Below, in pieces: positions 1-63,827 of a DNA stretch of 63,827 nt. The DNA comes from an uncultured Bacteroidales bacterium. Lineage in GTDB: Bacteria; Bacteroidota; Bacteroidia; Bacteroidales; UBA932. Within the stretch, counting starts at the first letter, position 1. Each line of letters starts with the position of its first letter. Location: contig CALVBH010000017.1 in NCBI GenBank assembly GCA_944325765.1, positions 1-63,827 on the forward strand, given 5' to 3'. The notes beneath the pieces were generated by a model, which was given only the letters and a program-made list of their open reading frames with translations, had not been told where the DNA came from and made no database searches. Both the position numbers and the translations under genes were made by a program.

Positions 1-50
1 ATTGACGTTACTCTTGTACTACTTGCTTGCTCATCCTTTTCAAACAACTG

Positions 51-124
51 TGGAGATAGTCGGAGTCGAACCGACGACCCTCTGCTTGCAAAGCAGATGC
101 TCTAGCCAACTGAGCTATACCCCC
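51..124 (-). tRNA. tRNA-Ala (anticodon TGC)
   Basis: On the minus strand a full cloverleaf can be folded. The acceptor arm is GGGGGTA pairing with TATCTCC through two G-U pairs, the anticodon arm is TCTGC-TTTGCAA-GCAGA giving anticodon TGC, and the T arm carries GGTTCGACTCC. The discriminator is A and no CCA is encoded. It stands alone: no tRNA-Ile or rRNA sequence is visible next to it. Decodes alanine GCN codons. Confidence 0.96.
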
Positions 125-144
125 CCCTATTTCTTTTGGGATGG

Positions 145-175
145 CAAAGGTACGCTTTTTTTATTTATCTCCAAA
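145..175 (-). promoter_or_regulatory. Promoter of tRNA-Ala
   Basis: On the minus strand TTTG (172-175) is followed after 19 bases by TACCTTTG (145-152). This is a full match to the Bacteroidota sigma-A pattern TTTG-N19-21-TAnnTTTG. The expected start of transcription is about 14 bases before the mature tRNA 5' end. Confidence 0.8.
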
Positions 176-222
176 TCTTTTTTCCGAAATTTTTTTTCTT
201 AAAAAATAAAAAGTCGGTATGT

Positions 223-239
223 CATAATTGCAAATTATG
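223..239. repeat. 17-bp palindrome CATAATT-GCA-AATTATG
   Basis: Perfect 7-bp arms around a 3-base centre, lying between the tRNA-Ala promoter and the groEL terminator. It is AT-rich and could be an operator or a chance cruciform. Nothing else in this stretch looks like a gene. Confidence 0.5.
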
Positions 240-256
240 AATTCTTACACGCTTAA

Positions 257-295
257 AGAGGCTGCGTCAAAATTTATCATTTTGACACAGCCTCT
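257..295 (-). terminator. Terminator hairpin after groEL
   Basis: A 17-pair stem with one C/A mismatch (257-273 against 279-295) and a 5-base loop lies 28 bases downstream of the groEL stop. On the minus strand the stem contains a run ATTTTGAC and is followed by TTTAAGC. It is a strong hairpin with a short T tract, best read as the groESL terminator. Confidence 0.75.
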
Positions 296-322
296 CCAAG
301 CGATTGAATATCAGTCCGCAGA

Positions 323-1981
<1,659 letters not shown>

Positions 1982-2248
1982 TTAAAGTGTAGCCAGAATA
2001 TCCGACTGTTTCATGATAAGATAGGTTTTGCCGTCCACGGTAATTTCGGTTCCGGCATATTTCCCGTAGAGAACGGTATCGCCCGTCTTCACTTCCATCG
2101 GTTCATCTTTCTTGCCCGGCCCTACTGCCAGAACGGTCCCCTGCTGAGGTTTTTCCTTTGCCGTATCAGGAATATACAGTCCTGCCGCTGTTTTGGTCTC
2201 AGCCTCTTTAGGCTCTACCAATACTCTGTCTGCCAATGGTTTGATCAT
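1982..2248 (-). CDS. groES: Co-chaperonin GroES (Hsp10)
   Basis: An 88-residue heptameric lid of the GroEL chamber. The chosen start is the ATG at 2248 ([13 protein letters not shown]), which matches the conserved GroES N-terminus. An in-frame upstream extension to 2299 is not conserved and was rejected. The mobile-loop region around [17 protein letters not shown] is present. Upstream there is no clear TAnnTTTG box; instead a 13-bp palindrome lies 92 bp before the start and may serve heat-shock control (inference). Confidence 0.98.
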
Positions 2249-2339
2249 AACTTTATAAATTTTGAATTTTGTCGGTAATTTCAGCGTCCTGCGACGCAAC
2301 GTCCCGGCTTAGGACAAAAGGGATGCCAGCGGGGAAAAC

Positions 2340-2352
2340 TGACAAAATGTCA
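2340..2352. promoter_or_regulatory. Palindrome TGACA-AAA-TGTCA upstream of groES and manA
   Basis: Perfect 5-bp arms with a 3-base centre in the 181-bp divergent region between groES (minus) and manA (plus). It lies 92 bp before groES and 78 bp before manA. A regulator-binding site is plausible, but nothing in the window identifies the regulator. Confidence 0.4.
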
Positions 2353-2399
2353 CGTAAGGAATGAAGAATTGTCATATACCCGTATTCCGATATTTTTGC

Positions 2400-2407
2400 T
2401 ACTTTTG
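2400..2407 (+). promoter_or_regulatory. -7 box of manA promoter
   Basis: TACTTTTG fits TAnnTTTG and sits 22 bases before the manA ATG. A second, overlapping match, TATTTTTG, lies at 2391-2398. No convincing TTTG element was seen 19-21 bases upstream, so the exact start is open. Confidence 0.5.
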
Positions 2408-2429
2408 TCGGCGGATGAATTGAATTGTT

Positions 2430-3551
2430 ATGGAACAGAACAGAATAAGGAAACTTTATCCGATGAAATTCATTCCCGTCAAGGTAAATCACGGATGGGG
2501 AGAAGAAAGCATTGCACTGGCAGACCTGGGAATAGAGGATTCCGTAGCGGCAGAAGGATGGCTGGCGGAGAACTCCATAGGCGAAATTATGGAAACATAC
2601 ATGGAGCGTGTTGTCGGCGAAGCCGTTTACGGTTATTACGGGAGGCAGTTCCCCGTATCCGTAAAATTTCTGTACATTGCCGGCGAGTTGCCCGTGCACG
2701 TTCATCCTGACGACGAGACGGCAGAACAGAGATTCGATGCGCTCGGAGGGAAGGAACTGTGGTACATAATCTCGGCTGAAAAGGATGCTGAAATTTTCTG
2801 CGGATTCAGCCGCGACATCTCCGCCCGGGAAGTTTATGACAGATGTACGGACGGAACCATCAAGGAAGTGATGAACGTCATACATCCGCAGGAAGGAGAC
2901 TGCATCCTCATCGAACCCGGAATACTGCATTCGGCGGGGAAAGGAATCCGTGCGGCGGTAATCAAGGAGGCATCGGAACTGCCGTTCAGGTTATACGACA
3001 AGGACGAGACCGACAGCGAAGTGCTGGCAGATCATCTGGCGGAAGCTATGGATTTCATAAATTACGGCAGACATTCGCCTGTGGTAATACATTCCGGCCA
3101 TGCGGCCGAAGGCGCTTCTGCAGGGAAAATCCTTTCCTGCCAGGAATTCAATGCAGTGGCCGTCAACCTGAAGGAGCCGATTCACAGCTACACCGAACAG
3201 CAGGGCTGCTACATATTATACGTTTGCGTAACAGGCGAAGCCTCCGTTCAGGTTCCGGGGACCGACGGTGAGGGGAAAAAGAATATGGAAAACTTCATGC
3301 TGAAAAAAGGCGAGGCGATGATAGTGCCTGCCGAAGTGCAGGACTTTTTCGTGGTTCCCGCAGACAGGGATACCGTACTGATAGAAGTGACTGCCGGAGA
3401 ACGTGACGACACCGATGACTATATCGACCCGGACACGGAGCCGTTCCTCGAGGGAGAAGACTACGAAGGGCTTGAAGACGAAGATTCCGATGACACGGGA
3501 ACCGCTTCAGGAAGAGCCGTCACGGGAAAACACGACATGAACTGGAACTGA
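2430..3551 (+). CDS. manA: Class I mannose-6-phosphate isomerase
   Basis: Interconverts fructose-6-phosphate and mannose-6-phosphate, using zinc, in the cytosol. The metal-site motif PVHVHPDDE gives His90 and His92, and the later PGILHSAGKG gives His167, as in type I phosphomannose isomerases. The start at 2430 is kept because RKLYPMKFIPV lines up with the usual Bacteroidota N-terminus LYPLKF; a Met 11 residues on is possible. The 373-residue protein is longer than most bacterial homologues because of a very acidic tail (from about residue 330, rich in D and E). The next gene follows after one base, so both are probably one transcript. Confidence 0.9.
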   Translation: MEQNRIRKLYPMKFIPVKVNHGWGEESIALADLGIEDSVAAEGWLAENSIGEIMETYMERVVGEAVYGYYGRQFPVSVKFLYIAGELPVHVHPDDETAEQRFDALGGKELWYIISAEKDAEIFCGFSRDISAREVYDRCTDGTIKEVMNVIHPQEGDCILIEPGILHSAGKGIRAAVIKEASELPFRLYDKDETDSEVLADHLAEAMDFINYGRHSPVVIHSGHAAEGASAGKILSCQEFNAVAVNLKEPIHSYTEQQGCYILYVCVTGEASVQVPGTDGEGKKNMENFMLKKGEAMIVPAEVQDFFVVPADRDTVLIEVTAGERDDTDDYIDPDTEPFLEGEDYEGLEDEDSDDTGTASGRAVTGKHDMNWN

Positions 3552-3552
3552 T

Positions 3553-4017
3553 ATGGAAGTAAGAATAGACAAATACCTGTGGTCGATACGTGTTTTCAAA
3601 ACCAGGAGCGATGCCACCGACGCGTGCAAAGGCGGAAAAGTCAGAATCAACGGAGCCGACACCAAACCTTCGAAGACCGTAAAGCCCGGCGACGTTCTCA
3701 CTGTCAGGAAAGGTGCCGTTTCGTTCCAATACCGCGTCATAGCACTTATTGACAAACGCCAGGGGGCTAAACTTGTCCCTCAATACGCGGAAAACATCAC
3801 GCCTCAGGAAGAACTGGACAAACTGAAAGCTCCCGTAGAGACATTCTTCCTCAAACGCGACAGAGGAAGCGGCAGGCCGACAAAAAAGGAAAGACGGCAG
3901 ATGGATTCGCTCTGGAGCTCCCTCAGTTTCGAAGTGCCGGACGATGTGGCGGAAAAATTTGCGGCAGAATTCGGTTTCGATGACGACGGCGACGACGACA
4001 TTTTTGACGAGAACTGA
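3553..4017 (+). CDS. S4-domain RNA-binding protein, Hsp15 family
   Basis: The N-terminal ~60 residues (RIDKYLWSIRVFKTRSDA...GKVRINGADTKPSKTVKPGD) are an S4 RNA-binding fold of the Hsp15/HslR type. In other bacteria this family binds stalled 50S subunits carrying peptidyl-tRNA. The 154-residue length suits the family, but the tail is unusually acidic and ends in DDDGDDDIFDEN. It follows manA with a one-base gap and ends before a terminator. The function is inferred from family membership only. Confidence 0.85.
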   Translation: MEVRIDKYLWSIRVFKTRSDATDACKGGKVRINGADTKPSKTVKPGDVLTVRKGAVSFQYRVIALIDKRQGAKLVPQYAENITPQEELDKLKAPVETFFLKRDRGSGRPTKKERRQMDSLWSSLSFEVPDDVAEKFAAEFGFDDDGDDDIFDEN

Positions 4018-4121
4018 ACCGCCGGTCAATTCCTTGAACCGGCCGAATATTTTACGATAACTTGCAACAATCAGCCTGCCGCCTGCATCTATAATACAGG
4101 TTTAGGTTTTAGTACACGTTC

Positions 4122-4155
4122 AGGCGCCAGTTCTTCAAAAAAGACAGCGCCTTTT
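4122..4155 (+). terminator. Terminator after manA-S4 operon
   Basis: AGGCGC (4122-4127) pairs with GCGCCT (4147-4152), with a further inner TCTT/AAGA pairing, followed by TTTTCTTATT. It lies between two convergent genes and directly precedes the stop of the minus-strand PCMD gene. Confidence 0.7.
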
Positions 4156-4156
4156 C

Positions 4157-5131
4157 TTATTCCATTTCCAGCCTGATGTTGTCGAGCCAGAGTATGTTTC
4201 CCACACCGCCGTAGAAAGCAGGCTGAGAACTGGCTAAAAACGTAAGTATCAGATAATTCGGCTCGTCACCCTCGTCTGCCCAACCCTCTTCCTGCACCAT
4301 CACCTTTTTTCCGAGGCTGTTCTCGCAGTAAAAGGCTGTTTCCGGATCATTGATCAGCCCCATGTAATCCCTGTAGAACGGTTCTGAAGTAATATCGCCG
4401 TATGCCACATTCATTTTAAATCCGTTCACCCACTCCGGCGCATTCTCTTCGAAAAGACGGATAGCCGTACCGACCCTCAATGCATGCACGGAGCCGTCTG
4501 CCTCTTCCCAACGTTTCTGGAGGATGAGACAGGCCTTCGGATAGTCGGCGCAGTCCATTTCCTTCAGTCTGGAAAAGCCTGTTCCGCGCACGACATCATG
4601 CCCCACCTCCGCCTTGTAATCGAAAGACAGGGACTGCGGCCGCCCCTCGAACGGGAGTCCGTATGCCACCTTGGCCATTGGCGACTTGGTGTCCCGGATA
4701 GGCTCCTCAAGGCCTCCGATAAAGAACGCGCCCTGGCAGGTAACGTCCATATTTATCATTCCCAACACCTTTACCGACTCTATGTGCGTCTCCAGGCGAG
4801 CGCAGTAGCCGTCTCCGCGTTTTTCAGGAAAAACAGTAGTGTTCGTCTTGGTAACTCCTGCCACTACGGCAATGACATTGTTGGTTCTCCACAGATAGCC
4901 CTCGGGCGCTTCGAACGGCTCATCAGTCCTGACTATCTCCTGATCTCCATAGAATTCATACAGATGCTTGATGCCCCCTCCTATGACTCCGGACTCCTTC
5001 ACCTCCCGGACAGACCAGTGGTCCAGTTTTCCGTAGCTGTTTATAAGTTCCACGATATCAGCCTGTGCCAGGCACACTGCCGGAAACCCGGACAAAAGTA
5101 CGGTTAAGAAAAATTTTGTTGTTCGTCTCAT
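4157..5131 (-). CDS. Exported PCMD-domain protein
   Basis: A 324-residue product with a signal peptide (MRRTTKFFLTVLLSGFPAVCLA, cleavage likely after AQA). The body resembles the PCMD family (putative carbohydrate metabolism domain) of Bacteroidota. It has the GYLWRTNNV stretch near residue 85, a WVNGFKMN region, and a closing beta-rich LWLDNIRLEME segment typical of carbohydrate-binding-like jelly rolls. The substrate is unknown. A TAACTTTG box on the minus strand (5179-5186) may be its promoter. It is divergent from the M6 protease, and whether the two act together is not shown by the sequence. Confidence 0.75.
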   Translation of the reverse strand: MRRTTKFFLTVLLSGFPAVCLAQADIVELINSYGKLDHWSVREVKESGVIGGGIKHLYEFYGDQEIVRTDEPFEAPEGYLWRTNNVIAVVAGVTKTNTTVFPEKRGDGYCARLETHIESVKVLGMINMDVTCQGAFFIGGLEEPIRDTKSPMAKVAYGLPFEGRPQSLSFDYKAEVGHDVVRGTGFSRLKEMDCADYPKACLILQKRWEEADGSVHALRVGTAIRLFEENAPEWVNGFKMNVAYGDITSEPFYRDYMGLINDPETAFYCENSLGKKVMVQEEGWADEGDEPNYLILTFLASSQPAFYGGVGNILWLDNIRLEME

Positions 5132-5178
5132 AAAAATTGCCTATATATGCAAATATTTGCTTCGGTTCGTCTCGCGGG

Positions 5179-5186
5179 CAAAGTTA
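5179..5186 (-). promoter_or_regulatory. Possible -7 box of PCMD gene
   Basis: The plus-strand CAAAGTTA reads TAACTTTG on the minus strand, fitting TAnnTTTG, 48 bases before the gene start. No good upstream element was found. A perfect 12-bp palindrome GCAAATATTTGC lies at 5149-5160 in the same divergent gap. Confidence 0.4.
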
Positions 5187-5202
5187 ATATTTTTTGACGT
5201 CT

Positions 5203-7413
5203 ATGAAGAATATGTCGACGAAAATTGCAACGGTATTGCTTACCGTCATCATACTGCTCTCCGGTTACGGACATTGCCGGGCCGTCCCGGCAAAAAAGGG
5301 GGAATTTTATCTGTCCCAGCCTGACGGGACGACCGTATTGGCTAAGCTCAGGGGTGATGAATTCATGAAAATACTGACGACCTCCGACGGGTGCACGATA
5401 AAAATGGGCGAGGACGGATGGTATTATTATGCGTATTACGGGGAAGACGGAGGATTGGTCCTTACCGGATACAGAGCCGGTCAGAAGGCTCCTGCGGATG
5501 TGCTGGCAAAAAGCAGGCTCATCCCTTACGGACAGCTGGCTGCCGCGGCCGCGATAAAAAGGGCGGGCGTCAGCGATGCTGAAAAAGGTGACAATGCCCT
5601 GCTCAGAATCAGAAAGGCCAAAGGACTGTCCACGAAAAGCGGAGAAAACGTGGCAGAACGGCACGGGCTCGTCATCCTGGCGCAGTTCAAGGATCTGAAA
5701 TTCCAGGAGGGGCATACCAAGGAAACTTTCACAAGGATGCTGATGGAGTCCGGATATGACAGCAACGGCGCCACAGGCTCCGCGAAGGATTATTTCGATG
5801 ACCAGTATGAGGGGTATTTCACCTTCTCGTTCGATGTCAGCGATATCGTGACACTGTCAAAGAACTACGCCTACTACGGGAGCAACGATAAAAATACCGA
5901 AGATGACGTAAATGCTGCCGAAATGATTCTGGAAGCCTGCAGACTGGCGGACGGGAGCGTGGACTTTTCCAGCTATGACGATGACGGGGACGGCTATGTG
6001 GACAATGTATTCGTATTCTTCGCCGGAGGAGATGAGGCGGAAGGGGCCGGTGACGACCATATCTGGTCGCACGCCTGGGAACTTAGCGTAGAATATAATA
6101 AAGAGAAAGAGAGGACTTTCGACGGAGTGATAGTGAACCGATATGCCTGCACTTCTGAACTGACGAGAAGTACGTTCGGAGTATATTCGCTGGCCGGGAT
6201 AGGGACTTTCTGCCACGAATTCAGCCACACGCTCGGACTGTCTGACTACTACGATACCGACTATGAAGAAAGCGGAGGCATGTCGGAAGCCCTGTGGGGT
6301 TCCATATCCCTGATGGACAGCGGAAATTCGAACAACGACGGCCACACTCCGCCCAACCTGAGCGCCGTAGAAAAGGATGAACTGGGCTTTTTCGAGGCAG
6401 AGACCCTGACCGCAGGCACTTTCACGCTCACTCCTGCCGGGAAAGGAGGAAAATACTACAGGATGGAGACCGATACGCCCGGCGAATATTTCCTTTTCGA
6501 ATGCAGGGCCGAAGAGGGCTGGGACGAATACATCGGCGGAAGCGGACTGCTCATATACCATATAGACAAATCCGCGAGAAGAGCTGGATTTTCTTCTTCC
6601 TACGAGAGAAACCTGACAGCTGCCGAAAGATGGAACCGGAACGAAATCAACTGCAATCCGCAGTACCAGTGCGCAGACCTGATAGAAGCCAGTTCCCGGG
6701 CCACGGATGTGTCGGAAGTGTTCTTTCCTTACCGGACAGGCTCTATGGGCAATTCTGCATTCACGCCGGCCACCGACCCTGCCTTCGTTTTCCGCAGCGG
6801 GACCAAATCCTCGCTATCCATCACCGATATCAGGAAATCCGGGGACAATATCATACTGACCGTAAACGACAGCAACGGCATCATCGCCCTGGCCAAAGAG
6901 ACTTTCCAGGATGCGGCTATCCTCACCTGGAGGCTGTCTGCGGTTTCGGAAGAAACAACCTGCTCCGTGACTTTGCACGGTCTCAACGGTCAGGAGATGG
7001 AAACTAAGGAAGCTATCGAGTATGAACCCGGAAAATTTTCCTGCACGTTCGAGAATCTGACTCCAGCCATGTTATACAAAGTCAAAATATGCAGTTATGT
7101 CGGCGACAGCAAGGAAGATGAAACCGAAACGGATATAAAAACCTCCTCCAAAAGGACTACGGTCTACCCTTTCATCTACCTTTACAATGTAACACGCAAC
7201 GATGACGGGACTTTTCCCCGCGGCAGCAAATTCCCTCTGAGGCTTTTCAATGCATACGATGCCGAAGAGATAGTATGGACCATGGACGGAAAGGAAATCG
7301 CAACCGACGGAAGCGGATATTACACTCCCGAGTCTTCAGGGACGATGCAGGCAGAAATTTACTATGAAGACGGTTCGACATCCATCGTCAGGAAAGTGAT
7401 AACCCTCAAATAA
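5203..7413 (+). CDS. Secreted M6-family metalloprotease
   Basis: A 736-residue exported zinc protease of the immune-inhibitor-A-like M6 group. The ATG at 5203 begins a clear signal peptide (MKNMSTKIATVLLTVIILLSGYGHCRA); an upstream in-frame TTG is less likely. The zinc motif is H338-E-F-S-H342, followed by TLGLSDYYD as in M6 enzymes. A calcium-like DDDGDGYVDN stretch lies near residue 260. After the catalytic domain come a second beta domain and a fibronectin-III-like region (about 550-650). No recognisable type IX secretion C-terminal domain is seen. A small lipoprotein gene follows 17 bp downstream. Natural substrates are unknown. Confidence 0.92.
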   Translation: MKNMSTKIATVLLTVIILLSGYGHCRAVPAKKGEFYLSQPDGTTVLAKLRGDEFMKILTTSDGCTIKMGEDGWYYYAYYGEDGGLVLTGYRAGQKAPADVLAKSRLIPYGQLAAAAAIKRAGVSDAEKGDNALLRIRKAKGLSTKSGENVAERHGLVILAQFKDLKFQEGHTKETFTRMLMESGYDSNGATGSAKDYFDDQYEGYFTFSFDVSDIVTLSKNYAYYGSNDKNTEDDVNAAEMILEACRLADGSVDFSSYDDDGDGYVDNVFVFFAGGDEAEGAGDDHIWSHAWELSVEYNKEKERTFDGVIVNRYACTSELTRSTFGVYSLAGIGTFCHEFSHTLGLSDYYDTDYEESGGMSEALWGSISLMDSGNSNNDGHTPPNLSAVEKDELGFFEAETLTAGTFTLTPAGKGGKYYRMETDTPGEYFLFECRAEEGWDEYIGGSGLLIYHIDKSARRAGFSSSYERNLTAAERWNRNEINCNPQYQCADLIEASSRATDVSEVFFPYRTGSMGNSAFTPATDPAFVFRSGTKSSLSITDIRKSGDNIILTVNDSNGIIALAKETFQDAAILTWRLSAVSEETTCSVTLHGLNGQEMETKEAIEYEPGKFSCTFENLTPAMLYKVKICSYVGDSKEDETETDIKTSSKRTTVYPFIYLYNVTRNDDGTFPRGSKFPLRLFNAYDAEEIVWTMDGKEIATDGSGYYTPESSGTMQAEIYYEDGSTSIVRKVITLK

Positions 7414-7430
7414 TCAGGAAATCCAAGTTT

Positions 7431-7853
7431 ATGAAAGCCACCAGTGTCATAAAATCCGTATCAGCCGGGATTATATTCGGCGCCCTGCTGTGCGGCTGCG
7501 AGCCGGAGTTTACGCTGAAAGATTTCAAGAGCGAAAACGGGATAGGACTAATCATAAAGGGGACTCCCGTGCTCACATACGATGAAAAACGGTTCCAGAC
7601 AGGATACAATAAAGAAAAAAACACGTTCTGGGTCACGGATGACAATATGGCCGACTATTTTATCCTGACCTGCAGCTCATTCCCAGAAGCCGGTTCAAGT
7701 GTTACCGGCAGCCTGAAATACACCACGGAAACAGACGTGAAAAACAGGCAGGGTATCAGTTTCGAAGTCATCAGCTGCGACTACGATTCCGGAATAATCA
7801 AACTGTGGAATGACTCGGGCAAAATCGGGGTCATAGTCAGCATGCTTTTCTGA
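7431..7853 (+). CDS. Small lipoprotein of unknown function
   Basis: A 140-residue product. The N-terminus (SAGIIFGALLCGCEPE) is a lipoprotein signal with a Cys lipobox near residue 23. The rest is beta-rich and unrecognised. It lies 17 bp after the M6 protease gene on the same strand, so the two are probably co-transcribed; a role as partner or inhibitor of the protease would be guesswork. Confidence 0.7.
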   Translation: MKATSVIKSVSAGIIFGALLCGCEPEFTLKDFKSENGIGLIIKGTPVLTYDEKRFQTGYNKEKNTFWVTDDNMADYFILTCSSFPEAGSSVTGSLKYTTETDVKNRQGISFEVISCDYDSGIIKLWNDSGKIGVIVSMLF

Positions 7854-7863
7854 AAAATATTGC

Positions 7864-7871
7864 TAAATTTG
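7864..7871 (+). promoter_or_regulatory. -7 box of tpiA promoter
   Basis: TAAATTTG fits TAnnTTTG, 41 bases before the tpiA ATG. The upstream region is T-rich but has no TTTG at the ideal spacing. Confidence 0.5.
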
Positions 7872-7911
7872 CGCCCGTTCGGAAATTACAGACAAAAACA
7901 GAATAAAGGTT

Positions 7912-8664
7912 ATGAGAAAGAAAATCGTTGCAGGCAACTGGAAAATGAACACCACCGTTGCCGAAGGTGTCGAACTGGCAAAGGCTGTCGCAGCCAAATC
8001 CTCTGAAGTACCTTCTTCAGTAAAACTGATCATCGCTCCGCCGTTTACCCATCTGGTTCCGGTAGCGGAAGCCATCAAGGGGACCTCGATAGGACTTTCG
8101 GCACAGAACTGTGCAGACAAGGAGAAAGGCGCATATACCGGCGAGGTAGCCGCAGATATGCTCGTATCGGCCGGATGCCAGTACACCATCCTCGGCCACT
8201 CTGAGAGAAGGCAGTACTACGGCGAGACCGATGCCAAACTGGTCGAAAAGATTAAGTTGGCTATCGCCAACGGTCTTTCCCCGATTTTCTGCGTAGGTGA
8301 AAATCTGGATGAGCGCGAGGCAGAACGTCATTTCGATGTCGTAACGGAACAGGTGAAGAACGTTCTCTACACTCTTTCTGCCGAAGATATGGCCAAGGTC
8401 ATCATCGCTTACGAACCCGTATGGGCCATCGGCACCGGCAAGACCGCTACCGCAGAGCAGGCTCAGGAAATCCACGCCTGCATCAGAAAAGTCGTTGAAG
8501 AAAAATTCGGTGCTCTGGCAGAGGAAATCACCATCCTTTACGGCGGAAGCTGCAAGCCTTCAAATGCAAAGGAACTTTTCGCCTGCCCGGACATCGACGG
8601 AGGGCTTATAGGCGGAGCCGCACTGAAGGCAGATGACTTCATCGCTATCGCATTGTCATTCTAA
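7912..8664 (+). CDS. tpiA: Triosephosphate isomerase
   Basis: Interconverts dihydroxyacetone phosphate and glyceraldehyde-3-phosphate in glycolysis. The 250-residue TIM barrel has all key residues: Lys11 in GNWKMN, His96 in ILGHSERR, Glu168 in [14 protein letters not shown], and the phosphate-binding YGGSCKPSN. Length and start are standard. It has its own promoter-like box and ends at a strong hairpin at 8702-8728, so it is likely monocistronic. Confidence 0.99.
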
Positions 8665-8701
8665 GCGCAGGGCATAGTCCTCGGAACCAAAGTATAAAAG
8701 A

Positions 8702-8728
8702 CGAGCCGGACTGTAAAAGTCCGGCTCG
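8702..8728. terminator. Bidirectional terminator between tpiA and the DUF5017 gene
   Basis: A perfect 11-bp stem CGAGCCGGACT/AGTCCGGCTCG with a 5-base loop. On the minus strand it is followed by TCTTTTATACTTT and on the plus strand by CATTGTCTT, so it can end both tpiA and the convergent PUL operon. Confidence 0.85.
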
Positions 8729-8758
8729 CATTGTCTTCAGCAGGTCCAGTGCATCTCC

Positions 8759-9787
8759 CTATTCTGCCGGCTCCGTCTGCAGAGGCGGATTTACGACAGT
8801 GACTGTCAGTTCCTTCACCTGCGACGATGACCCCTGGTAATTCACATTCGTACCGACGAATGTCACCGTATACGTACCAGGCTCCTCGAAAGTATACTCG
8901 TATGTATCGAGGTAATTCTGAAGATTCTTCACCACTATCCCTTCATCCGGATCGATGGAAAGGAACGCCCTCGGAGCCGAGAATGCCCAACCGGTGCAGT
9001 AATGCTGTATGGCATCATAGTAGGCTCCGGAGAAAACGATGTCCTGCTGGGCATTCAGTCTGATCCGTCCGTTCTGATTTACCGTGTTCACGTATGGCTG
9101 GTCCACCCTCGGGTCCGTCTGGAAAGTCTGTCCCATAATGTCCTGCAGCTTATAACTCATCTCCACACCGTCTATATCCACATACAGAGTCCCGTTTACA
9201 TAATAGGTATCCATGTAGGTGTGAGGATAAGTGATGTTCTCCCCGTCCACGACATCTTCCGGCTCCGGAGGACACCAGTAGAACGCCAGACAGAAATTCG
9301 AGGCGAGTTCTTTCGGCAGTTCCCTGCCCACATCGAAATATACATCGATCTTACCGCCCGGATCATCGAACTCGATTTCTGTCCAGCCTTCCATCCCTCC
9401 CGCATACATCTCCTCAAGTCTGGTCCTGTCGGTTTCTGGATTGCTGGACAGTTCCTCGAAACTGTCGGAATAATAAATTTCCAGCGCCTCGCTGTTCCCC
9501 TGCCGGTGTTGGATGGACAGTTCCAGCCTCATTGCATTTGCATGATCGGCAGTGGTCTGATAACGGTCGCGATACTCATACCTGTGACCCGGTTCACCGC
9601 TGTAGAACAGGAGGTTGTCCGGATTTCCCGTGATATTGAACACCACGGGTTCTCCGGCCACGTATGTATTGGACGGGGCCAGAGTCACATTATAGTCTAT
9701 TTCCGCATATATGTTCGGCTGCTCGCAGCCTGCCGCCATAAGCAGGACTGCAGCAGAGAAGAACAACGGTAAAATTCTGAAAGTCAT
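8759..9787 (-). CDS. DUF5017-type SusE/F-position surface lipoprotein
   Basis: A 342-residue product from the ATG at 9787. The longer frame to 9817 would overlap the susD stop and lacks an extra signal. The leader MTFRILPLFFSAAVLLMAAGC is a lipoprotein signal. The N-terminal part (VAGEPVVFNITGNPDNLLFYSGEPGHRYEYRDRY) has the pattern of DUF5017 proteins, which sit downstream of susD. The C-terminus has a PKD/Ig-like strand pattern (TYEYTFEEPGTYTVTFVGTNV). Expected role: surface glycan-binding protein of the PUL, in the SusE/SusF position. Last gene of the minus operon, ending at the shared terminator. Confidence 0.8.
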   Translation of the reverse strand: MTFRILPLFFSAAVLLMAAGCEQPNIYAEIDYNVTLAPSNTYVAGEPVVFNITGNPDNLLFYSGEPGHRYEYRDRYQTTADHANAMRLELSIQHRQGNSEALEIYYSDSFEELSSNPETDRTRLEEMYAGGMEGWTEIEFDDPGGKIDVYFDVGRELPKELASNFCLAFYWCPPEPEDVVDGENITYPHTYMDTYYVNGTLYVDIDGVEMSYKLQDIMGQTFQTDPRVDQPYVNTVNQNGRIRLNAQQDIVFSGAYYDAIQHYCTGWAFSAPRAFLSIDPDEGIVVKNLQNYLDTYEYTFEEPGTYTVTFVGTNVNYQGSSSQVKELTVTVVNPPLQTEPAE

Positions 9788-9810
9788 ATCTGTCAATTTT
9801 TTAGTCAATG

Positions 9811-11658
9811 TTACCACAATGGATTCTGGACGAGGTCCTTGTTCACACCCAGTTCTATGGTAGGTACCGGAAGTACGATGTGCCGCTGCTGGACATTGGA
9901 TGCCGTGCTTGCCGATATCGCTTTAGGTACTGTGCCCGTACCGAAATTGGTATCCTGGGAGTCTTCTATGTATTCCTTCATGGAATCGTAGAATATGCCC
10001 CACCTTATCAGGTCGTATTTACGCAGGGATTCGAAACACAGTTCCCTTCCCCTTTCATTTCTGACAAGCTGCCTGAATGATTCATAGCCGTATTCTCCGA
10101 AATCCCGAGTCGCGATGCCTGCCCTGTCGCGCACTTGTTTTACATATTCGTACGAAACTTCGGTCGGGTATCCTTCATACTCGTTCTGAGCCTCGGCATA
10201 CATCAGAAGCACGTCTGAATAGCGGAGAATAGGATAATTTATCGGAGTATATGTACCCTTGTCACCCTTTACTCCTTCATAGATGACCTCACGACGGTAT
10301 TTCCCGCAGTTTCTTATGCCTATGGCTGCCGTAGGATCCGTAATCGTAGTTCTCGAATTCGACACCCTGTAAGGGGTCCTGTCGATTCCCGCCACATATT
10401 CGGCCTGAACGACACCGTCTACGGAATATGTCCATCCGGTATAATTGTAAGGGCACATGTTCCAGAACTGGCGTTTGTCCCAACCCTTCCTGCTCTGCTC
10501 CCAGAAAACACCTGCAGCAATATCCGTAGTGCAGGTTTCCCCGTCAAGTGCTATTTCATTCTCTTCATCGGTCCTGTCCGTAGCCCAGTAAAGATTCCAC
10601 AGTTTGACTGAACCGTTGTACTGGCCGTATGCGAAGTTGCAGTTCACGTCATCATACGTCCCTACCTTCGGAGAACTCTGGAGCCCGATAAGATCGCCGA
10701 TACGTCCGTTGCTCCAGGAATCCGAACTGGAACGGTTCCCGAGGAAGTCGGCTTCCCACATGGATTCGCGGTATCTCGTATCGTAGACATCCTCTATCAT
10801 ATTGATGAAAACAAGAGAATAACCGTCATGCTCGTCATTTCCCTGATTAAGCCGATGCAATCCACTGGATATTACGGCACCGGCATAGTCCATAGCCTTT
10901 CGGTAATATTCCTTTCTGAAGTCCTCGTTCCCGCTGACAGTCTCGCCGGCCATAAACAGATACAGTCTGGCGAGGATTCCTGCCATGGTAGTGGCAGTCA
11001 CCCGGGATGGAGCCTGTGTCAGATCGACCCCGCTCAGATCGAGATTCTGTCCTGCCGTCCCGTCATCCGGCACTTCGAGACCCCTGTCATGATAAATGCA
11101 TGCTTCCATTTCGCTTGCGGCCCATTTGAGCACGTCGTATTGCGGAGAAGCCTTGCAGTTCATTTCGTCTTTATTCTGGTCAGTGATGGCGACTGTCCTC
11201 AACGGGACGTCTCCCCACGCCTGCGCGAGTATGAAATGATAGAACGCCCTGAGGAAACGGGCTTCATTGTAGAACTTGCCGTCCGGGTCGAATTCCGAAC
11301 CCTCAGCCGCTTCCATGAATACGTTTGCATTGTTTATACCCTTGTAAATGGCGGTCCAGGCACCGTACACTTCGGGGGAACCTGCATTGTGCAGATACCA
11401 TACCGCATAATTAGAACCGGACGAACGGTTGTAATAGCTTAGATCATCCGTATTCGAAAGCATCAGGGAATAATAGTTCCCGTAAAAGCCCTCGTTGTTG
11501 ATCACACCGTAAACTCCGGCAAGGCTGTAAAGCATTTCCGCCTCGGACTTATAGAACTTCTCTTTGGTCAGGACAGGTGCCTCCACATCCAGAAAACTGC
11601 AGGAAACTCCGGCAAACGCCATAACAGCCAAAGCAAGTATATTGATTTTCTTCTTCAT
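9811..11658 (-). CDS. SusD/RagB-family outer-membrane glycan-binding lipoprotein
   Basis: A 615-residue product. The lipoprotein signal ends AVMAFAGVSC, and the mature start SFLDVEAPVLTKEKFYKSEAEM is typical of RagB/SusD. A TPR-like core and the C-terminal NERGRELCFESLRKYDLIRWG motif confirm the family. It forms the lid of the SusC pore and captures oligosaccharides at the cell surface. It follows the susC-like gene by 16 bases and precedes the DUF5017 lipoprotein. Given the neighbouring lyases the ligand is probably chondroitin sulfate or hyaluronan oligosaccharide (inference). Confidence 0.95.
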   Translation of the reverse strand: MKKKINILALAVMAFAGVSCSFLDVEAPVLTKEKFYKSEAEMLYSLAGVYGVINNEGFYGNYYSLMLSNTDDLSYYNRSSGSNYAVWYLHNAGSPEVYGAWTAIYKGINNANVFMEAAEGSEFDPDGKFYNEARFLRAFYHFILAQAWGDVPLRTVAITDQNKDEMNCKASPQYDVLKWAASEMEACIYHDRGLEVPDDGTAGQNLDLSGVDLTQAPSRVTATTMAGILARLYLFMAGETVSGNEDFRKEYYRKAMDYAGAVISSGLHRLNQGNDEHDGYSLVFINMIEDVYDTRYRESMWEADFLGNRSSSDSWSNGRIGDLIGLQSSPKVGTYDDVNCNFAYGQYNGSVKLWNLYWATDRTDEENEIALDGETCTTDIAAGVFWEQSRKGWDKRQFWNMCPYNYTGWTYSVDGVVQAEYVAGIDRTPYRVSNSRTTITDPTAAIGIRNCGKYRREVIYEGVKGDKGTYTPINYPILRYSDVLLMYAEAQNEYEGYPTEVSYEYVKQVRDRAGIATRDFGEYGYESFRQLVRNERGRELCFESLRKYDLIRWGIFYDSMKEYIEDSQDTNFGTGTVPKAISASTASNVQQRHIVLPVPTIELGVNKDLVQNPLW

Positions 11659-11674
11659 AACTTTTCCCTCCTTG

Positions 11675-14600
11675 TCAGAATGTGAATGAAACTCCGGCTG
11701 TCAGACCGAACGCCCTCGGATATGCAGACCAGTCGAACCCCGGTGTAAGAACGGAATTTCTGGTGGATACTTCCGGGTCAGGGCCCGAATAATTCGTCAG
11801 AGTCCAGATATTGTCCGCGGATATGTACACTCTCATGGTATCGAAGTGCATGGCTCTCAGAGCACGGCGCGGCAGGGTATAGCCGATGGATACGTTCCTG
11901 AGTTTCAGGAACGAACCGTCCTCGATGACCCTCGAAGAATATACATCCATCCCTTTGGCTCCGACTCTCGGGATATCGCTGTCCGGGTTGTCCACTGCAT
12001 CGAATCTGTCCGTGTAGGAAGAAAACATGTTCAGATTCGCCTTGGAGCCGTTCTCGAAGATAAGCCTGTTGGCATTGAGAATGTCGTTTCCATAGCTCCA
12101 GGTAAAGAAGATATTCACGTCGAAACCGTAGAAATAGAAAGAGTTTCCGAAACCGCCGGTATGCAGAGGCTGCCCGCAGCCGATGATGGTGCGGTCATTG
12201 TCATCCACAACGCCGTCCCGGTTTATGTCTCTGTACTTCGGGTCACCCGGTGCCACTTCGTTCCTCGCCACGCTCGAAAGACAGGCCACGTCGTCCCTCA
12301 ACGTATTGCCTATGAAGTCATCCTGCTTGTAGGTCCCTTCGTAAATATAGCCGTACATCATACCGGACGGCTTTCCAACCTGAGTAATGTACGGATACTG
12401 GCTGTTGTACTGGGTATCCCACGAAACAGAAGTCAGAAGGGACTGCTGTCCGGATGTCAGGGCCGTCACCTTGTTCCGGTTGAACGCGATGTTGAACGAG
12501 GTCGTCCACTGGAAATTCCGGTGGTTTATGTTCAGCGTTTCGAGAGAGAACTCCCATCCCGAGTTCCTCATCGAGCCGATATTCATCATTGCCGACTCAT
12601 AACCTGAGGATGAAGGCATGGTGGCCTGAAGCAGAAGGTCGTAGGTATTCTTCATATACCAGTCGGCAGTGAACTTGATTCTGTCATTTTCGAAGAAAGT
12701 GAGGTCGATACCTGCATTCCACTGCTCTGTCGTCTCCCATTTCAGCCTGGTATTTCCGAGTTTGCCGGGATAATAGCCGGTCATGTTGTCTCCGCCGAAC
12801 ACATAGTCACCGTTGTCGGCACTTCCAGGTGTAGTGATGATCTGCGCATAGAAGTCGTATGGAGTCGTGGTCCTGTTGTTGCCTGTCAGACCCCAAGAAA
12901 GACGGAGCTTTCCGTTCTTGAGCCAACTGCTGTCCTTCAGCAGGTCTTCCCTGTTGAAGTTCCAGGCGAGGGATGCCGACGGGAAGTAACCCCACTGGTT
13001 GTCTGTCGGGAACTTGGAAGAACCGTCGGCCCTGAATGAAGCCGTAAGATAATATTTGTACCGGTAATTATACTGCAGCCTGAACAGACCTGACATCATT
13101 CTCCAGTTATAGGTATATGGAGTGACTGTCTGATAGTGGCCTGTATGCATCCCGTCCAGTCCGAGAGCCTCTGTAGTCATATTGGTGGCACGCGTCCCCT
13201 TGTAATCCTGGTTCTGTCCCTGGAAAGTGACTCCTCCGAGCAGGGTAAGATGATGGGCCCTGTTTATGTGTTTGGTCCATGTAAGGGTGTTCTCGTTCAG
13301 CCAGGTCACCCAGTTGGTCCAGTAGATGGCGCCGTTGATACCGTTTCCGGATGGGGAACCCTCATATCCGGTATATGTCTTGGTGCCGTTGAACTCTTCC
13401 CTGCGCCTTTCCTGAAGGGTATAAGTACCGGTTACCTTCAGCACAAGGTCAGGGATAATGGTATAGGTGAGACCTATCTGGGCATTCAGGTAATCCTGTA
13501 TAGTCTTTCTGTGCTCATTGCGCACGGAAAGTGCGGGATTGAACCTGTAGTCGTTCGCATCGGCGATATCCTCGTCTATTGGAGACATCAGGAAATCGTC
13601 ATCGGGAGTGGTGTCCCAGAGAGGTTTTACGGGACGGTAACCCCATACGGAATAGAGAAGCCAGCCGGATGCCGAGGAAGCCTGTTGGGCGGCAGTAGGA
13701 TTGGTACCCTTGGTCACCGACCTCGAATAGTTCACGTTCAGGTCTGCCTTTACCTTCTTTCCTATGTTCTGCGACAGGTTTATCTTGCCCTGGTATCTCT
13801 GGAAATTCGAATTCACGATGATACCGTCCTGGTCCAGCACGGAAAAACTGGCGGCATAGCGCGTTCCGCTTTCCTTGCTGCCTCCGGAAAGTGAGATGTT
13901 GTAGTTCTGCACGAGAGCCGGCCTGTAAATCATATCCTGCCAGTCGATGGTCTTCGCATTCTTGTAATCGTCCACGGTATAAAGCCATTCTCCGTCATGG
14001 TAGAGATATGACTGGGTACCTCCGCTTGCGATAGCCATATCCGTCTGGAAATCCACAAACTCGTAGGCATCCATCAGATCGACCTTGTTGTATATCTTGT
14101 TTCCGGTCCACGACGCGCTGAAACTTACCTTCGGCTTGCCCTCTACACCCTGCTTGGTAGTAATCACCACGACGCCGTTCGCACCGCGCGCACCGTAAAT
14201 GGCCGTGGCGGAGGCATCCTTCAGGATATCTATGGACTCGATGTCGGCAGAGTTTATGGCCAGCGCCATAGAACTTTCCGAAGGGAATCCGTCGATGACA
14301 TACAGAGGCGCACTGCTCTGGGTCAGGGAGTTGTTTCCCCTGATGGTGATATTGGCCTCGGCACCGAGGGAACCGTCGGAGGTGGTAACTACCACACCGG
14401 CCACGCGACCCGTAAGAGCCTGGTCGAAATTCGTTACGGGAGCCTTCATCATCTCTCCCATATCGACCTTGCTGACAGCCCCGGTCAGGTCACGGCGCGT
14501 CACGGAACCGTATCCGACGCTGACTACTTCCGCAGCATCGAGGGAAAGCTGTTCCTCCGCCATCGAGACATTTATGGTATTGCGCTTAGAGACCGTCTCC

Positions 14601-14851
14601 TGAATCTCTTCAAAACCCAGACAAGAGAATATGAGAGTCGCAGTCGAAGGAACCGTAATGGTATAGTTGCCGTCGATATCGGTAACCGTTCCGTTGGATG
14701 TATTTCCGGATTCGTAAACCGTCACAGCCACCAGCGGCTCTCCGGACTTGTCCGTCACACGACCTTTGACCTCAGTATTCTGCGCCGACGCATCCCATGC
14801 CGATGACAGGAGAATAGCCAGCGTTGCGAAAAATACAGTTAGTTTATACAT
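11675..14851 (-). CDS. SusC/RagA-family TonB-dependent transporter
   Basis: A 1058-residue outer-membrane barrel. The signal peptide ends near ASA. A carboxypeptidase-regulatory-like domain follows (VKGRVTDKSGEPLVAVTVYESG..., about residues 27-105), then the plug starting at VVSVGYGSVTRRDLTGAVSKV, then a long beta barrel ending in an aromatic residue (GVSFTF). It imports oligosaccharides, driven by TonB, with SusD as lid. It is second in the minus operon, 77 bp after the PL8 lyase. No N-terminal STN domain is seen, so direct sigma/anti-sigma signalling is not expected. Confidence 0.96.
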   Translation of the reverse strand: MYKLTVFFATLAILLSSAWDASAQNTEVKGRVTDKSGEPLVAVTVYESGNTSNGTVTDIDGNYTITVPSTATLIFSCLGFEEIQETVSKRNTINVSMAEEQLSLDAAEVVSVGYGSVTRRDLTGAVSKVDMGEMMKAPVTNFDQALTGRVAGVVVTTSDGSLGAEANITIRGNNSLTQSSAPLYVIDGFPSESSMALAINSADIESIDILKDASATAIYGARGANGVVVITTKQGVEGKPKVSFSASWTGNKIYNKVDLMDAYEFVDFQTDMAIASGGTQSYLYHDGEWLYTVDDYKNAKTIDWQDMIYRPALVQNYNISLSGGSKESGTRYAASFSVLDQDGIIVNSNFQRYQGKINLSQNIGKKVKADLNVNYSRSVTKGTNPTAAQQASSASGWLLYSVWGYRPVKPLWDTTPDDDFLMSPIDEDIADANDYRFNPALSVRNEHRKTIQDYLNAQIGLTYTIIPDLVLKVTGTYTLQERRREEFNGTKTYTGYEGSPSGNGINGAIYWTNWVTWLNENTLTWTKHINRAHHLTLLGGVTFQGQNQDYKGTRATNMTTEALGLDGMHTGHYQTVTPYTYNWRMMSGLFRLQYNYRYKYYLTASFRADGSSKFPTDNQWGYFPSASLAWNFNREDLLKDSSWLKNGKLRLSWGLTGNNRTTTPYDFYAQIITTPGSADNGDYVFGGDNMTGYYPGKLGNTRLKWETTEQWNAGIDLTFFENDRIKFTADWYMKNTYDLLLQATMPSSSGYESAMMNIGSMRNSGWEFSLETLNINHRNFQWTTSFNIAFNRNKVTALTSGQQSLLTSVSWDTQYNSQYPYITQVGKPSGMMYGYIYEGTYKQDDFIGNTLRDDVACLSSVARNEVAPGDPKYRDINRDGVVDDNDRTIIGCGQPLHTGGFGNSFYFYGFDVNIFFTWSYGNDILNANRLIFENGSKANLNMFSSYTDRFDAVDNPDSDIPRVGAKGMDVYSSRVIEDGSFLKLRNVSIGYTLPRRALRAMHFDTMRVYISADNIWTLTNYSGPDPEVSTRNSVLTPGFDWSAYPRAFGLTAGVSFTF

Positions 14852-14928
14852 CGTTTAGATTATTAATTATATGCTATGAATAAGGTTACATTTTCAGGAC
14901 CGCCGCCCGGGACAGGCCCGAATACCGG

Positions 14929-17900
14929 TCAGATTTTCCTTATATTGAATTCCACCGGCTGACCGTGAAGACAAGTCGCCGTAATGGAAGTTTTCCCGCC
15001 TTCGCGGGCAATATCCACATTGTCCGCAGGTTCCGATAGTTCCCAGTCTCCGTCCACGACCACTTTCCTGAGCAAAGGCTGGCTCGGCTGCGGCGTGGTA
15101 TAGGCTTTCTGCGTAATACCCAGATCAGGCGTGCAGATGCTCATCACTACCGTTCCGTCCCCGGCCGTCCGCTCCATTACCATGGTTTCCGCATCTATAG
15201 ATACCACAGGAAGACAAGGCTTCGCGTCCTTTCCCTTCGGCAGAGCCGCAAGACCTTCGGCTGAAGCCGCGCTGTCATACGCCCCGTAGCAGGCGTATGC
15301 GGTAATTCCCGTAATATGGTCGTTCACCACATGGGCATCGTTGTCGCGGCGTATGACCGTATACGGCAGTTTCTTCGAGAACTGCTTCACTTCCTTGCCT
15401 GCGGGCTGGACAAGCATCATATACTCGTAGGATGCATTGTCCGGAGACACTCCATGGTCGATATATGCCGTTACGAAGTCACCTGTACCCTCTTTCTTTC
15501 TCGTATCGGACGGGGATGTCTGTGTCTGCTTCACCACTGTCAGACCCGCTGCATCGGGAATGATGAACCAGTTTCCGAGAGGGTCATTCAGGACTGCCTG
15601 TCCTTCTCTCGCAAACCTGTATGTGGACGGGAACGGAAAATCACCGAAGAAATCATCGTTTATGTCCACTATCAGGCCTTCCCTGTCCTCTATCTTCAGC
15701 TGGAACAGCGTGGTCTCTGTCGGATAGCCGTAATTTTTCGTATTCGAAATTCCGCTTCCGAGATATATTATCCTGTTGTCGAAACAGAATACGCTCTTGG
15801 TGGCAGTCGCGCCAGCACAGAAATTCACCCTGTCTTTCTCCACGTATGTAAATGCCATCATACCGTTCCGCTTCTCCAAAGAGGAGACTCCCGGAAAACG
15901 GGAATCGTTCCGCTCCATAAGCGTACCTTTCAGAGGGCTGTTCAGCATATCGAAAGGCAGATGGACAGTCGTGGCTCCAGGCACTCTGTTCCAGTCCCAG
16001 CCTTCCTGGGAAAAGCCGCTCGCCTTCGCCGACACCGGTTTTCCGCTGCCTATGAGCTGGACCGTACCGTAACTCTGATATCTTCCGAAACGGTTGTCGG
16101 CCGCATATATTTCAGCACTCCACACATCGGAATTATAAGCCTTGAGGGAAAGCATCCAGTTATCGCGGCGATGAATGCCGAGGGCGGCATAATTCAGTAC
16201 GAAAAAGCCTTCTGGAGCGGCAGACGCGCCTGAAACCCCGGCCTTGCGAAGCGCGGATACGCTTTCCTGGTTCGCACCTCCGAGATAAAGGTACGCCCCG
16301 CCCAAATCGGGATCGGCAGCCAGGCCGGAACCGGTCAGGTCACCCAGAAGGGCGAGAGCCGCGAAAGCTTCTATGTCAGCCTTCGGAATAAATCCGTTGA
16401 ACGGATGACGCCCGCAGATACCTACTCCCCAGTCAGTAAGATTACAGTAGTCGCGCAAAGTGAGCAATGCATGCTTGAATGTCTTTCTGGCTTCTTCTGT
16501 GATGACGAAATCCGTCCCGTTGGTATAGTTGCAGAAATCTCCCAGGGCAGCAAAGGCGCCCACGGAATATGCCGGATAATGTCCTCCATGATGGAAGGAG
16601 GTCCCGTCTACCTTGAAGCCGCCGAGCGTTCCCGGAGAATATGATATGGAACCCGACACCCATCTTCCCAGTGCCGCCATCTTAGCATACCTCTCGGACG
16701 GGTCCGGGGTCATCATCGCAGCTATCTCCTTTGCCTCCAACAGGGTATGCCAGCTGTCCAGGATTTCGTCCCTGCCGTACACGAACGGAAGCCTTGTTTC
16801 CTGCAGGCCGCTCCAGTACTCCAGGACCTTCTGATATTCTTCAAGTTTGCCGGCAGCGGCTATTTCATCCCTGAGAAGCCAGAGTCCGCGGTAGAGCTCC
16901 CTTATCTGATAGCCGTAGTGATGGTTCGTACCCTGTCCGCTTCCGTATGCAAAGCCCTGGTCTATGGCATGGTCCATTCCGACGAACACCTTGTCGAGAT
17001 TCGCCTTGTTCCCCGTGTACGCATAATCCTGGGCATAATAGTAAATCATCTGGCCGATATAACGGATTCTCATCTCCCCGCGCGCGTTGTTGAACTCATC
17101 GTCACTAAGCAGAGGAGCCCCGATAACCGAACCGTCCGGCAGACGCCGCATACCATATTTATTATATGTATCATCGGCCCTCGGAATCAGCGTACCCGTG
17201 ACGTAATTCTGGCTGGAGCTTCCGGACTTGATGAACCTGTCCATCCTTTCCTCGACAGTATCCAGCATCTTCTGCTGTTCTTCAGTAACCGGCGTCACTT
17301 CCAGGGAGGGATACTGCTCCCACTCCCACAGACGGCACCAGTGCCACATGTTCCTTTTCAGATTATAATTGTTCTGAGGAATCTGCATATCCGGGGTAAT
17401 CTGGTCGTGCAGTTTGTTTCTCGAAAATGTCACCCTGTCCACGAAAATGGTCCCTTCCGGCACGGAAGCCGGAGGAGTGACGGTCATCCTGGCTACGTTC
17501 ACGGCCCTGTCGGCGAGTTTTCTGTCACCGTAATGCCCGTAAGGACATGGCATGTCGATATACTTTATCCAGGCTGTACGCCACCCCTTGAAATCCATAT
17601 TGAAATCGAAATGGCAGATTTCCTCTTCGCTCCAGTTCCAGAAAGTAAAACGCAGCGGGGCATCCATCGGGGCGGTATTGTAAATCCATATTATGATGCC
17701 GGCTCCGTTCACTTTCATGGAAGCCTCGATCTCCGTGCAGTTGTTGAACGCCAGGGCAGCCTGGCCCTTCCACGTGAATTTCACCGAAGACTTGCCGTCC
17801 TTGAACTTTTCCCCGGAAGACACTGCGGTACCGTTACCGATTACCTTGAGGAATCCGGGAACGCCGGATTCGAAATCATATTGGGAATTAATAGCCGCAT

Positions 17901-17958
17901 TCGATATCGATGAAAAACACCAGAAAAATGAAAGTGCAATCAGGCAGATTCGTTTCAT
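14929..17958 (-). CDS. Chondroitin/hyaluronan lyase, polysaccharide lyase family 8 (chondroitinase ABC-like)
   Basis: A 1009-residue secreted lyase starting at the ATG at 17958 (MKRICLIALSFFWCFSSISNA, signal peptide); the upstream extension of the frame was rejected. The N-terminal jelly-roll domain (to ~200) and helical catalytic domain resemble Proteus chondroitinase ABC I. The motif H457-GGHYPA-Y464 aligns with its catalytic His501/Tyr508, Arg517 in CGRHPFNG with Arg560, and the Glu of SAEIY (about 616) is a candidate for Glu653. A super-sandwich C-terminal region follows. Expected reaction: beta-elimination of galactosaminoglycans, and possibly hyaluronan, to unsaturated disaccharides. 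First gene of the minus PUL operon, divergent from GH88. Confidence 0.9.
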   Translation of the reverse strand: MKRICLIALSFFWCFSSISNAAINSQYDFESGVPGFLKVIGNGTAVSSGEKFKDGKSSVKFTWKGQAALAFNNCTEIEASMKVNGAGIIIWIYNTAPMDAPLRFTFWNWSEEEICHFDFNMDFKGWRTAWIKYIDMPCPYGHYGDRKLADRAVNVARMTVTPPASVPEGTIFVDRVTFSRNKLHDQITPDMQIPQNNYNLKRNMWHWCRLWEWEQYPSLEVTPVTEEQQKMLDTVEERMDRFIKSGSSSQNYVTGTLIPRADDTYNKYGMRRLPDGSVIGAPLLSDDEFNNARGEMRIRYIGQMIYYYAQDYAYTGNKANLDKVFVGMDHAIDQGFAYGSGQGTNHHYGYQIRELYRGLWLLRDEIAAAGKLEEYQKVLEYWSGLQETRLPFVYGRDEILDSWHTLLEAKEIAAMMTPDPSERYAKMAALGRWVSGSISYSPGTLGGFKVDGTSFHHGGHYPAYSVGAFAALGDFCNYTNGTDFVITEEARKTFKHALLTLRDYCNLTDWGVGICGRHPFNGFIPKADIEAFAALALLGDLTGSGLAADPDLGGAYLYLGGANQESVSALRKAGVSGASAAPEGFFVLNYAALGIHRRDNWMLSLKAYNSDVWSAEIYAADNRFGRYQSYGTVQLIGSGKPVSAKASGFSQEGWDWNRVPGATTVHLPFDMLNSPLKGTLMERNDSRFPGVSSLEKRNGMMAFTYVEKDRVNFCAGATATKSVFCFDNRIIYLGSGISNTKNYGYPTETTLFQLKIEDREGLIVDINDDFFGDFPFPSTYRFAREGQAVLNDPLGNWFIIPDAAGLTVVKQTQTSPSDTRKKEGTGDFVTAYIDHGVSPDNASYEYMMLVQPAGKEVKQFSKKLPYTVIRRDNDAHVVNDHITGITAYACYGAYDSAASAEGLAALPKGKDAKPCLPVVSIDAETMVMERTAGDGTVVMSICTPDLGITQKAYTTPQPSQPLLRKVVVDGDWELSEPADNVDIAREGGKTSITATCLHGQPVEFNIRKI

Positions 17959-18000
17959 GAAGTTATTAAAGTTATTAATTATGGTTAAATTAGATTTTGA

Positions 18001-18031
18001 CAAAATTACAATTAATTTTTGAACGGACAAG
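18001..18031 (-). promoter_or_regulatory. Promoter of the minus PUL operon
   Basis: On the minus strand CTTG (18028-18031), 19 bases, then TAATTTTG (18001-18008). This is a close match to the Bacteroidota promoter, 43 bases upstream of the PL8 lyase start. Confidence 0.65.
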
Positions 18032-18089
18032 ACGATTTCCGGACAAAATCGAACCTTGAGAGAGAAAAACAAACTATCGCAATTTTTCG

Positions 18090-18120
18090 CTTGCCATCCC
18101 GAAGATTTTCACTAAATTCG
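18090..18120 (+). promoter_or_regulatory. Promoter of the plus PUL operon
   Basis: CTTG (18090-18093), 19 bases, then TAAATTCG (18113-18120), one base off TAnnTTTG, 47 bases before the GH88 start. With the minus promoter at 18001-18031 it makes a compact divergent control region where a PUL regulator should bind. Confidence 0.55.
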
Positions 18121-18167
18121 CAAAAATTGTAACCGTACACGGGACTAATAACTCAAACTATAATACA

Positions 18168-19373
18168 ATGAAATTCAAATTCTTTTCTTTGCTGGCGCTG
18201 ACGGTGGCCGCCGTCCAGTGCGCCCCCAAGAACGACATTATCCGGAACAACACAGACAATGCCTGCATCCAGTTGAAATCTCTGGTAGAGGCATCTGAAG
18301 CTGGAGATACCGTACGCATTCCGTCGACATTCATAAACGGGGAAATAGTATACGTTCCTACGGATGACTGGGTCAGCGGCTTTTTCGCCGGAACCCTGTG
18401 GTATATGTACGAACTGACAGGAGACGAATACTGGGCTGAACATGCACGGAAACATACGGAAATACTCGACACCATACAGTATCTGACCTGGCACCACGAT
18501 GTGGGTTTCATGGTTTATGACAGTTACGGGAACGGGCTAAGGCTCAAGAATATAGACGGATACAAGAAGGTCATAGAAAACACTGCGAAATCCCTCTCCA
18601 CGAGATTCAGGCCGGAAGCGGGCATTCTCCAGTCGTGGAATGTCGACAGGGGCTGGCAGGCTGAAAGAGGATGGAAGTGCCCTGTCATCATAGACAATAT
18701 GATGAATCTTGAACTGCTCTTCAAGGCTACGGAGTTCACCGGAGATTCGACATACGCGAAAATAGCCGTCAGCCATGCAGACAAGACCCTGGAAAACCAT
18801 TACCGCCCGGACTACAGTACCTATCACGTTGTCGACTACGATGACGAAACAGGCGCGATAAGAGGCAAATACACGGCACAGGGCTATGCCGACGAATCAG
18901 GCTGGGCAAGAGGCCAGGCCTGGTCCATTTACGGTTTCACGATGGCATACCGTTTCACTTCGGATCCGAAATATCTCGAAAGAGCCGAAAAAGTGGCTGA
19001 ATACCTGTTCAACCATCCGAACATGCCGGAAGACCTCGTTCCTTACTGGGATTTCGACTGCCCTGACATCCCGGACACATACAGAGACGCGTCATCGGCG
19101 GCCATCATAGCTTCCGCACTGTATGAACTCAGCTACCACACAAAGAAAGCCGGATACAAGGAAACTGCCGACAAGATCATAGAGTCGCTTTCCTCTCCTG
19201 CATACAGGGCGGAGCCGGGCACGAACGGAGGATTTATCCTCATGCATTCCGTCGGCAGCATTCCGCACGGGAGCTGCATAGACGTACCACTCAATTACGC
19301 CGACTACTATTTCCTCGAAGCACTCATCAGGAAAGGCAATATCGAAAAGGGCCTGGCGCCGGTAACGAAGTAA
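18168..19373 (+). CDS. Unsaturated glucuronyl hydrolase, GH88
   Basis: A 401-residue hydrolase removing the 4,5-unsaturated uronic acid that lyases leave on glycosaminoglycan disaccharides. The (alpha/alpha)6 barrel signature residues are Asp111 in HHDVGFM and Asp176 in PVIIDNMMNLEL, matching the two catalytic Asp residues known in bacterial UGL. The N-terminus has a lipoprotein-like leader (LLALTVAAVQCAPKN), suggesting a periplasmic, lipid-anchored enzyme. The next gene starts one base after its stop. This gene is the strongest functional link between the lyases and sugar catabolism. Confidence 0.93.
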   Translation: MKFKFFSLLALTVAAVQCAPKNDIIRNNTDNACIQLKSLVEASEAGDTVRIPSTFINGEIVYVPTDDWVSGFFAGTLWYMYELTGDEYWAEHARKHTEILDTIQYLTWHHDVGFMVYDSYGNGLRLKNIDGYKKVIENTAKSLSTRFRPEAGILQSWNVDRGWQAERGWKCPVIIDNMMNLELLFKATEFTGDSTYAKIAVSHADKTLENHYRPDYSTYHVVDYDDETGAIRGKYTAQGYADESGWARGQAWSIYGFTMAYRFTSDPKYLERAEKVAEYLFNHPNMPEDLVPYWDFDCPDIPDTYRDASSAAIIASALYELSYHTKKAGYKETADKIIESLSSPAYRAEPGTNGGFILMHSVGSIPHGSCIDVPLNYADYYFLEALIRKGNIEKGLAPVTK

Positions 19374-19374
19374 T

Positions 19375-22300
19375 ATGCTGAAACTTTTATGCACCTTATC
19401 GACCTTGATGCTTTTGCTGACTTCCGGTATCAAGGTCGTTGATTTCACCCCGGAGACTGGAATAATGTCATTCGAAGACGGGACAGGTACGGCGGTTTCC
19501 GTAAAGTCCGACGTGTCCGTTTCGGATGACCATTGCAAATTGGGACAGAACTCCCTGAAGTGGGAGTGGAAAAGGCCGGGAGCCGAACTCGTATTCACCG
19601 GTAAAATTCCGTATCTGCCTGAAAATCCGAATCCCCGGGAGACATCTGTAGCGTCTTTCGTATTCTGGATATATGCGCCGGAAGCCATGGATGGAAAACT
19701 CACATTCACTTTCTTCAAGGGAGAACGTGAATGCTGTCATTTCGACTATAACCTCGGCTTCACCGGCTGGAGAGGCTCGTGGGTGGGATTCGACAGGGAT
19801 ATGCAGGGTACTCCGGAAACAGGGATGGACAGAATCGTGATTTCCGCCCCTGAAAAAGTCAGAAAGGGCGTCCTTTATTTTGACGGCATCATTCCGTCCG
19901 CCTTCGAAGACGTCCGCTACCATACTCCGGACTGGCAGGCACCTTACATAAACTGTGAAACTACCGTACACTGGCTCATACTGAACAACAGCTGGAACCT
20001 GAAACTCGACATCCCACAGGAAGAGAAGATAAGCGAAAATACCGTAAGGGAGCTTGAAACCATAGAAGAACGCTTCATCGAACTGGTTACATCAGGGAAA
20101 AAGCCGTGGAGTCCGGACAGGCTCAGGGAAATGTACGACAGTTACGGCATTTCCAGAAATCAGGACGGAACCATCAAGGGAAAACCAGTTTACTTTACAC
20201 GCTACGGGGAAACATTTCTCAATGTAGGGATAAAGGATGCTTCCGCCAGATTCGGGGAAAACGGACAGCTTTTGAAGCAGCTGAACGACAATATGTTCCA
20301 GCTTGCCCTGTCCTGGATGAAGGAAACGGATCCGACGGTCAGGGCCGAAATGGAAAAAATGTACCTGTCCCTGACTGAACATATTCTGGACCAGGGATTT
20401 GCCGCAGGAAGCGGACTCGGCACCTTACACCATCTCGGCTACAGTATGAGGAACTTCTACACCGGGCCCGTCATTATGAAAGACGTACTCGTGAAGGCAG
20501 GGATGGCAGATGAAGTCCAGGCCGCCATGGAATGGTTCTCAGGAGTGGGCGAAGTGAAAATCGCACCCAAGGAGGCAGGGATGGATATCGACGCCTTCAA
20601 CACTTCGCTGATGGGGCGTATGGCTTCGCTTCTCATGCTTCCGGACACGCCATACAAGGCAGCGTATATGAAAGCCCTGTCGAGATGGATAGACAACGGA
20701 TTCAAATATGCCGACGGACTTAAGCCGTGCTTCAAGACGGACGGTACGGTAATGCACCACAGGAAAGCATATCCGGCATACGCCACAGGAGGCTTCGACG
20801 GAGCGGTAAATGCAGTCTGGATGCTCGGAAAGACAGACTTTGCGATTTCCGAAGAAAGTCACGGGATACTGAAAAGAGCCCTGCTGGAAATGCGGTTCTA
20901 CTGCAACAGGGAATCATTTCCTCTCGCGATGTCCGGACGGCATCCGGACGGGAAAGGAGCCCTCATTCCGCGTCAGTACTCCCTTCTGGCGGATGCCGGA
21001 TCCCCGGACGGTTCGGAAGAAACGGACAGAGACCTCGCGGCCGCCTATATGAGACTCGACGGCAGCGGGACATTCGGAAAAAAATTCTCCGATGAGGGAA
21101 TCGTGGCTGAAAAGTCACCCGAAGGCTGCCATACATATCCTTTCGCCTGTGCTATGACGCACAGACGCGGAGAATGGTCGGTAACATTTGCCGGACACAG
21201 CCGGTACATCTGGGCGTCAGAGATTTATGAAGGTGCAAACCTTTACGGGCGATACCTTTCTCACGGCAGCATGCAGATTCTGGCCGATCCGGAAAATCAC
21301 GTCAGCGCTTTCGGCTCCGGATATCGGGTGGACGGCTGGGACTGGTGCCACATCCCCGGGACTACCGCTGCCGAAATCCCTATGGAAGACATGCTGGCAA
21401 ACGTACTTAACGTCGACGAGTTCTCCGGCTACGAAGAAATGCTGCTCTCCGATGAATGGTTCGCAGGAGGGGTCTCGCACAAGGGAATGGACGGAGCATT
21501 CGCTATGAAGCTCCACGAACATGACAAATACAACGGTTCATTGCGCGGACGGAAGTCGTTTTTCGCATTCGGCAACAGGGTAATCGCCCTCGGTTCCGAC
21601 CTCGAAAACAGCCTCGCCGGCTCTGAACTGCACACAACCCTGTTCCAGAACGCCGTTCCCGACAGCCTCAAGGGAGAAAACTTCAAATGGACATGCACTC
21701 CGGAAAAACCTGACAGCAGGTCCACACTGACAGACTGTTTCGGCAATGCATACTTTATAAAAGACTCGAAGGTCGTCCTCACCGTAGACCTGCAGCACTC
21801 ATTCCACGAAGAGACAATGGCGCCGACGGAAGGATGGTTCGAAAAGGCCTATATTGACCACGGAAAGATGGTCCGTAACGGCAGATACGAATACATGACT
21901 GTCATCCATGCCACTCCTGAAGAGATTTCCGCATACGGGGAAGAACTTCCGTACGAAGTGGTGCGCTGCGATTCGTCTGCGCATATCGTCAGGGACAAGA
22001 TCGGCGGCATCACTGCTTTCGCACTTTTCGAAGGCCTGAATGACGCGATTGACCCGATATTAGCGGAAGCAAGCCCGTCCATAATCATGTACAGCATTGA
22101 TGACGATACACTTACCCTGAGCGTCAGCAATCCAGATCTGGCCCTCTACAGAGGCGAGAGCGATGAGATTCTTGACGAAAACGGGAAACGTATCGAAAGA
22201 AGCATCTACGGAAGGAAATGGGTGGACGCCCCATGCGGTGCGACGCAGGTGCGGATAGAACTCAACGGAGAATGGACGATAACGGACAATTGCGGCAGCG

Positions 22301-22398
22301 ATGTCGAAGCATCATATTCCGACGGAAAGACATTGCTGGCATTCTCCACGAGGGAAGCCCGTACCGAAGAGATAAAATTGAACCTGAAACAAGAATAA
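19375..22398 (+). CDS. Second PL8-type glycosaminoglycan lyase
   Basis: A 1007-residue exported protein, colinear with the PL8 lyase at 14929 but clearly diverged. The N-terminal jelly roll has the matching CCHFDYNLGFTGWRGSWVGF region. The catalytic set is kept: H462-RKAYPA-Y469, Arg522 in SGRHPDG, and a Glu in ASEIY followed by NLYGRY. The leader MLKLLCTLSTLMLLLTSG looks like a signal peptide. Two non-redundant lyases in one PUL suggest different sulfation or substrate preference, or endo versus exo action (inference). One base separates it from GH88 and three from the sulfatase, so they are surely one operon. Confidence 0.88.
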   Translation: MLKLLCTLSTLMLLLTSGIKVVDFTPETGIMSFEDGTGTAVSVKSDVSVSDDHCKLGQNSLKWEWKRPGAELVFTGKIPYLPENPNPRETSVASFVFWIYAPEAMDGKLTFTFFKGERECCHFDYNLGFTGWRGSWVGFDRDMQGTPETGMDRIVISAPEKVRKGVLYFDGIIPSAFEDVRYHTPDWQAPYINCETTVHWLILNNSWNLKLDIPQEEKISENTVRELETIEERFIELVTSGKKPWSPDRLREMYDSYGISRNQDGTIKGKPVYFTRYGETFLNVGIKDASARFGENGQLLKQLNDNMFQLALSWMKETDPTVRAEMEKMYLSLTEHILDQGFAAGSGLGTLHHLGYSMRNFYTGPVIMKDVLVKAGMADEVQAAMEWFSGVGEVKIAPKEAGMDIDAFNTSLMGRMASLLMLPDTPYKAAYMKALSRWIDNGFKYADGLKPCFKTDGTVMHHRKAYPAYATGGFDGAVNAVWMLGKTDFAISEESHGILKRALLEMRFYCNRESFPLAMSGRHPDGKGALIPRQYSLLADAGSPDGSEETDRDLAAAYMRLDGSGTFGKKFSDEGIVAEKSPEGCHTYPFACAMTHRRGEWSVTFAGHSRYIWASEIYEGANLYGRYLSHGSMQILADPENHVSAFGSGYRVDGWDWCHIPGTTAAEIPMEDMLANVLNVDEFSGYEEMLLSDEWFAGGVSHKGMDGAFAMKLHEHDKYNGSLRGRKSFFAFGNRVIALGSDLENSLAGSELHTTLFQNAVPDSLKGENFKWTCTPEKPDSRSTLTDCFGNAYFIKDSKVVLTVDLQHSFHEETMAPTEGWFEKAYIDHGKMVRNGRYEYMTVIHATPEEISAYGEELPYEVVRCDSSAHIVRDKIGGITAFALFEGLNDAIDPILAEASPSIIMYSIDDDTLTLSVSNPDLALYRGESDEILDENGKRIERSIYGRKWVDAPCGATQVRIELNGEWTITDNCGSDVEASYSDGKTLLAFSTREARTEEIKLNLKQE

Positions 22399-22401
22399 GA
22401 C

Positions 22402-23937
22402 ATGAACAGGAAAAAATATCTGCTTCCGGTTTCCGGACTGGCGCTGATTGCCTGCGGAAACGAAGTCCGGGAAAGGCCCAACATCATATACGCCTTTCCT
22501 GACCAGTTCCGCTGCCAGTCATTGGGATTCTGGAATGACGAAGAATATTCGCAATATGCAGGATGGAAAGCGGATCCCGTAACAACGCCGAATCTCGACG
22601 GTTTTGCGGATGAATCTCTGATTCTTTCACGGGCTGTGAGCACTTGTCCGCTCAGCAGCCCGTACAGAGGTATGTTCCTGACGGGAATGTACCCTGAAAG
22701 GAACGGAGTGACATTGAACTGTATGGCGCTCCGGCCGGAAAGCACGCTGAATCCGGAAGCAGTCTGCATATCCGACGTACTCGCCGAGAACGGGTACAGC
22801 TGCGGATATATCGGAAAACTGCATGCCGAAACTCCTATGAAAAACGATCCTGCGAATCCCGGACACTATGTAAGCGACAGGACACCTGAATGGGATGCCT
22901 ATACCCCGCCGGAAAGGCGGCACGGCTTCTCATACTGGTATTCGTACGGCACATTCGACGTGCACAAGAATCCGCATTACTGGGATACCGATGGAGTAAG
23001 GCACGACCCTCACGAATATTCGGTAAAACATGAAACGGACAAGGCCATCGAATTTCTCCGGAACGAGAACGGAGAAAGGAATCCGGATGCCCCGTTCTTT
23101 CTGGTCGTGGCATACAACCCTCCCCACAGCCCGTATGAAAGTCTCGACGACTGTATGGAAGAGGACTACGCTCTCTACAGGGATATGGACTATTCCGAAC
23201 TGTACGTAAGGCCGAATGCAGACACTACCCTGTCCAAGGCGCCTGCCGCGAGATATTATTTCGCCAATGTTACAGGAGTGGACAGGGAATTCGGAAGGCT
23301 GCTGGATGAACTTGAAAGTCTGGGACTGGAAAAGAACACCATAGTGGTATTCACGTCCGATCATGGAGAGACGATGTGCAGCCAGGGTACGCTCGACCCT
23401 AAAAATTCCATCTACTCCGAATCGTTCAACGTACCGTTCATAATCCGGTATCCGGACAGAATCAGACACAGGGTAGACTCCATTCTGCTCGGCACGACGG
23501 ATATCATGCCTACTATGCTGGCACTTGCCGGACTGGAAGAAAAGATACCGGCATCCGCAGAGGGCCGGAATCTGGCTCCTGTATTTCTGGAAAACGGCAA
23601 GAAATGCGATGTACCTGACGCAGCCCTTTATATCCGTAATTTAGACGGAGAAAAGGATGCCGACGGGATGGTCCGCGGCATTTTCCCGGAAGCCCGCGGA
23701 GTGAAGACGGAACGATATACTATGGAAATCGCGATTACCCGCGACAGGGAAATCAGGCGTGTCCTGATTTTCGATGACTGGAACGACCCGTACCAGATGA
23801 ACAACATCCCGTACCGGGAAAACCAGGAACTGTTTGCCTCTCTGTGCAGCAAACTGCAGGAAAAACTCGAGGAAGCCGACGATATCTGGTACAGGGAAGG
23901 GATATTGGAACATATCGTACCGGAGACCGGGAAATGA
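22402..23937 (+). CDS. S-type (serine) sulfatase of the S1 family, lipoprotein
   Basis: A 511-residue lipoprotein (leader VSGLALIACGNE). The formylglycine motif is S85-S-P-Y-R89, so the nucleophile is made from Ser and needs an anaerobic sulfatase-maturating enzyme (anSME), which is not in this window. Metal-site elements FPDQFR and FTSDHGETM are present. In a chondroitin/dermatan PUL it would remove 4-O or 6-O sulfate from GalNAc or 2-O sulfate from uronate; the sequence does not tell me which. It is three bases after the PL8 gene. Confidence 0.9.
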   Translation: MNRKKYLLPVSGLALIACGNEVRERPNIIYAFPDQFRCQSLGFWNDEEYSQYAGWKADPVTTPNLDGFADESLILSRAVSTCPLSSPYRGMFLTGMYPERNGVTLNCMALRPESTLNPEAVCISDVLAENGYSCGYIGKLHAETPMKNDPANPGHYVSDRTPEWDAYTPPERRHGFSYWYSYGTFDVHKNPHYWDTDGVRHDPHEYSVKHETDKAIEFLRNENGERNPDAPFFLVVAYNPPHSPYESLDDCMEEDYALYRDMDYSELYVRPNADTTLSKAPAARYYFANVTGVDREFGRLLDELESLGLEKNTIVVFTSDHGETMCSQGTLDPKNSIYSESFNVPFIIRYPDRIRHRVDSILLGTTDIMPTMLALAGLEEKIPASAEGRNLAPVFLENGKKCDVPDAALYIRNLDGEKDADGMVRGIFPEARGVKTERYTMEIAITRDREIRRVLIFDDWNDPYQMNNIPYRENQELFASLCSKLQEKLEEADDIWYREGILEHIVPETGK

Positions 23938-23981
23938 AATGACACAGACACCTGGAAACAACAGAAAAAACACAACACTAT

Positions 23982-26645
23982 ATGATGAAAGACTTATATC
24001 TGAAATCCGCGTGCATCGCTGCAGCCCTGATCGGCTGGACCGCCTGCGTCGACACCTCCGGACTGGAGGACAGACTCGACTCACTCGAGGACAGAGTCGA
24101 CGCTATCGAAAAGAAGGTGGCGCAGATAAACGGGAATACGGCAGCCGTGTACGCCCTGCACCAGGAAGGACTTCTGGTTATGGACGTGCAGGCCTATGAC
24201 AACAATACTGCATACAGGCTCGAAATGAGTGACGGAAATTCGATAACTGTATACGTGGCTCAGGACGGTACAGGCATAACTCCGGTCATAGGTCTGGATC
24301 AGGAAGGGAACTGGACGCTGACTATGTTCGAAGGAGACGAACCGGTCATCATCGGCTCGGTCAGTGCAGCCAGCATTCCGCAGCTGCAGGTAAGTTCCGA
24401 GGGATACTGGCAGATAAAACTGCAGGAAGACTCCGAATGGGAGAATATCCTCGACAGCGACAGCCGGCCGATAGAAGCTACCGGCTCGAGCATTACCGAT
24501 TCCTTCTTCGAAGAAGTCGTTTATGACGAGGAAGAAAACACCATCGGAATCACCATGAAAGGCGGTGAAACTCTCTCGCTCGAAGTGCATAACGAACTTA
24601 TCACCATGGAAGTGGAAGGCTTCGATTTGGAGAATGGCGAGACCCTGTACAAAAATCAGGTTTGTCATTTCTACGCAACGTTTTCCGAAGACGTGGTGAA
24701 TGCCTACTCCAAACAGCCGGACGGCTGGAATGTGGAAATACGTCCGGAAGAAGAAGGCGGTCCGAGACATGTATTCATCGTCTCCGCCCCTGCCGAATGC
24801 ACCGAAGGCTCATACGAGGTAAAAGTATATCTCGAATCCGAAGAACACTATCTCAGGGTGTACAGGTTCACCTTCGATTACAGTACGGCGGACATAAACG
24901 CTTCCGACAGCGAAACCTGGAACAAATTCAAGAGCGGCGCTGACGACAACGTCCTTCTCGACTTTTCATACGCCGGGTACAAACACGGAGAGGTCGGTCC
25001 TCCGGATGTAACCGTCTACAAAACTGCCGACGGGCAATATGCGACCAACCTGTCCGGATATACCGTATACAACATAGAAGACTACGGTGCGGTCGGCACT
25101 GACGAAGAGTCTGACAGGCAGGCATTCCTCGATGCCGTAAGCGCCGCCCTCGGCACGACTTATACCAGCAACGAGAACGGCATCACTTTCAATCCGCCCA
25201 AGGGCGACAATGCCAACGCGATAGTATACATCCCGGAAGGCAACTTCATCCTCCACTCCGAGGAAGACAATATCCCCGATGACTCATACGAAGAAAACGC
25301 ATACTCCCAGACCATCATCATCAGGGCGAGCAACTTCATACTGAAAGGCGCGGACCGCACAAAATCCAGAATAATAATGAAGTCGCCGCTCCTCCCGTCC
25401 GGACCGAACGGGAAGAAAGGAGTGGATGCGTCGCGCCTGCTCTACGCATCTCCCGATATGATTCAGATCAAGCACAATACCGGAGTCGAATACAAGAATG
25501 TCCTGGCCAGTGTCACCGGCGATTCTCCGAAAGGATCCTTCGAAGTCACGGTCGGAAGCACGGCAGGTCTTGCGCCCGGACAGTGGGTATGCCTGTACAT
25601 GGCTCCGAACCCTTCTGATGAAGCAGTGTCTGCCGAACTGGATCCTCACGAGCCCGACGGTCCTGCCGCGGGGAACTGGGCCATCGCAAAAAATGGAGTG
25701 ACCGTAGAAGACTTCCATCAGATAAAGTCTGTCAGCGGAAACAGGGTGACATTCCATGAACCGCTGATGCATGAAGTATGCGCCGATTTCGGATGGACCA
25801 TACTGAACTATAAATACTACCAGAACAACGGTATCGAAGATCTGACATTCGTCGGAGATGCAAAGGAAGACTTCGTACACCATGCTTCCTGGCAGGATGA
25901 CGGCGGATACAAACCTGTCAGTATGACCAGAATGGTAAACTCCTGGATGCGCCGCGTGGATTTCGAAAGCGTGAGCGAGGCCTGCTCCATCATTTCCAGC
26001 GCGAACGTATCCGTATTCGACAGCCATATTTCCGGCAAGAGAGGACACTCGTCCATCCGGTCTCAGGGTTCGTCCAGAGTCTTTATCGGCAAGGTCACTG
26101 ACAACGCTTACGGCAAACTTGCCGGCCCTAACGGACAAAGTCAGGGCACAGGCAATGCTGACAATACCGGACAGTACCATGCCACCGGAGTATCGAAACT
26201 CAGCATGGGCGCAGTCCTCTGGAACAACGTATGGGGAGACGACAGCTGCTTCGAATCCCACGCCTCGCAGCCACGCGCCACACTGGTGGACATCTGCAAG
26301 GGCGGATTCATGAGATACAGACAGGGCGGAGACGAAACCCAGGTTCCGAACCACCTGAACGACCTGACCATCTGGAATTTCGAAGCAACAAATGTGGACA
26401 ACATCGCTCTGGACCTCGGAGCCGGAGCCAAGTTCATCTGGTGGGACGCTGCATCGAGATGGTGGAAAATACTTCCTCCGGTAATAGTCGGATTCCATGG
26501 GCAGCCGGTAACTTTCGATGAAAGTCCGGAACAGATAAAGGTTCTGGAAAGCAACGGCAATGCCGTCACACCGAACTCACTGTACGAAGCACAGTTGATA
26601 AACAGGCTCGGATACGTCCCTGCATGGCTTCAAATGTTGAAATAA
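23982..26645 (+). CDS. DUF4988 + DUF4955-like beta-helix lipoprotein (candidate PL29-type lyase)
   Basis: An 887-residue product. A lipoprotein leader (ALIGWTACVD) is followed by a short heptad coiled coil (LEDRLDSLEDRVDAIEKKV, residues ~29-47), the hallmark of DUF4988, then beta repeats of the GITPVIGLDQEGNWTL type. From about 360 it turns into a right-handed parallel beta helix: YNIEDYGAVGTDEESDRQAF, IVYIPEGNFIL, then rungs to about 830. This matches DUF4955-like proteins. Beta-helix enzymes in this PUL position may be lyases; I recall that the PL29 founder BT3328 comes from the B. thetaiotaomicron chondroitin PUL, but homology must be aligned. Function is not proven; a surface glycan binder is the alternative. 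Confidence 0.75.
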   Translation: MMKDLYLKSACIAAALIGWTACVDTSGLEDRLDSLEDRVDAIEKKVAQINGNTAAVYALHQEGLLVMDVQAYDNNTAYRLEMSDGNSITVYVAQDGTGITPVIGLDQEGNWTLTMFEGDEPVIIGSVSAASIPQLQVSSEGYWQIKLQEDSEWENILDSDSRPIEATGSSITDSFFEEVVYDEEENTIGITMKGGETLSLEVHNELITMEVEGFDLENGETLYKNQVCHFYATFSEDVVNAYSKQPDGWNVEIRPEEEGGPRHVFIVSAPAECTEGSYEVKVYLESEEHYLRVYRFTFDYSTADINASDSETWNKFKSGADDNVLLDFSYAGYKHGEVGPPDVTVYKTADGQYATNLSGYTVYNIEDYGAVGTDEESDRQAFLDAVSAALGTTYTSNENGITFNPPKGDNANAIVYIPEGNFILHSEEDNIPDDSYEENAYSQTIIIRASNFILKGADRTKSRIIMKSPLLPSGPNGKKGVDASRLLYASPDMIQIKHNTGVEYKNVLASVTGDSPKGSFEVTVGSTAGLAPGQWVCLYMAPNPSDEAVSAELDPHEPDGPAAGNWAIAKNGVTVEDFHQIKSVSGNRVTFHEPLMHEVCADFGWTILNYKYYQNNGIEDLTFVGDAKEDFVHHASWQDDGGYKPVSMTRMVNSWMRRVDFESVSEACSIISSANVSVFDSHISGKRGHSSIRSQGSSRVFIGKVTDNAYGKLAGPNGQSQGTGNADNTGQYHATGVSKLSMGAVLWNNVWGDDSCFESHASQPRATLVDICKGGFMRYRQGGDETQVPNHLNDLTIWNFEATNVDNIALDLGAGAKFIWWDAASRWWKILPPVIVGFHGQPVTFDESPEQIKVLESNGNAVTPNSLYEAQLINRLGYVPAWLQMLK

Positions 26646-26661
26646 TAAAACCATTAACTAT

Positions 26662-29034
26662 ATGAAACTGAAATCTAACATATTCGCCAAATGGGCAGGC
26701 ATCATCGCCGGATGCGCATCGGTAATCGCCTGCTCCGATCTCAGCGAACTCGAAGAAAGAGTGGACGACCTCGACAGCCGGGTCACCGCATTGGAGACAC
26801 AGGTCGAGAATCTGAACACCAGCATAGAAGCGATACAGGCTATCGCCGAGGCAGGCAATGTAATAACAGGCATAACTGAAAACAACGGAGAATACACCAT
26901 CACCACTTCTGACGGAAAGACCTACACGCTCAAACAGGGAGAATCCGGCAAGACCCCGCAGATAGGCATAAACGAAGACGGGAACTGGCAGGTCAGATAT
27001 GACAACGGCGACGGTACCTGGACTGACTGGACTGTAATCAATGTGGGAGACAGCGATACCCCGGCAAGTGCCGTAGCAGTAGTCCCGCAGTTCAGGGTGA
27101 ATGACGAAGGGAACTGGGAAATCAGCACCAACGGAGGAGTAAATTTTAACCCTGTCTACAAAGAGGGAACCGAAGATCCTGTTCCTGCGACAGGTGATTC
27201 CGGCTCCGACATCTTCAAGAGTGTCACATACTCCCCTGAAGACGGTCTGCTCCATATAGTAATGCATGACGATACGGAACTCGACGTACTCGTGGTTTCA
27301 GACTTCGGCTGCTCCATCTGGAACGAAGCAGGTACAGAAGTGATTGACTACGACACTCCGGTTTCCGTCCCAGTAAATACGACCGTAAGGTTCACGGTAA
27401 AGACCACCAACGTAACCGCTCTCGACATCGAGGCTCCTTCTGGCTGGGCAACCGTGATGGGAGACATCGATGCATCAGGCATCGCTACACTGGAAGTGAC
27501 AGCCCCGGACAAGGCCGAATCCGTAGAACTGACCAAAATCACATCCAATTCAAAACGGGATGTGACCATACATGCCACGAACAAGGACGGCAAGTCCACA
27601 TTCGCAAAAATCCAGGTACGCGCGGTAGCCGGCGACATACCGGAAGTGACAGTCACGGCAGCCGAAACCCAGGGCTTCAACATACTCACGTTCAGTTTCG
27701 CTGATGCCCAGCACCTGACATCATACAGATACCTCCTCTACAAGGCCGGTACTATGGAGCCGGGAGAATCGGCTTTCCCTGCATCGAGTGAAATCAACAT
27801 AGCGGATGCCTCCGATATCGACGATCTCGAAATCAGCAAAACTGCAGACGGGGCCGCTCTCGAATTCGGCACCGATTACGTCCTCTATGTACTGCCTGTC
27901 AATACTACCTCAGCAGGAATCACTACCGGCAACATCATCAAGGTCGAGGCAAGCACACGCACCCCTGAGAAGTACTCCGACCTTTACGAAGCCGGCATCG
28001 ACTTCACCATAGGGGATGTTACCATCAACAAGACCACTTACGGTGAAGCTATTGAAGTCACATCGGCAAATGCTTCTATTACAAACAATAAGACCGGTGA
28101 CACAAATGGAATGGCAGTTTACTTCGTCAATTCAGATGCCAATGCGAAATTTAATGTTACAAACGGAATCAATACGATGTTGATCATCGGCAATGATCTG
28201 GACGAGAAGAGCCCGTTGACGGTAAGCAGCAGAATCTCCCTGAACCAAGGCGCAGACAATACAGGCGGACAATTCTTATGCTATAACCTGTCAGTGGATA
28301 TGACCGGCTTCGATAATTACCATATGTATATGACGGCAAACGGGACGTATAGCTATGCAGGTTTTGTCGGCTGCGATATCCACCTTTCAACATACGCTAT
28401 GTTCGGAGGGTTCAATTCCGCACGTAAACTTGATGAAATCAGTTTTGACAGCTGTAATTTCAATGTAAGTCGTTTGACGAGCCAGACTGTTCTGATAAAT
28501 CCTGGCAGCACCCAAAACGTTTCTATCGGAACGATATCATTTACCAACAATATCGTTTATTCGACAGCAGAAACAGGGAAAGCAGATTTCAGAATACTGT
28601 TAGGCTCTTACCCTATTGTTGACGAGGTTATTCTGAGAAACAACACCTTCATCAATGTATGGCACGGCAATGGAAGTGCAACACCGGCATTCTTCGGATA
28701 CCAGACACTAGCGAAAGTAGAAGCAGAAAACAACTTGTTCTGGACTGATAAGACATTCTCCAACAACTTTACCGTATTCAGATTTCCAACTGGGGCCGGA
28801 AACCACCCGGACGGAGACATATGCAGGGACAATGTCATCTACTGTCCGAATGTCGGGACAAACAATTTCTGGATGTTCTTTAACAACATCAATACTGTCA
28901 TTGATAATGGATTCACTGACGCCAAAGAAATAAGAAGGATAACAGACAATCCGTATGAAGGCGGAGAGTTCATCCTGGAGGACGCAGTATTCGTTCCGAA
29001 CTCAACTTACAGCTCGTACGGAGCAACACGATAG
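26662..29034 (+). CDS. DUF4988 lipoprotein with beta-helix (DUF4957/DUF5123-like) C-terminus
   Basis: A 790-residue product. Lipobox ASVIACSD; coiled coil ELEERVDDLDSRVTALETQV at about 27-50; two beta units of the type GKTPQIGINEDGNWQV; Ig-like and FN3-like segments to about 440; then a beta helix (from ~450) with repeated ISFDSCNFNV and VILRNNTFINV rungs. The N-terminal third is a paralogue of the preceding gene's. The last kilobase is much more AT-rich than the rest (about 40 % against 57 % GC in sampled 60-base blocks), which suggests that module was acquired separately. Likely a surface glycan-binding or glycan-acting protein closing the operon; no catalytic residues recognised. Confidence 0.7.
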   Translation: MKLKSNIFAKWAGIIAGCASVIACSDLSELEERVDDLDSRVTALETQVENLNTSIEAIQAIAEAGNVITGITENNGEYTITTSDGKTYTLKQGESGKTPQIGINEDGNWQVRYDNGDGTWTDWTVINVGDSDTPASAVAVVPQFRVNDEGNWEISTNGGVNFNPVYKEGTEDPVPATGDSGSDIFKSVTYSPEDGLLHIVMHDDTELDVLVVSDFGCSIWNEAGTEVIDYDTPVSVPVNTTVRFTVKTTNVTALDIEAPSGWATVMGDIDASGIATLEVTAPDKAESVELTKITSNSKRDVTIHATNKDGKSTFAKIQVRAVAGDIPEVTVTAAETQGFNILTFSFADAQHLTSYRYLLYKAGTMEPGESAFPASSEINIADASDIDDLEISKTADGAALEFGTDYVLYVLPVNTTSAGITTGNIIKVEASTRTPEKYSDLYEAGIDFTIGDVTINKTTYGEAIEVTSANASITNNKTGDTNGMAVYFVNSDANAKFNVTNGINTMLIIGNDLDEKSPLTVSSRISLNQGADNTGGQFLCYNLSVDMTGFDNYHMYMTANGTYSYAGFVGCDIHLSTYAMFGGFNSARKLDEISFDSCNFNVSRLTSQTVLINPGSTQNVSIGTISFTNNIVYSTAETGKADFRILLGSYPIVDEVILRNNTFINVWHGNGSATPAFFGYQTLAKVEAENNLFWTDKTFSNNFTVFRFPTGAGNHPDGDICRDNVIYCPNVGTNNFWMFFNNINTVIDNGFTDAKEIRRITDNPYEGGEFILEDAVFVPNSTYSSYGATR

Positions 29035-29050
29035 CAACTCTCTGCATAAT

Positions 29051-29090
29051 AAAAAACATCCACGGTACCAATGTATCGTGGATGTTTTTT
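29051..29090 (+). terminator. Terminator of the plus PUL operon
   Basis: AAAAAACATCCACG (29051-29064) pairs perfectly with CGTGGATGTTTTTT (29077-29090), with four more pairs inside. The A/T tails make a classic intrinsic terminator 17 bases after the last stop. Confidence 0.92.
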
Positions 29091-29109
29091 ATATCATTGA
29101 CAGAATGCA

Positions 29110-29197
29110 AACTGCGGAGGCGGGAGGACAGCAACGAGCACTGTTGATTTCCGTCAGGAAATTGTAGTCTGTGCGAGCGTTGTCCTCCCGTTTCCGC
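29110..29197. repeat. Structured extragenic repeat, copy A
   Basis: Starts AACTGCGGA and folds into one long hairpin. A 17-pair outer stem (29114-29130 with 29181-29197, including two G-U pairs) is followed by AACG/CGTT and GCAC/GTGC pairs and an inner hairpin ATTTCC-GTCA-GGAAAT. It is 72/74 identical in its core to copy B, 129 bp downstream, and the differences keep base pairing. With copy B and two flanking terminators it fills the 368-bp gap between the PUL and ompH. No gene is supported here. Confidence 0.85.
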
Positions 29198-29233
29198 CAG
29201 GATGACACTGGACAGAAAGACATTACACAAGAT

Positions 29234-29326
29234 AACTGCGGAAAGGAGACAGGAGGACAGCAGCGAGCACTGTTGATTTCCGTCAGGAAATTGTAGTCTG
29301 TGCGAGCGTTGTCCTCCCGTCTCCGA
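29234..29326. repeat. Structured extragenic repeat, copy B
   Basis: Same architecture as copy A. The outer stem is GGAGGACA/TGTCCTCC (29252-29259 with 29310-29317) extended, after one mismatch, by GGAGAC/GTCTCC (29245-29250 with 29319-29324). Inner stems and the GTCA loop are identical to copy A. Flanking bases differ from copy A but still pair. Both copies lie in the convergent gap between two terminators, the usual site of REP/BIME-like elements. Confidence 0.85.
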
Positions 29327-29348
29327 CGTACACAGCCATAAATGAAAA

Positions 29349-29382
29349 AGCGTCACAAACGGTTTTTCCCGTTTGTGACGCT
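29349..29382 (-). terminator. Terminator of the ompH operon
   Basis: AGCGTCACAAACGG (29349-29362) pairs perfectly with CCGTTTGTGACGCT (29369-29382). On the minus strand it is followed by TTTTCATTTATGG, 20 bases beyond the ompH stop. Confidence 0.88.
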
Positions 29383-29402
29383 ATGTTAAAAAAGAGGAAA
29401 GA

Positions 29403-29969
29403 CTACTGTTGCTGAGCCTGGGCTGCAGCCTGACGGGCCGCCATAACTGACTCGATGGTCTTGTCAGCCGGGATATTCAGAGCCGTGCGTGCTTCAGGAG
29501 TCAGATCGATGCTCTGTGCGGTATCGATATAAAGAAGCGACGAAGCATCGTAAACGTAAATGACGCCCTTCTCCTTGGCCAGATTCCTTACCACATCCTG
29601 AGCCTTCTGATAAATAGGAGCCATCAGGGTATTCTGGAGCTGGCTCATATCCTGCTGGATAGCCTGCTCGAACTCCTGTATCCTGTTCTGAATCTCACCC
29701 AGTTCTCTCTGTTTGCTTTCCCTCACGGCAGGAGTCCAGGATTCCTGCTTCTGGTTGAACTGATCGTATTTGGACTGGAACTCAGCCACCATACTCGAAT
29801 AAGTTTCCTGAGCCTCGGTATTGGCAGCTTCAAGCTGAACCATAGCCGAATCAGCCTCAGGCATCAACTGGACCAGTTCACTGAAATTCACATGTGCAAA
29901 CTTCGTCTGTGCCGTAGCAGCAAGACCGAACGAAAACAGAACTGCTGCGATCAAATAGATTCTTTTCAT
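29403..29969 (-). CDS. OmpH/Skp-family periplasmic chaperone
   Basis: A 188-residue product from the ATG at 29969 (MKRIYLIAAVLFSFGLAATAQ, signal peptide); the upstream in-frame Met is rejected. After a first beta strand (KFAHVNFSELVQLMPEADSA) comes a long charged helical hairpin and a closing domain (GVIYVYDASSLLYID), the Skp jellyfish plan. The C-terminus is rich in Q and A. Skp-like proteins hold outer-membrane proteins in the periplasm for BamA, whose gene is directly upstream. Last gene of the nadK-uppS-bamA-ompH operon. Confidence 0.93.
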   Translation of the reverse strand: MKRIYLIAAVLFSFGLAATAQTKFAHVNFSELVQLMPEADSAMVQLEAANTEAQETYSSMVAEFQSKYDQFNQKQESWTPAVRESKQRELGEIQNRIQEFEQAIQQDMSQLQNTLMAPIYQKAQDVVRNLAKEKGVIYVYDASSLLYIDTAQSIDLTPEARTALNIPADKTIESVMAARQAAAQAQQQ

Positions 29970-30001
29970 ATTTTCAATGTTTAAAATTAATTCCACCCGG
30001 C

Positions 30002-30025
30002 ATTTCCCGACAAAACCCGGGAAAT
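30002..30025. repeat. Inverted repeat between bamA and ompH
   Basis: ATTTCCCG and CGGGAAAT form a perfect 8-bp stem around an 8-base loop, 33 bases before the ompH start. There is no T run, so it may stabilise or attenuate the transcript rather than end it. Confidence 0.5.
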
Positions 30026-30080
30026 AATCTACTAATATAGCAATTTTTTACAAGAGGAATGCCACAAGCCCGCTTTTATA

Positions 30081-32669
30081 TCAGAACTGCTGTCCTATCA
30101 CGAAGTGGAACTGGCTTCCGCCGTTCACGGAGTCGTCGAATCCCCATCCCCAGTCTACACCGAGTAGACCTACCACAGGCAGGTAAACCCTGACACCGAC
30201 ACCGGCAGACCTCTTGATCTGGAACGGATTGAAATCCCTGATATCGGACCAGCAGTTACCTCCCTCCAGGAAGAGAAGGGCGAAAATCGTGGACTGCGGC
30301 TGCAATACTACAGGGTAACGGAGTTCCACGGTGAACTTGTCATAGACATTTCCCGAATAGGAATAACCCTGGGAACTGTATTGCGAGAGCGAATACGGGG
30401 TAAGCGAATAATTCTCATAACCCCTGAGGGCTATCACCTCCTGTCCGTAGGTATTGTAACCCGACATAATGTCACCGCCGACCAGGAAGCCCTCGAACGG
30501 AGAATAGCCCCAGTTCCTGTTATAATATCCCAAATAACCGAACTGTGCACGTGCCATCAGGACAAGATCTCCCACAAGCTTGGTATATACGGTTCCCTTG
30601 AAAGACCATTTGTGGTACTCTATCCACTTGTACCTGTCATCGGAAGACTGTCTGGAATAGTCGATATCCTTGTATGAAGAAACTTTAGTAGGATTGCCGT
30701 TCTCGTCGAGCACTCCCCTGTCCTTCCTCCTGAGCAAAGAATAAGGAGGAGTCAACTGGAGAGAGAGGCTGAATTCGGAACCCTGACGCGGATAAATTAT
30801 CTGGTCCGTGGAATTTCTCGAAAGACTGATGGTATAGCTCAGGTTGTGCGATATGCCGGTATCGAAAATGAAACTGCCCGGCCACTGCTGCAGACGGTAA
30901 GTCTGCCAGCTGAGCTGGTTGTACAGCACGAAATAGTTGTCAGGCCATTTGAGACGGTTTCCTATACCTGCAGCCACACCGTATACTTCGAAGAACTCGT
31001 CGTTGTTGAACACGTCGAATATAGGATATGAGTTCGTCTGGCGTGAATAGTAGGCGGAAATGCTCAGTGAAGTAGGTTTCTTTCCGAAAAGCCAGGGCTC
31101 CATAAAGCTGGCCGACAGGCTCGTATAGTATGTTCCGTTAGTCTGGAACCTTATGGCCAGATTCTGGGCATCGCCAAGCGGTACCGGTCTCCACGCCGAC
31201 TTGTCGAAGAAGCGGCGGGTGGAGAAGTTGTTGAAGCTGACTCCGACAGTGGCGACGAAGGTATTGCCTCCCCAACCTCCGGAGAGTTCCAACTGGCTGG
31301 ACGGCTTCTCCGTGACATTGTACACGAGGTCGACTGTATTGTTCAACTGGTTCGGAATAATGGTGTAACCCTTTGCAGGGTCGGCGATGGCTTCCGCATC
31401 GAACTGCCCGAGAGAAGCGATTTCCCTTATGGAGCGCTCGAAGTCCGACTGGCTGAAAAGATAGCCGGGACGGGTAAATATCTGACGGCGCACTACCCTC
31501 TCGTTCGTCAGGTCGTTCCCGTTTATGACAATATTGTTCAGCGTGGCGGGCTTGCCTTCGGCGATTCGCATCTCCACATCCACAGAATCGCCCTCGATAT
31601 TCAGCTCGACAGGCTGGAGCTGGAAAAACAGGTAACCGTTGTCCCTGTACAGCTTGGAGACATCCATCTCGGTCTGCTTTCCGCCGCCGAACAGCCGGTG
31701 CTCCATAGTCACGACATCGTAGACATCGCCTTTGTTTATCATCAGGATGGAATTCAGGTCATCGGATGAATATACGGAATTACCGGTCCAGGTTATGTTC
31801 CTGAAATAATATTTCTTCCCTTCGTCTATCGTGAAATCTATCTGCAGTCTTCCCGGCTCGACATAATACATGGTATCCTTTACGATTCTGGCATCCCTGT
31901 ATCCGGCCTCGTTGAAGGCGCTTATAAGGTTTTTCTTGTCGTTGACGTATTCCTTTTCGTTGAATTTCTTCGAACTGAAGAAATTTATCAGCCTTCTGTC
32001 CTTGGTTTTCTTCATCGAGCGGACGAGCTTGCCTTCCTTCACGTTAAGGCTGTCGCCGAAAGTTATTTTCTGAATCTTCACTTTCTGCCCCCTGTTCACG
32101 CCGAAATTCACGTTGATGGCGCTCTTGATAAGGGAATCGCGCTTGGTCGTCACCTTGACGTCCGTCAGCAGAAAGCCTTTTTCCTTATAATACCGCTTGA
32201 TGATATCAGTGGAAGTCTTGGCTACGTAATCGGAAAATTCACCTCCGCGCTTCAGGTTCAGCCTTTCCTCCAGTTCTTTCCGTTCACCGGACTTGACGCC
32301 GGAAAATGTCCATCTGGACACTCTCGGACGCTCCACCACGCGGATTTTGAAAAAAGCGGTATCCTGCGACGGGGCTATGGAATCTATGACCATGGTCACG
32401 TCCTCGAAATATCTCTGAAGCCACAGGCGGGTGACTACGGCTGAAAATTCCTCTCCCGGGACACTGACCTCGAATCCGGGCTGGATTCCGGAGATTTTCA
32501 GTATCTGGTCCGAATTTATGTACTTGTTGCCCTCTACAGAAATCCCGCCTACGATATACTTTTTAGGGCTGTTGTAATCCACTGTAATTCCATTTCCGCT
32601 TTCCTGGGCACCCAGACTGAAGCATGCTGCCAGGAGCAGCAGAAACGGGAATAAACGGCCTGTTCTCAT
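30081..32669 (-). CDS. bamA: Outer-membrane protein assembly factor BamA (Omp85)
   Basis: An 862-residue product. Signal peptide MRTGRLFPFLLLLAACFSLGAQ, then five POTRA-like beta-alpha-alpha-beta-beta repeats (for example IVGGISVEGNKYINSDQIL, YYFRNITWTGNSVYSSDDL, TLNNIVINGNDLTNERVV), then a 16-strand barrel starting near SQLELSGGWGGNTF and ending QFHFVIGQQF with the terminal Phe. It is the essential insertase for outer-membrane barrels. A Cys in the leader (AACF) is probably within the signal peptide. It follows uppS by 51 bp and precedes ompH. Bacteroidota BamA usually lacks BamB/C partners; bamD is in this window at 40779. Confidence 0.96.
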   Translation of the reverse strand: MRTGRLFPFLLLLAACFSLGAQESGNGITVDYNSPKKYIVGGISVEGNKYINSDQILKISGIQPGFEVSVPGEEFSAVVTRLWLQRYFEDVTMVIDSIAPSQDTAFFKIRVVERPRVSRWTFSGVKSGERKELEERLNLKRGGEFSDYVAKTSTDIIKRYYKEKGFLLTDVKVTTKRDSLIKSAINVNFGVNRGQKVKIQKITFGDSLNVKEGKLVRSMKKTKDRRLINFFSSKKFNEKEYVNDKKNLISAFNEAGYRDARIVKDTMYYVEPGRLQIDFTIDEGKKYYFRNITWTGNSVYSSDDLNSILMINKGDVYDVVTMEHRLFGGGKQTEMDVSKLYRDNGYLFFQLQPVELNIEGDSVDVEMRIAEGKPATLNNIVINGNDLTNERVVRRQIFTRPGYLFSQSDFERSIREIASLGQFDAEAIADPAKGYTIIPNQLNNTVDLVYNVTEKPSSQLELSGGWGGNTFVATVGVSFNNFSTRRFFDKSAWRPVPLGDAQNLAIRFQTNGTYYTSLSASFMEPWLFGKKPTSLSISAYYSRQTNSYPIFDVFNNDEFFEVYGVAAGIGNRLKWPDNYFVLYNQLSWQTYRLQQWPGSFIFDTGISHNLSYTISLSRNSTDQIIYPRQGSEFSLSLQLTPPYSLLRRKDRGVLDENGNPTKVSSYKDIDYSRQSSDDRYKWIEYHKWSFKGTVYTKLVGDLVLMARAQFGYLGYYNRNWGYSPFEGFLVGGDIMSGYNTYGQEVIALRGYENYSLTPYSLSQYSSQGYSYSGNVYDKFTVELRYPVVLQPQSTIFALLFLEGGNCWSDIRDFNPFQIKRSAGVGVRVYLPVVGLLGVDWGWGFDDSVNGGSQFHFVIGQQF

Positions 32670-32706
32670 CTTCTATGATTAAGTGTCTATAAAAAATACA
32701 AACGTG

Positions 32707-32714
32707 CAAATATA
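32707..32714 (-). promoter_or_regulatory. Possible internal promoter of bamA
   Basis: On the minus strand TATATTTG fits TAnnTTTG, 37 bases before the bamA start, in the short uppS-bamA gap. No matching upstream element was found. Confidence 0.35.
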
Positions 32715-32720
32715 AGGCAA

Positions 32721-33455
32721 TTATTTAACTTTTCCATAACGCCTGTCCCTTTTCGAATAAGTCTCCAGCGCCGCAAAGAATTCTTTTTTTCTGAAATCGG
32801 GCCAGAGGACATCGGTAAAGAGCAGTTCGGAATACGCACCCTGCCAGAGGAGGTAGTTGCTCAGCCGCTGTTCCCCGGAAGTCCTGACAATCAAATCCGG
32901 ATCCGGAATTCCACCGGTCACGAGATATCTGGAAAATCCGTCGGCATCCATAGACAGGAGTTCGTCGGCGCGGTCCGGATGCGCAAGCACATCCCTGGCG
33001 AACCTGGAAGCCGCCTGGAGTATGTCCCATTTCCCGCTGTAACTCAGGAAAAGGATGAGTGTAAGGGCGGTGTTGCCGGAAGTCTTCTCCATACACGAAT
33101 CAATGGTCGCATTGAGCCCGTCCGACAGACGCTCCCTGTTTCCCAGGACCATAAAACGGATGCCGTTTTCCGAAAAATTCGGCATTTCCTCCATCATGGA
33201 CTTGAACATCAGCGACATAAGGGTATCGACTTCCTCCTGAGGCCGGTTCCAGTTCTCTTCCGAAAAAGCATAGAGGGAAAGATACTTCACCCCGGCTTCC
33301 ACTGCCGCCTCCGTACAGGCCCTTACGCTTTCCACGCCTTCGATATGCCCTGCAGTCCGCTCAAGGCCGCGTTCGCGGGCCCAGCGTCCGTTTCCGTCCA
33401 TTATTATGGAAACATGCGCAGGTATATTCACGAGTTTCTCCATATTATCTGCCAT
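32721..33455 (-). CDS. uppS: Isoprenyl (undecaprenyl) diphosphate synthase
   Basis: A 244-residue cis-prenyltransferase making the C55 lipid carrier for peptidoglycan and O-glycans. The signature IIMDGNGRWAR holds the catalytic Asp; SLYAFSEENWNRP and RTSGEQRLSNYLLWQ are also conserved. The ATG at 33455 overlaps the nadK stop by 11 bases. A second ATG at 33443 lies directly after that stop and is an equally good start. Tight coupling with nadK is clear either way. Confidence 0.96.
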   Translation of the reverse strand: MADNMEKLVNIPAHVSIIMDGNGRWARERGLERTAGHIEGVESVRACTEAAVEAGVKYLSLYAFSEENWNRPQEEVDTLMSLMFKSMMEEMPNFSENGIRFMVLGNRERLSDGLNATIDSCMEKTSGNTALTLILFLSYSGKWDILQAASRFARDVLAHPDRADELLSMDADGFSRYLVTGGIPDPDLIVRTSGEQRLSNYLLWQGAYSELLFTDVLWPDFRKKEFFAALETYSKRDRRYGKVK

Positions 33456-34269
33456 TTCTTATATCTTCTCCCCAGAACAGTTTGGTAGTGAGCGCCTTGA
33501 TGAAATTGGCCCCTGCCAGACGGATACGCCGCAGATGGAAAGGAGCGGCAGATATCTTCATTTCAAGGTCGGTGGACACTTCCAGACTTCTGTTGTCGAC
33601 CGTCAGGAAAACCTTCTCGTCGCGTGCCCTGAGAGAAAGCGAGATGACTGAAGTATCCGGCACCACAAGCGGTCTCACGTTCAGGTTATGCGGGGAAATC
33701 GGAGACACTATCAGTACCTTGGACTCCGGCATCACTATAGGTCCGCCCACACTCAGGGAATAAGCGGTGGAGCCGGAACTGGTAGCCACCAAAAGTCCGT
33801 CCGCCCAGTATGTCGGAAGCGGATTCCCGTCTATGGCCACATCTACTCCGAGCATTGCCGGACCGGCCCTGTGCACCGTGATTTCATTAAGGGCATAAGG
33901 ATATGCCGAACGTAGTTCTTCACTTCCCGTGCGGCCGAAGTCGGCTTTCAGCAATGTCCTCTCCTCTATCGAATATTTACCGGCCAGCACTTCGTCCACC
34001 ACGTCGTAGACCGTATTCTCGGAAAGGAAACCGAGACGGCCGAGATTCACTCCGAGGACAGGTATTTCCCTGTTCCCGACAATGACTGCGGATGACAGAA
34101 AGGTTCCGTCGCCTCCGACACTGACGAAAATGTCGGTATCATCCTCGACCGGTACGTCATCCCTTATTTCATAGACCCGGCAGCCGCCAGCGGTGAATTT
34201 TCCGATAAGGCCGAGATATCTGGCGTCATTTTCCAGACTCCGGTTCCTCAAATAAACTGCAATCTTCAT
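33445..34269 (-). CDS. nadK: NAD kinase
   Basis: A 274-residue kinase turning NAD into NADP with ATP. The glycine motif VSVGGDGTFLSSA, the following VNLGRLGFLS, and TSSGSTAYSLSVGGPI are all present. First gene of a four-gene minus operon with uppS, bamA and ompH. No TAnnTTTG box was found upstream; a hairpin at 34330-34354 lies in its leader or upstream region. Confidence 0.97.
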   Translation of the reverse strand: MKIAVYLRNRSLENDARYLGLIGKFTAGGCRVYEIRDDVPVEDDTDIFVSVGGDGTFLSSAVIVGNREIPVLGVNLGRLGFLSENTVYDVVDEVLAGKYSIEERTLLKADFGRTGSEELRSAYPYALNEITVHRAGPAMLGVDVAIDGNPLPTYWADGLLVATSSGSTAYSLSVGGPIVMPESKVLIVSPISPHNLNVRPLVVPDTSVISLSLRARDEKVFLTVDNRSLEVSTDLEMKISAAPFHLRRIRLAGANFIKALTTKLFWGEDIRNGR

Positions 34270-34329
34270 CTCAGTGCCGGAAACGAAATTCGTAATTCAT
34301 TCTATAACAGGTAATTTACCATAAAATAC

Positions 34330-34354
34330 CGGTATCGGACAATGTCCGGCACCG
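34330..34354. repeat. Inverted repeat in the nadK-pdxJ divergent gap
   Basis: CGGT-AT-CGGACA-A-TGTCCG-GC-ACCG is symmetric: 4-bp and 6-bp arms separated by a two-base mismatch. It lies 61 bases before nadK and 132 before the pdxJ -33 element. It may be an operator or a leader hairpin of nadK. The rest of the 246-bp gap shows only the pdxJ promoter. Confidence 0.45.
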
Positions 34355-34461
34355 AATTATTTTTCAAAAATACACTTATTTCTACGATAAATCCCAAGTT
34401 ATCGACAAATTTTTATCCCGCAACCCCGATATGCGACACCTGCAATACGGATAAAAGAATT

Positions 34462-34493
34462 TTTGAAAAAAATCAAAACAGTTTCTACATTTG
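34462..34493 (+). promoter_or_regulatory. Promoter of pdxJ
   Basis: TTTG (34462-34465), 20 bases, TACATTTG (34486-34493): a complete Bacteroidota promoter. Transcription should start about 16 bases before the pdxJ ATG, and this fixes the short start at 34516 rather than a far upstream ATG. Confidence 0.8.
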
Positions 34494-34515
34494 CCTCGAT
34501 TTTAATTTTACCGAT

Positions 34516-35235
34516 ATGACAAGACTCAGCGTCAACATAAACAAGATAGCCACTTTGAGAAATGCCAGAGGGGGCAATCTTCCGGATGTGGAAAAGGCTG
34601 CCGCCGACTGCGAGAGATTCGGGGCGGAAGGCATCACGGTACATCCGAGGCCGGACGAAAGGCACATAAGATATTCCGACGTAAGGCTGATAAAGCCGCT
34701 TCTAAAAACGGAATTCAACATAGAAGGGAATCCCATTCCTTCTTTCGTAAAACTGGTAGAGGAAGTGAAGCCGGCCCAGGTCACCCTCGTACCGGATGCC
34801 GAAGACGCCATCACGTCGAATGCCGGATGGGATACTCTGAAGAACCGGGGCTTTCTGACGGAAATGTGCGCGGAATTCAGAAAATACGGCATCAGGACAT
34901 CGATTTTCATCGACCCGAAACCCGAAATGGCCGAAGGAGCAGCCGCCTGCGGCTGCGACAGGGTCGAACTGTACACGGAAGCATACGCCCGGGGATATGC
35001 AGCCTGTCCGGAAAAAGCTGTCGGACCGTATCTCGAGACAGCCCGAACGGCACGCAGCTGCGGTCTGGGACTGAACGCCGGACACGATCTGAATCTGCAG
35101 AATCTCGAATATTTCATACGCACCATCCCTTGGACAGACGAAGTGTCCATCGGTCACTCCATCATCTGCGACGCCCTTTACATGGGTTTGGAACAAACTA
35201 TAAAGGCATACCTTTCAAAAGTTCGGATTTTCTGA
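34516..35235 (+). CDS. pdxJ: Pyridoxine 5'-phosphate synthase
   Basis: A 239-residue TIM-barrel enzyme condensing 3-amino-1-hydroxyacetone phosphate with deoxyxylulose 5-phosphate to make vitamin B6. It starts [20 protein letters not shown], has [12 protein letters not shown] and the closing [17 protein letters not shown] motif. The 58-residue upstream extension of the open frame overlaps the promoter and is rejected. Length is exactly that of the family. It is single, with its own promoter. Confidence 0.97.
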
Positions 35236-35244
35236 TTATCTTTG
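35213..35244 (+). promoter_or_regulatory. Promoter of the membrane-anchored OmpH-like gene
   Basis: TTTC (35213-35216), 20 bases, TATCTTTG (35237-35244). It overlaps the end of pdxJ and lies 72 bases before the next start codon, so the following three genes can be expressed separately from pdxJ. Confidence 0.6.
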
Positions 35245-35315
35245 CATAATGCGGCTTGCCGGAACCGGCGCCGCAGCGGACAGTAAGAAACATTATTGAA
35301 ATAAAAATCTGTTAC

Positions 35316-35939
35316 ATGAAAAACGTACCACTTATTCTCAGCATCATCGCCGTTGCTGTAGCTCTCGCGGGAGGAGTCTATTCCATGACACTCGGGCCGA
35401 AAGCTGGAAAAGCCGTTTCCGAAAACGGGGCCGACTCCACAAATGTTACTCTCGCCACTTCCGGAATCGTCTATGTGGATCTGGACAGAATCGTGCAGGA
35501 ATATGATATGGCCAGCGATCTGGGTGCCGTAGTCGAAACCAAGGTAAAAAACATCCAGGACGAAGTCACCAGAAGAGGGAAAAATCTCGAAAACGAAGTC
35601 ATCGAGTTCCAGAACAAAATCAATAAAGGACTGATAACCAGATCCGTAGCAGAAATACAGAGTCAGGATCTCCAGAAAAAGGAAGCCGAATTCAACGAAT
35701 ACGCAAACCAGAAGAACAATGAGGTCATCGAGGAACAGACCGTGATGATGAATCAGATAGCCGATGCCATCAAGACATTCCTCGACAAATACAACCAGGA
35801 AAAGAAATACACCATGATCCTCACCAACCAGAGAGGCGTACCCGTAATCACCGCCGACCCGTCGCTCGACATTACGGATGATGTCATCGCCCGTCTCAAC
35901 GAGGAATACATCAAGGAAAAGAACAAAAACAACAAATAA
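35316..35939 (+). CDS. Membrane-anchored OmpH/Skp-like protein
   Basis: A 207-residue product from the ATG at 35316. The N-terminus (PLILSIIAVAVALAGGVYSMTLG) is a transmembrane helix without a clear cleavage site, so the chaperone-like part would stay tethered to the inner membrane. Then come IVYVDLDRIVQEYDMA and a long coiled coil (about 70-160) and YTMILTNQRGVPVITADPSLDIT, the OmpH plan. It is a paralogue in fold of the ompH at 29403 but differs in sequence and anchoring. It is followed with no gap by a TTG-started glycosyltransferase gene. Confidence 0.88.
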   Translation: MKNVPLILSIIAVAVALAGGVYSMTLGPKAGKAVSENGADSTNVTLATSGIVYVDLDRIVQEYDMASDLGAVVETKVKNIQDEVTRRGKNLENEVIEFQNKINKGLITRSVAEIQSQDLQKKEAEFNEYANQKNNEVIEEQTVMMNQIADAIKTFLDKYNQEKKYTMILTNQRGVPVITADPSLDITDDVIARLNEEYIKEKNKNNK

Positions 35940-37058
35940 TTGAGAATAGCCATACTATCCTGCTTTTATCCCTACAGGGGCGGAATCTCGCAATTCAATG
36001 CCTGCCTGTACAGGGAACTGGAAAAGGAACATACGGTAAAGGCCTTCAATTTCAGAAGACAGTATCCGGAATTTCTTTTTCCCGGCAGGACTCAGTATGT
36101 CACCGCTGACGACGAGGCCGACAGGATAGAAAGCGACAGGCTGCTCGACACTGCCAATCCGTTTTCGTATGCCGGCACTCTGAGTCAAATCCGCAAATGG
36201 AAGCCTGACCTGCTCATTATGCGGTACTGGATGTCGTGGTTCGCGCCCTCGCTTGGATGGATTGCCCGTCATCTGAAAAAAGACTGCAAGGTCATCTCCA
36301 TACTCGACAACGTCGTCCCTCACGAGCCGAGATTTTTCGACGCCCCCTTCACGAAGTATTTCCTGAAAGGCAGCGACGGATATGTGACCCTGTGCGATGC
36401 GGTGGCGGAAGATCTTCTCAGGCTGTGTCCGGATGCCAGGTACAAGGTAATCCCGCATCCTTTGTATTCGCATTTCGGAGAAAGGAAAGACCGGCGGGAC
36501 GCGGAAGACAGGCTCGGTCTGGAGCACGGGAAAAAGAATATCCTGTTCTTCGGGCTTATCCGCGACTACAAGGGACTTGACATCCTGATAGACGCTTTTT
36601 CGGGTCTGGATGACAGTTACAGACTGATCATAGCGGGCGAGCCGTACGGTTCCTTCGACAAATACGTGCCGCTGATCGAAAAGGCGGGCAGGGAACGCAT
36701 ACATACTTTTCTGCACTATATAAAGGATTCCGAAGTGGCCGACTACTTTTCCGCCGCCGACGTGGCAGTACTTCCCTACCGTTCCGCCACCCAGAGCGGC
36801 ATCAGTTCCGTATCATACCATTTCGAGGTTCCCATGATAGTCACGGATGTCGGCGGACTGAGGGAGACCATAGGAGACCGGGGCACCGGCATTGTGGCAT
36901 CGGAGATTTCCGCCGATGCCGTCAGAAGGGAAATTCTGGATTATTTCGGAAATCCCGGAATCAGGGAAAACTGTATCAGGAACATAAGGAAAACGAAAGA
37001 AGAACTCTCGTGGGCGAGGTTCTGTAACGGACTGATTGATTTCAGTAAAACTGTTTAG
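35940..37058 (+). CDS. Family 4 glycosyltransferase with TTG start
   Basis: A 372-residue GT-B fold enzyme. It begins MRIAILSCFYPYRGGISQFN with the glycine-rich N-terminal loop and has the nucleotide-sugar-binding half ILFFGLIRDYKGLDILIDAF and AVLPYRSATQSGISSVSYHFEVPMI. The only start consistent with the conserved N-terminus is TTG at 35940, the very next base after the preceding TAA, so translation is probably coupled. Acceptor and sugar are unknown; roles in envelope glycan synthesis are likely. Confidence 0.88.
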   Translation: MRIAILSCFYPYRGGISQFNACLYRELEKEHTVKAFNFRRQYPEFLFPGRTQYVTADDEADRIESDRLLDTANPFSYAGTLSQIRKWKPDLLIMRYWMSWFAPSLGWIARHLKKDCKVISILDNVVPHEPRFFDAPFTKYFLKGSDGYVTLCDAVAEDLLRLCPDARYKVIPHPLYSHFGERKDRRDAEDRLGLEHGKKNILFFGLIRDYKGLDILIDAFSGLDDSYRLIIAGEPYGSFDKYVPLIEKAGRERIHTFLHYIKDSEVADYFSAADVAVLPYRSATQSGISSVSYHFEVPMIVTDVGGLRETIGDRGTGIVASEISADAVRREILDYFGNPGIRENCIRNIRKTKEELSWARFCNGLIDFSKTV

Positions 37059-37061
37059 CTG

Positions 37062-38717
37062 ATGAAACATACTGTTTGCATAGTCAATCTCCTGCTGCCG
37101 CTGCTGATGGCATTCTCCGCAGCCGCAGGACTTTCGGCACAGGAATATACCCCTGTTCCGGTCACGATATCGAAGGAAAAGGCGAGGGTGGACGGAAAAG
37201 TCTACTATTCGCATATCGTGCTTGAGAGACAGACTCTCTACTCCATCTGCAAAGCATACAACGTGACTATGGAGCAGATTTTCGAGGCCAACCCGTCCGT
37301 AAAGGAGGAGGGGCTGAAGAAAAACTCCATCCTGCTGATTCCTTGCCCGGACAGGAACCGGGAAACCGTGGTGACGGCAGCGGATACGGGCCAGGCAGGC
37401 GCGAAAACAGGGAAAAAACAGAAAATCCATACTGTAAAATGGTATGAAGATCTCGATGCGATAGCCGACAGGTACGGAGTAAGCGTGGAGTCCATCATGA
37501 AAGCCAACGGCCTGACAGGAAGGAAACTGAGCAAACGCCAGAAACTCGTCATTCCGGAACCGGGACAGATTTTCCCGGAGGAAGAGGCAGCCGCCGACAC
37601 TGTTGCCGCGGCGGATACATTGCCTGCGGGAGAAGGACCGGCCAACGCCGCCGCCCTGCTCCCGGACAGGACGGAAAAAGTGGAAGCGGTGCTTTTACTG
37701 CCTTTCAACGCTTCCGGGGAGAAACCGAGAAACGGCAGCATCGACTTTTACAATGGGGCGCTTATGGCTGTCAAACAGTTAGGTGACAGCGGTACGGATA
37801 TCGACCTGAGTGTATACGATGTGGAAGGGGGCATACTGCCTGTCACGACGGAAAGGCTGGAGAAAAGCGACATAGTCATCGGCCCGGTTTCGGCCGGAGA
37901 CCTTTCGAGACTGATGGAAAAATGTCCCGAGACCACGTGCATAGTTTCCCCTCTGGACCACAAGGCGGAGTACCTCGAAAACGGCCACCCGAACTTCATA
38001 CAGGCCCCTTCATCCAACCTGACCATATACGAGGATCTGGCCGAATGGATAAAGGAAGAACGCGGAGACAGTGACGAAAAAGTGATAATCATTTATGAAA
38101 AGGGTGCCAGGAACATCGAAGAAACGGGTGCGATGAACACGATTCTCGAAAAGGACGGCATTCCGTTCAGTTCCTTTTCCTACAGTATTCTCGAAGGGCG
38201 CGATGTGCAGGAGCCGCTAAAGGCTATGATGGATTCCTGCTCCGTAAACCGTATTATGGTGATGTCAGAAAGCGAGGCTTTCGTCAACGACGTGGTAAGG
38301 AACCTGAATCTGCTGATTCACGGAGGATACGGAGTCATCCTTTACGGAGCGTCCAAAATAAGGAGTTTCGAAACGATAGAGGTGGACAACCTCCACCATA
38401 CGCAGCTGCATACCTCGCTTGCCTATTACGTGGACTACGAAAATCCGTCAGTACGGGATTTCGTGCGGAAATACAGGGCTCTGTACAATACCGAACCTAC
38501 TCCGTACGCATTCCAGGGCTATGACGTCACGCTGTACTTCCTGCAGTTGTGCGCGACTTACGGCAAGGACTGGGCAAAATATCTTGAAAACAGCGACAAG
38601 TCCATGCTGCAGACTAATTTCAGGTTCAGGAAAGCCGGGGAAAACGACGGATATGTGAATACAGGCGTCCGCCGCATCATATACGGGGAAGGATATTCGA
38701 TAAGACTTGCAGACTGA
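37062..38717 (+). CDS. LysM plus periplasmic-binding-protein-like fusion protein
   Basis: A 551-residue exported protein. The signal peptide ends near GLSAQ. LysM-like units lie at about 47-88 (HIVLERQTLYSICKAYNVTMEQIFEANP) and 120-166 (HTVKWYEDLDAIADRYGVSVESIMKANG). From about 205 a type 1 periplasmic binding fold follows (AVLLLPFNAS...SIDFYNGALMAVKQL, VIIIYEKGA, YAFQGYDVTLYFL). LysM should tether it to peptidoglycan; the receptor-like half probably senses or binds a small ligand or serves as scaffold. It starts three bases after the glycosyltransferase stop and ends three bases from the convergent recN. Confidence 0.85.
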   Translation: MKHTVCIVNLLLPLLMAFSAAAGLSAQEYTPVPVTISKEKARVDGKVYYSHIVLERQTLYSICKAYNVTMEQIFEANPSVKEEGLKKNSILLIPCPDRNRETVVTAADTGQAGAKTGKKQKIHTVKWYEDLDAIADRYGVSVESIMKANGLTGRKLSKRQKLVIPEPGQIFPEEEAAADTVAAADTLPAGEGPANAAALLPDRTEKVEAVLLLPFNASGEKPRNGSIDFYNGALMAVKQLGDSGTDIDLSVYDVEGGILPVTTERLEKSDIVIGPVSAGDLSRLMEKCPETTCIVSPLDHKAEYLENGHPNFIQAPSSNLTIYEDLAEWIKEERGDSDEKVIIIYEKGARNIEETGAMNTILEKDGIPFSSFSYSILEGRDVQEPLKAMMDSCSVNRIMVMSESEAFVNDVVRNLNLLIHGGYGVILYGASKIRSFETIEVDNLHHTQLHTSLAYYVDYENPSVRDFVRKYRALYNTEPTPYAFQGYDVTLYFLQLCATYGKDWAKYLENSDKSMLQTNFRFRKAGENDGYVNTGVRRIIYGEGYSIRLAD

Positions 38718-38720
38718 AGT

Positions 38721-40391
38721 TTATTCGCCGAGCAGGACCCGGGCATTGGCGATGGCCGCATCCGTCAGTTCGGAACCGCTCAGCATACGCGCAATTTCCA
38801 GGACTCTCTGCTCGCCGGAGAGTCTTTTCATTTCGGATACGGTCCTACCGTTTACGACAGACTTGGTCACGACATAATGGGCGGACCCCTTGGCAGCTAC
38901 CTGCGGGAGATGGGTGATGGCAAAGACCTGCATGAAATTTCCCATACGGCATATCACGGACCCCATTTTGTCCGCCACGCTTCCCGAGACTCCGGTATCA
39001 ATCTCGTCGAAAATCATCGTAGGCATGTTTCCATATTCAGCCATAATGGCTTTCAAGGCAAGCATAATGCGAGACATTTCGCCGCCTGAAGCACATTTCG
39101 CCACATCCGTCAGATTATGTCCAGAAGCGGAGAATCTGTAGGATACGGTATCAGCGCCTTCGGCAGAGAGTTCCGAAGGAGAGACTTCTACGGCAAAGAC
39201 AGCCCCGGGGAGCTCCATCTCCCTGACGGATTTCTCTATGGCAGCCGCGAGATTTCCGGCTGCGGACTTTCTGGCTGCGGACAAGGCCTCCGCCGCTGCG
39301 GCGAGCTCCTTTTCCTCGGCGGACAAAAGCCTTACGAGTTCATTTCTGCGGGCATCCGACACTTCCATGCCGTCGATGGATTCGGCCAAAGCGTCCCTGA
39401 CTGCGGCAAGTTCACTGATATCCCGGCAGGAAAAGGCCCTCAACAGTGAATACAGGAGAGAAAGCCGGTCTTCGACTTCTGCCAGACGCTCCTGAGACAC
39501 GACGGTATCTTCATTTATGCGTGACAGTTCTCCCGATATGTCATCCAGTTCGAGCCGGCAGCTTTCAAGCCTTTCGGAAAGCGGACCGGCTTCCGGCACG
39601 TATACCGCTATCTTTTCGAGAGAACGGGCCGCATCCCTCATCAGGGCCGTTAGCGGCACTTCCCCGTCCGAAGACGGCACGGCATCGAGAATGCTTTCCG
39701 CGGAACAGAGGGTTTCCTTTATCAGTTCTGCATTTGCCAGCTGCTTCTGCTCCTGTTCCAGTTCTTCGAGTTCGTTTTCGCGCAGACCGGCTTCCACGAG
39801 CCTGTCCAGACGGGACTTGTCGTAGTCGTATTCTGAGCGCGAACGGGCAATCGCCTTCTCCACATCTTCCAGTTCCTTTTTCATGGACGTATACCGTCTG
39901 TAATGCGAACGGTATTTCTCAAGCTGTGCGGAATTTCCCGCAAAACGGTCCAGAAGGGAAAGCTGGAAATGCCTGTCCGACAGGAGAAGGGTCTGATGCT
40001 GGGAATGGATGTCGACCAGACGTGAAGACAGGACCGAAAGGAACTGCACCTGAACCGGGCAGTCGTTTACGAAAGAACGCGAACGTCCCGTAGGATTCAC
40101 GACTCTGCGGACAGTAATGTTTTTCCCGTCCCAGTCCACTTCGTTTTCTTCCATCAAGGTATTCAGGATTTCATCGTCGTCTACGGAGAATTCCCCTTCG
40201 ACGACGCAATTGTCCGATGACTCCCCTATCATGGAAGCGTCGGCCTTCGCACCGAGGAGCAGGGACAGGGCACCTAAAAGTATGGATTTCCCGGCTCCTG
40301 TCTGTCCCGTAATGATGACAAGACCCTCGGGAAAATCTGTTTCCAGAGAGTCTATCAAAACATAATTCCTGATGCTCAGCCGTTTAAGCAT
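38721..40391 (-). CDS. recN: DNA repair ATPase RecN
   Basis: A 556-residue SMC-like protein for double-strand break repair. The Walker A motif GQTGAGKSILLGALSLLLG lies near residue 30. Long coiled coils occupy about 150-370. The signature (CASGGEMSRIMLALKA) and Walker B (MIFDEIDTGVSG) with ITHLPQVAA close the ATPase. The length is typical. Last gene of the trxB-bamD-rpoZ-recN run, 12 bases after rpoZ. Confidence 0.97.
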   Translation of the reverse strand: MLKRLSIRNYVLIDSLETDFPEGLVIITGQTGAGKSILLGALSLLLGAKADASMIGESSDNCVVEGEFSVDDDEILNTLMEENEVDWDGKNITVRRVVNPTGRSRSFVNDCPVQVQFLSVLSSRLVDIHSQHQTLLLSDRHFQLSLLDRFAGNSAQLEKYRSHYRRYTSMKKELEDVEKAIARSRSEYDYDKSRLDRLVEAGLRENELEELEQEQKQLANAELIKETLCSAESILDAVPSSDGEVPLTALMRDAARSLEKIAVYVPEAGPLSERLESCRLELDDISGELSRINEDTVVSQERLAEVEDRLSLLYSLLRAFSCRDISELAAVRDALAESIDGMEVSDARRNELVRLLSAEEKELAAAAEALSAARKSAAGNLAAAIEKSVREMELPGAVFAVEVSPSELSAEGADTVSYRFSASGHNLTDVAKCASGGEMSRIMLALKAIMAEYGNMPTMIFDEIDTGVSGSVADKMGSVICRMGNFMQVFAITHLPQVAAKGSAHYVVTKSVVNGRTVSEMKRLSGEQRVLEIARMLSGSELTDAAIANARVLLGE

Positions 40392-40403
40392 GATGAAGCG
40401 ATA

Positions 40404-40733
40404 TTATTCCTCGTCCTCTTCCTTTTTGGCCATCCTGTAGAAAATCTCCCCTTCTTCGAATTCCGAAATGGCCACGAGGGCAGGTTTTGGCTGCTTTTCG
40501 TAGAACTTGGAGATTTCTATCTGTTCCCTGTTCTCGAAAACTTCTTCCATGGTGTCCCTGTCGTTCTTGAAATCCTCGAGTTTTCTCGTAAGTTCCTTTT
40601 TCTCGGCTATGGCTATCTGGTTCGCCCTTTTGGAAAGGATTACGACGGATTCGTAGATATTGCCGGTAGGTTCCGCGATGTCGCAGAGATTTCTGGTAAT
40701 GGTGTTGGTAGGTATTTTCTTAGTCATATCCAA
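40404..40733 (-). CDS. rpoZ: DNA-directed RNA polymerase omega subunit, Bacteroidota type
   Basis: A 109-residue protein with TRNLCDIAEPTGNIYESVVILSKRANQIA and the conserved VFENREQIEISKFYEKQPKP block of the Bacteroidota omega subunit. It helps assemble and stabilise RNA polymerase. It lies between bamD and recN. The ATG at 40733 is used; a second Met two residues on is possible. Confidence 0.9.
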   Translation of the reverse strand: MDMTKKIPTNTITRNLCDIAEPTGNIYESVVILSKRANQIAIAEKKELTRKLEDFKNDRDTMEEVFENREQIEISKFYEKQPKPALVAISEFEEGEIFYRMAKKEEDEE

Positions 40734-40778
40734 AATATTTCTTCCTATTTAATTATACATCCCGGATGGAAACGGGTT

Positions 40779-41606
40779 TCAATTTTTTTCGTTTTCCGAA
40801 GGATTTTCTTCAGCGACATATCTTCCGAGCTCTCTCTGCGCCCTGCGGTACAGGACGTCAAGTTCACGGCAGTAGGCCGATTCCGGATATTCTCCCTTGA
40901 AATTCAGATAGTCGTCCACGAAAGTCATATATCTCTCCTTCTGCTTCTGGTGCACGCTCAGCTGGGCGTATTTATATGACGACATAGCTATGTAATACAG
41001 GATATCCTCACGGTAAATGTTATCGGCATCATCCTTCAGGACATTGCGGAAAGCCACGCGGGATGCTATGTAGTCTTCCATCTTGTAATAAAGCCGTGCC
41101 GCCTCGTATGCCTTCGTATCGAGCCGCATCCCCAGATCCTCCATCATGGCCTCGCATTCTTCGTAATGCACCGAATTCGGATACTCCTGCATATATTCGG
41201 AAATGGCGGACATGGCCTTGTAGGTCGGATTCTGGTCGAGTTCATATCTCAGTGTGGACCTGTACAGACAGTCGAGCCGGAGAAATCTCGCCTCTGGAGC
41301 GAACGGGCTCCTCGGGAAATACTCCAGGAAATGGTCGAAATTCGTCTCCGCAGTATAATAGTCGCGGAACCGGTAGTTGCTCAGGCCCCAGTAATACTGG
41401 ACCGTATCATCTCTCTCGGTACCGGTCGTAAGGACCGAAAGGGACTCGAACAGGGCTGCCGCCTTGGAGTATTTAGCATTGTTGTAGTATTCGAAAGCCG
41501 CCTCGTATTTCGCGTCGGCATCATTGCTGTTAAGCAGAAGTTCATACTGAGACTTGCAGGAAAAGAGGATTCCCGACATCAGGAGTAAAATAAAATACCT
41601 TTTCAT
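40779..41606 (-). CDS. bamD: Outer-membrane assembly lipoprotein BamD
   Basis: A 275-residue lipoprotein (lipobox LLLMSGILFSCKS) with five TPR-like helical pairs (for example AKYEAAFEYYNNAKYSKAAALFE and YAEFFP-like FDHFLEYFPRSPFAPEARFL). It partners BamA in inserting barrels. Its ATG overlaps the trxB stop by four bases (ATGA), showing translational coupling. It is an odd pairing of redox and envelope genes, but one seen by position only. Confidence 0.92.
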   Translation of the reverse strand: MKRYFILLLMSGILFSCKSQYELLLNSNDADAKYEAAFEYYNNAKYSKAAALFESLSVLTTGTERDDTVQYYWGLSNYRFRDYYTAETNFDHFLEYFPRSPFAPEARFLRLDCLYRSTLRYELDQNPTYKAMSAISEYMQEYPNSVHYEECEAMMEDLGMRLDTKAYEAARLYYKMEDYIASRVAFRNVLKDDADNIYREDILYYIAMSSYKYAQLSVHQKQKERYMTFVDDYLNFKGEYPESAYCRELDVLYRRAQRELGRYVAEENPSENEKN

Positions 41607-42538
41607 TTGCCTGGGTTCAATGAATTTAGAAATTTTTCAGCATCGCAGGCCGCCACGCAGCCGGATGCGGCGGCAGTGACTGCCTGCCTGTATGACGGAT
41701 TCTGGACATCGCCGGCAGCAAAGACGCCTTCGACGTTAGTCCGCGAACTCTTGCCTTCCGTGACTATGTAACCGTTTTCATCCGTGGCCACCCATCTGGA
41801 AAAAAGTTCCGAATTAGGATGGTGTCCTATGGCCAGGAAAAAACCGTCCACGGCTATGTCGAAGACTTCCCCGTCCTTCCGCTGCAGTCTGGCTCCGGTC
41901 ACGCCGGAGTCGTCGCCGAGCACTTCCTGCGTGCTGCAGTTCCACAGGATTTCGATATTCCGAGCGTGCATTACGCGCTCCTGCATGGCCGGAGAAGCCC
42001 TGAGGACGTCCCTCCGGACTATCATGTAGACTTTACGGCAGAGGTGCGAAAGATATGAAGCTTCTTCGCAGGCAGTGTCTCCGCCGCCCACGACAGCCAC
42101 ATCCTTTTCCCTGTAGAAAAAGCCGTCGCAGGTGGCGCAGGCGGAAACCCCCATTCCCCTGAATCTGGTCTCCGATTCCAGACCGAGATATCTGGCCGCC
42201 GCACCCGTAGCGATGATCAGGGCCTCGGCAGAAAGTTCCGTACCGTCATCCAGGGTCAGCCTGAAAGGCCTGGACGAAAGATCGGCACCTGATACCGTCC
42301 CATACCTGATATCGGCTCCGAGATTCGCCGCCTGGGAACGCATGGCATCCATGAGTGCAGTCCCGTCTATCCCGTTTTCGAAACCCGGGAAGTTTTCTAT
42401 GACAGTCGTAGTGGTAAGCTGGCCTCCGGGCTGCATGCCTTCGTAAAGGACCGGCTTCAGACCGGCACGCGATGCATAGATGGCAGCAGTATAGCCTGCA
42501 GGCCCTCCTCCTATTATCAATGTCCTTATTTTCTCCAT
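41603..42538 (-). CDS. trxB: Thioredoxin reductase
   Basis: A 311-residue FAD enzyme passing electrons from NADPH to thioredoxin. FAD-binding GGGPAGYTAAIYASRAG, redox-active CATC in SACATCDGFFYR, NADPH-binding VVGGGDTACEEASYL, and the closing GVFAAGDVQNPSYRQAVTAAASG are all present. First gene of the trxB-bamD-rpoZ-recN operon with a complete promoter 27 bases upstream. Confidence 0.97.
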   Translation of the reverse strand: MEKIRTLIIGGGPAGYTAAIYASRAGLKPVLYEGMQPGGQLTTTTVIENFPGFENGIDGTALMDAMRSQAANLGADIRYGTVSGADLSSRPFRLTLDDGTELSAEALIIATGAAARYLGLESETRFRGMGVSACATCDGFFYREKDVAVVGGGDTACEEASYLSHLCRKVYMIVRRDVLRASPAMQERVMHARNIEILWNCSTQEVLGDDSGVTGARLQRKDGEVFDIAVDGFFLAIGHHPNSELFSRWVATDENGYIVTEGKSSRTNVEGVFAAGDVQNPSYRQAVTAAASGCVAACDAEKFLNSLNPGK

Positions 42539-42564
42539 TTATGCAATATCCTTAAGGGAACTGG

Positions 42565-42595
42565 CAAAGTTAAGAATAGTTCGATGATTTTCAAA
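42565..42595 (-). promoter_or_regulatory. Promoter of the trxB operon
   Basis: On the minus strand TTTG (42592-42595), 19 bases, TAACTTTG (42565-42572): a full Bacteroidota promoter. It overlaps the end of the upstream SDR gene by five bases. Confidence 0.78.
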
Positions 42596-43454
42596 TCCGG
42601 AAACGCTTTTTGACCGTTCGGTAAACGGCGCCTACGACCCAGTCCGGAAGAATGGCTGCCAAAGGGCGGAAAATATGGTTTATCAGTCCCGGCAGGAGCT
42701 GTTTTCTGCCCCTGAACATCGCCTTCAGAGCCTTGTACGCCGCTTTTTCCGGAGGAATCATCACCGCTATCCGGACCGCGAGCCTGCGCAGGGAAGGCTT
42801 GAGGGGATACAGAGGAGTGTCCACCGCCCCGAAATAAGCCGTCGTGACGCTGACTCCAGTCCCGCGGCATTCGATTCTGAGGGAACGCGAATAATCCTTG
42901 ACGAACCTCTTCGTATTCGCATACATACCCAGGGCCGGCCAGTTCATCCAGGCTGCCAGGGACGATATGTTCAAGACTCGGCCCTGCCCTTTGGCTATCA
43001 TCCTCGGGACGAACTCGCGGCAGAGCATCAGTGGAGTATAGTTGTGCACCATCATTATGGCCGAAAGCTTTCCCTTGTCCGAAGCTGCGATTTCCTTCAG
43101 GAAAAACAGGCCGGCATTGTTTATCAGGATATCCACTTCGAGTCCGGCATCAGAGACTGCCGAAGAAATTTTTTCCGCCGCATCCGTTTCGGACAAGTCC
43201 TGGACAACGGTCAATATCCGGAATTCCGGCGTGCGGAGGCTTCTCTCGCCGGCAAGAGCCGCAACACGGGACCGGACCTCGGCGGCGGCATCCTCCAGCC
43301 TTTCGCGGGAAATGTCGGCCATAATGACATTGTAGCCGTTCTCCGCCAGGAGAATGGCGTAGATTTTTCCCATTCCTCCGGCGGCTCCGGTTATCAGGGC
43401 CGTAGAACGGTAATTGCCGTAAGGCACTCCTTTAAGATAGCATTTGCTTTTCAT
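42591..43454 (-). CDS. Short-chain dehydrogenase/reductase
   Basis: A 287-residue classical SDR with cofactor motif TALITGAAGGMGKIYA, LINNAG, NISSLAAW, and catalytic Y-x-x-x-K in GMYANTKRFVKDYS. The C-terminal part (PPEKAAYKALKAMFRGRKQLLPGLINHIFRPLAAILPDW) is hydrophobic and basic, as in acyl- or lipid-linked reductases. Substrate unknown. The start at 43454 (MKSKCYLKG) is preferred; an in-frame ATG at 43475 adds seven residues. It is divergent from the Fur-family gene. Confidence 0.85.
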   Translation of the reverse strand: MKSKCYLKGVPYGNYRSTALITGAAGGMGKIYAILLAENGYNVIMADISRERLEDAAAEVRSRVAALAGERSLRTPEFRILTVVQDLSETDAAEKISSAVSDAGLEVDILINNAGLFFLKEIAASDKGKLSAIMMVHNYTPLMLCREFVPRMIAKGQGRVLNISSLAAWMNWPALGMYANTKRFVKDYSRSLRIECRGTGVSVTTAYFGAVDTPLYPLKPSLRRLAVRIAVMIPPEKAAYKALKAMFRGRKQLLPGLINHIFRPLAAILPDWVVGAVYRTVKKRFRI

Positions 43455-43481
43455 GTATAATTTTGAATATTTCAATTTTAT

Positions 43482-43512
43482 TTTGCACGCGGACGTTTTT
43501 TTCCTATTTTTG
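43482..43512 (+). promoter_or_regulatory. Promoter of the Fur-family gene
   Basis: TTTG (43482-43485), 19 bases, TATTTTTG (43505-43512), 18 bases before the ATG. Complete Bacteroidota promoter. Confidence 0.8.
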
Positions 43513-43530
43513 CAGCGCTAAACCGAATAT

Positions 43531-43995
43531 ATGAACGTTCAACTCCCCAAAACAGGCATGGAACAGTTCAAGACTGTCCTGAAAAACCACTCTCTGAAGG
43601 CTACGCCTCAAAGGATGGCCGTGCATGAGGCCATGCTCAAGCTCGGGCATGCTTCCGCCGACATGGTCACCGAGGAAATCAGGAAAAACGACCGGACGAA
43701 AGTCACCGTGGCTTCAGTGTACAATATACTGACCCAACTGGCTATGCTGGGAATATATGACCACAGGCTCAGCGCGAACAACAAAATGTACTTCGACGTC
43801 AACACTTTCAAGCATTTCCACATATACGACTGCGAGAACCACCAGTTCAAGGACATCATAGACAACGAACTCGTCGATCTGGTGGAAAAGCACCTGAAGA
43901 AACGCAAGTTCCGCGGTTACAGCATCGACCACATAGACATCCAGCTCATCGGAAAGCCTACAAGGAAGAAACGGATTTCATCTTCCTCGCTTTGA
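43531..43995 (+). CDS. Fur/PerR-family metalloregulator
   Basis: A 154-residue regulator. The winged-helix N-terminus (LKATPQRMAVHEAMLKLGHASADMVTEEIRK...VASVYNILTQLAMLGIY) is followed by the metal-sensing part with HFHIYDCENHQFKDI. The C-terminal CxxC pairs of zinc-dependent Fur are missing, so it may be PerR-like or a reduced Fur. The tail is basic (KPTRKKRISSSSL). It overlaps the convergent cstA by 38 bp. Confidence 0.88.
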   Translation: MNVQLPKTGMEQFKTVLKNHSLKATPQRMAVHEAMLKLGHASADMVTEEIRKNDRTKVTVASVYNILTQLAMLGIYDHRLSANNKMYFDVNTFKHFHIYDCENHQFKDIIDNELVDLVEKHLKKRKFRGYSIDHIDIQLIGKPTRKKRISSSSL

Positions 43996-45433
43996 CCGTG
44001 CAGTATATCAGTGCGGCCAGGGCCACGATGCCTCCGCATACATAACCTGCCGCCGGGGCGAGGTGAAGTCCCCCGGCCTTGAACGGAGCCATCATAAAAT
44101 AACTGACACAGATGAAAGTCAGGAATGCCGCCGGAATCGAAGTCATCCAGTGAGGTTTCCCGGACTGTACCAGATATGCGGTAACGGTCCACAGGACGAG
44201 GACGGCCAGAATCTGGTTGCAGATGCCCACATAGTTCCAGACTGTGGAGAAATCCGCCATACAGAAGAAATAGGCCGCCACGAAGATAGGGACGGAGACC
44301 ACCAGACGCTTCGATATTTTTTTCTGGTCGTATCTGCACAAATCGGCAATGGTCAGACGCATGCTCCTGAATGCGGTATCTCCAGACGTAATCGGACAGA
44401 CCACCACTCCTATCACTGCTATTATCGCCCCGACTTTCCCGAGCCAGCTCTTGCATATCATATCCACCGCTATGGCCGGAGTGACCTTGGTCAGTACGCC
44501 GTCTATCATCACGCCGTTGGTCGCGGCATCGTTGAGACCTTCCGCGCCCCCGAAGTATGCCATGGCCGCACTGGCCCATATCATGGCCACGATGCCTTCG
44601 GCTATCATGGCACCGTAGAATACCGGACGGCCGTATTTTTCGTTTTTCAGACATCTCGACATCAGCGGGGACTGCGTGGAATGGAAGCCCGAAATCGCGC
44701 CGCATGAAATGACTATGAAAAGCATCGGTATCAGGATGTTGTTTTCAGGATCGGCATGATAGTTCTTCAGGGTGGAGAATGTCAGTTCCTGCATCGACAG
44801 GCTGCCTGAAATATCGCCCCAGAGCATCGCCCCGCCTACTCCGACAGCCATAAACAGCAGCGCTGCCCCCATAAACGGATATATCGTTCCTATTATCTTG
44901 TCTATCGGGAGCAGCGTAGCTAGTATGTAATATACGAAAATTATATACAGCCACCAGGTCTTGTCCATACCCGTAAGCGACTGCATCAGATCCGCAGGGC
45001 CGGTAACGAAAGAGACGCCCACAGCCAGCAGGAGGAACGGAACGAAGACCGTCATGAAAGTCTTGGCCCCGCGGCCGAGGTACTTTCCGGTAAGGTCAGG
45101 CATATTCACGCCGTCGTTCCGGATGGAAAGCATTCCGGAAAAATAATCGTGGACGGCACCCATGAAAATACAGCCTATCACTATCCAGAGGTAGGCTGCA
45201 GGTCCGTATGCCGCTCCCATAATGGCGCCGAAGATAGGCCCGAGTCCGGCTATGTTCAGAAATTGTATGACGAATACCTTCCAAGTCGGCATGACCTTGA
45301 AATCCACGCCGTCGGCCTTAGCTACGGCAGGAGTCTGCCTGCCGGCGTCGGAGCCGAAAAACCTGTCGACGAATTTTCCGTAAACCAGATACCCGACAAC
45401 AAGCGCGAGTATCGACACACAAAAAGTAATCAT
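43958..45433 (-). CDS. cstA: Carbon starvation protein CstA-family transporter
   Basis: A 491-residue multi-spanning membrane protein (about 13 hydrophobic segments) with family-typical GYLVYGKFVDRFFG near the start, GLGPIFGAIMGAAYGP, and AVHDYFSGMLSIRN. The family takes up peptides or pyruvate under starvation. It is shorter than enterobacterial CstA (~700) as is usual in Bacteroidota. It is read from its own promoter and converges on the Fur-family gene with overlapping ends. Confidence 0.94.
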   Translation of the reverse strand: MITFCVSILALVVGYLVYGKFVDRFFGSDAGRQTPAVAKADGVDFKVMPTWKVFVIQFLNIAGLGPIFGAIMGAAYGPAAYLWIVIGCIFMGAVHDYFSGMLSIRNDGVNMPDLTGKYLGRGAKTFMTVFVPFLLLAVGVSFVTGPADLMQSLTGMDKTWWLYIIFVYYILATLLPIDKIIGTIYPFMGAALLFMAVGVGGAMLWGDISGSLSMQELTFSTLKNYHADPENNILIPMLFIVISCGAISGFHSTQSPLMSRCLKNEKYGRPVFYGAMIAEGIVAMIWASAAMAYFGGAEGLNDAATNGVMIDGVLTKVTPAIAVDMICKSWLGKVGAIIAVIGVVVCPITSGDTAFRSMRLTIADLCRYDQKKISKRLVVSVPIFVAAYFFCMADFSTVWNYVGICNQILAVLVLWTVTAYLVQSGKPHWMTSIPAAFLTFICVSYFMMAPFKAGGLHLAPAAGYVCGGIVALAALIYCTVKARKMKSVSSL

Positions 45434-45458
45434 AGTATCAAACGGTTGAAAAACTCGT

Positions 45459-45489
45459 CAAATTTACGATTTTTCACCATAAACGCAAG
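45459..45489 (-). promoter_or_regulatory. Promoter of cstA
   Basis: On the minus strand CTTG (45486-45489), 19 bases, TAAATTTG (45459-45466), 26 bases before the ATG. Confidence 0.75.
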
Positions 45490-45499
45490 GTTTTTTCCG

Positions 45500-46531
45500 T
45501 CAGTCGAGTTCGTCGTACTCGTCCCTCGGGAAAAATTCCCACATGTCATCGTACTGGTAGGTACCGCTTTTTCCTGTCAGGACAAAACCCCTGTCGTTTA
45601 TGGAGAAGCCTACGGACTCGCTTCTGGTTCCCGCCTCGAAGGAAGTACGTTCGGTCCAGCGGTCTTTCGCCGGATTGTATTCCCAGGTGGAAGTCATTCC
45701 GGAGCCGCTCTTTTCCCCGCAGGTGAAATATCCCAGACCGTACATGGTGAAGGCCGCACCGTATGAACGGGCTATGGTGCCATAGTCGTCATCGTAGTCG
45801 TCATCGCTGACATTCGCGATTTTCCTCTTTTCCGTCCAGGTATCCGTCGAGGCATCGTATGCCCAGAAATCCGTCACGACATCGGAATTGTTTTCGCCGC
45901 CCACGACATACGCTATGCCGTCGATGACGAATGCCGACGCACCTATACGCTTGGACCCGCCGATACTTGTCACCTGTATCCACCTGTCGGACTCCTCGTC
46001 GTATTTCCAGAAATCCTTCAGGTGGTTTCCGTCATAACCGCATCCGACATATCCGGTCCCGTTCACGCTGAAGGCTACGGCAGCACGCCTGGCGGAGCCT
46101 CCGAATTCGGCGACCTCCTGCCAAGTATCGGTAGTAGGGTCATAGCGCCAGAAATCCTGAAGATAGGTATCCCCGTTGTAGCCGAGCCCTACATAACCGT
46201 ACTTGTTCGTGGAGAAAGCCACCGCGTATGTACGTGCCTCCCCGGGCATGGACGCCATTTCCGTCCAGGTGCCGCTGTTCTCGTTGAACCGCCACAAATC
46301 GTTGAGCCTGTATTTATAGCCGCCGTATCCTCCTGCGGCGACGTAAACTGTCCCGTCTACCGTAAACGTCACGGCCGAACATCTTGCGACTCCGTCGAAA
46401 TCGGAGACTTTCACCCAGTTTCCTACCAGTTCCTCAGCATCGTCGTCATTGGAACAGCAGACAAAAGACAATGCGGCTGCCGCAACCGCCAGAGCGAAAG
46501 AGGCAAATCTGAAAAATTTCATTTTTTCCAT
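45500..46531 (-). CDS. Kelch-repeat lipoprotein
   Basis: A 343-residue product from the ATG at 46531 (MEKMKFFRFASFALAVAAAALSFVCCSN), with a lipobox at CCS. The rest is about six ~48-residue Kelch blades (for example LNDLWRFNENSGTWTEMASMPGEARTYAVAF), forming a beta propeller. Members of this group are often next to DUF4270 lipoproteins; here the neighbour on the other side (46710) is a decayed DUF4270 gene. Function unknown, probably protein or glycan binding at the outer membrane. Confidence 0.88.
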   Translation of the reverse strand: MEKMKFFRFASFALAVAAAALSFVCCSNDDDAEELVGNWVKVSDFDGVARCSAVTFTVDGTVYVAAGGYGGYKYRLNDLWRFNENSGTWTEMASMPGEARTYAVAFSTNKYGYVGLGYNGDTYLQDFWRYDPTTDTWQEVAEFGGSARRAAVAFSVNGTGYVGCGYDGNHLKDFWKYDEESDRWIQVTSIGGSKRIGASAFVIDGIAYVVGGENNSDVVTDFWAYDASTDTWTEKRKIANVSDDDYDDDYGTIARSYGAAFTMYGLGYFTCGEKSGSGMTSTWEYNPAKDRWTERTSFEAGTRSESVGFSINDRGFVLTGKSGTYQYDDMWEFFPRDEYDELD

Positions 46532-46709
46532 ATTCCGAAAATTTTTATGCCGAAAATATCCGTTCGGGAAATCCCCGGCAAACCTTATCGTTGAAAGGCG
46601 GGAAATACGGGACAAAACAGGTAGGTTATCGGAAAACGCGGGCAGTACATAGAATTATTTTGGCATTGCCCCTGAAAGGACTTTTCTTTGGCGTCAAAAT
46701 TTTAACGGA

Positions 46710-47085
46710 ATGTTTTCGAAAGAGAGTATTGTCCTGGTTCTGGCGGCATTGGTGACGGCAGGATGCGTGGAAGAAGGTTTGAACATAGGGAACAGATGGG
46801 TGGATGTCAATTCCCGTCTGATAATAAAAGACGGACGACTATACCGACAACAGCACTCCGGAATATACGGAAAAATATATTTTCGACTCTCTGACGCTGT
46901 ATCTGATAACAGACAATTCGTTCTGCGGCGACACTCTGTCGGAAATGACTCTGTCGGCATACAGACTGTCCGAGGAACTGGCGCTCGACGACAAGGGATA
47001 CCTGTACGCGCATTCGGAATTCGAAACCGAACTTCTCAGAAGGTTACAACATAAAATTAATCATAGGATTAGCCATATACAATGA
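46710..47085 (+). pseudogene. Decayed DUF4270 lipoprotein gene
   Basis: The first ~40 codons read as a lipoprotein leader and start (LVLAALVTAGCVEEGLNIGNRWVDVNSRLIIKD), matching the N-terminus of DUF4270 proteins. The family continuation FDSLTLYLITDNSFCGDTL and LSAYRLSEELALDDKGYLYAHSEFE is found only in another frame, open from 46828 to the TGA at 47085. So there is a frameshift near the AAAAG at 46826-46830, an apparent internal deletion of tens of residues, and the C-terminal two thirds (normal length ~450) are gone. The remnant stop overlaps the next ATG (ATGA). Confidence 0.8.
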
Positions 47086-48308
47086 ATAAATATTTATCTG
47101 CTGTCGCAATATCGGCCTGTCTCTGTACACTGGCCGCTGCCCAAAGTCCGGTTTCGCCTTACTCGCTTTTCGGCATAGGTTCCATAGACAATTCCAGCCA
47201 CGGGGCATACACGGGGATGGGAGGTATAGGAACCGGGCTCAGGGAAAGCAATGTCCTGAATACGGCCAACCCGGCTTCGCTGACCGCTATGAAAAAACAG
47301 ACTTTCGTCCTGGATCTGGCAGCCAGGGGCGGTATGTCCTATCTGGCCGGACAGGGCCGTGGCGCCTTCAGCGGCAACGGCAATCTGGACCATATCGGAA
47401 TGGGATTCAGAATAGGCAGTTTCGTCTCGGCAGCCGTGAATTTGACTCCTCTGTCGAATGTGGAATACAGGATAAGGAAGGAAACGTTCATAGAGGGTTC
47501 CGGAGAGAAGATGACCACAGTATACAGCGGGTCCGGAGGTCTGCACAAGATCGGGCTGTCGCTCGGTTTCGATGTGTTCAGGGACCTGTCGGTAGGAATC
47601 ACGGGCTCCATAATCATGGGACAGATCACTCATACGGAAAGTTCGGACTACTGGACTTCCCGGTATAAATCCGTCAGCAACGTGACTCCGTACCTGAATT
47701 TCGGCATACAGTATCACAGGCAGACGGGGAAATACAGCTCCATCACGGCCGGCATCACCGGAGGATACAGGAAAAAGTTCTCGATGCACAATACGACGGA
47801 TATTTCAGACAATGCAGACTCGACAGTGGTATCCGAAAAGGTCAGTCCCTCTACTGTCCAGAATATCCCGGCCTTTGTCGGAGCCGGCATTTCATACTCT
47901 ACCAGAACGATGACCGTCGGTATCGACTACAGTTTCCAGGCCTATTCCTCCGTAAACTCCGGCAATGCGCTTGTCGAATACAAGAATATGAACAGGATAT
48001 CGGCCGGAATAAGCTACACGCCCAACCAGTACGATGTACGGCACTACTGGAAACGCATCCAGTTCCTTTTCGGAGCTTCGGTAGACGGCTCGCACATCCT
48101 GACAGGAAAATCCGAGGGACTGAACTGGTCGGTTTCCGCCGGGATGAAGTTCCCTTTCAGAAATTCCAACTTCCTGTACTGGACGCTTGAATACGACAGA
48201 TACGGTTTCCCTGTCACGAACAGGAATACCGTATCTGAAAACTGTCTGAGCCTTACTCTCGGCATCTCATTTGCCGAAGGCTGGTTCATCCGAAGGAAAT
48301 TCGAATAA
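47082..48308 (+). CDS. Outer-membrane beta-barrel protein (FadL/PorV-like)
   Basis: A 408-residue exported barrel. Signal peptide MNKYLSAVAISACLCTLAAAQ; the mature start SPVSPYSLFGIGSIDNSSHGAYTGMGGIGTGLRESNVLNTANPASL is typical of Bacteroidota barrels of the long-chain fatty-acid transporter/PorV type, with an NPA motif. The chain ends in charged residues after a last strand (SLTLGISFAEGWFI). Specificity unknown. It lies after the DUF4270 remnant, so it may use that gene's promoter. Confidence 0.82.
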   Translation: MNKYLSAVAISACLCTLAAAQSPVSPYSLFGIGSIDNSSHGAYTGMGGIGTGLRESNVLNTANPASLTAMKKQTFVLDLAARGGMSYLAGQGRGAFSGNGNLDHIGMGFRIGSFVSAAVNLTPLSNVEYRIRKETFIEGSGEKMTTVYSGSGGLHKIGLSLGFDVFRDLSVGITGSIIMGQITHTESSDYWTSRYKSVSNVTPYLNFGIQYHRQTGKYSSITAGITGGYRKKFSMHNTTDISDNADSTVVSEKVSPSTVQNIPAFVGAGISYSTRTMTVGIDYSFQAYSSVNSGNALVEYKNMNRISAGISYTPNQYDVRHYWKRIQFLFGASVDGSHILTGKSEGLNWSVSAGMKFPFRNSNFLYWTLEYDRYGFPVTNRNTVSENCLSLTLGISFAEGWFIRRKFE

Positions 48309-48320
48309 GATCCACTCCGT

Positions 48321-48338
48321 TGTCCCGATGTCGGGACA
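48321..48338. repeat. Palindrome TGTCCCGA-TG-TCGGGACA
   Basis: 8-bp arms in the 38-bp gap between the convergent barrel gene and nuoN. No T run on either side, so it is at best a weak bidirectional stop or transcript-end stabiliser. Confidence 0.45.
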
Positions 48339-48346
48339 GGCGCTGC

Positions 48347-49780
48347 CTACATTCCGAAAGAATACAGACCGATACCGTCGAAGACGGAACTGACTATGCC
48401 GAGGGCTATGATACCCGCCAGGCAGAGCAGCAGGCTGAGTCTCGTTCCACGGTCGCTTCTGAAAGCAGGTACGGGATTTTCATTGGGTGTGATGAACATC
48501 GCCTTGACTATCAGCAGATAGTAGTACAGCGAAATGACCGTATTTATGAGGGCTATGAACACCAGGACATGGAATCCCTGCTCGAAAGCGGCCGCGAAGA
48601 TGAAAAATTTCGAAAAGAAACCGGCAAACGGAGGTATTCCGGCCAGAGAGAAAAGCGCAAGCGTCATAATCACCGCCAGTTTGGGATTCGTCCTGTACAG
48701 ACCGTTGTAGTCCTCGATTCCTGTTTTTCCGCCGCTGTGCTGTTCGACCGTGGAAATCACGCCGAATGCGGCAAGATTGGCCGCCATATACACGAGAAGA
48801 TAGAAAATCAGGGACGTCATTCCGTATGGGGTGCCACAGATTACGCCCAGCATTATGTAACCGGCCTGCGATATGGACGAGAATGCCATGAATCTTTTCA
48901 GGTTCTTCTGTCTGATGGCGAAGACATTGGCGACCGTAATACTCAGAACGATGACGATGTACAGCATAAGCTGCCAGTAATCGGATACGGACGGGAACAC
49001 CTTCACGAATATGACCGTCAGGATAAAGGCGGCCGCAGCCTTGGAGACGACCGAAAGATATGAAGTCACGGAAGTCGGCGCCCCCTGGTAAGTGTCGGCT
49101 GTCCAGAGATGGAAAGGCACGAGGGAAAGCTTGAAGCCGAGTCCCGTAAAGAAAAACACCAACGAGAGAATCTGCAGCGGACTGCCGTCTATCTTTGCAG
49201 CCATATCCTCGAAATAAAGAGTGCCGGCAGTACCGTAGAAGAAGGAAATGCCGTAAAGCATCAGACCGCTGGCAAAAAGTGCACTCAGGATGAACTTGGC
49301 CCCGGCCTCCGCCGAATTGCCCTTGTACTTGTCGAAAGCCACGAGACATGCCATAGGCACCGATGCCAGTTCCATACCGATAAAGAACATCATAAAATGC
49401 CCCGCACTGACCATAAAGTCCATTCCGAGAAGGGTAGAAAGTGTCAGCACATAGAATTCACCGCGCTTGAACCGGGTATCTTCACGGCTGAGCCAGGCAT
49501 CCGACTGCAGGAATACTATCAGGGTACCTATGGCCAGAATGCTTTTCACGATGCCGGCAACTGGCGTATACTGATACATTCCCCCGAAAACATCGGCTGT
49601 CCCGCCGTGATACGGGTACACGGTGCCAGCCACGAAAAACAGCATCAGCAGGCAGACGAAAGTCTGGAAATATCTGCGGCCCCGTTCCCCAGCTATCAGG
49701 TCGTACAGCAGAACTGCGACGATGACGCCCGCCAGGGCGATTTCGGTGTACATATATGAAAATATTGCAGAGTAGTCCAT
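48347..49780 (-). CDS. nuoN: NADH-quinone oxidoreductase subunit N
   Basis: A 477-residue antiporter-like membrane subunit of complex I with about 14 helices; [27 protein letters not shown] is the conserved proton-channel region, and [16 protein letters not shown] follows. It is the last gene of the ten-gene nuo operon and starts one base after the nuoM stop. Confidence 0.97.
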
Positions 49781-49781
49781 A

Positions 49782-51266
49782 TCAGTTCAAAATATGAGAA
49801 ATTACAGGTAATACGCTGTCGCTTATCATGTCGCTCATCCACAGAGGGAAGAGACCGAGACCGGCAATGGCGGCTATCAGCACTACCACGGCAAGCTTTT
49901 CATCCCAGGTGGCATCCGTCAGTTTCAGATGTTCCGGATTCGTGCAGGTGCCGTAAAGTATCTTGCCGACGAGCCGGAGAATATACACGGCAGTAATGAC
50001 TATCGAGGTGCAGGCGATGACGGTCACTACGCGGTGGAAAGTGTCATCGAGCATGAAAGCGCCGTTGAAAATGGTCATTTCAGCCACGAAGCCGCTGAGT
50101 CCCGGCAGTCCGAGATTGGCAAGACCGGCTATGACATAGCAGACGGAAAGGAACGGCATAATCTTCATCAGCCCGCTCAACTCCCGTATGTCGCGGGTAT
50201 GCGTGCGCCCGTAAATCATTCCGATAAGGGCGAAGAACAGGGCTGTCATCAGTCCGTGGCTCAGCATCTGGAGTACGGCACCTGTGGATGCCGTTGCGTT
50301 CATCATCAGGATGGCGAAGAGCACCAGGCCGCAATGCGATACGGAAGAATAGGCGTTGATGTATTTGAGGTCTGTCTGCACACAGGCCGAGAAAGCTCCG
50401 TAAACCACGGATATTGTCGTAAGTATGATGAATATCCAGCTGAGTTCCTGGGCGGCATCCGGGAGAAGATACATTGCGATGCGGAAGCATCCGTAACCTC
50501 CGAGTTTCATCAGGACGCCCGCGTGGAGCATGGAAACGGCTGTCGGAGCGGAAGCATGGCCGTCCGGGCTCCATGTATGGAACGGGAACAGGGCGCCGAG
50601 GACTCCGAAACCTACGAATACTATCGGGAACCATACTCTCTGCATGGAAAGCGGGATATTGTCAAGGGCAGCTATCTCGTTTATGTTCATGGTTACGGCT
50701 CCGGAACCGAAATAGATGCCGAGGATGCCGATAAGGATCAGCGCGGAACCGCCCATCAGCATCAGGGTCAGTTTCATGGCCGAATATTCCTTTTTCCCGG
50801 TACCCCAGACACCTATCAGCAGGTACATCGGGATGAGAGCCACTTCATAGAACATGAACATGGTGAAAAGATCCACTGAAATGAAGAAGCCGAAGACTCC
50901 GACACTCAGAAGACAGAACCACATGAAAAATTCCTTGACTCCGTCGGTCATCTTCCAGGAAGCGAAAGTGCCCGTGAAGACTATTATGGCAGACAGGAGA
51001 ATCATAGCCACCGATATGCCGTCCACGCCTACCGAATACTCTATGTTCAGCGGCTTGTACCACATAAGGCTGTCCGTCAGCACCATACCGGAGTCATGTC
51101 CGTCCGCCCTCATACCGAGATATATGAATACCAGGGCAATGGAAAGTCCGAGAAGCAGCGATGCTCCGGTCACCATAACGGCATGTATCTGCTTTTTATT
51201 CCTGGAAAGCCAGAGCCCGAGCATCATCAGCAGAGGGATGGCAGGAAAAAGTGACAATATATTCAT
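49782..51266 (-). CDS. nuoM: NADH-quinone oxidoreductase subunit M
   Basis: A 494-residue antiporter-like subunit. [34 protein letters not shown] and [15 protein letters not shown] are the conserved channel motifs, and a Glu in [16 protein letters not shown] supports proton transfer. It lies between nuoL (39 bp) and nuoN (1 bp). Confidence 0.98.
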
Positions 51267-51305
51267 ACTGCAATGTCGATTTATCTTTAGTTAATACCTC
51301 TGCGC

Positions 51306-53195
51306 TCATACGAGCAGGAGCACGATGGCAAGTCCGAGCGCACCGCCGAGGAACCAGATTCCGTATCTCTGGACGTAACCGCTCTGCATACCTCTTATCA
51401 CCCACGAGAATTTCTGCGTAACGTATGCAAGCAGGTTCATAAAGCCGTCCACGACATGCCTGTCGAACCAGGCGATAGGAGTGGAAATACAGGCAAAAAT
51501 GATTTTATGGGTAACGAACTGGTATATCTCGTCGATATAGAACCTGTGATAGGCAGCCTTGTGCAGACCGCTGAAACGCACCGCCAGGGAGTCTGCGACT
51601 TTTCTGTCTTCTCTGAGATACATCCAGGTAGCCAGGGCTATGCCGACAGCCGCCACGCACAGGCTCACTGCCGCTACGGACCAGTCTATATGGATGCGGT
51701 AGGCCTGCCCGTCGCTGCTGACGAAGTTTCCGAAAGGAATCCATCCGGCAGCCAAAGTCACTGCAGCCAGGAAAACTAAAGGAATAGTCATGGTAAGCGG
51801 AGCTTCATGCGGGGTATGCTCTGCATGAAGTTCCCTGTTCTCCCGGCCCCAGAATATGTTGTAATAGAGTCTGAACATATAGAATGCCGTAAGGCCCGCG
51901 ATGAAAGTCATAACCCAGCCCATTACCGGACTGAAAGCGAAGCAGGCGGCCAGTATTTCATCCTTTGAAAAGAAGCCGCTGAAAGGCCAGATACCGGCTA
52001 TTGCCAGGCACGCTGTCAGGAATGTGATATGCGTTACCGGCATGTATTTCCTCAGACCGCCCATGGCCGACATTTCATTCGAATGCACGGCGTGAATGAT
52101 GCAGCCGGCACCGAGGAAGAGCAGGGCCTTGAACATGGCATGGGTAAACAGATGGAACATGGAGGCCATGTATCCGAGACCGCCGGCATGCGGGTCCGAC
52201 GAAGTGCAGACTCCGAGAGACACTATCATAAAGCCTATCTGAGATATTGTGCTGAATGCCAGCACTCTCTTGATGTCGCTCTGGACACAGGCCACAACGG
52301 CTGCATAAAGAGCCGTGAATGCGCCTACGTAAGCCGTAATATGCAGGACTTCGGGAGCATAGCCGATAAACAGAGGGAACATCCTCGCCACGAGATAAAC
52401 TCCGGCCACGACCATGGTCGCAGCATGTATCAGTGCAGATACCGGAGTAGGGCCCTCCATGGCATCCGGCAGCCAGATATGCAGAGGGAACATGGCGCTT
52501 TTGCCGGCTCCTCCGATGAACATCAGTCCGAGTGCCAGAGGAAGGAATACCTTGGCTGTGCCGATAACCGCGGAATCAGGGGTAAACGAGAACGAGCCCG
52601 TATAGAAACCGTATATCAGAATACCGACCAGAAAGCCCAGATCGGCGAAGCGCGTCACTATGAATGCCTTCTTGGATGCAGCTACCGCTTCCTTCCTGGT
52701 ATAATAGAAGCCTATGAGCAGATAGGAGCTGACACCCACGAGTTCCCAGAAGATATACATCTGGAAAATGTTGGTGGCTACGACCAGACCCAGCATACTC
52801 ATAGTAAAGAGAGACAGGAAAGAGTAGTACCGCTGGAAACCGCGCTCCCCCTTCATATATCCGAAAGAATAGATGTGCACCATGAACGAAACCGTGGAAA
52901 TCACCACAAGCATCATCACGGATATTGGATCCAGAAGTATGCCGAGGTCAATATGCAGGCTGCCTCCGAAAGGAAGCCATTCCGCATTCCACGGTATCAT
53001 CGTCGGATATATTCCTTCGGCATTCCTGCCGGCTCCGAAATAGGAGAATGCAGTCCAGTAGCTCAGCAGGGCCACGATTCCCGTGACTGCAGTTCCGAAT
53101 GTTCCCGCCGCCACAGGTTTGAGTCTGGTTCCGAGCAGGCCCGTGAGGATAAAGCTGAGGAACGGCAGCAGAAGTATCAAAATCGTATATTCCAT
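51306..53195 (-). CDS. nuoL: NADH-quinone oxidoreductase subunit L
   Basis: A 629-residue subunit, the largest antiporter-like one. FWELVGVSSYLLIGFYYTR, FPLHIWLPDAMEGPTPVSALIHAATMVVAGVYL and VLAFSTISQIGFMI are conserved. The C-terminal extension carries the long lateral helix region and final hydrophobic anchor. It pumps protons at the distal arm of complex I. Confidence 0.98.
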   Translation of the reverse strand: MEYTILILLLPFLSFILTGLLGTRLKPVAAGTFGTAVTGIVALLSYWTAFSYFGAGRNAEGIYPTMIPWNAEWLPFGGSLHIDLGILLDPISVMMLVVISTVSFMVHIYSFGYMKGERGFQRYYSFLSLFTMSMLGLVVATNIFQMYIFWELVGVSSYLLIGFYYTRKEAVAASKKAFIVTRFADLGFLVGILIYGFYTGSFSFTPDSAVIGTAKVFLPLALGLMFIGGAGKSAMFPLHIWLPDAMEGPTPVSALIHAATMVVAGVYLVARMFPLFIGYAPEVLHITAYVGAFTALYAAVVACVQSDIKRVLAFSTISQIGFMIVSLGVCTSSDPHAGGLGYMASMFHLFTHAMFKALLFLGAGCIIHAVHSNEMSAMGGLRKYMPVTHITFLTACLAIAGIWPFSGFFSKDEILAACFAFSPVMGWVMTFIAGLTAFYMFRLYYNIFWGRENRELHAEHTPHEAPLTMTIPLVFLAAVTLAAGWIPFGNFVSSDGQAYRIHIDWSVAAVSLCVAAVGIALATWMYLREDRKVADSLAVRFSGLHKAAYHRFYIDEIYQFVTHKIIFACISTPIAWFDRHVVDGFMNLLAYVTQKFSWVIRGMQSGYVQRYGIWFLGGALGLAIVLLLV

Positions 53196-53217
53196 AATAA
53201 TCGTCTTCGCGTAATTG

Positions 53218-53526
53218 TTACCACTTCATCCTGTTAAGGTTCTTCACCTGGATATTGCGCATATTGCGGTAAATATTTATGATAATGGCGATAGCCACAG
53301 CCGTCTCGGCGGCACTGATTCCTATGGCGAAGAGCGAAAAGAAAAAGCCTTCGAGTTGTTCGGGAAAGAGAAAACGGTTGAATACCACGAAGTTGATATC
53401 CACTGAATTCAATATCAGTTCCACAGAGATAAGCATGGCCAGCAGGTTGCGGCGCGTAAGAAAACCGTAAATGCCGACAAACATCATTATAGTGGAGACT
53501 ATCAGATAATATTCCATGTGTACCAT
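53218..53526 (-). CDS. nuoK: NADH-quinone oxidoreductase subunit K
   Basis: A 102-residue three-helix subunit with the conserved Glu in LISVELILNSVDINFV and in ISAAETAVAIAIIINIYR. The first ATG (MVHMEYYLIV) aligns with family starts. Genes nuoJ and nuoL lie 11 and 22 bp away. Confidence 0.96.
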   Translation of the reverse strand: MVHMEYYLIVSTIMMFVGIYGFLTRRNLLAMLISVELILNSVDINFVVFNRFLFPEQLEGFFFSLFAIGISAAETAVAIAIIINIYRNMRNIQVKNLNRMKW

Positions 53527-53537
53527 AAGAATCCCCC

Positions 53538-54047
53538 TTATCTTTTTCTGGCTATCAAGATTCCGCCGATGATGCAGGCAAGAAGCAGGACGCTTATCAC
53601 CTCGAACGGCAGGACGTATCCGTATTTTTCAGTACTCATCAGGGCATGTCCTATTTCCCTGACAGGAAGTTCCCCGTGCTCGAATACGGGAGACAGGAAC
53701 TTGTGCTTCAGCATTACGAAAAGGCAGATGCCCAATGCCGCGAGCGTGGCCGTGATACCGGCTATGAATTTACCTTTCTTCAGTTTTTCAGCCTGGTCGC
53801 CCTCGCTGGAGGTAAGCAGGATGGAAAACACGTAAAGCACCGTTATACCGCCTGCATACACAAGCAGCTGCACGGCTCCGAGGAAAGAATAGTTCAGCTG
53901 GAAGTAGATTCCGGCCGTGCCGACAAGGACAAACAGCAGGTAAGTCGCTGCCCTCAGGATTCGCTTCGTGGTGACGGCAAGCACCGCGCTCGCCACTATG
54001 AAAACGGCGAGTATGACGAAGACTATCAGATCGAGTGTTATATCCAT
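53538..54047 (-). CDS. nuoJ: NADH-quinone oxidoreductase subunit J
   Basis: A 169-residue membrane subunit with five helices; SFLGAVQLLVYAGGITVLYVFSILL is the conserved pi-bulge helix that couples quinone reduction to the pump. The chosen ATG at 54047 (MDITLDLIVFV) directly follows the nuoI stop; the longer frame into nuoI is not conserved. Confidence 0.96.
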   Translation of the reverse strand: MDITLDLIVFVILAVFIVASAVLAVTTKRILRAATYLLFVLVGTAGIYFQLNYSFLGAVQLLVYAGGITVLYVFSILLTSSEGDQAEKLKKGKFIAGITATLAALGICLFVMLKHKFLSPVFEHGELPVREIGHALMSTEKYGYVLPFEVISVLLLACIIGGILIARKR

Positions 54048-54049
54048 AA

Positions 54050-54487
54050 CTATTGTCTGTTCAAGATTTTGACGAGTTTGCTCCTGGTGAATACGGCATG
54101 CTCGAAATTCGTGGAGAATTCTATTGCATGGTGCGGGCATGCATTGACGCAGAGGTGGCAGAACATGCAGGACCCCAGGTCGTATTCATACCTGACGAGT
54201 TTCTTTCTGGACTTCCCCGTTTCCGGATCAGTCACCGTTTCTGAAGTTATCCTTATCGAGGCGTTCGGGCACGCCATCTGGCAGAGACCGCAGGCAATGC
54301 ACCTGTTGTTTCCGTCGGCATCGGCAGGCATGACCAGTTCCCCGCAGAATCTTTCGTTCATTTTCAGGGTCGCGCGGTTTTCCGGATACCTCTCGGTGAT
54401 TTTCTTCGTAAAGAACTCTCCGAGAGTCACTTTCATGCCTGTCAGAAGCGATCCCAAACCTTTAAAAATACCTTTTATATAGCTCAT
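54050..54487 (-). CDS. nuoI: NADH-quinone oxidoreductase subunit I (2x 4Fe-4S)
   Basis: A 145-residue peripheral subunit with two ferredoxin motifs, CIACGLCQMACP and CMFCHLCVNACP, holding clusters N6a and N6b on the way to NuoB. The short N-terminal amphipathic stretch fits membrane docking. In this operon type it may take electrons from ferredoxin because NuoEFG are absent (inference). Confidence 0.97.
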   Translation of the reverse strand: MSYIKGIFKGLGSLLTGMKVTLGEFFTKKITERYPENRATLKMNERFCGELVMPADADGNNRCIACGLCQMACPNASIRITSETVTDPETGKSRKKLVRYEYDLGSCMFCHLCVNACPHHAIEFSTNFEHAVFTRSKLVKILNRQ

Positions 54488-54509
54488 AATCCAATTCGGG
54501 TTAATTCAA

Positions 54510-55586
54510 TCAGAAATGCAGGTCGAAAACGACCACAATAACCATAAGAAGCAGGTTGGCAAGTCCGACAGGCACCAGATATTTCCATTCGAGAGTCAGA
54601 ATCTGGTCGATTCTCAACCTCGGGAAAGTCCACTTTATCCACATCAGAAGCCATACGATGAAAAATGCCTTGGCAAAGAACCATATAAAGCCCGGTATGG
54701 CATCCATCACTGCGTTGAAACCGTCGAGGCCCGGAATATGGAGCGGCATCCACCCTCCGAGGAAAATGGTGGCTGCGATACTCGATATGATGAAAAGGTT
54801 CACGAACTCGGCCACATAGAAAAGTCCGAAATGCATTCCGGAATATTCCGTATGGTAGCCGGCGGTAAGCTCGGATTCGGCTTCGGGCAGGTCGAACGGT
54901 CCCCTGTTCACTTCCGCATTTCCTGCAATCAGGTATATGACAAAGGCTATCAGGGCCGGAATATGGCCCTTGAAGATGAACCATCCGTCGGCCTGGCGCA
55001 TCACGATTTCGGAGAACTGCATGGTATCCGTCAGGACCACGATGGTCAGGATGGAAAGTCCTACCGAAAGTTCGTAGCTGACCATCTGCGCTCCGCTTCG
55101 CATGGCTCCGATGAGGGAAAACTTGCTGTTAGAACTCCAGCCTGCAAGCAGGATTCCGACAATGCCGATGGATGATGCCGCCATAAAGAACAGTACACCC
55201 ACATTGAAGTCCAGAATCTCCAGACCGCGGCTCACCGGTATGCAGGCGAATGCCAGAAGGGAAGCCAATATGACGATATACGGGGCGAGATTGTACAGGA
55301 ACTTGTCGGAGTGGCGTATGGTGATGATTTCCTTCGTCAGCATCTTGAACACATCGCAGATTACCTGGATGCTTCCCCACGGACCGACTCTGTCGGGGCC
55401 GAGGCGGCACTGGAAGGCCGCGCAGACCTTGCGCTCCATATATATCATTATAATGGCGATGATTACATACAGCAGCAGAAGACACAGTCCGATGAGGACG
55501 CACTCGACGAATACGGCGAGGCTGTCCGACATCACTGATGTCAGCTGGGTATGAATCCAGTTCGTAACTATACCGAAATCAAACAT
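54510..55586 (-). CDS. nuoH: NADH-quinone oxidoreductase subunit H
   Basis: A 358-residue membrane subunit forming the quinone entry. Conserved MERKVCAAFQCRLGPDRVGPWG, RHSDKFLYNLAP, and the acidic FDLPEAESELTAGYHTEYSG loop are present. The start at 55586 avoids overlap with nuoCD; an ATG at 55610 would overlap by 11 bases. Confidence 0.97.
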   Translation of the reverse strand: MFDFGIVTNWIHTQLTSVMSDSLAVFVECVLIGLCLLLLYVIIAIIMIYMERKVCAAFQCRLGPDRVGPWGSIQVICDVFKMLTKEIITIRHSDKFLYNLAPYIVILASLLAFACIPVSRGLEILDFNVGVLFFMAASSIGIVGILLAGWSSNSKFSLIGAMRSGAQMVSYELSVGLSILTIVVLTDTMQFSEIVMRQADGWFIFKGHIPALIAFVIYLIAGNAEVNRGPFDLPEAESELTAGYHTEYSGMHFGLFYVAEFVNLFIISSIAATIFLGGWMPLHIPGLDGFNAVMDAIPGFIWFFAKAFFIVWLLMWIKWTFPRLRIDQILTLEWKYLVPVGLANLLLMVIVVVFDLHF

Positions 55587-55599
55587 ATCTATGCTGTTT

Positions 55600-57228
55600 T
55601 TATCTGTCAATATCCGGGATTACATAATCGAGAGTTCCGCCTATGGCTATAAGGTCGGCAATCTTGGAATTTCTGGCAATGGTATCCACGCAGGCTACGA
55701 GAGGAAGTCCCGTAGAACGGAATTTAACCCTGTACGGATATTTGTCTCCGCGACTTTCGAGATAGACTCCGAATTCGCCGCGGCTTCCTTCCACAGCCGT
55801 GGACCAGCTGCCGACAGGCAGTTTGATCAGAGGTTTCACCTTCATCTGGTATTCTCCCTCCGGAATATTGTCTATCAGCTGTTCGATTATATTCAGGCTT
55901 TGTTCTATTTCCTTTACCCTCACCATATAACGGGCGAAGCAGTCGCCTTCGGTGAAGGTGATTTCCTGGAAATCCACCTTTCCGTACATGGCGTACGGAT
56001 GTCTTTTGCGGACATCGCAGGCCCAGCCTGAAGCGCGGCCCGTCCCGCCGGTGGCGCCGAAGGATATGGCGTCTTCCCGGGAAAGGACCCCGGTGCCCGT
56101 GAGTCTCTGGCGGGCAATGACATTGCCGGTGAAAATCTCATGATATTCGTTCAGTTTGGATCTCATGTAAACGATGAAATCCTTGACTTTCCTCACGAAA
56201 TCAGGATGGATGTCGGCCTGGACTCCGCCGATGGTGTTGTACGTCTGGATAAGACGGCCTCCGGTGGTCTGCTCCAGGATGTCGAGGACCTTTTCCCTGT
56301 CCCTGAATCCGAAAAAGAAAACTGTCAGGGCACCCATATCCTGGCAAAGGCAGGATATGAAAAGCAGGTGGGAGTCTATCCTCTGGAGTTCGTCCATAAT
56401 AGTCCTGATGTACCGGATACGTTCGGATACCTCCAGTCCGAGAGCCTTTTCTATGCACATACACAGGGCATGACGGTTCTGCATTGCGCCGAGATAGTCG
56501 AGGCGGTCGGTGAATCCCAGTGTCTGAGGATAAGTGCTCGTCTCGCAGAGTTTTTCTATTCCCCTGTGGATATAGCCGCAGTGCGCATCGATTTTCTTTA
56601 TGGTCTCCCCTTCCAGCGACACCTGGAACCTCAGCACTCCATGAGTGGCGGGATGCTGTGGACCTATGTTGATCACGTATTCCTCTTCTTCGAAAAGCGG
56701 ATGCCTTTTCAGGATATAACTTCCGTCATCCGTCATTTCGTAGCTCGGAGCATCGTCGCGGGACACTTCGTTCTCCATATTCAGAGGATTCAGGGACTCG
56801 TCATAGTCCTTCCTCATCGGATGACCTTTCCAGTCGTCGCGCAGGAACAGCCTTCGGAGATCCGGATGTCCTATGAACTTGATACCGAAAAAGTCGTAGA
56901 CTTCCCGCTCGTAGAAATTCGCGCCTTTCCATATATCGCAGACTGTCGGAAGCGCCGGGTTGTCCCTGTTGGCGTCGGCGGCAGAAATTATGACGTTTTC
57001 TCCGGTGGAAGTATTCTCGAGATGATAGACGCATCCAAGGCCGTCTTCGCCCCAGTCCATTCCCGTAAGACAGCGGAGAAAGTCGAACCCGTATGTATTT
57101 TTCAGCGTTTCAGCCAGTTCTCTGAGTGAAACCGCAGGTATTCTGAACATGCCGTCCCCGGCATCCGACCAGACTGCGGCAGGACAGACTGATGAAACGA
57201 TTTCCTTTATGTCTTTGTTGTTGCCCAT
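55600..57228 (-). CDS. nuoCD: Fused NADH-quinone oxidoreductase subunits C and D
   Basis: A 542-residue fusion. Residues ~1-150 are NuoC (YHLENTSTGENVII and FYEREVYDFFGIKFIGHPDLRRLFLRDDW); from ~185 NuoD begins with YVINIGPQHPATHGVLRFQVSLEGE, the His-rich quinone-site loop, and ends TLDYVIPDIDR. The ATG at 57228 (MGNNKDIKE) lies just after the nuoB stop; a longer frame to 57261 overlaps nuoB. The C-D fusion is common in Bacteroidota. Confidence 0.97.
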   Translation of the reverse strand: MGNNKDIKEIVSSVCPAAVWSDAGDGMFRIPAVSLRELAETLKNTYGFDFLRCLTGMDWGEDGLGCVYHLENTSTGENVIISAADANRDNPALPTVCDIWKGANFYEREVYDFFGIKFIGHPDLRRLFLRDDWKGHPMRKDYDESLNPLNMENEVSRDDAPSYEMTDDGSYILKRHPLFEEEEYVINIGPQHPATHGVLRFQVSLEGETIKKIDAHCGYIHRGIEKLCETSTYPQTLGFTDRLDYLGAMQNRHALCMCIEKALGLEVSERIRYIRTIMDELQRIDSHLLFISCLCQDMGALTVFFFGFRDREKVLDILEQTTGGRLIQTYNTIGGVQADIHPDFVRKVKDFIVYMRSKLNEYHEIFTGNVIARQRLTGTGVLSREDAISFGATGGTGRASGWACDVRKRHPYAMYGKVDFQEITFTEGDCFARYMVRVKEIEQSLNIIEQLIDNIPEGEYQMKVKPLIKLPVGSWSTAVEGSRGEFGVYLESRGDKYPYRVKFRSTGLPLVACVDTIARNSKIADLIAIGGTLDYVIPDIDR

Positions 57229-57241
57229 ATCCTGATAGTCT

Positions 57242-57892
57242 TTATGCGAGTCCCGACTCATCGTATTCCCTGTAATCTTCAGCCTTGTTCGTATCGGCTT
57301 TCATCAGCTTTTCGTACTCTTTCTCGCTGATGCCCTTGTTCAGTCCGCCGAGGAATTTCTCCGCCTTGACCTTGCGCTGGAGCTGCATAAGTCCGTACAG
57401 CATCGCCTCCGGCCTCGGAGGGCAGCCCGGAATATAGACATCCACCGGGATTATCTTATCCACTCCGTCCACCACATGATAGGACTTTTTGAAAGGGCCT
57501 CCGCTGATTGCACATCCTCCCGTGGCCACCACATATTTCGGGTCCGCCATCTGGTCGTACAGACGCTTGAGCACCGGGGCCATCTTGTGAGTGATGGTAC
57601 CGGCTACCATAATGAAATCCGCCTGGCGTGGAGACGAACGGGCCACTTCGAAACCGAAACGGGCGAAGTCGTACCGGGCGGCGCCTATCGCCATGAATTC
57701 GATGCCGCAGCAACTGGTAGCGAAGGTAAGCGGCCAGAGACTGTTGCTTCTGCCCCACTCGATCACATCGTCCAGACAGCCGACTATGACATTGGTACCG
57801 TTCTCGCGAAGTTCTTTCAGCATTTCCTCGATATATTCGTTGTCGTTGAAATCCTCGTACTTCATCGACTTTATCTTGACACTCCTGTTCAT
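57242..57892 (-). CDS. nuoB: NADH-quinone oxidoreductase subunit B (cluster N2)
   Basis: A 216-residue subunit holding the last iron-sulfur cluster, N2. The tandem cysteines in [12 protein letters not shown] plus [11 protein letters not shown] and [13 protein letters not shown] are its ligands. A C-terminal extension of about 40 residues ([21 protein letters not shown]) is longer than in the E. coli protein. It is 12 bp after nuoA. Confidence 0.98.
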
Positions 57893-57904
57893 ATCATAAA
57901 GAGT

Positions 57905-58255
57905 TTATTTCCATTCCAATGCACCTTTTCTCCAGGCGTACGCCAGCCCGAGTACGAGTATCAGCAGGAAAAACAGGACGCTCACGAGTCCGTAAATTCC
58001 GAGATCCTGCACGACTACGGCCCAGGCAAAAAGAAAGACAGTTTCCACATCGAACATCAGGAAAAGTATGGCAAAAAGATAATACCCTACCTTGAACTGC
58101 ATCCAGGACTTTCCCCTGGTCGGAATACCGCATTCATACGGTTCGCTTTTCTGAGGATTATATGAGCGCGGGGCGATGAGTTTCGCTATCCCGACCGCTG
58201 CGGCCGTCATGATGACGGCAATGATGATAACAACAACTAACAGTATGAAATCCAT
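57905..58255 (-). CDS. nuoA: NADH-quinone oxidoreductase subunit A
   Basis: A 116-residue three-helix subunit. The conserved EPYECGIPTRGK loop and VGYYLFAILFLMFDVETVFLFAWAV are clear. First gene of the nuoA-B-CD-H-I-J-K-L-M-N operon, with a promoter 56 bases upstream. Confidence 0.97.
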   Translation of the reverse strand: MDFILLVVVIIIAVIMTAAAVGIAKLIAPRSYNPQKSEPYECGIPTRGKSWMQFKVGYYLFAILFLMFDVETVFLFAWAVVVQDLGIYGLVSVLFFLLILVLGLAYAWRKGALEWK

Positions 58256-58311
58256 AGTATTGTATGTTGATTTTTTTCAGACTTTCCCGAAAAGTCCGGA
58301 AAATTCCGGCG

Positions 58312-58342
58312 CAAATTTAGAAAAATATTCTTATGACGGAAA
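58312..58342 (-). promoter_or_regulatory. Promoter of the nuo operon
   Basis: On the minus strand TTTC (58339-58342), 19 bases, TAAATTTG (58312-58319). Leader of about 50 nt with a GC-rich palindrome near its start. Confidence 0.68.
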
Positions 58343-58522
58343 GATTTTGGGGACAAATGTAAATTACGGCTGCGGATGTCCGGAAACGCTGGATTTCAGC
58401 ATGTTCCGCGGGAGTCAAAACGGATAATTTTCCGGAGTGTCCGAAAACAGGGCACTGACGTGCGTACAGGCGTTTTTTCCGAACTTAAACGTTTAATCTG
58501 CAATAACACGGATAACTCATTC

Positions 58523-58530
58523 TACTTTTG
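58523..58530 (+). promoter_or_regulatory. -7 box of the fimbrial operon
   Basis: TACTTTTG fits TAnnTTTG, 53 bases before the first start codon. The upstream element is weak (TCTG at 58497-58500, 22-base spacing), which may mean activator dependence or another sigma factor. Confidence 0.5.
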
Positions 58531-58583
58531 CGACGTAACCCCGGACGGGAGAAGGAGCATTCTCCGGCCGGACTAAAATATCG

Positions 58584-60173
58584 ATGATTATGAGCAGATT
58601 GACGGGATTTTTTATTCTGGCTGCCGTACTTTTAAGCTGCAGCCGGGAACTTGATGAAGCGGCGATTGGAAATTCTGCCGGAAACTCGCCTGCCGAAGAA
58701 ACGGTCTCACACGGGCTGATAGTACTCGGGGACAGGCTGGAAAACCCTTATACCACGGAAAACATCCGCGATGCCTATGTCTCGCTTTATCCTACCAAAT
58801 CGAGGAATGAAATCGAGACCACCCATCTGTATGTAAGATTTCTTCCCGGAAACGAAACGGAATTCGACCTTCTGGCTTCAGCCGGACTCGACCTGGTGGA
58901 CTATCCTCTCGACTATGAAATATTGGTGGACGGCGACTATTATCATGATCCGTCCATAGAAGAGGACAATATAACCTGGCAGTATGCAGTGGTACCGGCC
59001 GGATTCGAATTTCCGGACATAAGATATGAAATCATAGACGAGTGTTTCATTACCGAAAACGATCCGGTGTCGAGGGCTTCTGACGACGGCATAGACTGGG
59101 ACGCCGTAGAAGAACAGGCATTCAGGATTACGGGCAACGGGGACATGCTGCAGCCGGCCGCAAAGGGCAGCCGGACAAAACCGTCCGGAAGAATCACCAT
59201 AGTGGATGAAAAGGCCAACGGAGGAAAACCGTTCGGAGTCGCCGGTGTCAGGGTCAGATGCAACTCTTTCGTAAAATTCGCCTCGGCCTATACGGACCGC
59301 GACGGCTACTACACGATTCCAGTGAAGTTCTCTGCCAGACTTAAATACAGGCTCGTGTTCAAGAACACCAAAGGGTTTGCCATAGGGTTCAATCTGATTC
59401 TGGTGCCGGCTTCCACTTCCTCTCTGGGCCGGGGCCCGGCAAGCGGGAAAAACTACACTATCACAAAAGATTCCGACAGAAAGCTTTTCCTGCGGGCCGC
59501 AGTAAACAATGCGGCATACGACTACATCTCCCGATGCTCCGCGGATGACATGAATCTCACGCTCCCTCCGGGAGATCTCAGGATATGGCTGATGTCGAGC
59601 CTGTCCGCCAGCAGCGCGGTGATGATTCACCACAAGGTCGCCGTATCGCACCCGCTCATTTCGGATTTTCTCGGAGTCTTCGCTTCCATCATAGCGTTTT
59701 TCGCCCCGGACGTCACAGTGGGTACGGCCGACATGGACGATTACGATGATGTCTACAGGGCAGTCTGTCACGAACTTGCACACTGCAGTCATTTTTCGCA
59801 GGTCGGGAAGGATTACTGGAACAGATATGTGGAATACATACTGAGGTCGTATCTGAAATCCGGAGGTTCCGCCTACGGTGACGGGACGGGGGAATATGCC
59901 GGCTACTGCGAAATAGGCGAAATGTGGGCCTACTATCTCGAAAGCGTGATGTACCAGGAGCGCTACGGAGGTTCCCTGCCCCAGTTCGGGACAGGTTACT
60001 GGTTCAGCCCGCAGATTTTCCGCTATTTAGATGACAGAGGTTTTTCCCGCTCCGATTTCCTGGCTGCGATGAAGTCCGATGTCACGAGCATAGACCTGCT
60101 GAGAGACAAGTTGATAGCCAGTTTCCCGGACAAAGGAGAAATGATAAACCAGGTTTTCCTAAGATATAACTGA
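58584..60173 (+). CDS. HExxH metallopeptidase-like lipoprotein heading the fimbrial operon
   Basis: A 529-residue lipoprotein (leader LTGFFILAAVLLSCSRE). Residues ~205-265 resemble a carboxypeptidase-regulatory-like beta domain (GRITIVDEKANGG...GVAGVRVRCNSFV...TDRDGYYTIP). A zinc motif H396-E-L-A-H400 lies in VCHELAHCSHFS, with E443 or E446 in YCEIGEMWAY about 45 residues on, as in gluzincin-type peptidases. I do not recognise a named family. Its stop overlaps the start of the DUF3575 gene (TGATG), so it is the first gene of the fimbrial operon. A role in trimming fimbrillin precursors is an inference from position only. The stated end is within the TGA codon shared with the next ATG. Confidence 0.75.
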   Translation: MIMSRLTGFFILAAVLLSCSRELDEAAIGNSAGNSPAEETVSHGLIVLGDRLENPYTTENIRDAYVSLYPTKSRNEIETTHLYVRFLPGNETEFDLLASAGLDLVDYPLDYEILVDGDYYHDPSIEEDNITWQYAVVPAGFEFPDIRYEIIDECFITENDPVSRASDDGIDWDAVEEQAFRITGNGDMLQPAAKGSRTKPSGRITIVDEKANGGKPFGVAGVRVRCNSFVKFASAYTDRDGYYTIPVKFSARLKYRLVFKNTKGFAIGFNLILVPASTSSLGRGPASGKNYTITKDSDRKLFLRAAVNNAAYDYISRCSADDMNLTLPPGDLRIWLMSSLSASSAVMIHHKVAVSHPLISDFLGVFASIIAFFAPDVTVGTADMDDYDDVYRAVCHELAHCSHFSQVGKDYWNRYVEYILRSYLKSGGSAYGDGTGEYAGYCEIGEMWAYYLESVMYQERYGGSLPQFGTGYWFSPQIFRYLDDRGFSRSDFLAAMKSDVTSIDLLRDKLIASFPDKGEMINQVFLRYN

Positions 60174-60733
60174 TGAAAAAAATATTCATTGTCGCTATAC
60201 TTGCCGTTTTCCTTCTGCCGGCCCCGGCGGAAGCCAGAAAATTTTCCATATCCACCAACGTTCTCGGATACCTTTATTTAGGCACTCTCAATATGGAAGC
60301 ATCATACGGACTTTCGCAGCACTGGAGCCTGAACGCCGGAGCACAGTTCAACCCTTTTACATTCAAGCTGTCCGATGACGGCAGACAGCTGCAGAGCCGG
60401 CAGCAGTCCTATGAACTCGGCGTCAGGCTCTGGCCCTGGCACATTTTCTCCGGCTGGTGGATAGCCGGGAAAGCCAAGTACCAGGAGTACAACAGGGGCG
60501 GGCTGTTCTCCCGGAGGACAGAAGAGGGAGACGGCTTCGGAATAGGCTTGTCGGCCGGCTACTCATATATGATTCACCCCAACCTGAATCTGGAATTCGG
60601 GATAGGACTGTGGTCAGGCATAAAGAAATATGCCGTCTATGACTGTCCGTCCTGCGGTCTGACCACTGAAAGCGGGACCAAAGGGTTCATAATGCCAAAC
60701 GAACTTTTATTGTCACTCGTATATGTATTCTGA
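60173..60733 (+). CDS. DUF3575 outer-membrane barrel protein
   Basis: A 186-residue exported small barrel. Signal peptide MKKIFIVAILAVFLLPAPAEA; mature start KFSISTNVLGYLYLGTLNMEASYGLSQHWSLNAGAQ is the DUF3575 pattern, ending in Phe (LVYVF). DUF3575 genes are typical partners of Bacteroidales fimbria clusters. It overlaps both neighbours (a few bases upstream, 11 bases downstream), so coupled translation is likely. Confidence 0.88.
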   Translation: MKKIFIVAILAVFLLPAPAEARKFSISTNVLGYLYLGTLNMEASYGLSQHWSLNAGAQFNPFTFKLSDDGRQLQSRQQSYELGVRLWPWHIFSGWWIAGKAKYQEYNRGGLFSRRTEEGDGFGIGLSAGYSYMIHPNLNLEFGIGLWSGIKKYAVYDCPSCGLTTESGTKGFIMPNELLLSLVYVF

Positions 60734-62594
60734 CAGAAAAATACAACGGACCGGGCTGGTATGCATTGTTTTTCTGGGTCTGGCCGTGCTCTCGTGCTCC
60801 ACTCCCCGGAAATATGCCGGGACACGGGAACGGCCGTCGCTTTCATTGCCCGATGACAGGCAGGATGCCGCAGATGACGCAGAAAGCCATTTACCGGTTG
60901 CGGTGGACTCTTCGGATACCGGTGACGGTCCCGTCATAATGAACGCCATCCGGGATGACGAGACTGGAGAAATGACTGCTACCGACGTGATTGCGGCCTC
61001 GAAAGTAGTGGCGAGATTCAGGAATATCGCCGAAAGATTCGGGAAAATATCCATAACATTCGACGTTACTGTGCCCGAGGGCCTTATTTCTTCCGAATAC
61101 CAGCTGCAGCTGTCTCCGATCATAGAAAAAGCTGACGGAAATTCGGTTCTGGAGCCTGTCCTTATCACAGGCAACAGATACAGGAAACGGCAGCTGAGGG
61201 GATATGAACGGTACAGGGCCTTTATGGAATCCATCATTACGGACAGCACGGCTTTCATCCGCATGGAACTGCTGGAAACCTTTCTGGAAAGGCATTTCCC
61301 GGAAACGTCCGCCATGAAGAATGATTCGTCCGCCGTACCCGAGCCGCTGGCGGAAAATCTGTTCGGAGTGAGTCAGAAAGCCGCGCTGGAGCACTATACA
61401 AAACAGATGATGAAGAAAAGGAACGCTATGAAAATTCAGAACCGTGATGTGATGTTCAAAAAATATGTCAGGGCGCCATTCGCGGGCAATGTCCGGCTCG
61501 ACACGGTCATGAAATCAGGAGAAGGCAGCCTGGTCTACCGGTATTCCCATTCAATGGAGCCTTCTCCCGGGCTCAGGAAACTGACGGTAAGCCTGAACAG
61601 CTGCGTTTTCAAGGAAGGTGAGCAGGTAGCCTCCCTTCCGGAACCGGAGAAACTGACTTTCTACATCAGTTCCCTGTCCACTCTCGCGGACGATACTCCG
61701 CGCTACATTTTCAAGATTGTCGAAAGAATCGTGACTGACCGTACTGCTGCGATTCTGGATTTCAGGAAGGGCAGCAGAGAACTCGACACGTTGTCGGAAA
61801 ACAATTCCGCTGAACTGAAACGGATCAGGAAATGCTTCGATGACGTATTCTCCAGACAGCATCTTATTCTCGATTCCGTCATAGTCACCGCATCCTGCTC
61901 GCCGGAAGGACTCTGGTCCTATAACCGGCGTCTGGCATACGGAAGATCGGAAACGGTCAAGTCATACATACTTCACTGTTTCCCGGAAGACTGGGACAGG
62001 AGCCTTATCCGTACCGAATCCATACCGGAGAACTGGGATTACCTTTCCCGTCTCGTAAAAAACGACACGGTCATCTCGGAGCCTGCCAGAAATCTTATTC
62101 TGTCCGCAGCCGCCAGGGAGGACAAGGATGCGGCAGAAAGGGAACTTTCATACCTTCCCGAATACCGCTATCTGAGGGAAAAAATCTATCCGCGGCTAAG
62201 AACGGTAAACTTCAGTTTCCATCTGCACAGACCGGACATGCAGAAAGACACCATACATACTACAGTACTTGACACCGTATACATGAACGGTCTGGCTGCG
62301 CTTAAAAATCTCGAATACAGGAAAGCCGTGGCACTGCTCGGACCATACAGAGACTACAATGCGGCTTTGGCCATGGCATCGTCGGGATATGACGGGCAGG
62401 CCCTGTCGATACTCTCCGGACTGGACACTGAAAACGCCAGGACGGACTACCTGAAAGCGCTCCTGCTTTCACGCGCCGGAGATATGGAGTCTGCATACGA
62501 CTGCTATTCGAGATGTATCGGGAAGGATCCGTCCATGAAGCACAGGGCCAATCTCGACCCTGAAATGTCCCGGTTTACAGACAAACTGTTTTAA
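60723..62594 (+). CDS. DUF3868/OmpA-like lipoprotein of the fimbrial cluster
   Basis: A 623-residue lipoprotein (LVCIVFLGLAVLSCSTP). About residues 100-190 resemble DUF3868 (ISITFDVTVPEGLISSEYQLQLSPII...LITGNRYRKRQLRGYERY). About 335-440 look OmpA-like (AAILDFRKGSRELDTLSENNSAELKRI...LDSVIVTASCSPEGLWSYNRRLAYGRSETVKSYI). The last 110 residues are TPR-like. Such proteins could anchor fimbriae to envelope and peptidoglycan. It precedes the fimbrillin gene by 18 bp. Confidence 0.78.
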   Translation: MYSDRKIQRTGLVCIVFLGLAVLSCSTPRKYAGTRERPSLSLPDDRQDAADDAESHLPVAVDSSDTGDGPVIMNAIRDDETGEMTATDVIAASKVVARFRNIAERFGKISITFDVTVPEGLISSEYQLQLSPIIEKADGNSVLEPVLITGNRYRKRQLRGYERYRAFMESIITDSTAFIRMELLETFLERHFPETSAMKNDSSAVPEPLAENLFGVSQKAALEHYTKQMMKKRNAMKIQNRDVMFKKYVRAPFAGNVRLDTVMKSGEGSLVYRYSHSMEPSPGLRKLTVSLNSCVFKEGEQVASLPEPEKLTFYISSLSTLADDTPRYIFKIVERIVTDRTAAILDFRKGSRELDTLSENNSAELKRIRKCFDDVFSRQHLILDSVIVTASCSPEGLWSYNRRLAYGRSETVKSYILHCFPEDWDRSLIRTESIPENWDYLSRLVKNDTVISEPARNLILSAAAREDKDAAERELSYLPEYRYLREKIYPRLRTVNFSFHLHRPDMQKDTIHTTVLDTVYMNGLAALKNLEYRKAVALLGPYRDYNAALAMASSGYDGQALSILSGLDTENARTDYLKALLLSRAGDMESAYDCYSRCIGKDPSMKHRANLDPEMSRFTDKLF

Positions 62595-62612
62595 CCTATA
62601 ATAAATAATATC

Positions 62613-63599
62613 ATGTCAAATTTGAAATCGAACCTAAAAAAACTGGCGGCAGGCCTGTCCGTGTTCTTCGCCATGTCGTGCCAGATGCTCGAAACCGAAA
62701 CCGGTTCAGGAATCGCGGAAGAACGGTTTCCCGTGAAAATTTCCATCCGGTCTGATACCAAAGCCACGTCGGCTCAGGATGAAAACCGGATAAACAGCCT
62801 TCAGGTCTTCGTCTTCAGGGAAAACGGAGTTTTGGACGCCTTTTCCTCGGGCAGCGGTTCCGTCCTCGACATCGAGTGCACCTCCGGAAAGAAAGAATTC
62901 ATAGCGGTAGCGAATGCCCCGGACCTCTCGCACATAGCATCCCGCTCCGAACTGCAGTCGGCCAGATCCCTGCTGTCGGACAATGCCGCGGCAGACTTCG
63001 TGATGGTCGGTTCCGCCGTTCAGGACATAGCCAATGCAGTCAACAAGGTACCGATGGATGCAAGGCGGCTTGTAGCGAGGATTTCGGTCGGAAAGATAAC
63101 GAACGCCCTTTCCGCTGCAGCCTATTCCGATACGGACATCGTCATCAAAAGCCTTTATCTTTCGAATGTCGCCGGAGACCGGCAATATCTGGCTCAGGAT
63201 ACACCTTCCGTATGGTTGAACCGGCTCGGAGCACAGTCCGACTGCCCCGCCATGCTGCACAGCGGCAGTCTGGACTGCAGCATAGCCAACGGAGAAAGCC
63301 ATACGGACACGCATTACTTTTACTGTTACCCTAATCCTGTCGTTTCCGACTCCGAGGAAGAAATCTGGTGTCCGCGGTTTACAAGGCTCGTGATTGTCGC
63401 GGAAATTTCCGGCAATACATATTATTATCCGGTGAGCATCGGCAACATCCTGGCAAACCACAGTTACAACATCGAAAGCGTGAAAATAACACGGCTCGGT
63501 TCGGATTCTCCGGAATTCCCCGTAGAAACCGGTACGGTTTCCCTTACCGTAACCGTACTGGACTGGGAAGACGGGACCACGACTACTGTTACCATATAA
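62613..63599 (+). CDS. FimA/Mfa-like fimbrillin-family lipoprotein
   Basis: A 328-residue lipoprotein precursor (lipobox VFFAMSCQM). The N-terminal half has the fimbrillin strand pattern (RINSLQVFVFRENGVLDAFS; KKEFIAVANAPDL), and the C-terminus closes with SVKITRLGSD and SLTVTVLDWEDGTTTTVTI, the last two strands of Bacteroidales fimbrillins. It is built as a polymerising major or minor pilin by strand exchange after removal of the N-terminal strand. No arginine-specific cleavage site is obvious. Last gene seen; the window ends 228 bp later, so tip and anchor genes may follow. Confidence 0.88.
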   Translation: MSNLKSNLKKLAAGLSVFFAMSCQMLETETGSGIAEERFPVKISIRSDTKATSAQDENRINSLQVFVFRENGVLDAFSSGSGSVLDIECTSGKKEFIAVANAPDLSHIASRSELQSARSLLSDNAAADFVMVGSAVQDIANAVNKVPMDARRLVARISVGKITNALSAAAYSDTDIVIKSLYLSNVAGDRQYLAQDTPSVWLNRLGAQSDCPAMLHSGSLDCSIANGESHTDTHYFYCYPNPVVSDSEEEIWCPRFTRLVIVAEISGNTYYYPVSIGNILANHSYNIESVKITRLGSDSPEFPVETGTVSLTVTVLDWEDGTTTTVTI

Positions 63600-63610
63600 T
63601 AATATAACGT

Positions 63611-63650
63611 TAGTTCGATGAAATTCAATTTATTGAAAATCATCGAACTA
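63611..63650. repeat. 40-bp hairpin after the fimbrillin gene
   Basis: TAGTTCGATGA (63611-63621) pairs perfectly with TCATCGAACTA (63640-63650), and TTCAAT/ATTGAA (63624-63629 with 63632-63637) continue the stem across an A-A bubble. It is 12 bases after the stop and lacks a T run, so it may be a stabiliser or attenuator between fimbrial genes. Confidence 0.8.
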
Positions 63651-63661
63651 CCACTGAGGAG

Positions 63662-63677
63662 CAGGACAAATGTCCTG
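63662..63677. repeat. Palindrome CAGGACA-AA-TGTCCTG
   Basis: Perfect 7-bp arms around two bases in the palindrome-rich tail after the fimbrillin gene. Confidence 0.7.
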
Positions 63678-63713
63678 TGACGAGCCCCCAGCGAGGTCGT
63701 GAGCGGTTTATGA

Positions 63714-63732
63714 GAATGTCCAATGGACATTC
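63714..63732. repeat. Palindrome GAATGTCCA-A-TGGACATTC
   Basis: Perfect 9-bp arms around one base. It is flanked by CCCCA (near 63687-63691) and TGGGG (near 63755-63759), which could close a larger stem around it. Confidence 0.7.
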
Positions 63733-63772
63733 GAAAGCGAGCAGCGACGGCAGGTGGGGAGAACGAATGGGG

Positions 63773-63803
63773 GTGGCGCCCCTTGAAAAGGGGCTGTCGC
63801 CAC
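63773..63803. repeat. Two-part hairpin GTGGCG...CGCCAC with CCCCTT/AAGGGG inside
   Basis: GTGGCG (63773-63778) pairs with CGCCAC (63798-63803) and, inside, CCCCTT (63779-63784) pairs with AAGGGG (63788-63793), closing a 3-base GAA. The sequence then runs to the window end, so the element may be longer. Confidence 0.65.
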
Positions 63804-63827
63804 AGCGACTGGGGTTTAAAACAATCG

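What the first reader, a model, noticed from the sequence alone, without database searches (positions are those of the whole stretch)
29110..29326. Twin structured repeats whose differences all keep base pairing
Seen directly: two copies, cores 29123-29196 and 29252-29325, are 72/74 identical and both fold into one long branched-free hairpin with an identical inner GTCA loop. Outside the identical core the flanks differ but still pair: G-U pairs at 29120/29191 and 29119/29192 in copy A become A-U (29249/29320) and G-C (29248/29321) in copy B, and the A-U pair at 29134/29180 becomes G-U (29263/29309). Such pair-keeping change suggests the fold is under selection. The pair sits between two convergent terminators. 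It may be a REP/BIME-like or MITE-like family, or a structured RNA.
Basis: partly seen in the sequence, partly recalled or inferred. Interest (0 to 1): 0.7.

Follow-up and report, generated by a model that had tools for sequence, protein, structure and literature searches.

The report
Dispersed DNA hairpins with conserved tips
Two near-identical hairpins in a gut bacterium's genome belong to a scattered family of small palindromic DNA elements in which the tip hardly changes while the long arms change freely yet stay paired, which offers a way to watch how bacterial genomes make and keep hairpins.

Summary
By record titles the genus is Candidatus Cryptobacteroides (Bacteroidales); 18 of 400 genomes of the genus match, the own one included. 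Each copy has a near-invariant tip (GCACTGTTGA, short stem, TTGTA, C[T/A]GTGC) on long arms that mostly differ between copies, yet 94.6% of outer-arm cells are Watson-Crick pairs and covariation is far above controls. G-T mismatches are no commoner than A-C, which speaks against selection on an RNA. Copies cluster just behind stop codons, mostly in one orientation (49 versus 13); one site is in frame inside truB. At several genes the arms reach into, or resemble, the host gene's end; a general test for arms copied from coding DNA was negative. RAYT-type transposases are mostly not associated, with one exception. Best reading: a REP/RPE-like mobile DNA hairpin whose locus-specific arms are kept perfect by replication template switching. 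Mobilising enzyme and function unknown.

The parts
29122..29189 (+). Copy A of the hairpin element (model extent; stem continues outward to about 29114-29197)
   Evidence: Covariance model R1, 84.2 bits; fold; arms
29138..29174 (+). Copy A conserved tip module GCACTGTTGA...TTGTAGTCTGTGC
   Evidence: Near-invariant columns of A1/A2; exact core at 29139-29166
29251..29318 (+). Copy B of the hairpin element (stem continues outward to about 29245-29324)
   Evidence: Covariance model R1, 82.7 bits; fold; arms
29267..29303 (+). Copy B conserved tip module
   Evidence: Exact core at 29268-29295
29051..29090 (+). Terminator-like hairpin after the left gene
   Evidence: Read from sequence by eye
29350..29381 (-). 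Terminator-like hairpin after the OmpH-like gene
   Evidence: Read from sequence by eye
26662..29034 (+). Left neighbour, 790 aa, DUF4988 protein
29403..29996 (-). Right neighbour, OmpH-like protein, 197 aa

Best explanation
The two hairpins are copies of a dispersed, non-coding palindromic DNA element of Candidatus Cryptobacteroides. SHOWN: a near-invariant tip of about 37 nt (GCAC, asymmetric internal loop, short stem and loop, GTGC) on long arms whose sequence mostly differs from site to site but is almost perfectly paired; patchy presence in the genus; presence and absence at orthologous sites; an in-frame site in truB; preference for the spacer just behind stop codons. INFERRED: the element spreads as DNA, by an unidentified enzyme or as a by-product of replication, with the tip as the part that moves or is recognised. 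Arms are made from, or corrected against, the surrounding sequence by DNA-polymerase template switching (quasi-palindrome correction), which copies a change from one arm to the other, can flip the tip between the arms, and can copy a gene's end to the far side of the tip.
For: Copy number and distribution. Covariation on 94 distinct rows: 22 of 24 pairs with changes on both sides, score 0.573 against 0.180 shuffled (0 of 500) and at most 0.108 for slid versions; that alignment was fitted to the structure. The unfitted 16-row MAFFT alignment: 15 of 24 pairs, 0.453 against 0.220. No G-T excess in the outer 9 pairs of 86 copies: WC 729, GT 12, AC 18, other 12; the 42 copies antisense to a gene only: GT 6, AC 6. 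Pairing goes on beyond the 12-bp model: anchored score >=5 in 31 of 86 against 0.4 expected. Tip flipped between near-identical arms behind the same gene in G260 (L335) and G205 (L320), the spacer inversion that template switching causes (PMC8604942, passages). Orthologous ALDH sites (93% over the 224 coding nt compared) whose arms differ by mirrored changes, both arms 19 nt in G350 and 20 nt in G373. Inverted copy of the native ppk end across the tip in L118 (20 of 21 columns identical; 1 of 400 control pairings scored as high) and a weaker one in L107; the 11 ppk relatives whose gene end could be read show no such copy by eye, and no hairpin hit. A gene end with its stop codon lies inside the arms of L257 (gltD-like by eye; Pfam Pyr_redox_2). 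At cysS a 17-nt post-stop stretch, one base different, is shared with G134 (L277), which has no hairpin hit; its last part forms the gene-side arm. G000 arms after phoH are built on GGGTGG/CCACCC, and at least 5 of 13 relatives have a native GGGTG...CACCC hairpin there (by eye). A G000 class-2 copy is absent at the orthologous spacer in 14 of 14 relatives.
Against: No mobilising enzyme found, and no insertion observed within one lineage. In the 16-row alignment one of five covariation measures, further pair types, did not exceed shuffles (481 of 500 as high). Arms in general do not match adjacent coding DNA more than arms of other loci do (55 sites, mean longest match 5.58 against 5.57), and a looser extension test into coding DNA was only weakly positive (9 of 62 against 5.5 expected at >=10 bases). 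At cysS relatives without the tip already show an inverted repeat of the gene end (by eye), so the arm may predate the tip. At locus B the G373 site without the tip is better read as a deletion, since it keeps one arm and G260 and G350 share the element. The G260 thioesterase site without the element (L348) could be a deletion between direct TAAA repeats. In L137/L139 one arm is 97% identical where the gene is about 80%, which hints at selection there. Class-2 arms in G000 are shared between copies, so some arms travel with the tip. The orientation bias (49 versus 13) could mean an RNA function.
Confidence: 0.48

Rival explanations
1. A structured RNA: a hairpin in the 3' untranslated region, bound by a protein or protecting the mRNA end, with arms kept paired by compensatory selection.
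For: Preference for the few tens of nt behind stop codons and orientation bias 49 to 13; near-invariant unpaired tip bases; strong covariation.
Against: G-T is no commoner than A-C on either strand; 31 of 86 copies have no stop codon within reach; one site is inside the truB reading frame; only 18 of 400 genomes of the genus match; no Rfam family reaches its gathering score there.
Confidence: 0.2
2. The tip inserts into the loop of existing palindromes (terminators or 3' end hairpins), so the arms are simply the host's old hairpin.
For: phoH: G000 arms resemble the native GGGTG...CACCC hairpin of at least 5 of 13 relatives (by eye). cysS: tipless relatives carry an inverted repeat of the gene end (by eye). 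Position behind stop codons.
Against: At tpiA the arms do not resemble the terminators of relatives, and at the gltD-like gene and ALDH no matching hairpin is visible by eye in relatives. G000 class-2 copies share their arms.
Confidence: 0.2
3. A REP/BIME family moved by a RAYT (TnpA-REP), perhaps one of the atypical structures of Bacteroidetes subclass 2.6.
For: Dispersed palindromes with internal mismatches. In G254 a degenerate copy (30.2 bits) lies about 220 bp upstream of a Y1_Tnp gene (L486:2033-2101; ORF 889-1809, minus strand). Some G000 copies lie near a second REP-like palindrome, GTCATCCCGAGCGNAGTCGAGGGATCTG (7 of 16 stretches scanned). Subclass 2.6 is reported with atypical structures in Bacteroidetes (PMC6006769, passages).
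Against: Y1_Tnp at E<=1e-4 in 7 of 18 hairpin genomes against 255 of the other 382, if searches drew the same 400 genomes (handles agree as far as listed). At E<=0.01, 9 of 18; none in G407, G202 and G374, and one below the cut-off in G127, the four richest apart from G000. 11 of 12 Y1 loci of hairpin genomes have no hairpin hit. GTAG or CGTC at the foot is rare. Subclass 2.6 structures are described as weaker.
Confidence: 0.13
4. A recent local duplication of a chance hairpin.
For: The two window copies are 129 bp apart and nearly identical.
Against: 17 strong copies in the genome and many more in the genus.
Confidence: 0.01

Closest known systems
REP / BIME elements (GTAG- and CGTC-tagged palindromes)
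   Same: Dispersed, mostly intergenic palindromes, sometimes intragenic; the CGTC type has no known transposase (PMC3733652, passages).
   Different: REP families are defined by stem, loop and an unpaired foot tag, with 5-13 bp stems; here the stem is largely free in sequence and mostly longer, the tip is conserved, and the foot tag is rare.
Rickettsia palindromic elements (RPE)
   Same: Palindromic and able to sit in frame inside genes (recalled; the literature search gave a listing only; R. conorii RPEs are mentioned in the CGTC paper).
   Different: Here mostly just behind stop codons, with one in-frame site (truB) confirmed; as far as I recall RPEs share sequence along their length.
RAYT subclass 2.6 atypical structures in Bacteroidetes
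   Same: Same phylum; structures without the GTAG foot, with copies elsewhere in the genome (PMC6006769, passages).
   Different: Described as weaker in secondary structure and flanking the transposase gene; here strong, and near only 1 of 12 Y1 loci of hairpin genomes.
Template-switch (quasi-palindrome) hairpins
   Same: Perfect arms, mirrored multi-base changes, loop or spacer inversion (PMC8794818, abstract and passages; PMC8604942, passages).
   Different: Those are local mutations; here a conserved tip is shared by many unrelated sites.

Membership tests
REP (GTAG or CGTC type) | Unpaired GTAG or CGTC at the foot of the hairpin | tested here: not met
   At the two feet of 86 copies: GTAG 4 and 3, CGTC 2 and 5
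REP (GTAG or CGTC type) | Stem sequence shared across the family, 5-13 bp | tested here: not met
   Most outer positions use all four Watson-Crick pair types; most stems run 12 to about 30 bp including the GCAC pairs, two copies gave no long run
RAYT-mobilised REPtron | Hairpins flank a Y1 transposase gene | tested here: inconclusive
   1 of 12 Y1 loci from 9 hairpin genomes has one degenerate copy on one side, 11 have none; 0 of 32 stretches, nearly all from genomes without hairpins
Rickettsia palindromic element | In-frame insertion in protein genes | tested here: met
   truB reading frame stays open through the hairpin in four genomes; Pfam run on the G202 protein only: TruB_N and TruB_C_2 on either side of the repeat stretch
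Rickettsia palindromic element | Sequence homology to RPE families | not tested
   No RPE sequences were fetched; the strict tip pattern gave no Rickettsia record among its 41 stretches in genome contigs
MITE | Terminal inverted repeats shared with a transposon, and a target-site duplication | tested here: inconclusive
   Arms mostly differ between copies, though G000 class-2 copies share them; a possible TAAA duplication at one site; no parent transposon was searched for beyond Y1_Tnp
Known structured RNA (Rfam) | Match at the family's gathering score | tested here: not met
   Window: only a tRNA; permissive scan of 29030-29400: 13 hits, each below its gathering score
Integron attC site | Conserved outer R''/R' boxes (recalled) | tested here: not met
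   No outer-arm position is invariant; the commonest pair takes 22 to 74 of 94 rows. The box motifs themselves were not searched

The most novel reading that the evidence does not exclude
A mobile element reduced to a hairpin tip of about 37 nt: on arrival it makes its own inverted repeats by copying the host sequence next to it (fold-back template switching), so that its arms are host-derived and unique to the site, and the same process keeps them perfect afterwards.
Probability: 0.22. Interest if true: 0.88.

Novelty: new variant of a known kind. Interest (0 to 1): 0.62.

Why it matters
Covariation is widely taken as proof of selected RNA structure. Here a large natural family shows very strong covariation without the G-U signature of RNA selection, so it is a test bed for how much covariation DNA replication alone can produce. 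If the arms are host-derived it would also be a new way for a tiny element to spread, and it gives dozens of sites in one genus at which insertion, tip flipping and arm correction can be followed.

Tried and rejected
Rfam at gathering and permissive thresholds: nothing above threshold on the hairpins. I raised that rival from 0.10 to 0.13 and lowered the best explanation from 0.50 to 0.48 for it. Flavobacteriaceae record L182 scores 23.2 bits and is taken as chance. General copying of arms from coding DNA: negative. First extension test with loose scoring: weakly positive only; a stricter one shows longer pairing but not its source. A gene between two hairpins in L088 (742 aa) looked by eye like a glycoside hydrolase; no profile search was run. 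Locus E (L071 gene) had no match but its own. My checkpoint note says that the 125-nt repeat is in all 17 genomes; one search lists it in 12 of 17. Papers: five-term search for RPEs in genes, 0 papers; conserved loop with variable stem, 0; Cryptobacteroides with repeat and hairpin, 0; Bacteroidales with intergenic repeats and palindromes, 15 papers, 10 listed, seen as a listing only, none naming this family. Only open-access PMC papers are held.

Full report
WHAT WAS CLAIMED AND WHETHER IT IS THERE. The two copies are at the stated coordinates, 72 of 74 identical in the cores, and fold far better than shuffles (z -6.8 and -7.3, 0 of 200). The flanking pair changes are as described; the pair 29134/29180 is not in the predicted folds. 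The pair of copies lies between a DUF4988 gene and an OmpH-like gene, each followed by a terminator-like hairpin (by eye).

IT IS A FAMILY. BLAST of copy A against the own genome gave 20 matches at E<=1, 15 of them at E<=0.01; by eye four of the weakest (L016, L017, L019, L020) are unrelated. The core pattern CACTGTTGA-N8-30-TTGTA occurs 16 times, its reversed control 0 times. A covariance model from 16 copies finds 17 strong copies and one weak one at 30.8 bits. Across 400 genomes of the genus, 18 have a match at E<=0.001, the own one included; only 12 candidates per genome were scored, so counts are lower bounds. With DNA alone 2 of 61 genomes matched, the own one and G004, whose match covers only 23 bases. 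A scan of one genome for each of 84,980 species with a strict tip pattern gave 41 stretches: 40 from records titled Bacteroidales or Ca. Cryptobacteroides, and one from Flavobacteriaceae that I take as chance. The genus name rests on one record, Ca. Cryptobacteroides merdigallinarum, whose hairpin sits at the same contig coordinates as that of G285, a genome of the same genus as the window's.

ANATOMY. In A3 (97 matches, 94 distinct rows) the tip is near-invariant: GCAC, TGT, TGA + short stem + loop + short stem + TTG, TA, 2-3 free bases, C[T/A], GTGC. The short stem varies with compensation (TTTCC/GGAAA, CCCC/GGGG and others). Where GCAC meets the arms there is often a GA/GA internal loop (CGAGCAC/GTGCGAG), in other copies replaced by Watson-Crick pairs. 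Most arm positions use all four Watson-Crick pair types. Covariation: 22 of 24 pairs with both-side changes, score 0.573 against 0.180 shuffled and at most 0.108 slid (that alignment is fitted to the structure). The unfitted 16-row alignment gives 0.453 against 0.220, but its count of further pair types does not exceed shuffles.

DNA OR RNA. In the outer nine pairs of 86 copies (97 less 11 repeats, partial or reverse-strand rows) there are 729 WC, 12 G-T, 18 A-C and 12 other cells. The 42 copies lying antisense to a neighbouring gene only have 6 G-T and 6 A-C. An RNA under selection should favour G-U on its own strand; no such excess is seen. This is the main reason not to call it a structured RNA.

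WHERE IT SITS. Of 86 copies, 42 have a stop codon of a long ORF within reach on the antisense side only, 6 on the sense side only, 7 on both and 31 on neither (ORFs called by length alone). Antisense 49 against sense 13 is a bias that I cannot explain. In truB the frame stays open through the element in four genomes; in G202 it is a tandem array of 66-bp units, 22 codons each. Pfam on the G202 protein finds TruB_N (65-172) and TruB_C_2 (388-428) with the repeats between. Partial tandem repeats also occur elsewhere (L116, L103, L140, L090; by eye).

PRESENCE AND ABSENCE. For a class-2 copy in G000 (L127:1211-1277) 14 of 14 relatives with both flanks lack the hairpin (13 spacers printed, L209 by coordinates; no model hit in any of the 14). 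At ppk, L107 and L118 have it; of 12 other loci 11 show the gene end and none has the element by eye, and none of the 12 has a model hit. At phoH 13 relatives have no credible hit (best 16.9 bits, E 0.76) and at tpiA 14 have none. At the thioesterase gene G205 and G373 share one copy, G374 has one with other arms, and eight other genomes have none (L348-L353, L362, L363). At locus B (RGLGELSK... protein) G350 and G260 have it; G373 keeps only the gene-side arm, best read as a deletion. Behind the locus C gene the tip is flipped between G205 and G260 while arms and gene end agree.

WHERE THE ARMS COME FROM. For: the ppk end is repeated inverted beyond the tip in L118 (score 17.5; 1 of 400 control pairings as high) and more weakly in L107; a gene end and stop codon lie inside the arms in L257; the ALDH end pairs imperfectly with the far flank in G350 and G373; the cysS post-stop stretch GGATTTCAGTYGTACCG is shared with tipless G134; and the phoH arms of G000 resemble native hairpins. 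Against: arms as a set do not match coding DNA next door more than that of other loci; at cysS relatives without the tip already have an inverted repeat of the gene end; and class-2 arms in G000 are shared, so they travel. I hold host-derived arms as likely at some sites and unproven in general. Gene names come from Pfam; gltD is my reading of a Pyr_redox_2 protein.

MECHANISM. Template switching is known to make perfect stems in one event, to correct stems in multi-base steps and to invert loops (PMC8794818, abstract and passages; PMC8604942, passages). The mirrored changes at ALDH, and in part at ppk, the flipped tip and the lack of a G-U preference fit. What brings the tip to new sites is not known. 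RAYTs are the obvious candidate. Y1_Tnp at E<=1e-4 is found in 7 of 18 hairpin genomes against 255 of 382 others, if both draws of 400 are the same; at E<=0.01 in 9 of 18, with none in G407, G202 and G374. Of 12 Y1 loci in hairpin genomes 11 have no hairpin; in G254 a degenerate copy of 30.2 bits lies about 220 bp upstream of the gene. That one case keeps the RAYT reading alive. G000's own Y1 protein is 357 aa.

COMPARISON. It works like a REP or RPE: a small palindrome scattered in spacers and now and then in genes. It fails the REP features of foot tag and shared short stem; the transposase neighbour is inconclusive. In-frame insertion is shared with RPEs, but homology was not tested. Hence a new variant of a known kind.

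Noticed in passing
L127:5861-5992 (G000:C91, about 17360-17491): Another dispersed repeat of about 125 nt with GACTCAAAAGG...CCTTTTGAGT ends and a strong fold. Matches are listed in 12 of 17 relatives, often many per genome; no Rfam match at E<=0.01; no match in the window.
   Followed up: partly
G000 loci L003, L007, L014, L015, L125, L126, L127: A second REP-like palindrome, GTCATCCCGAGCGNAGTCGAGGGATCTG and variants, lies near hairpins in 7 of 16 stretches scanned.
   Followed up: no
L486:2033-2101 (G254): A degenerate hairpin copy (30.2 bits) about 220 bp upstream of a Y1_Tnp gene; the only such neighbour among 12 Y1 loci of hairpin genomes.
   Followed up: partly
L323 (G127), L355 and L356 (G350, G373): Hairpins at orthologous sites with a related but altered tip (by eye), which model R1 does not report even at E<=10: the family is probably larger than counted.
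   Followed up: no
L085:957-1207: Four tandem 66-bp units inside truB of G202, adding 22 residues per unit in frame.
   Followed up: partly
window 23982-26645 and 26662-29034: Two adjacent large ORFs (887 and 790 aa) with similar-looking starts; the second matches DUF4988, the first was not scanned.
   Followed up: no

Follow-up and report, generated by a model that had tools for sequence, protein, structure and literature searches.

Two groups of described systems come closest to the hairpin repeats analysed in this work. The first comprises the REP elements with their TnpAREP/RAYT proteins, including in Bacteroidetes the TnpAREP subclass 2.6, for which the accessible part of the report gives "atypical secondary structures" and the protein motif YIH[QN]NP (PMC6006769). 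The second comprises inverted repeats altered by template switching, a process reported, in the available portions of the papers, to create and maintain hairpins, to homogenise their arms and to invert loops or spacers (PMC8794818, PMC8604942); loop inversions with compensatory changes are described there as very rare in rRNA (PMC8794818). Among the titles and abstract openings of the open-access papers retrieved by our searches, we found no description of a hairpin family of the present type in Bacteroidales.

The repeat pair in the window

The window, i.e. the whole stretch of 63,827 nucleotides that was analysed, carries two direct repeats of 81 nt, named A and B, with a start spacing of 129 nt. 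They are flanked by two convergent genes, at 26662-29034 (+ strand) and 29403-29996 (- strand). The two adjacent large genes at 23982-29034 each carry an N-terminal DUF4988 domain. In the following list + is the strand reading GCAC-TGTTGA...TTGTA, referred to below as the tip strand.

29049..29092, no strand assigned: terminator-like inverted repeat 3' of the + strand gene ending at 29034, a neighbour outside the hairpin family
29116..29196, + strand: hairpin repeat copy A, outer arms and tip (covariance model, 96.4 bits)
29138..29174, + strand: tip of copy A
29245..29325, + strand: hairpin repeat copy B, 95% identical to A (covariance model, 93.9 bits)
29267..29303, + strand: tip of copy B, identical to the tip of copy A
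29349..29382, no strand assigned: terminator-like inverted repeat 3' of the - strand OmpH-like gene, also a neighbour outside the hairpin family

The original prediction described this pair as twin structured repeats whose differences all keep base pairing. Recounting gave the claimed 72 identities out of 74 in the cores, folding of the + strand gave one single unbranched hairpin for each copy with a common GTCA loop, and the two inverted repeats on either side do resemble terminators. Also correct is the replacement of the G-U pairs 29120/29191 and 29119/29192 of copy A by A-U and G-C, respectively, in copy B. The claimed change from A-U to G-U at 29134/29180 was not recovered, as in the lowest-energy folds 29134 is unpaired in A and the corresponding 29263 in B pairs with 29307, and the statement that all differences keep pairing overlooked a G to A change at 29122/29251 which turns the G-C pair with 29189 into A.C. 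All differences between A and B are one-sided and there are no two-sided compensations. The observation is confirmed in part; genuine covariation is visible across the family only and is absent between A and B.

On the + strand the folding energy is -52.4 kcal/mol for A and -47.6 kcal/mol for B (z -7.1 each; none of 200 shuffles as good), and on the - strand -39.6 and -41.3 kcal/mol (z -4.9 and -5.7; better than all 200 shuffles). Across the window Rfam returned only tRNA at gathering score, leaving the hairpins unmatched; the matches below threshold were to microRNA families and one snoRNA family.

Family size, anatomy and covariation

BLAST with the repeat gave 11 matches in its own genome. 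The covariance model gave 20 rows, two of which are the reverse strand of counted copies, resulting in 18 places; further copies in the host genome, proposed earlier as a check, do exist. Ten other places share 66-118 bp with one own-genome place at 79-86% identity, tip included. In the GTDB genome collection the pattern GCACTGTTGA-N(8-30)-TTGTA-N(2-4)-CTGTGC matched 29 stretches, 27 of them from Bacteroidales, one of the matching assemblies being Candidatus Cryptobacteroides merdigallinarum; the two remaining matches (L031, L039) did not give a hairpin on folding and were rejected as chance. No stretch of the viral contigs matched. In the window's genus the exact tip pattern was present in 8 of 300 genomes (backward control 0) and a relaxed one in 13 of 400 (backward control once in each of two genomes), one relaxed match (G190:C100) being discarded as chance as judged by its letters. 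Both patterns miss variant tips, and BLAST gives extra places in G115, G190 and G242. A covariance model search of 30 relatives yielded no matches, which is weak evidence given that just 139 candidates per genome were scored.

On the tip strand the order of elements is outer arm, GCAC, TGTTGA, short inner stem, loop, TTGTA plus 2-3 nt, CTGTGC and outer arm, with a GA/GA internal loop often found between the outer arm and GCAC. The outer arm sequences are unrelated among many copies.

Covariation is commonly regarded as the best evidence of a functional RNA fold. Over 48 distinct aligned rows 94.6% of the cells were paired, and the covariation score, on an alignment which had been fitted to the model, was 0.662 against a shuffled mean of 0.208 (0/500 as high) and at most 0.160 in slid controls. 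Variation on both sides occurs in 14/14 outer pairs and 4/7 inner pairs. There is hardly any variation in the GCAC/GTGC pairs and in the inner stem's three outer pairs, a constancy of the tip that is partly by construction, since rows outside the own genome came mostly via the exact tip pattern; own-genome rows were recovered by the model and variant tips occur (L022, L029). The outer stem cells include 570 Watson-Crick, 30 G-T, 16 A-C and 46 other states, and the inner variable cells 191 Watson-Crick and one G-T (n=192). With 32 G-T versus 19 A-C (p = 0.09) strand asymmetry is not clear. The outer stems of 46 copies also have 77 other mismatches and 42 gaps, many of which lie, by eye, in the recurring GA/GA internal loop.

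Significant covariation is thus present across the family (0.66 vs 0.21), as had been anticipated. This does not imply selection on the fold, as G-U states are rare and at one site, described below, the tip is inverted within the same outer arms. These two traits suggest template switching between the arms, not RNA selection.

Genomic placement and orthologous sites

Placement was scored for 37 copies passing an 8-of-10 pairing filter, 35 of which lie outside ORFs. Fifteen have neighbours that both run opposite to the tip strand and two have neighbours that both run with it (p = 0.002), twelve lie between convergent and two between divergent genes, two are inside ORFs, and four have a single flank. 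Closest to the copy is a gene end 3' of the tip in 21 cases, one 5' of the tip in 4 (p = 0.0009 for 21 vs 4), and in another 6 a gene start. GC skew, used as a probe of a replication-strand cause for this orientation, was negative at 20 of 32, which is no clear sign of such a cause. For stop-codon distance 29 copies were used, weak stems being excluded; in 15 of them the 3'-side gene has its stop codon at most 10 nt from the stem or overlapping it. The upstream genes appear to be assorted household and surface genes with no evident common function, and among 297 ORFs near 52 hairpins no specific partner gene was found in the recurring families listed, which were common ones or orthologous neighbourhoods (gene names by eye in both cases). 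A T-run (at least 5 T in the 8 nt past the foot) is found in 2/46 copies on the tip strand and in 0/46 on the gene-sense strand.

In the own genome the copies of one subfamily adjoin another dispersed repeat, of the CTCGGGATGACA type (L014, L016, L017, L018, L020, L022, L023, L025), and at L014 and L027 a repeat of the CTCGGGATGACA kind apparently provides the stop codon of the preceding gene. At L020 (1500-2100) a short ORF that resembles a fragment of a recombination-promoting nuclease has a hairpin on either side, the second of them with a variant tip.

Orthologous sites were compared. At a conserved convergent gene pair two species, G248 and G193, have the same outer arm sequence, except for the innermost few pairs, and a 40-nt tip which is exactly reverse-complemented between them. 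At the same site in G053 and G273, 21 bp separate the stop codons of the two convergent genes and a hairpin is lacking, this empty site having no palindrome resembling the G193/G248 arms, while G126 has a longer, tipless spacer. After a gene that is presumably thioesterase-like, the hairpins L042 and L051 share their arms and L045 has different arms with the tip kept; 20 further orthologues of this site are without the tip, and 11 of these 20 have, by eye, a plain hairpin of other sequence within about 30 nt past the stop codon. At another site common to G273 and G248 the arms differ and the G248 tip is a variant. A search in G053 for a recent empty counterpart of the G273 copy was unsuccessful, as the region fails to line up, and no filled and empty pair was found that is close enough to reveal a target-site duplication.

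Some loci carry tandem partial units, composed of a half-tip and a 5' arm at L034, and at L271 (G190:C65) of a tip and a 3' arm, four times, with one single 5' arm; further partial units are found at L269, and also at L059 and L057/L044. These arrays suggest slippage and strand switching of replication at the hairpins. One candidate considered, that arms are made at insertion with one arm within an older local array, was suggested by L059 and L018 and was rejected on account of the half-tips in the units of L034 and L271/L269. Half-tips inside units, with arrays on either side, fit slippage once the hairpin existed; arms made at insertion are retained solely in the apex-alone variant given below.

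The same data may be read as a structured RNA of the 3' untranslated region, that is a gene-sense hairpin following the stop codon, whose internal loop would be read by a protein or ribonuclease and which would stabilise, end or regulate the mRNA. The vicinity of the stop codons, the dominance of one orientation (21 vs 4; 15 vs 2), the rarity between divergent genes (2/37), the retention of tips at orthologous gene ends despite replaced arms and the strong covariation would all be accounted for. Read in gene sense, however, the wobble count is reversed (19 G-U vs 32 A-C, p = 0.09), and the gene-sense strand of A and B is the one that folds worse (-39.6/-41.3 vs -52.4/-47.6 kcal/mol). The inverted tip, the lack of an evident common function upstream and the absence of an Rfam match to the hairpins at gathering score in the window also speak against this explanation, which we consider rather unlikely.

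RAYT proteins, interpretation and known systems

A RAYT-like transposase had been proposed as a possible partner. Within the genus Y1_Tnp proteins are frequent, being found in 26 of 38 chosen genomes. One RAYT subfamily (at least 55% identity over its length), first met in G242, has close members among 300 genomes in G000 and G193 only (389 and 388 bits; next 210) and among 80 other genomes, a set independent of the query choice, in G338 and G361 only (385 and 338; next 161). It is present in 5/13 hairpin genomes and 0/367 others, eight hairpin genomes having no close member (Fisher p = 4.7e-4 in the first set, query genome excluded, and 0.003 in the second). On a gene tree of 30 genomes chosen by similarity to G248, seven hairpin genomes cluster (3 changes, shuffled mean 6.4, 1/500 as low), so that the association may reflect shared ancestry. 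The G242 protein scores 25.1 with Pfam PF01797, just above the cut-off of 23, and 26.1 with NCBIfam REP_Tyr_transpos, beneath the cut-off of 80. In G242 the RAYT gene is preceded, at a distance of about 275 nt, by a hairpin with a variant tip; no tip hairpin is found near the RAYT genes of the other four genomes, two of the five genes being close to a contig end. The proposed partnership is in line with the co-occurrence of the subfamily and the hairpins, and less so with their positions, a tip hairpin being near one gene of five and other arrays adjoining. By eye, all five close RAYTs are next to repeated hairpin-like units whose sequence differs by genome (L151/L168, L155/L170, L141/L169, L272, L273), a REPtron-like, fast-changing arrangement.

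The interpretation we favour, with about even confidence, is that bacteria of the Cryptobacteroides type carry a dispersed, REP-like hairpin element of DNA, in which stem pairing would be maintained by template switching and not by RNA selection. The conserved apex (GCAC-TGTTGA / TTGTA-CTGTGC around the short inner stem) would most likely serve for the recognition of folded single-stranded DNA by a protein, and the outer stem, having no conserved sequence, would drift as intergenic DNA does. Template switching during replication would re-copy one arm off the other, so that both sides change together, and might also flip the apex, as in the one flip observed; stalling at the hairpin could give rise to the adjoining tandem half-units. 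Hairpin copies accumulate directly past stop codons, and the leading guess for the origin of new ones is the action in trans of a single-strand (Y1/RAYT) transposase. The orientation bias relative to genes, as expected of a transcribed element, is a point against a DNA element, and the other arrays adjoining close RAYTs, together with the 8/13 hairpin genomes without one, are points against the RAYT link.

In a doubtful variant the apex alone would be mobile, with a Y1-type transposase recognising and moving the tip of about 40 nt and the stem being rebuilt by fold-back copying of host sequence wherever the tip lands, so that every copy would have a different stem of its own making. If true, the family would represent a REP of a new kind, whose structure is copied without its stem sequence being inherited.

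Transcription terminators with a special apex, or with an apex invaded by a small element, would agree with the plain hairpins past the same gene's stop codon in 11 of the 20 tipless orthologues. T-runs are nearly absent, though, A and B sit beyond two ordinary terminator-like repeats, and the 21-bp empty site has no palindrome bearing these arms; insertion of the tip in a pre-existing terminator was rejected also because the tipless orthologues show no common arm sequence. We regard terminators as improbable. Equally improbable is a non-mobile chromosomal site for binding or recombination through the extruded tip: it would explain a conserved tip with free arms and tips at orthologous places, but not the patchy distribution (13/400 genomes), the flanks shared by dispersed copies or the lack of a specific neighbour. 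A chance hairpin duplicated locally would fit the direct duplication of A and B, and is ruled out, with virtually no credence left to it, by the 18 own-genome places and the copies across many other genomes.

If the RAYT link of the favoured DNA element is true, the range of REP element forms widens. The family combines very strong covariation (0/500 shuffles) with indications that the copying of DNA could bring it about, namely few wobble states and a tip flipped within the same outer arms, and represents a natural bacterial test case for RNA selection versus template switching.

With regard to known systems, the original suggestion of a REP/BIME- or MITE-like family is supported in part: further copies, covariation and co-occurrence of a RAYT subfamily agree with it, and the standard REP foot tag is lacking. 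The multi-copy intergenic hairpin typical of REP/BIME is present (18 own-genome places; 35/37 copies outside ORFs). The REP tag GTAG/GTGG/CGTC is absent from the 5' foot of the stem (0/46), its reverse complement is found at the 3' foot in 2/46, and 17/46 copies have GTAG within the tip; since this tag was tested and not found, REP membership is not claimed. Close inverted pairs, as in REPIN/BIME, are not among the pairs and arrays encountered, those in the window and at L020, L059 and L271 being all direct, and MITE-like conserved terminal inverted repeats are missing, the outer arms being unrelated among many copies.

As far as the accessible text of the reports goes, REP elements with TnpAREP/RAYT resemble the present family in being small imperfect intergenic DNA hairpins of patchy occurrence, mostly flanked by convergent or co-directional genes, and in that some of the genomes encode a Y1 transposase relative (PMC6006769, PMC3733652). 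Unlike them, the family has no foot tag, occupies 18 places only, combines a conserved apex with a free outer stem, and the RAYT of its genomes adjoins arrays other than the tip hairpins. Subclass 2.6, in the part of the report available, shares the phylum, the lack of a GT[AG]G tag and copies elsewhere in the genome, but its motif is YIH[QN]NP where the RAYT found here has YVLRNP, and its structures are described as weaker whereas, comparing by description, the present hairpins are very stable (PMC6006769). The sponge and fungal mitochondrial hairpin elements, likened by description from parts of the reports, are also small, dispersed and intergenic, but lie in organelle genomes (PMC2800124, PMC7218506). 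The template-switch pattern, in which the arms change on both sides and the sequence they enclose is inverted, is found here, with one inversion only; the available portions of the papers describe the same two traits in rRNA, microRNA and yeast genes, whereas here they concern a dispersed family with an enclosed sequence of 40 nt (PMC8794818, PMC8604942). Overall, the best reading is a REP-like DNA hairpin of unusual build, which its free outer stem and conserved apex would set apart from REP as described.
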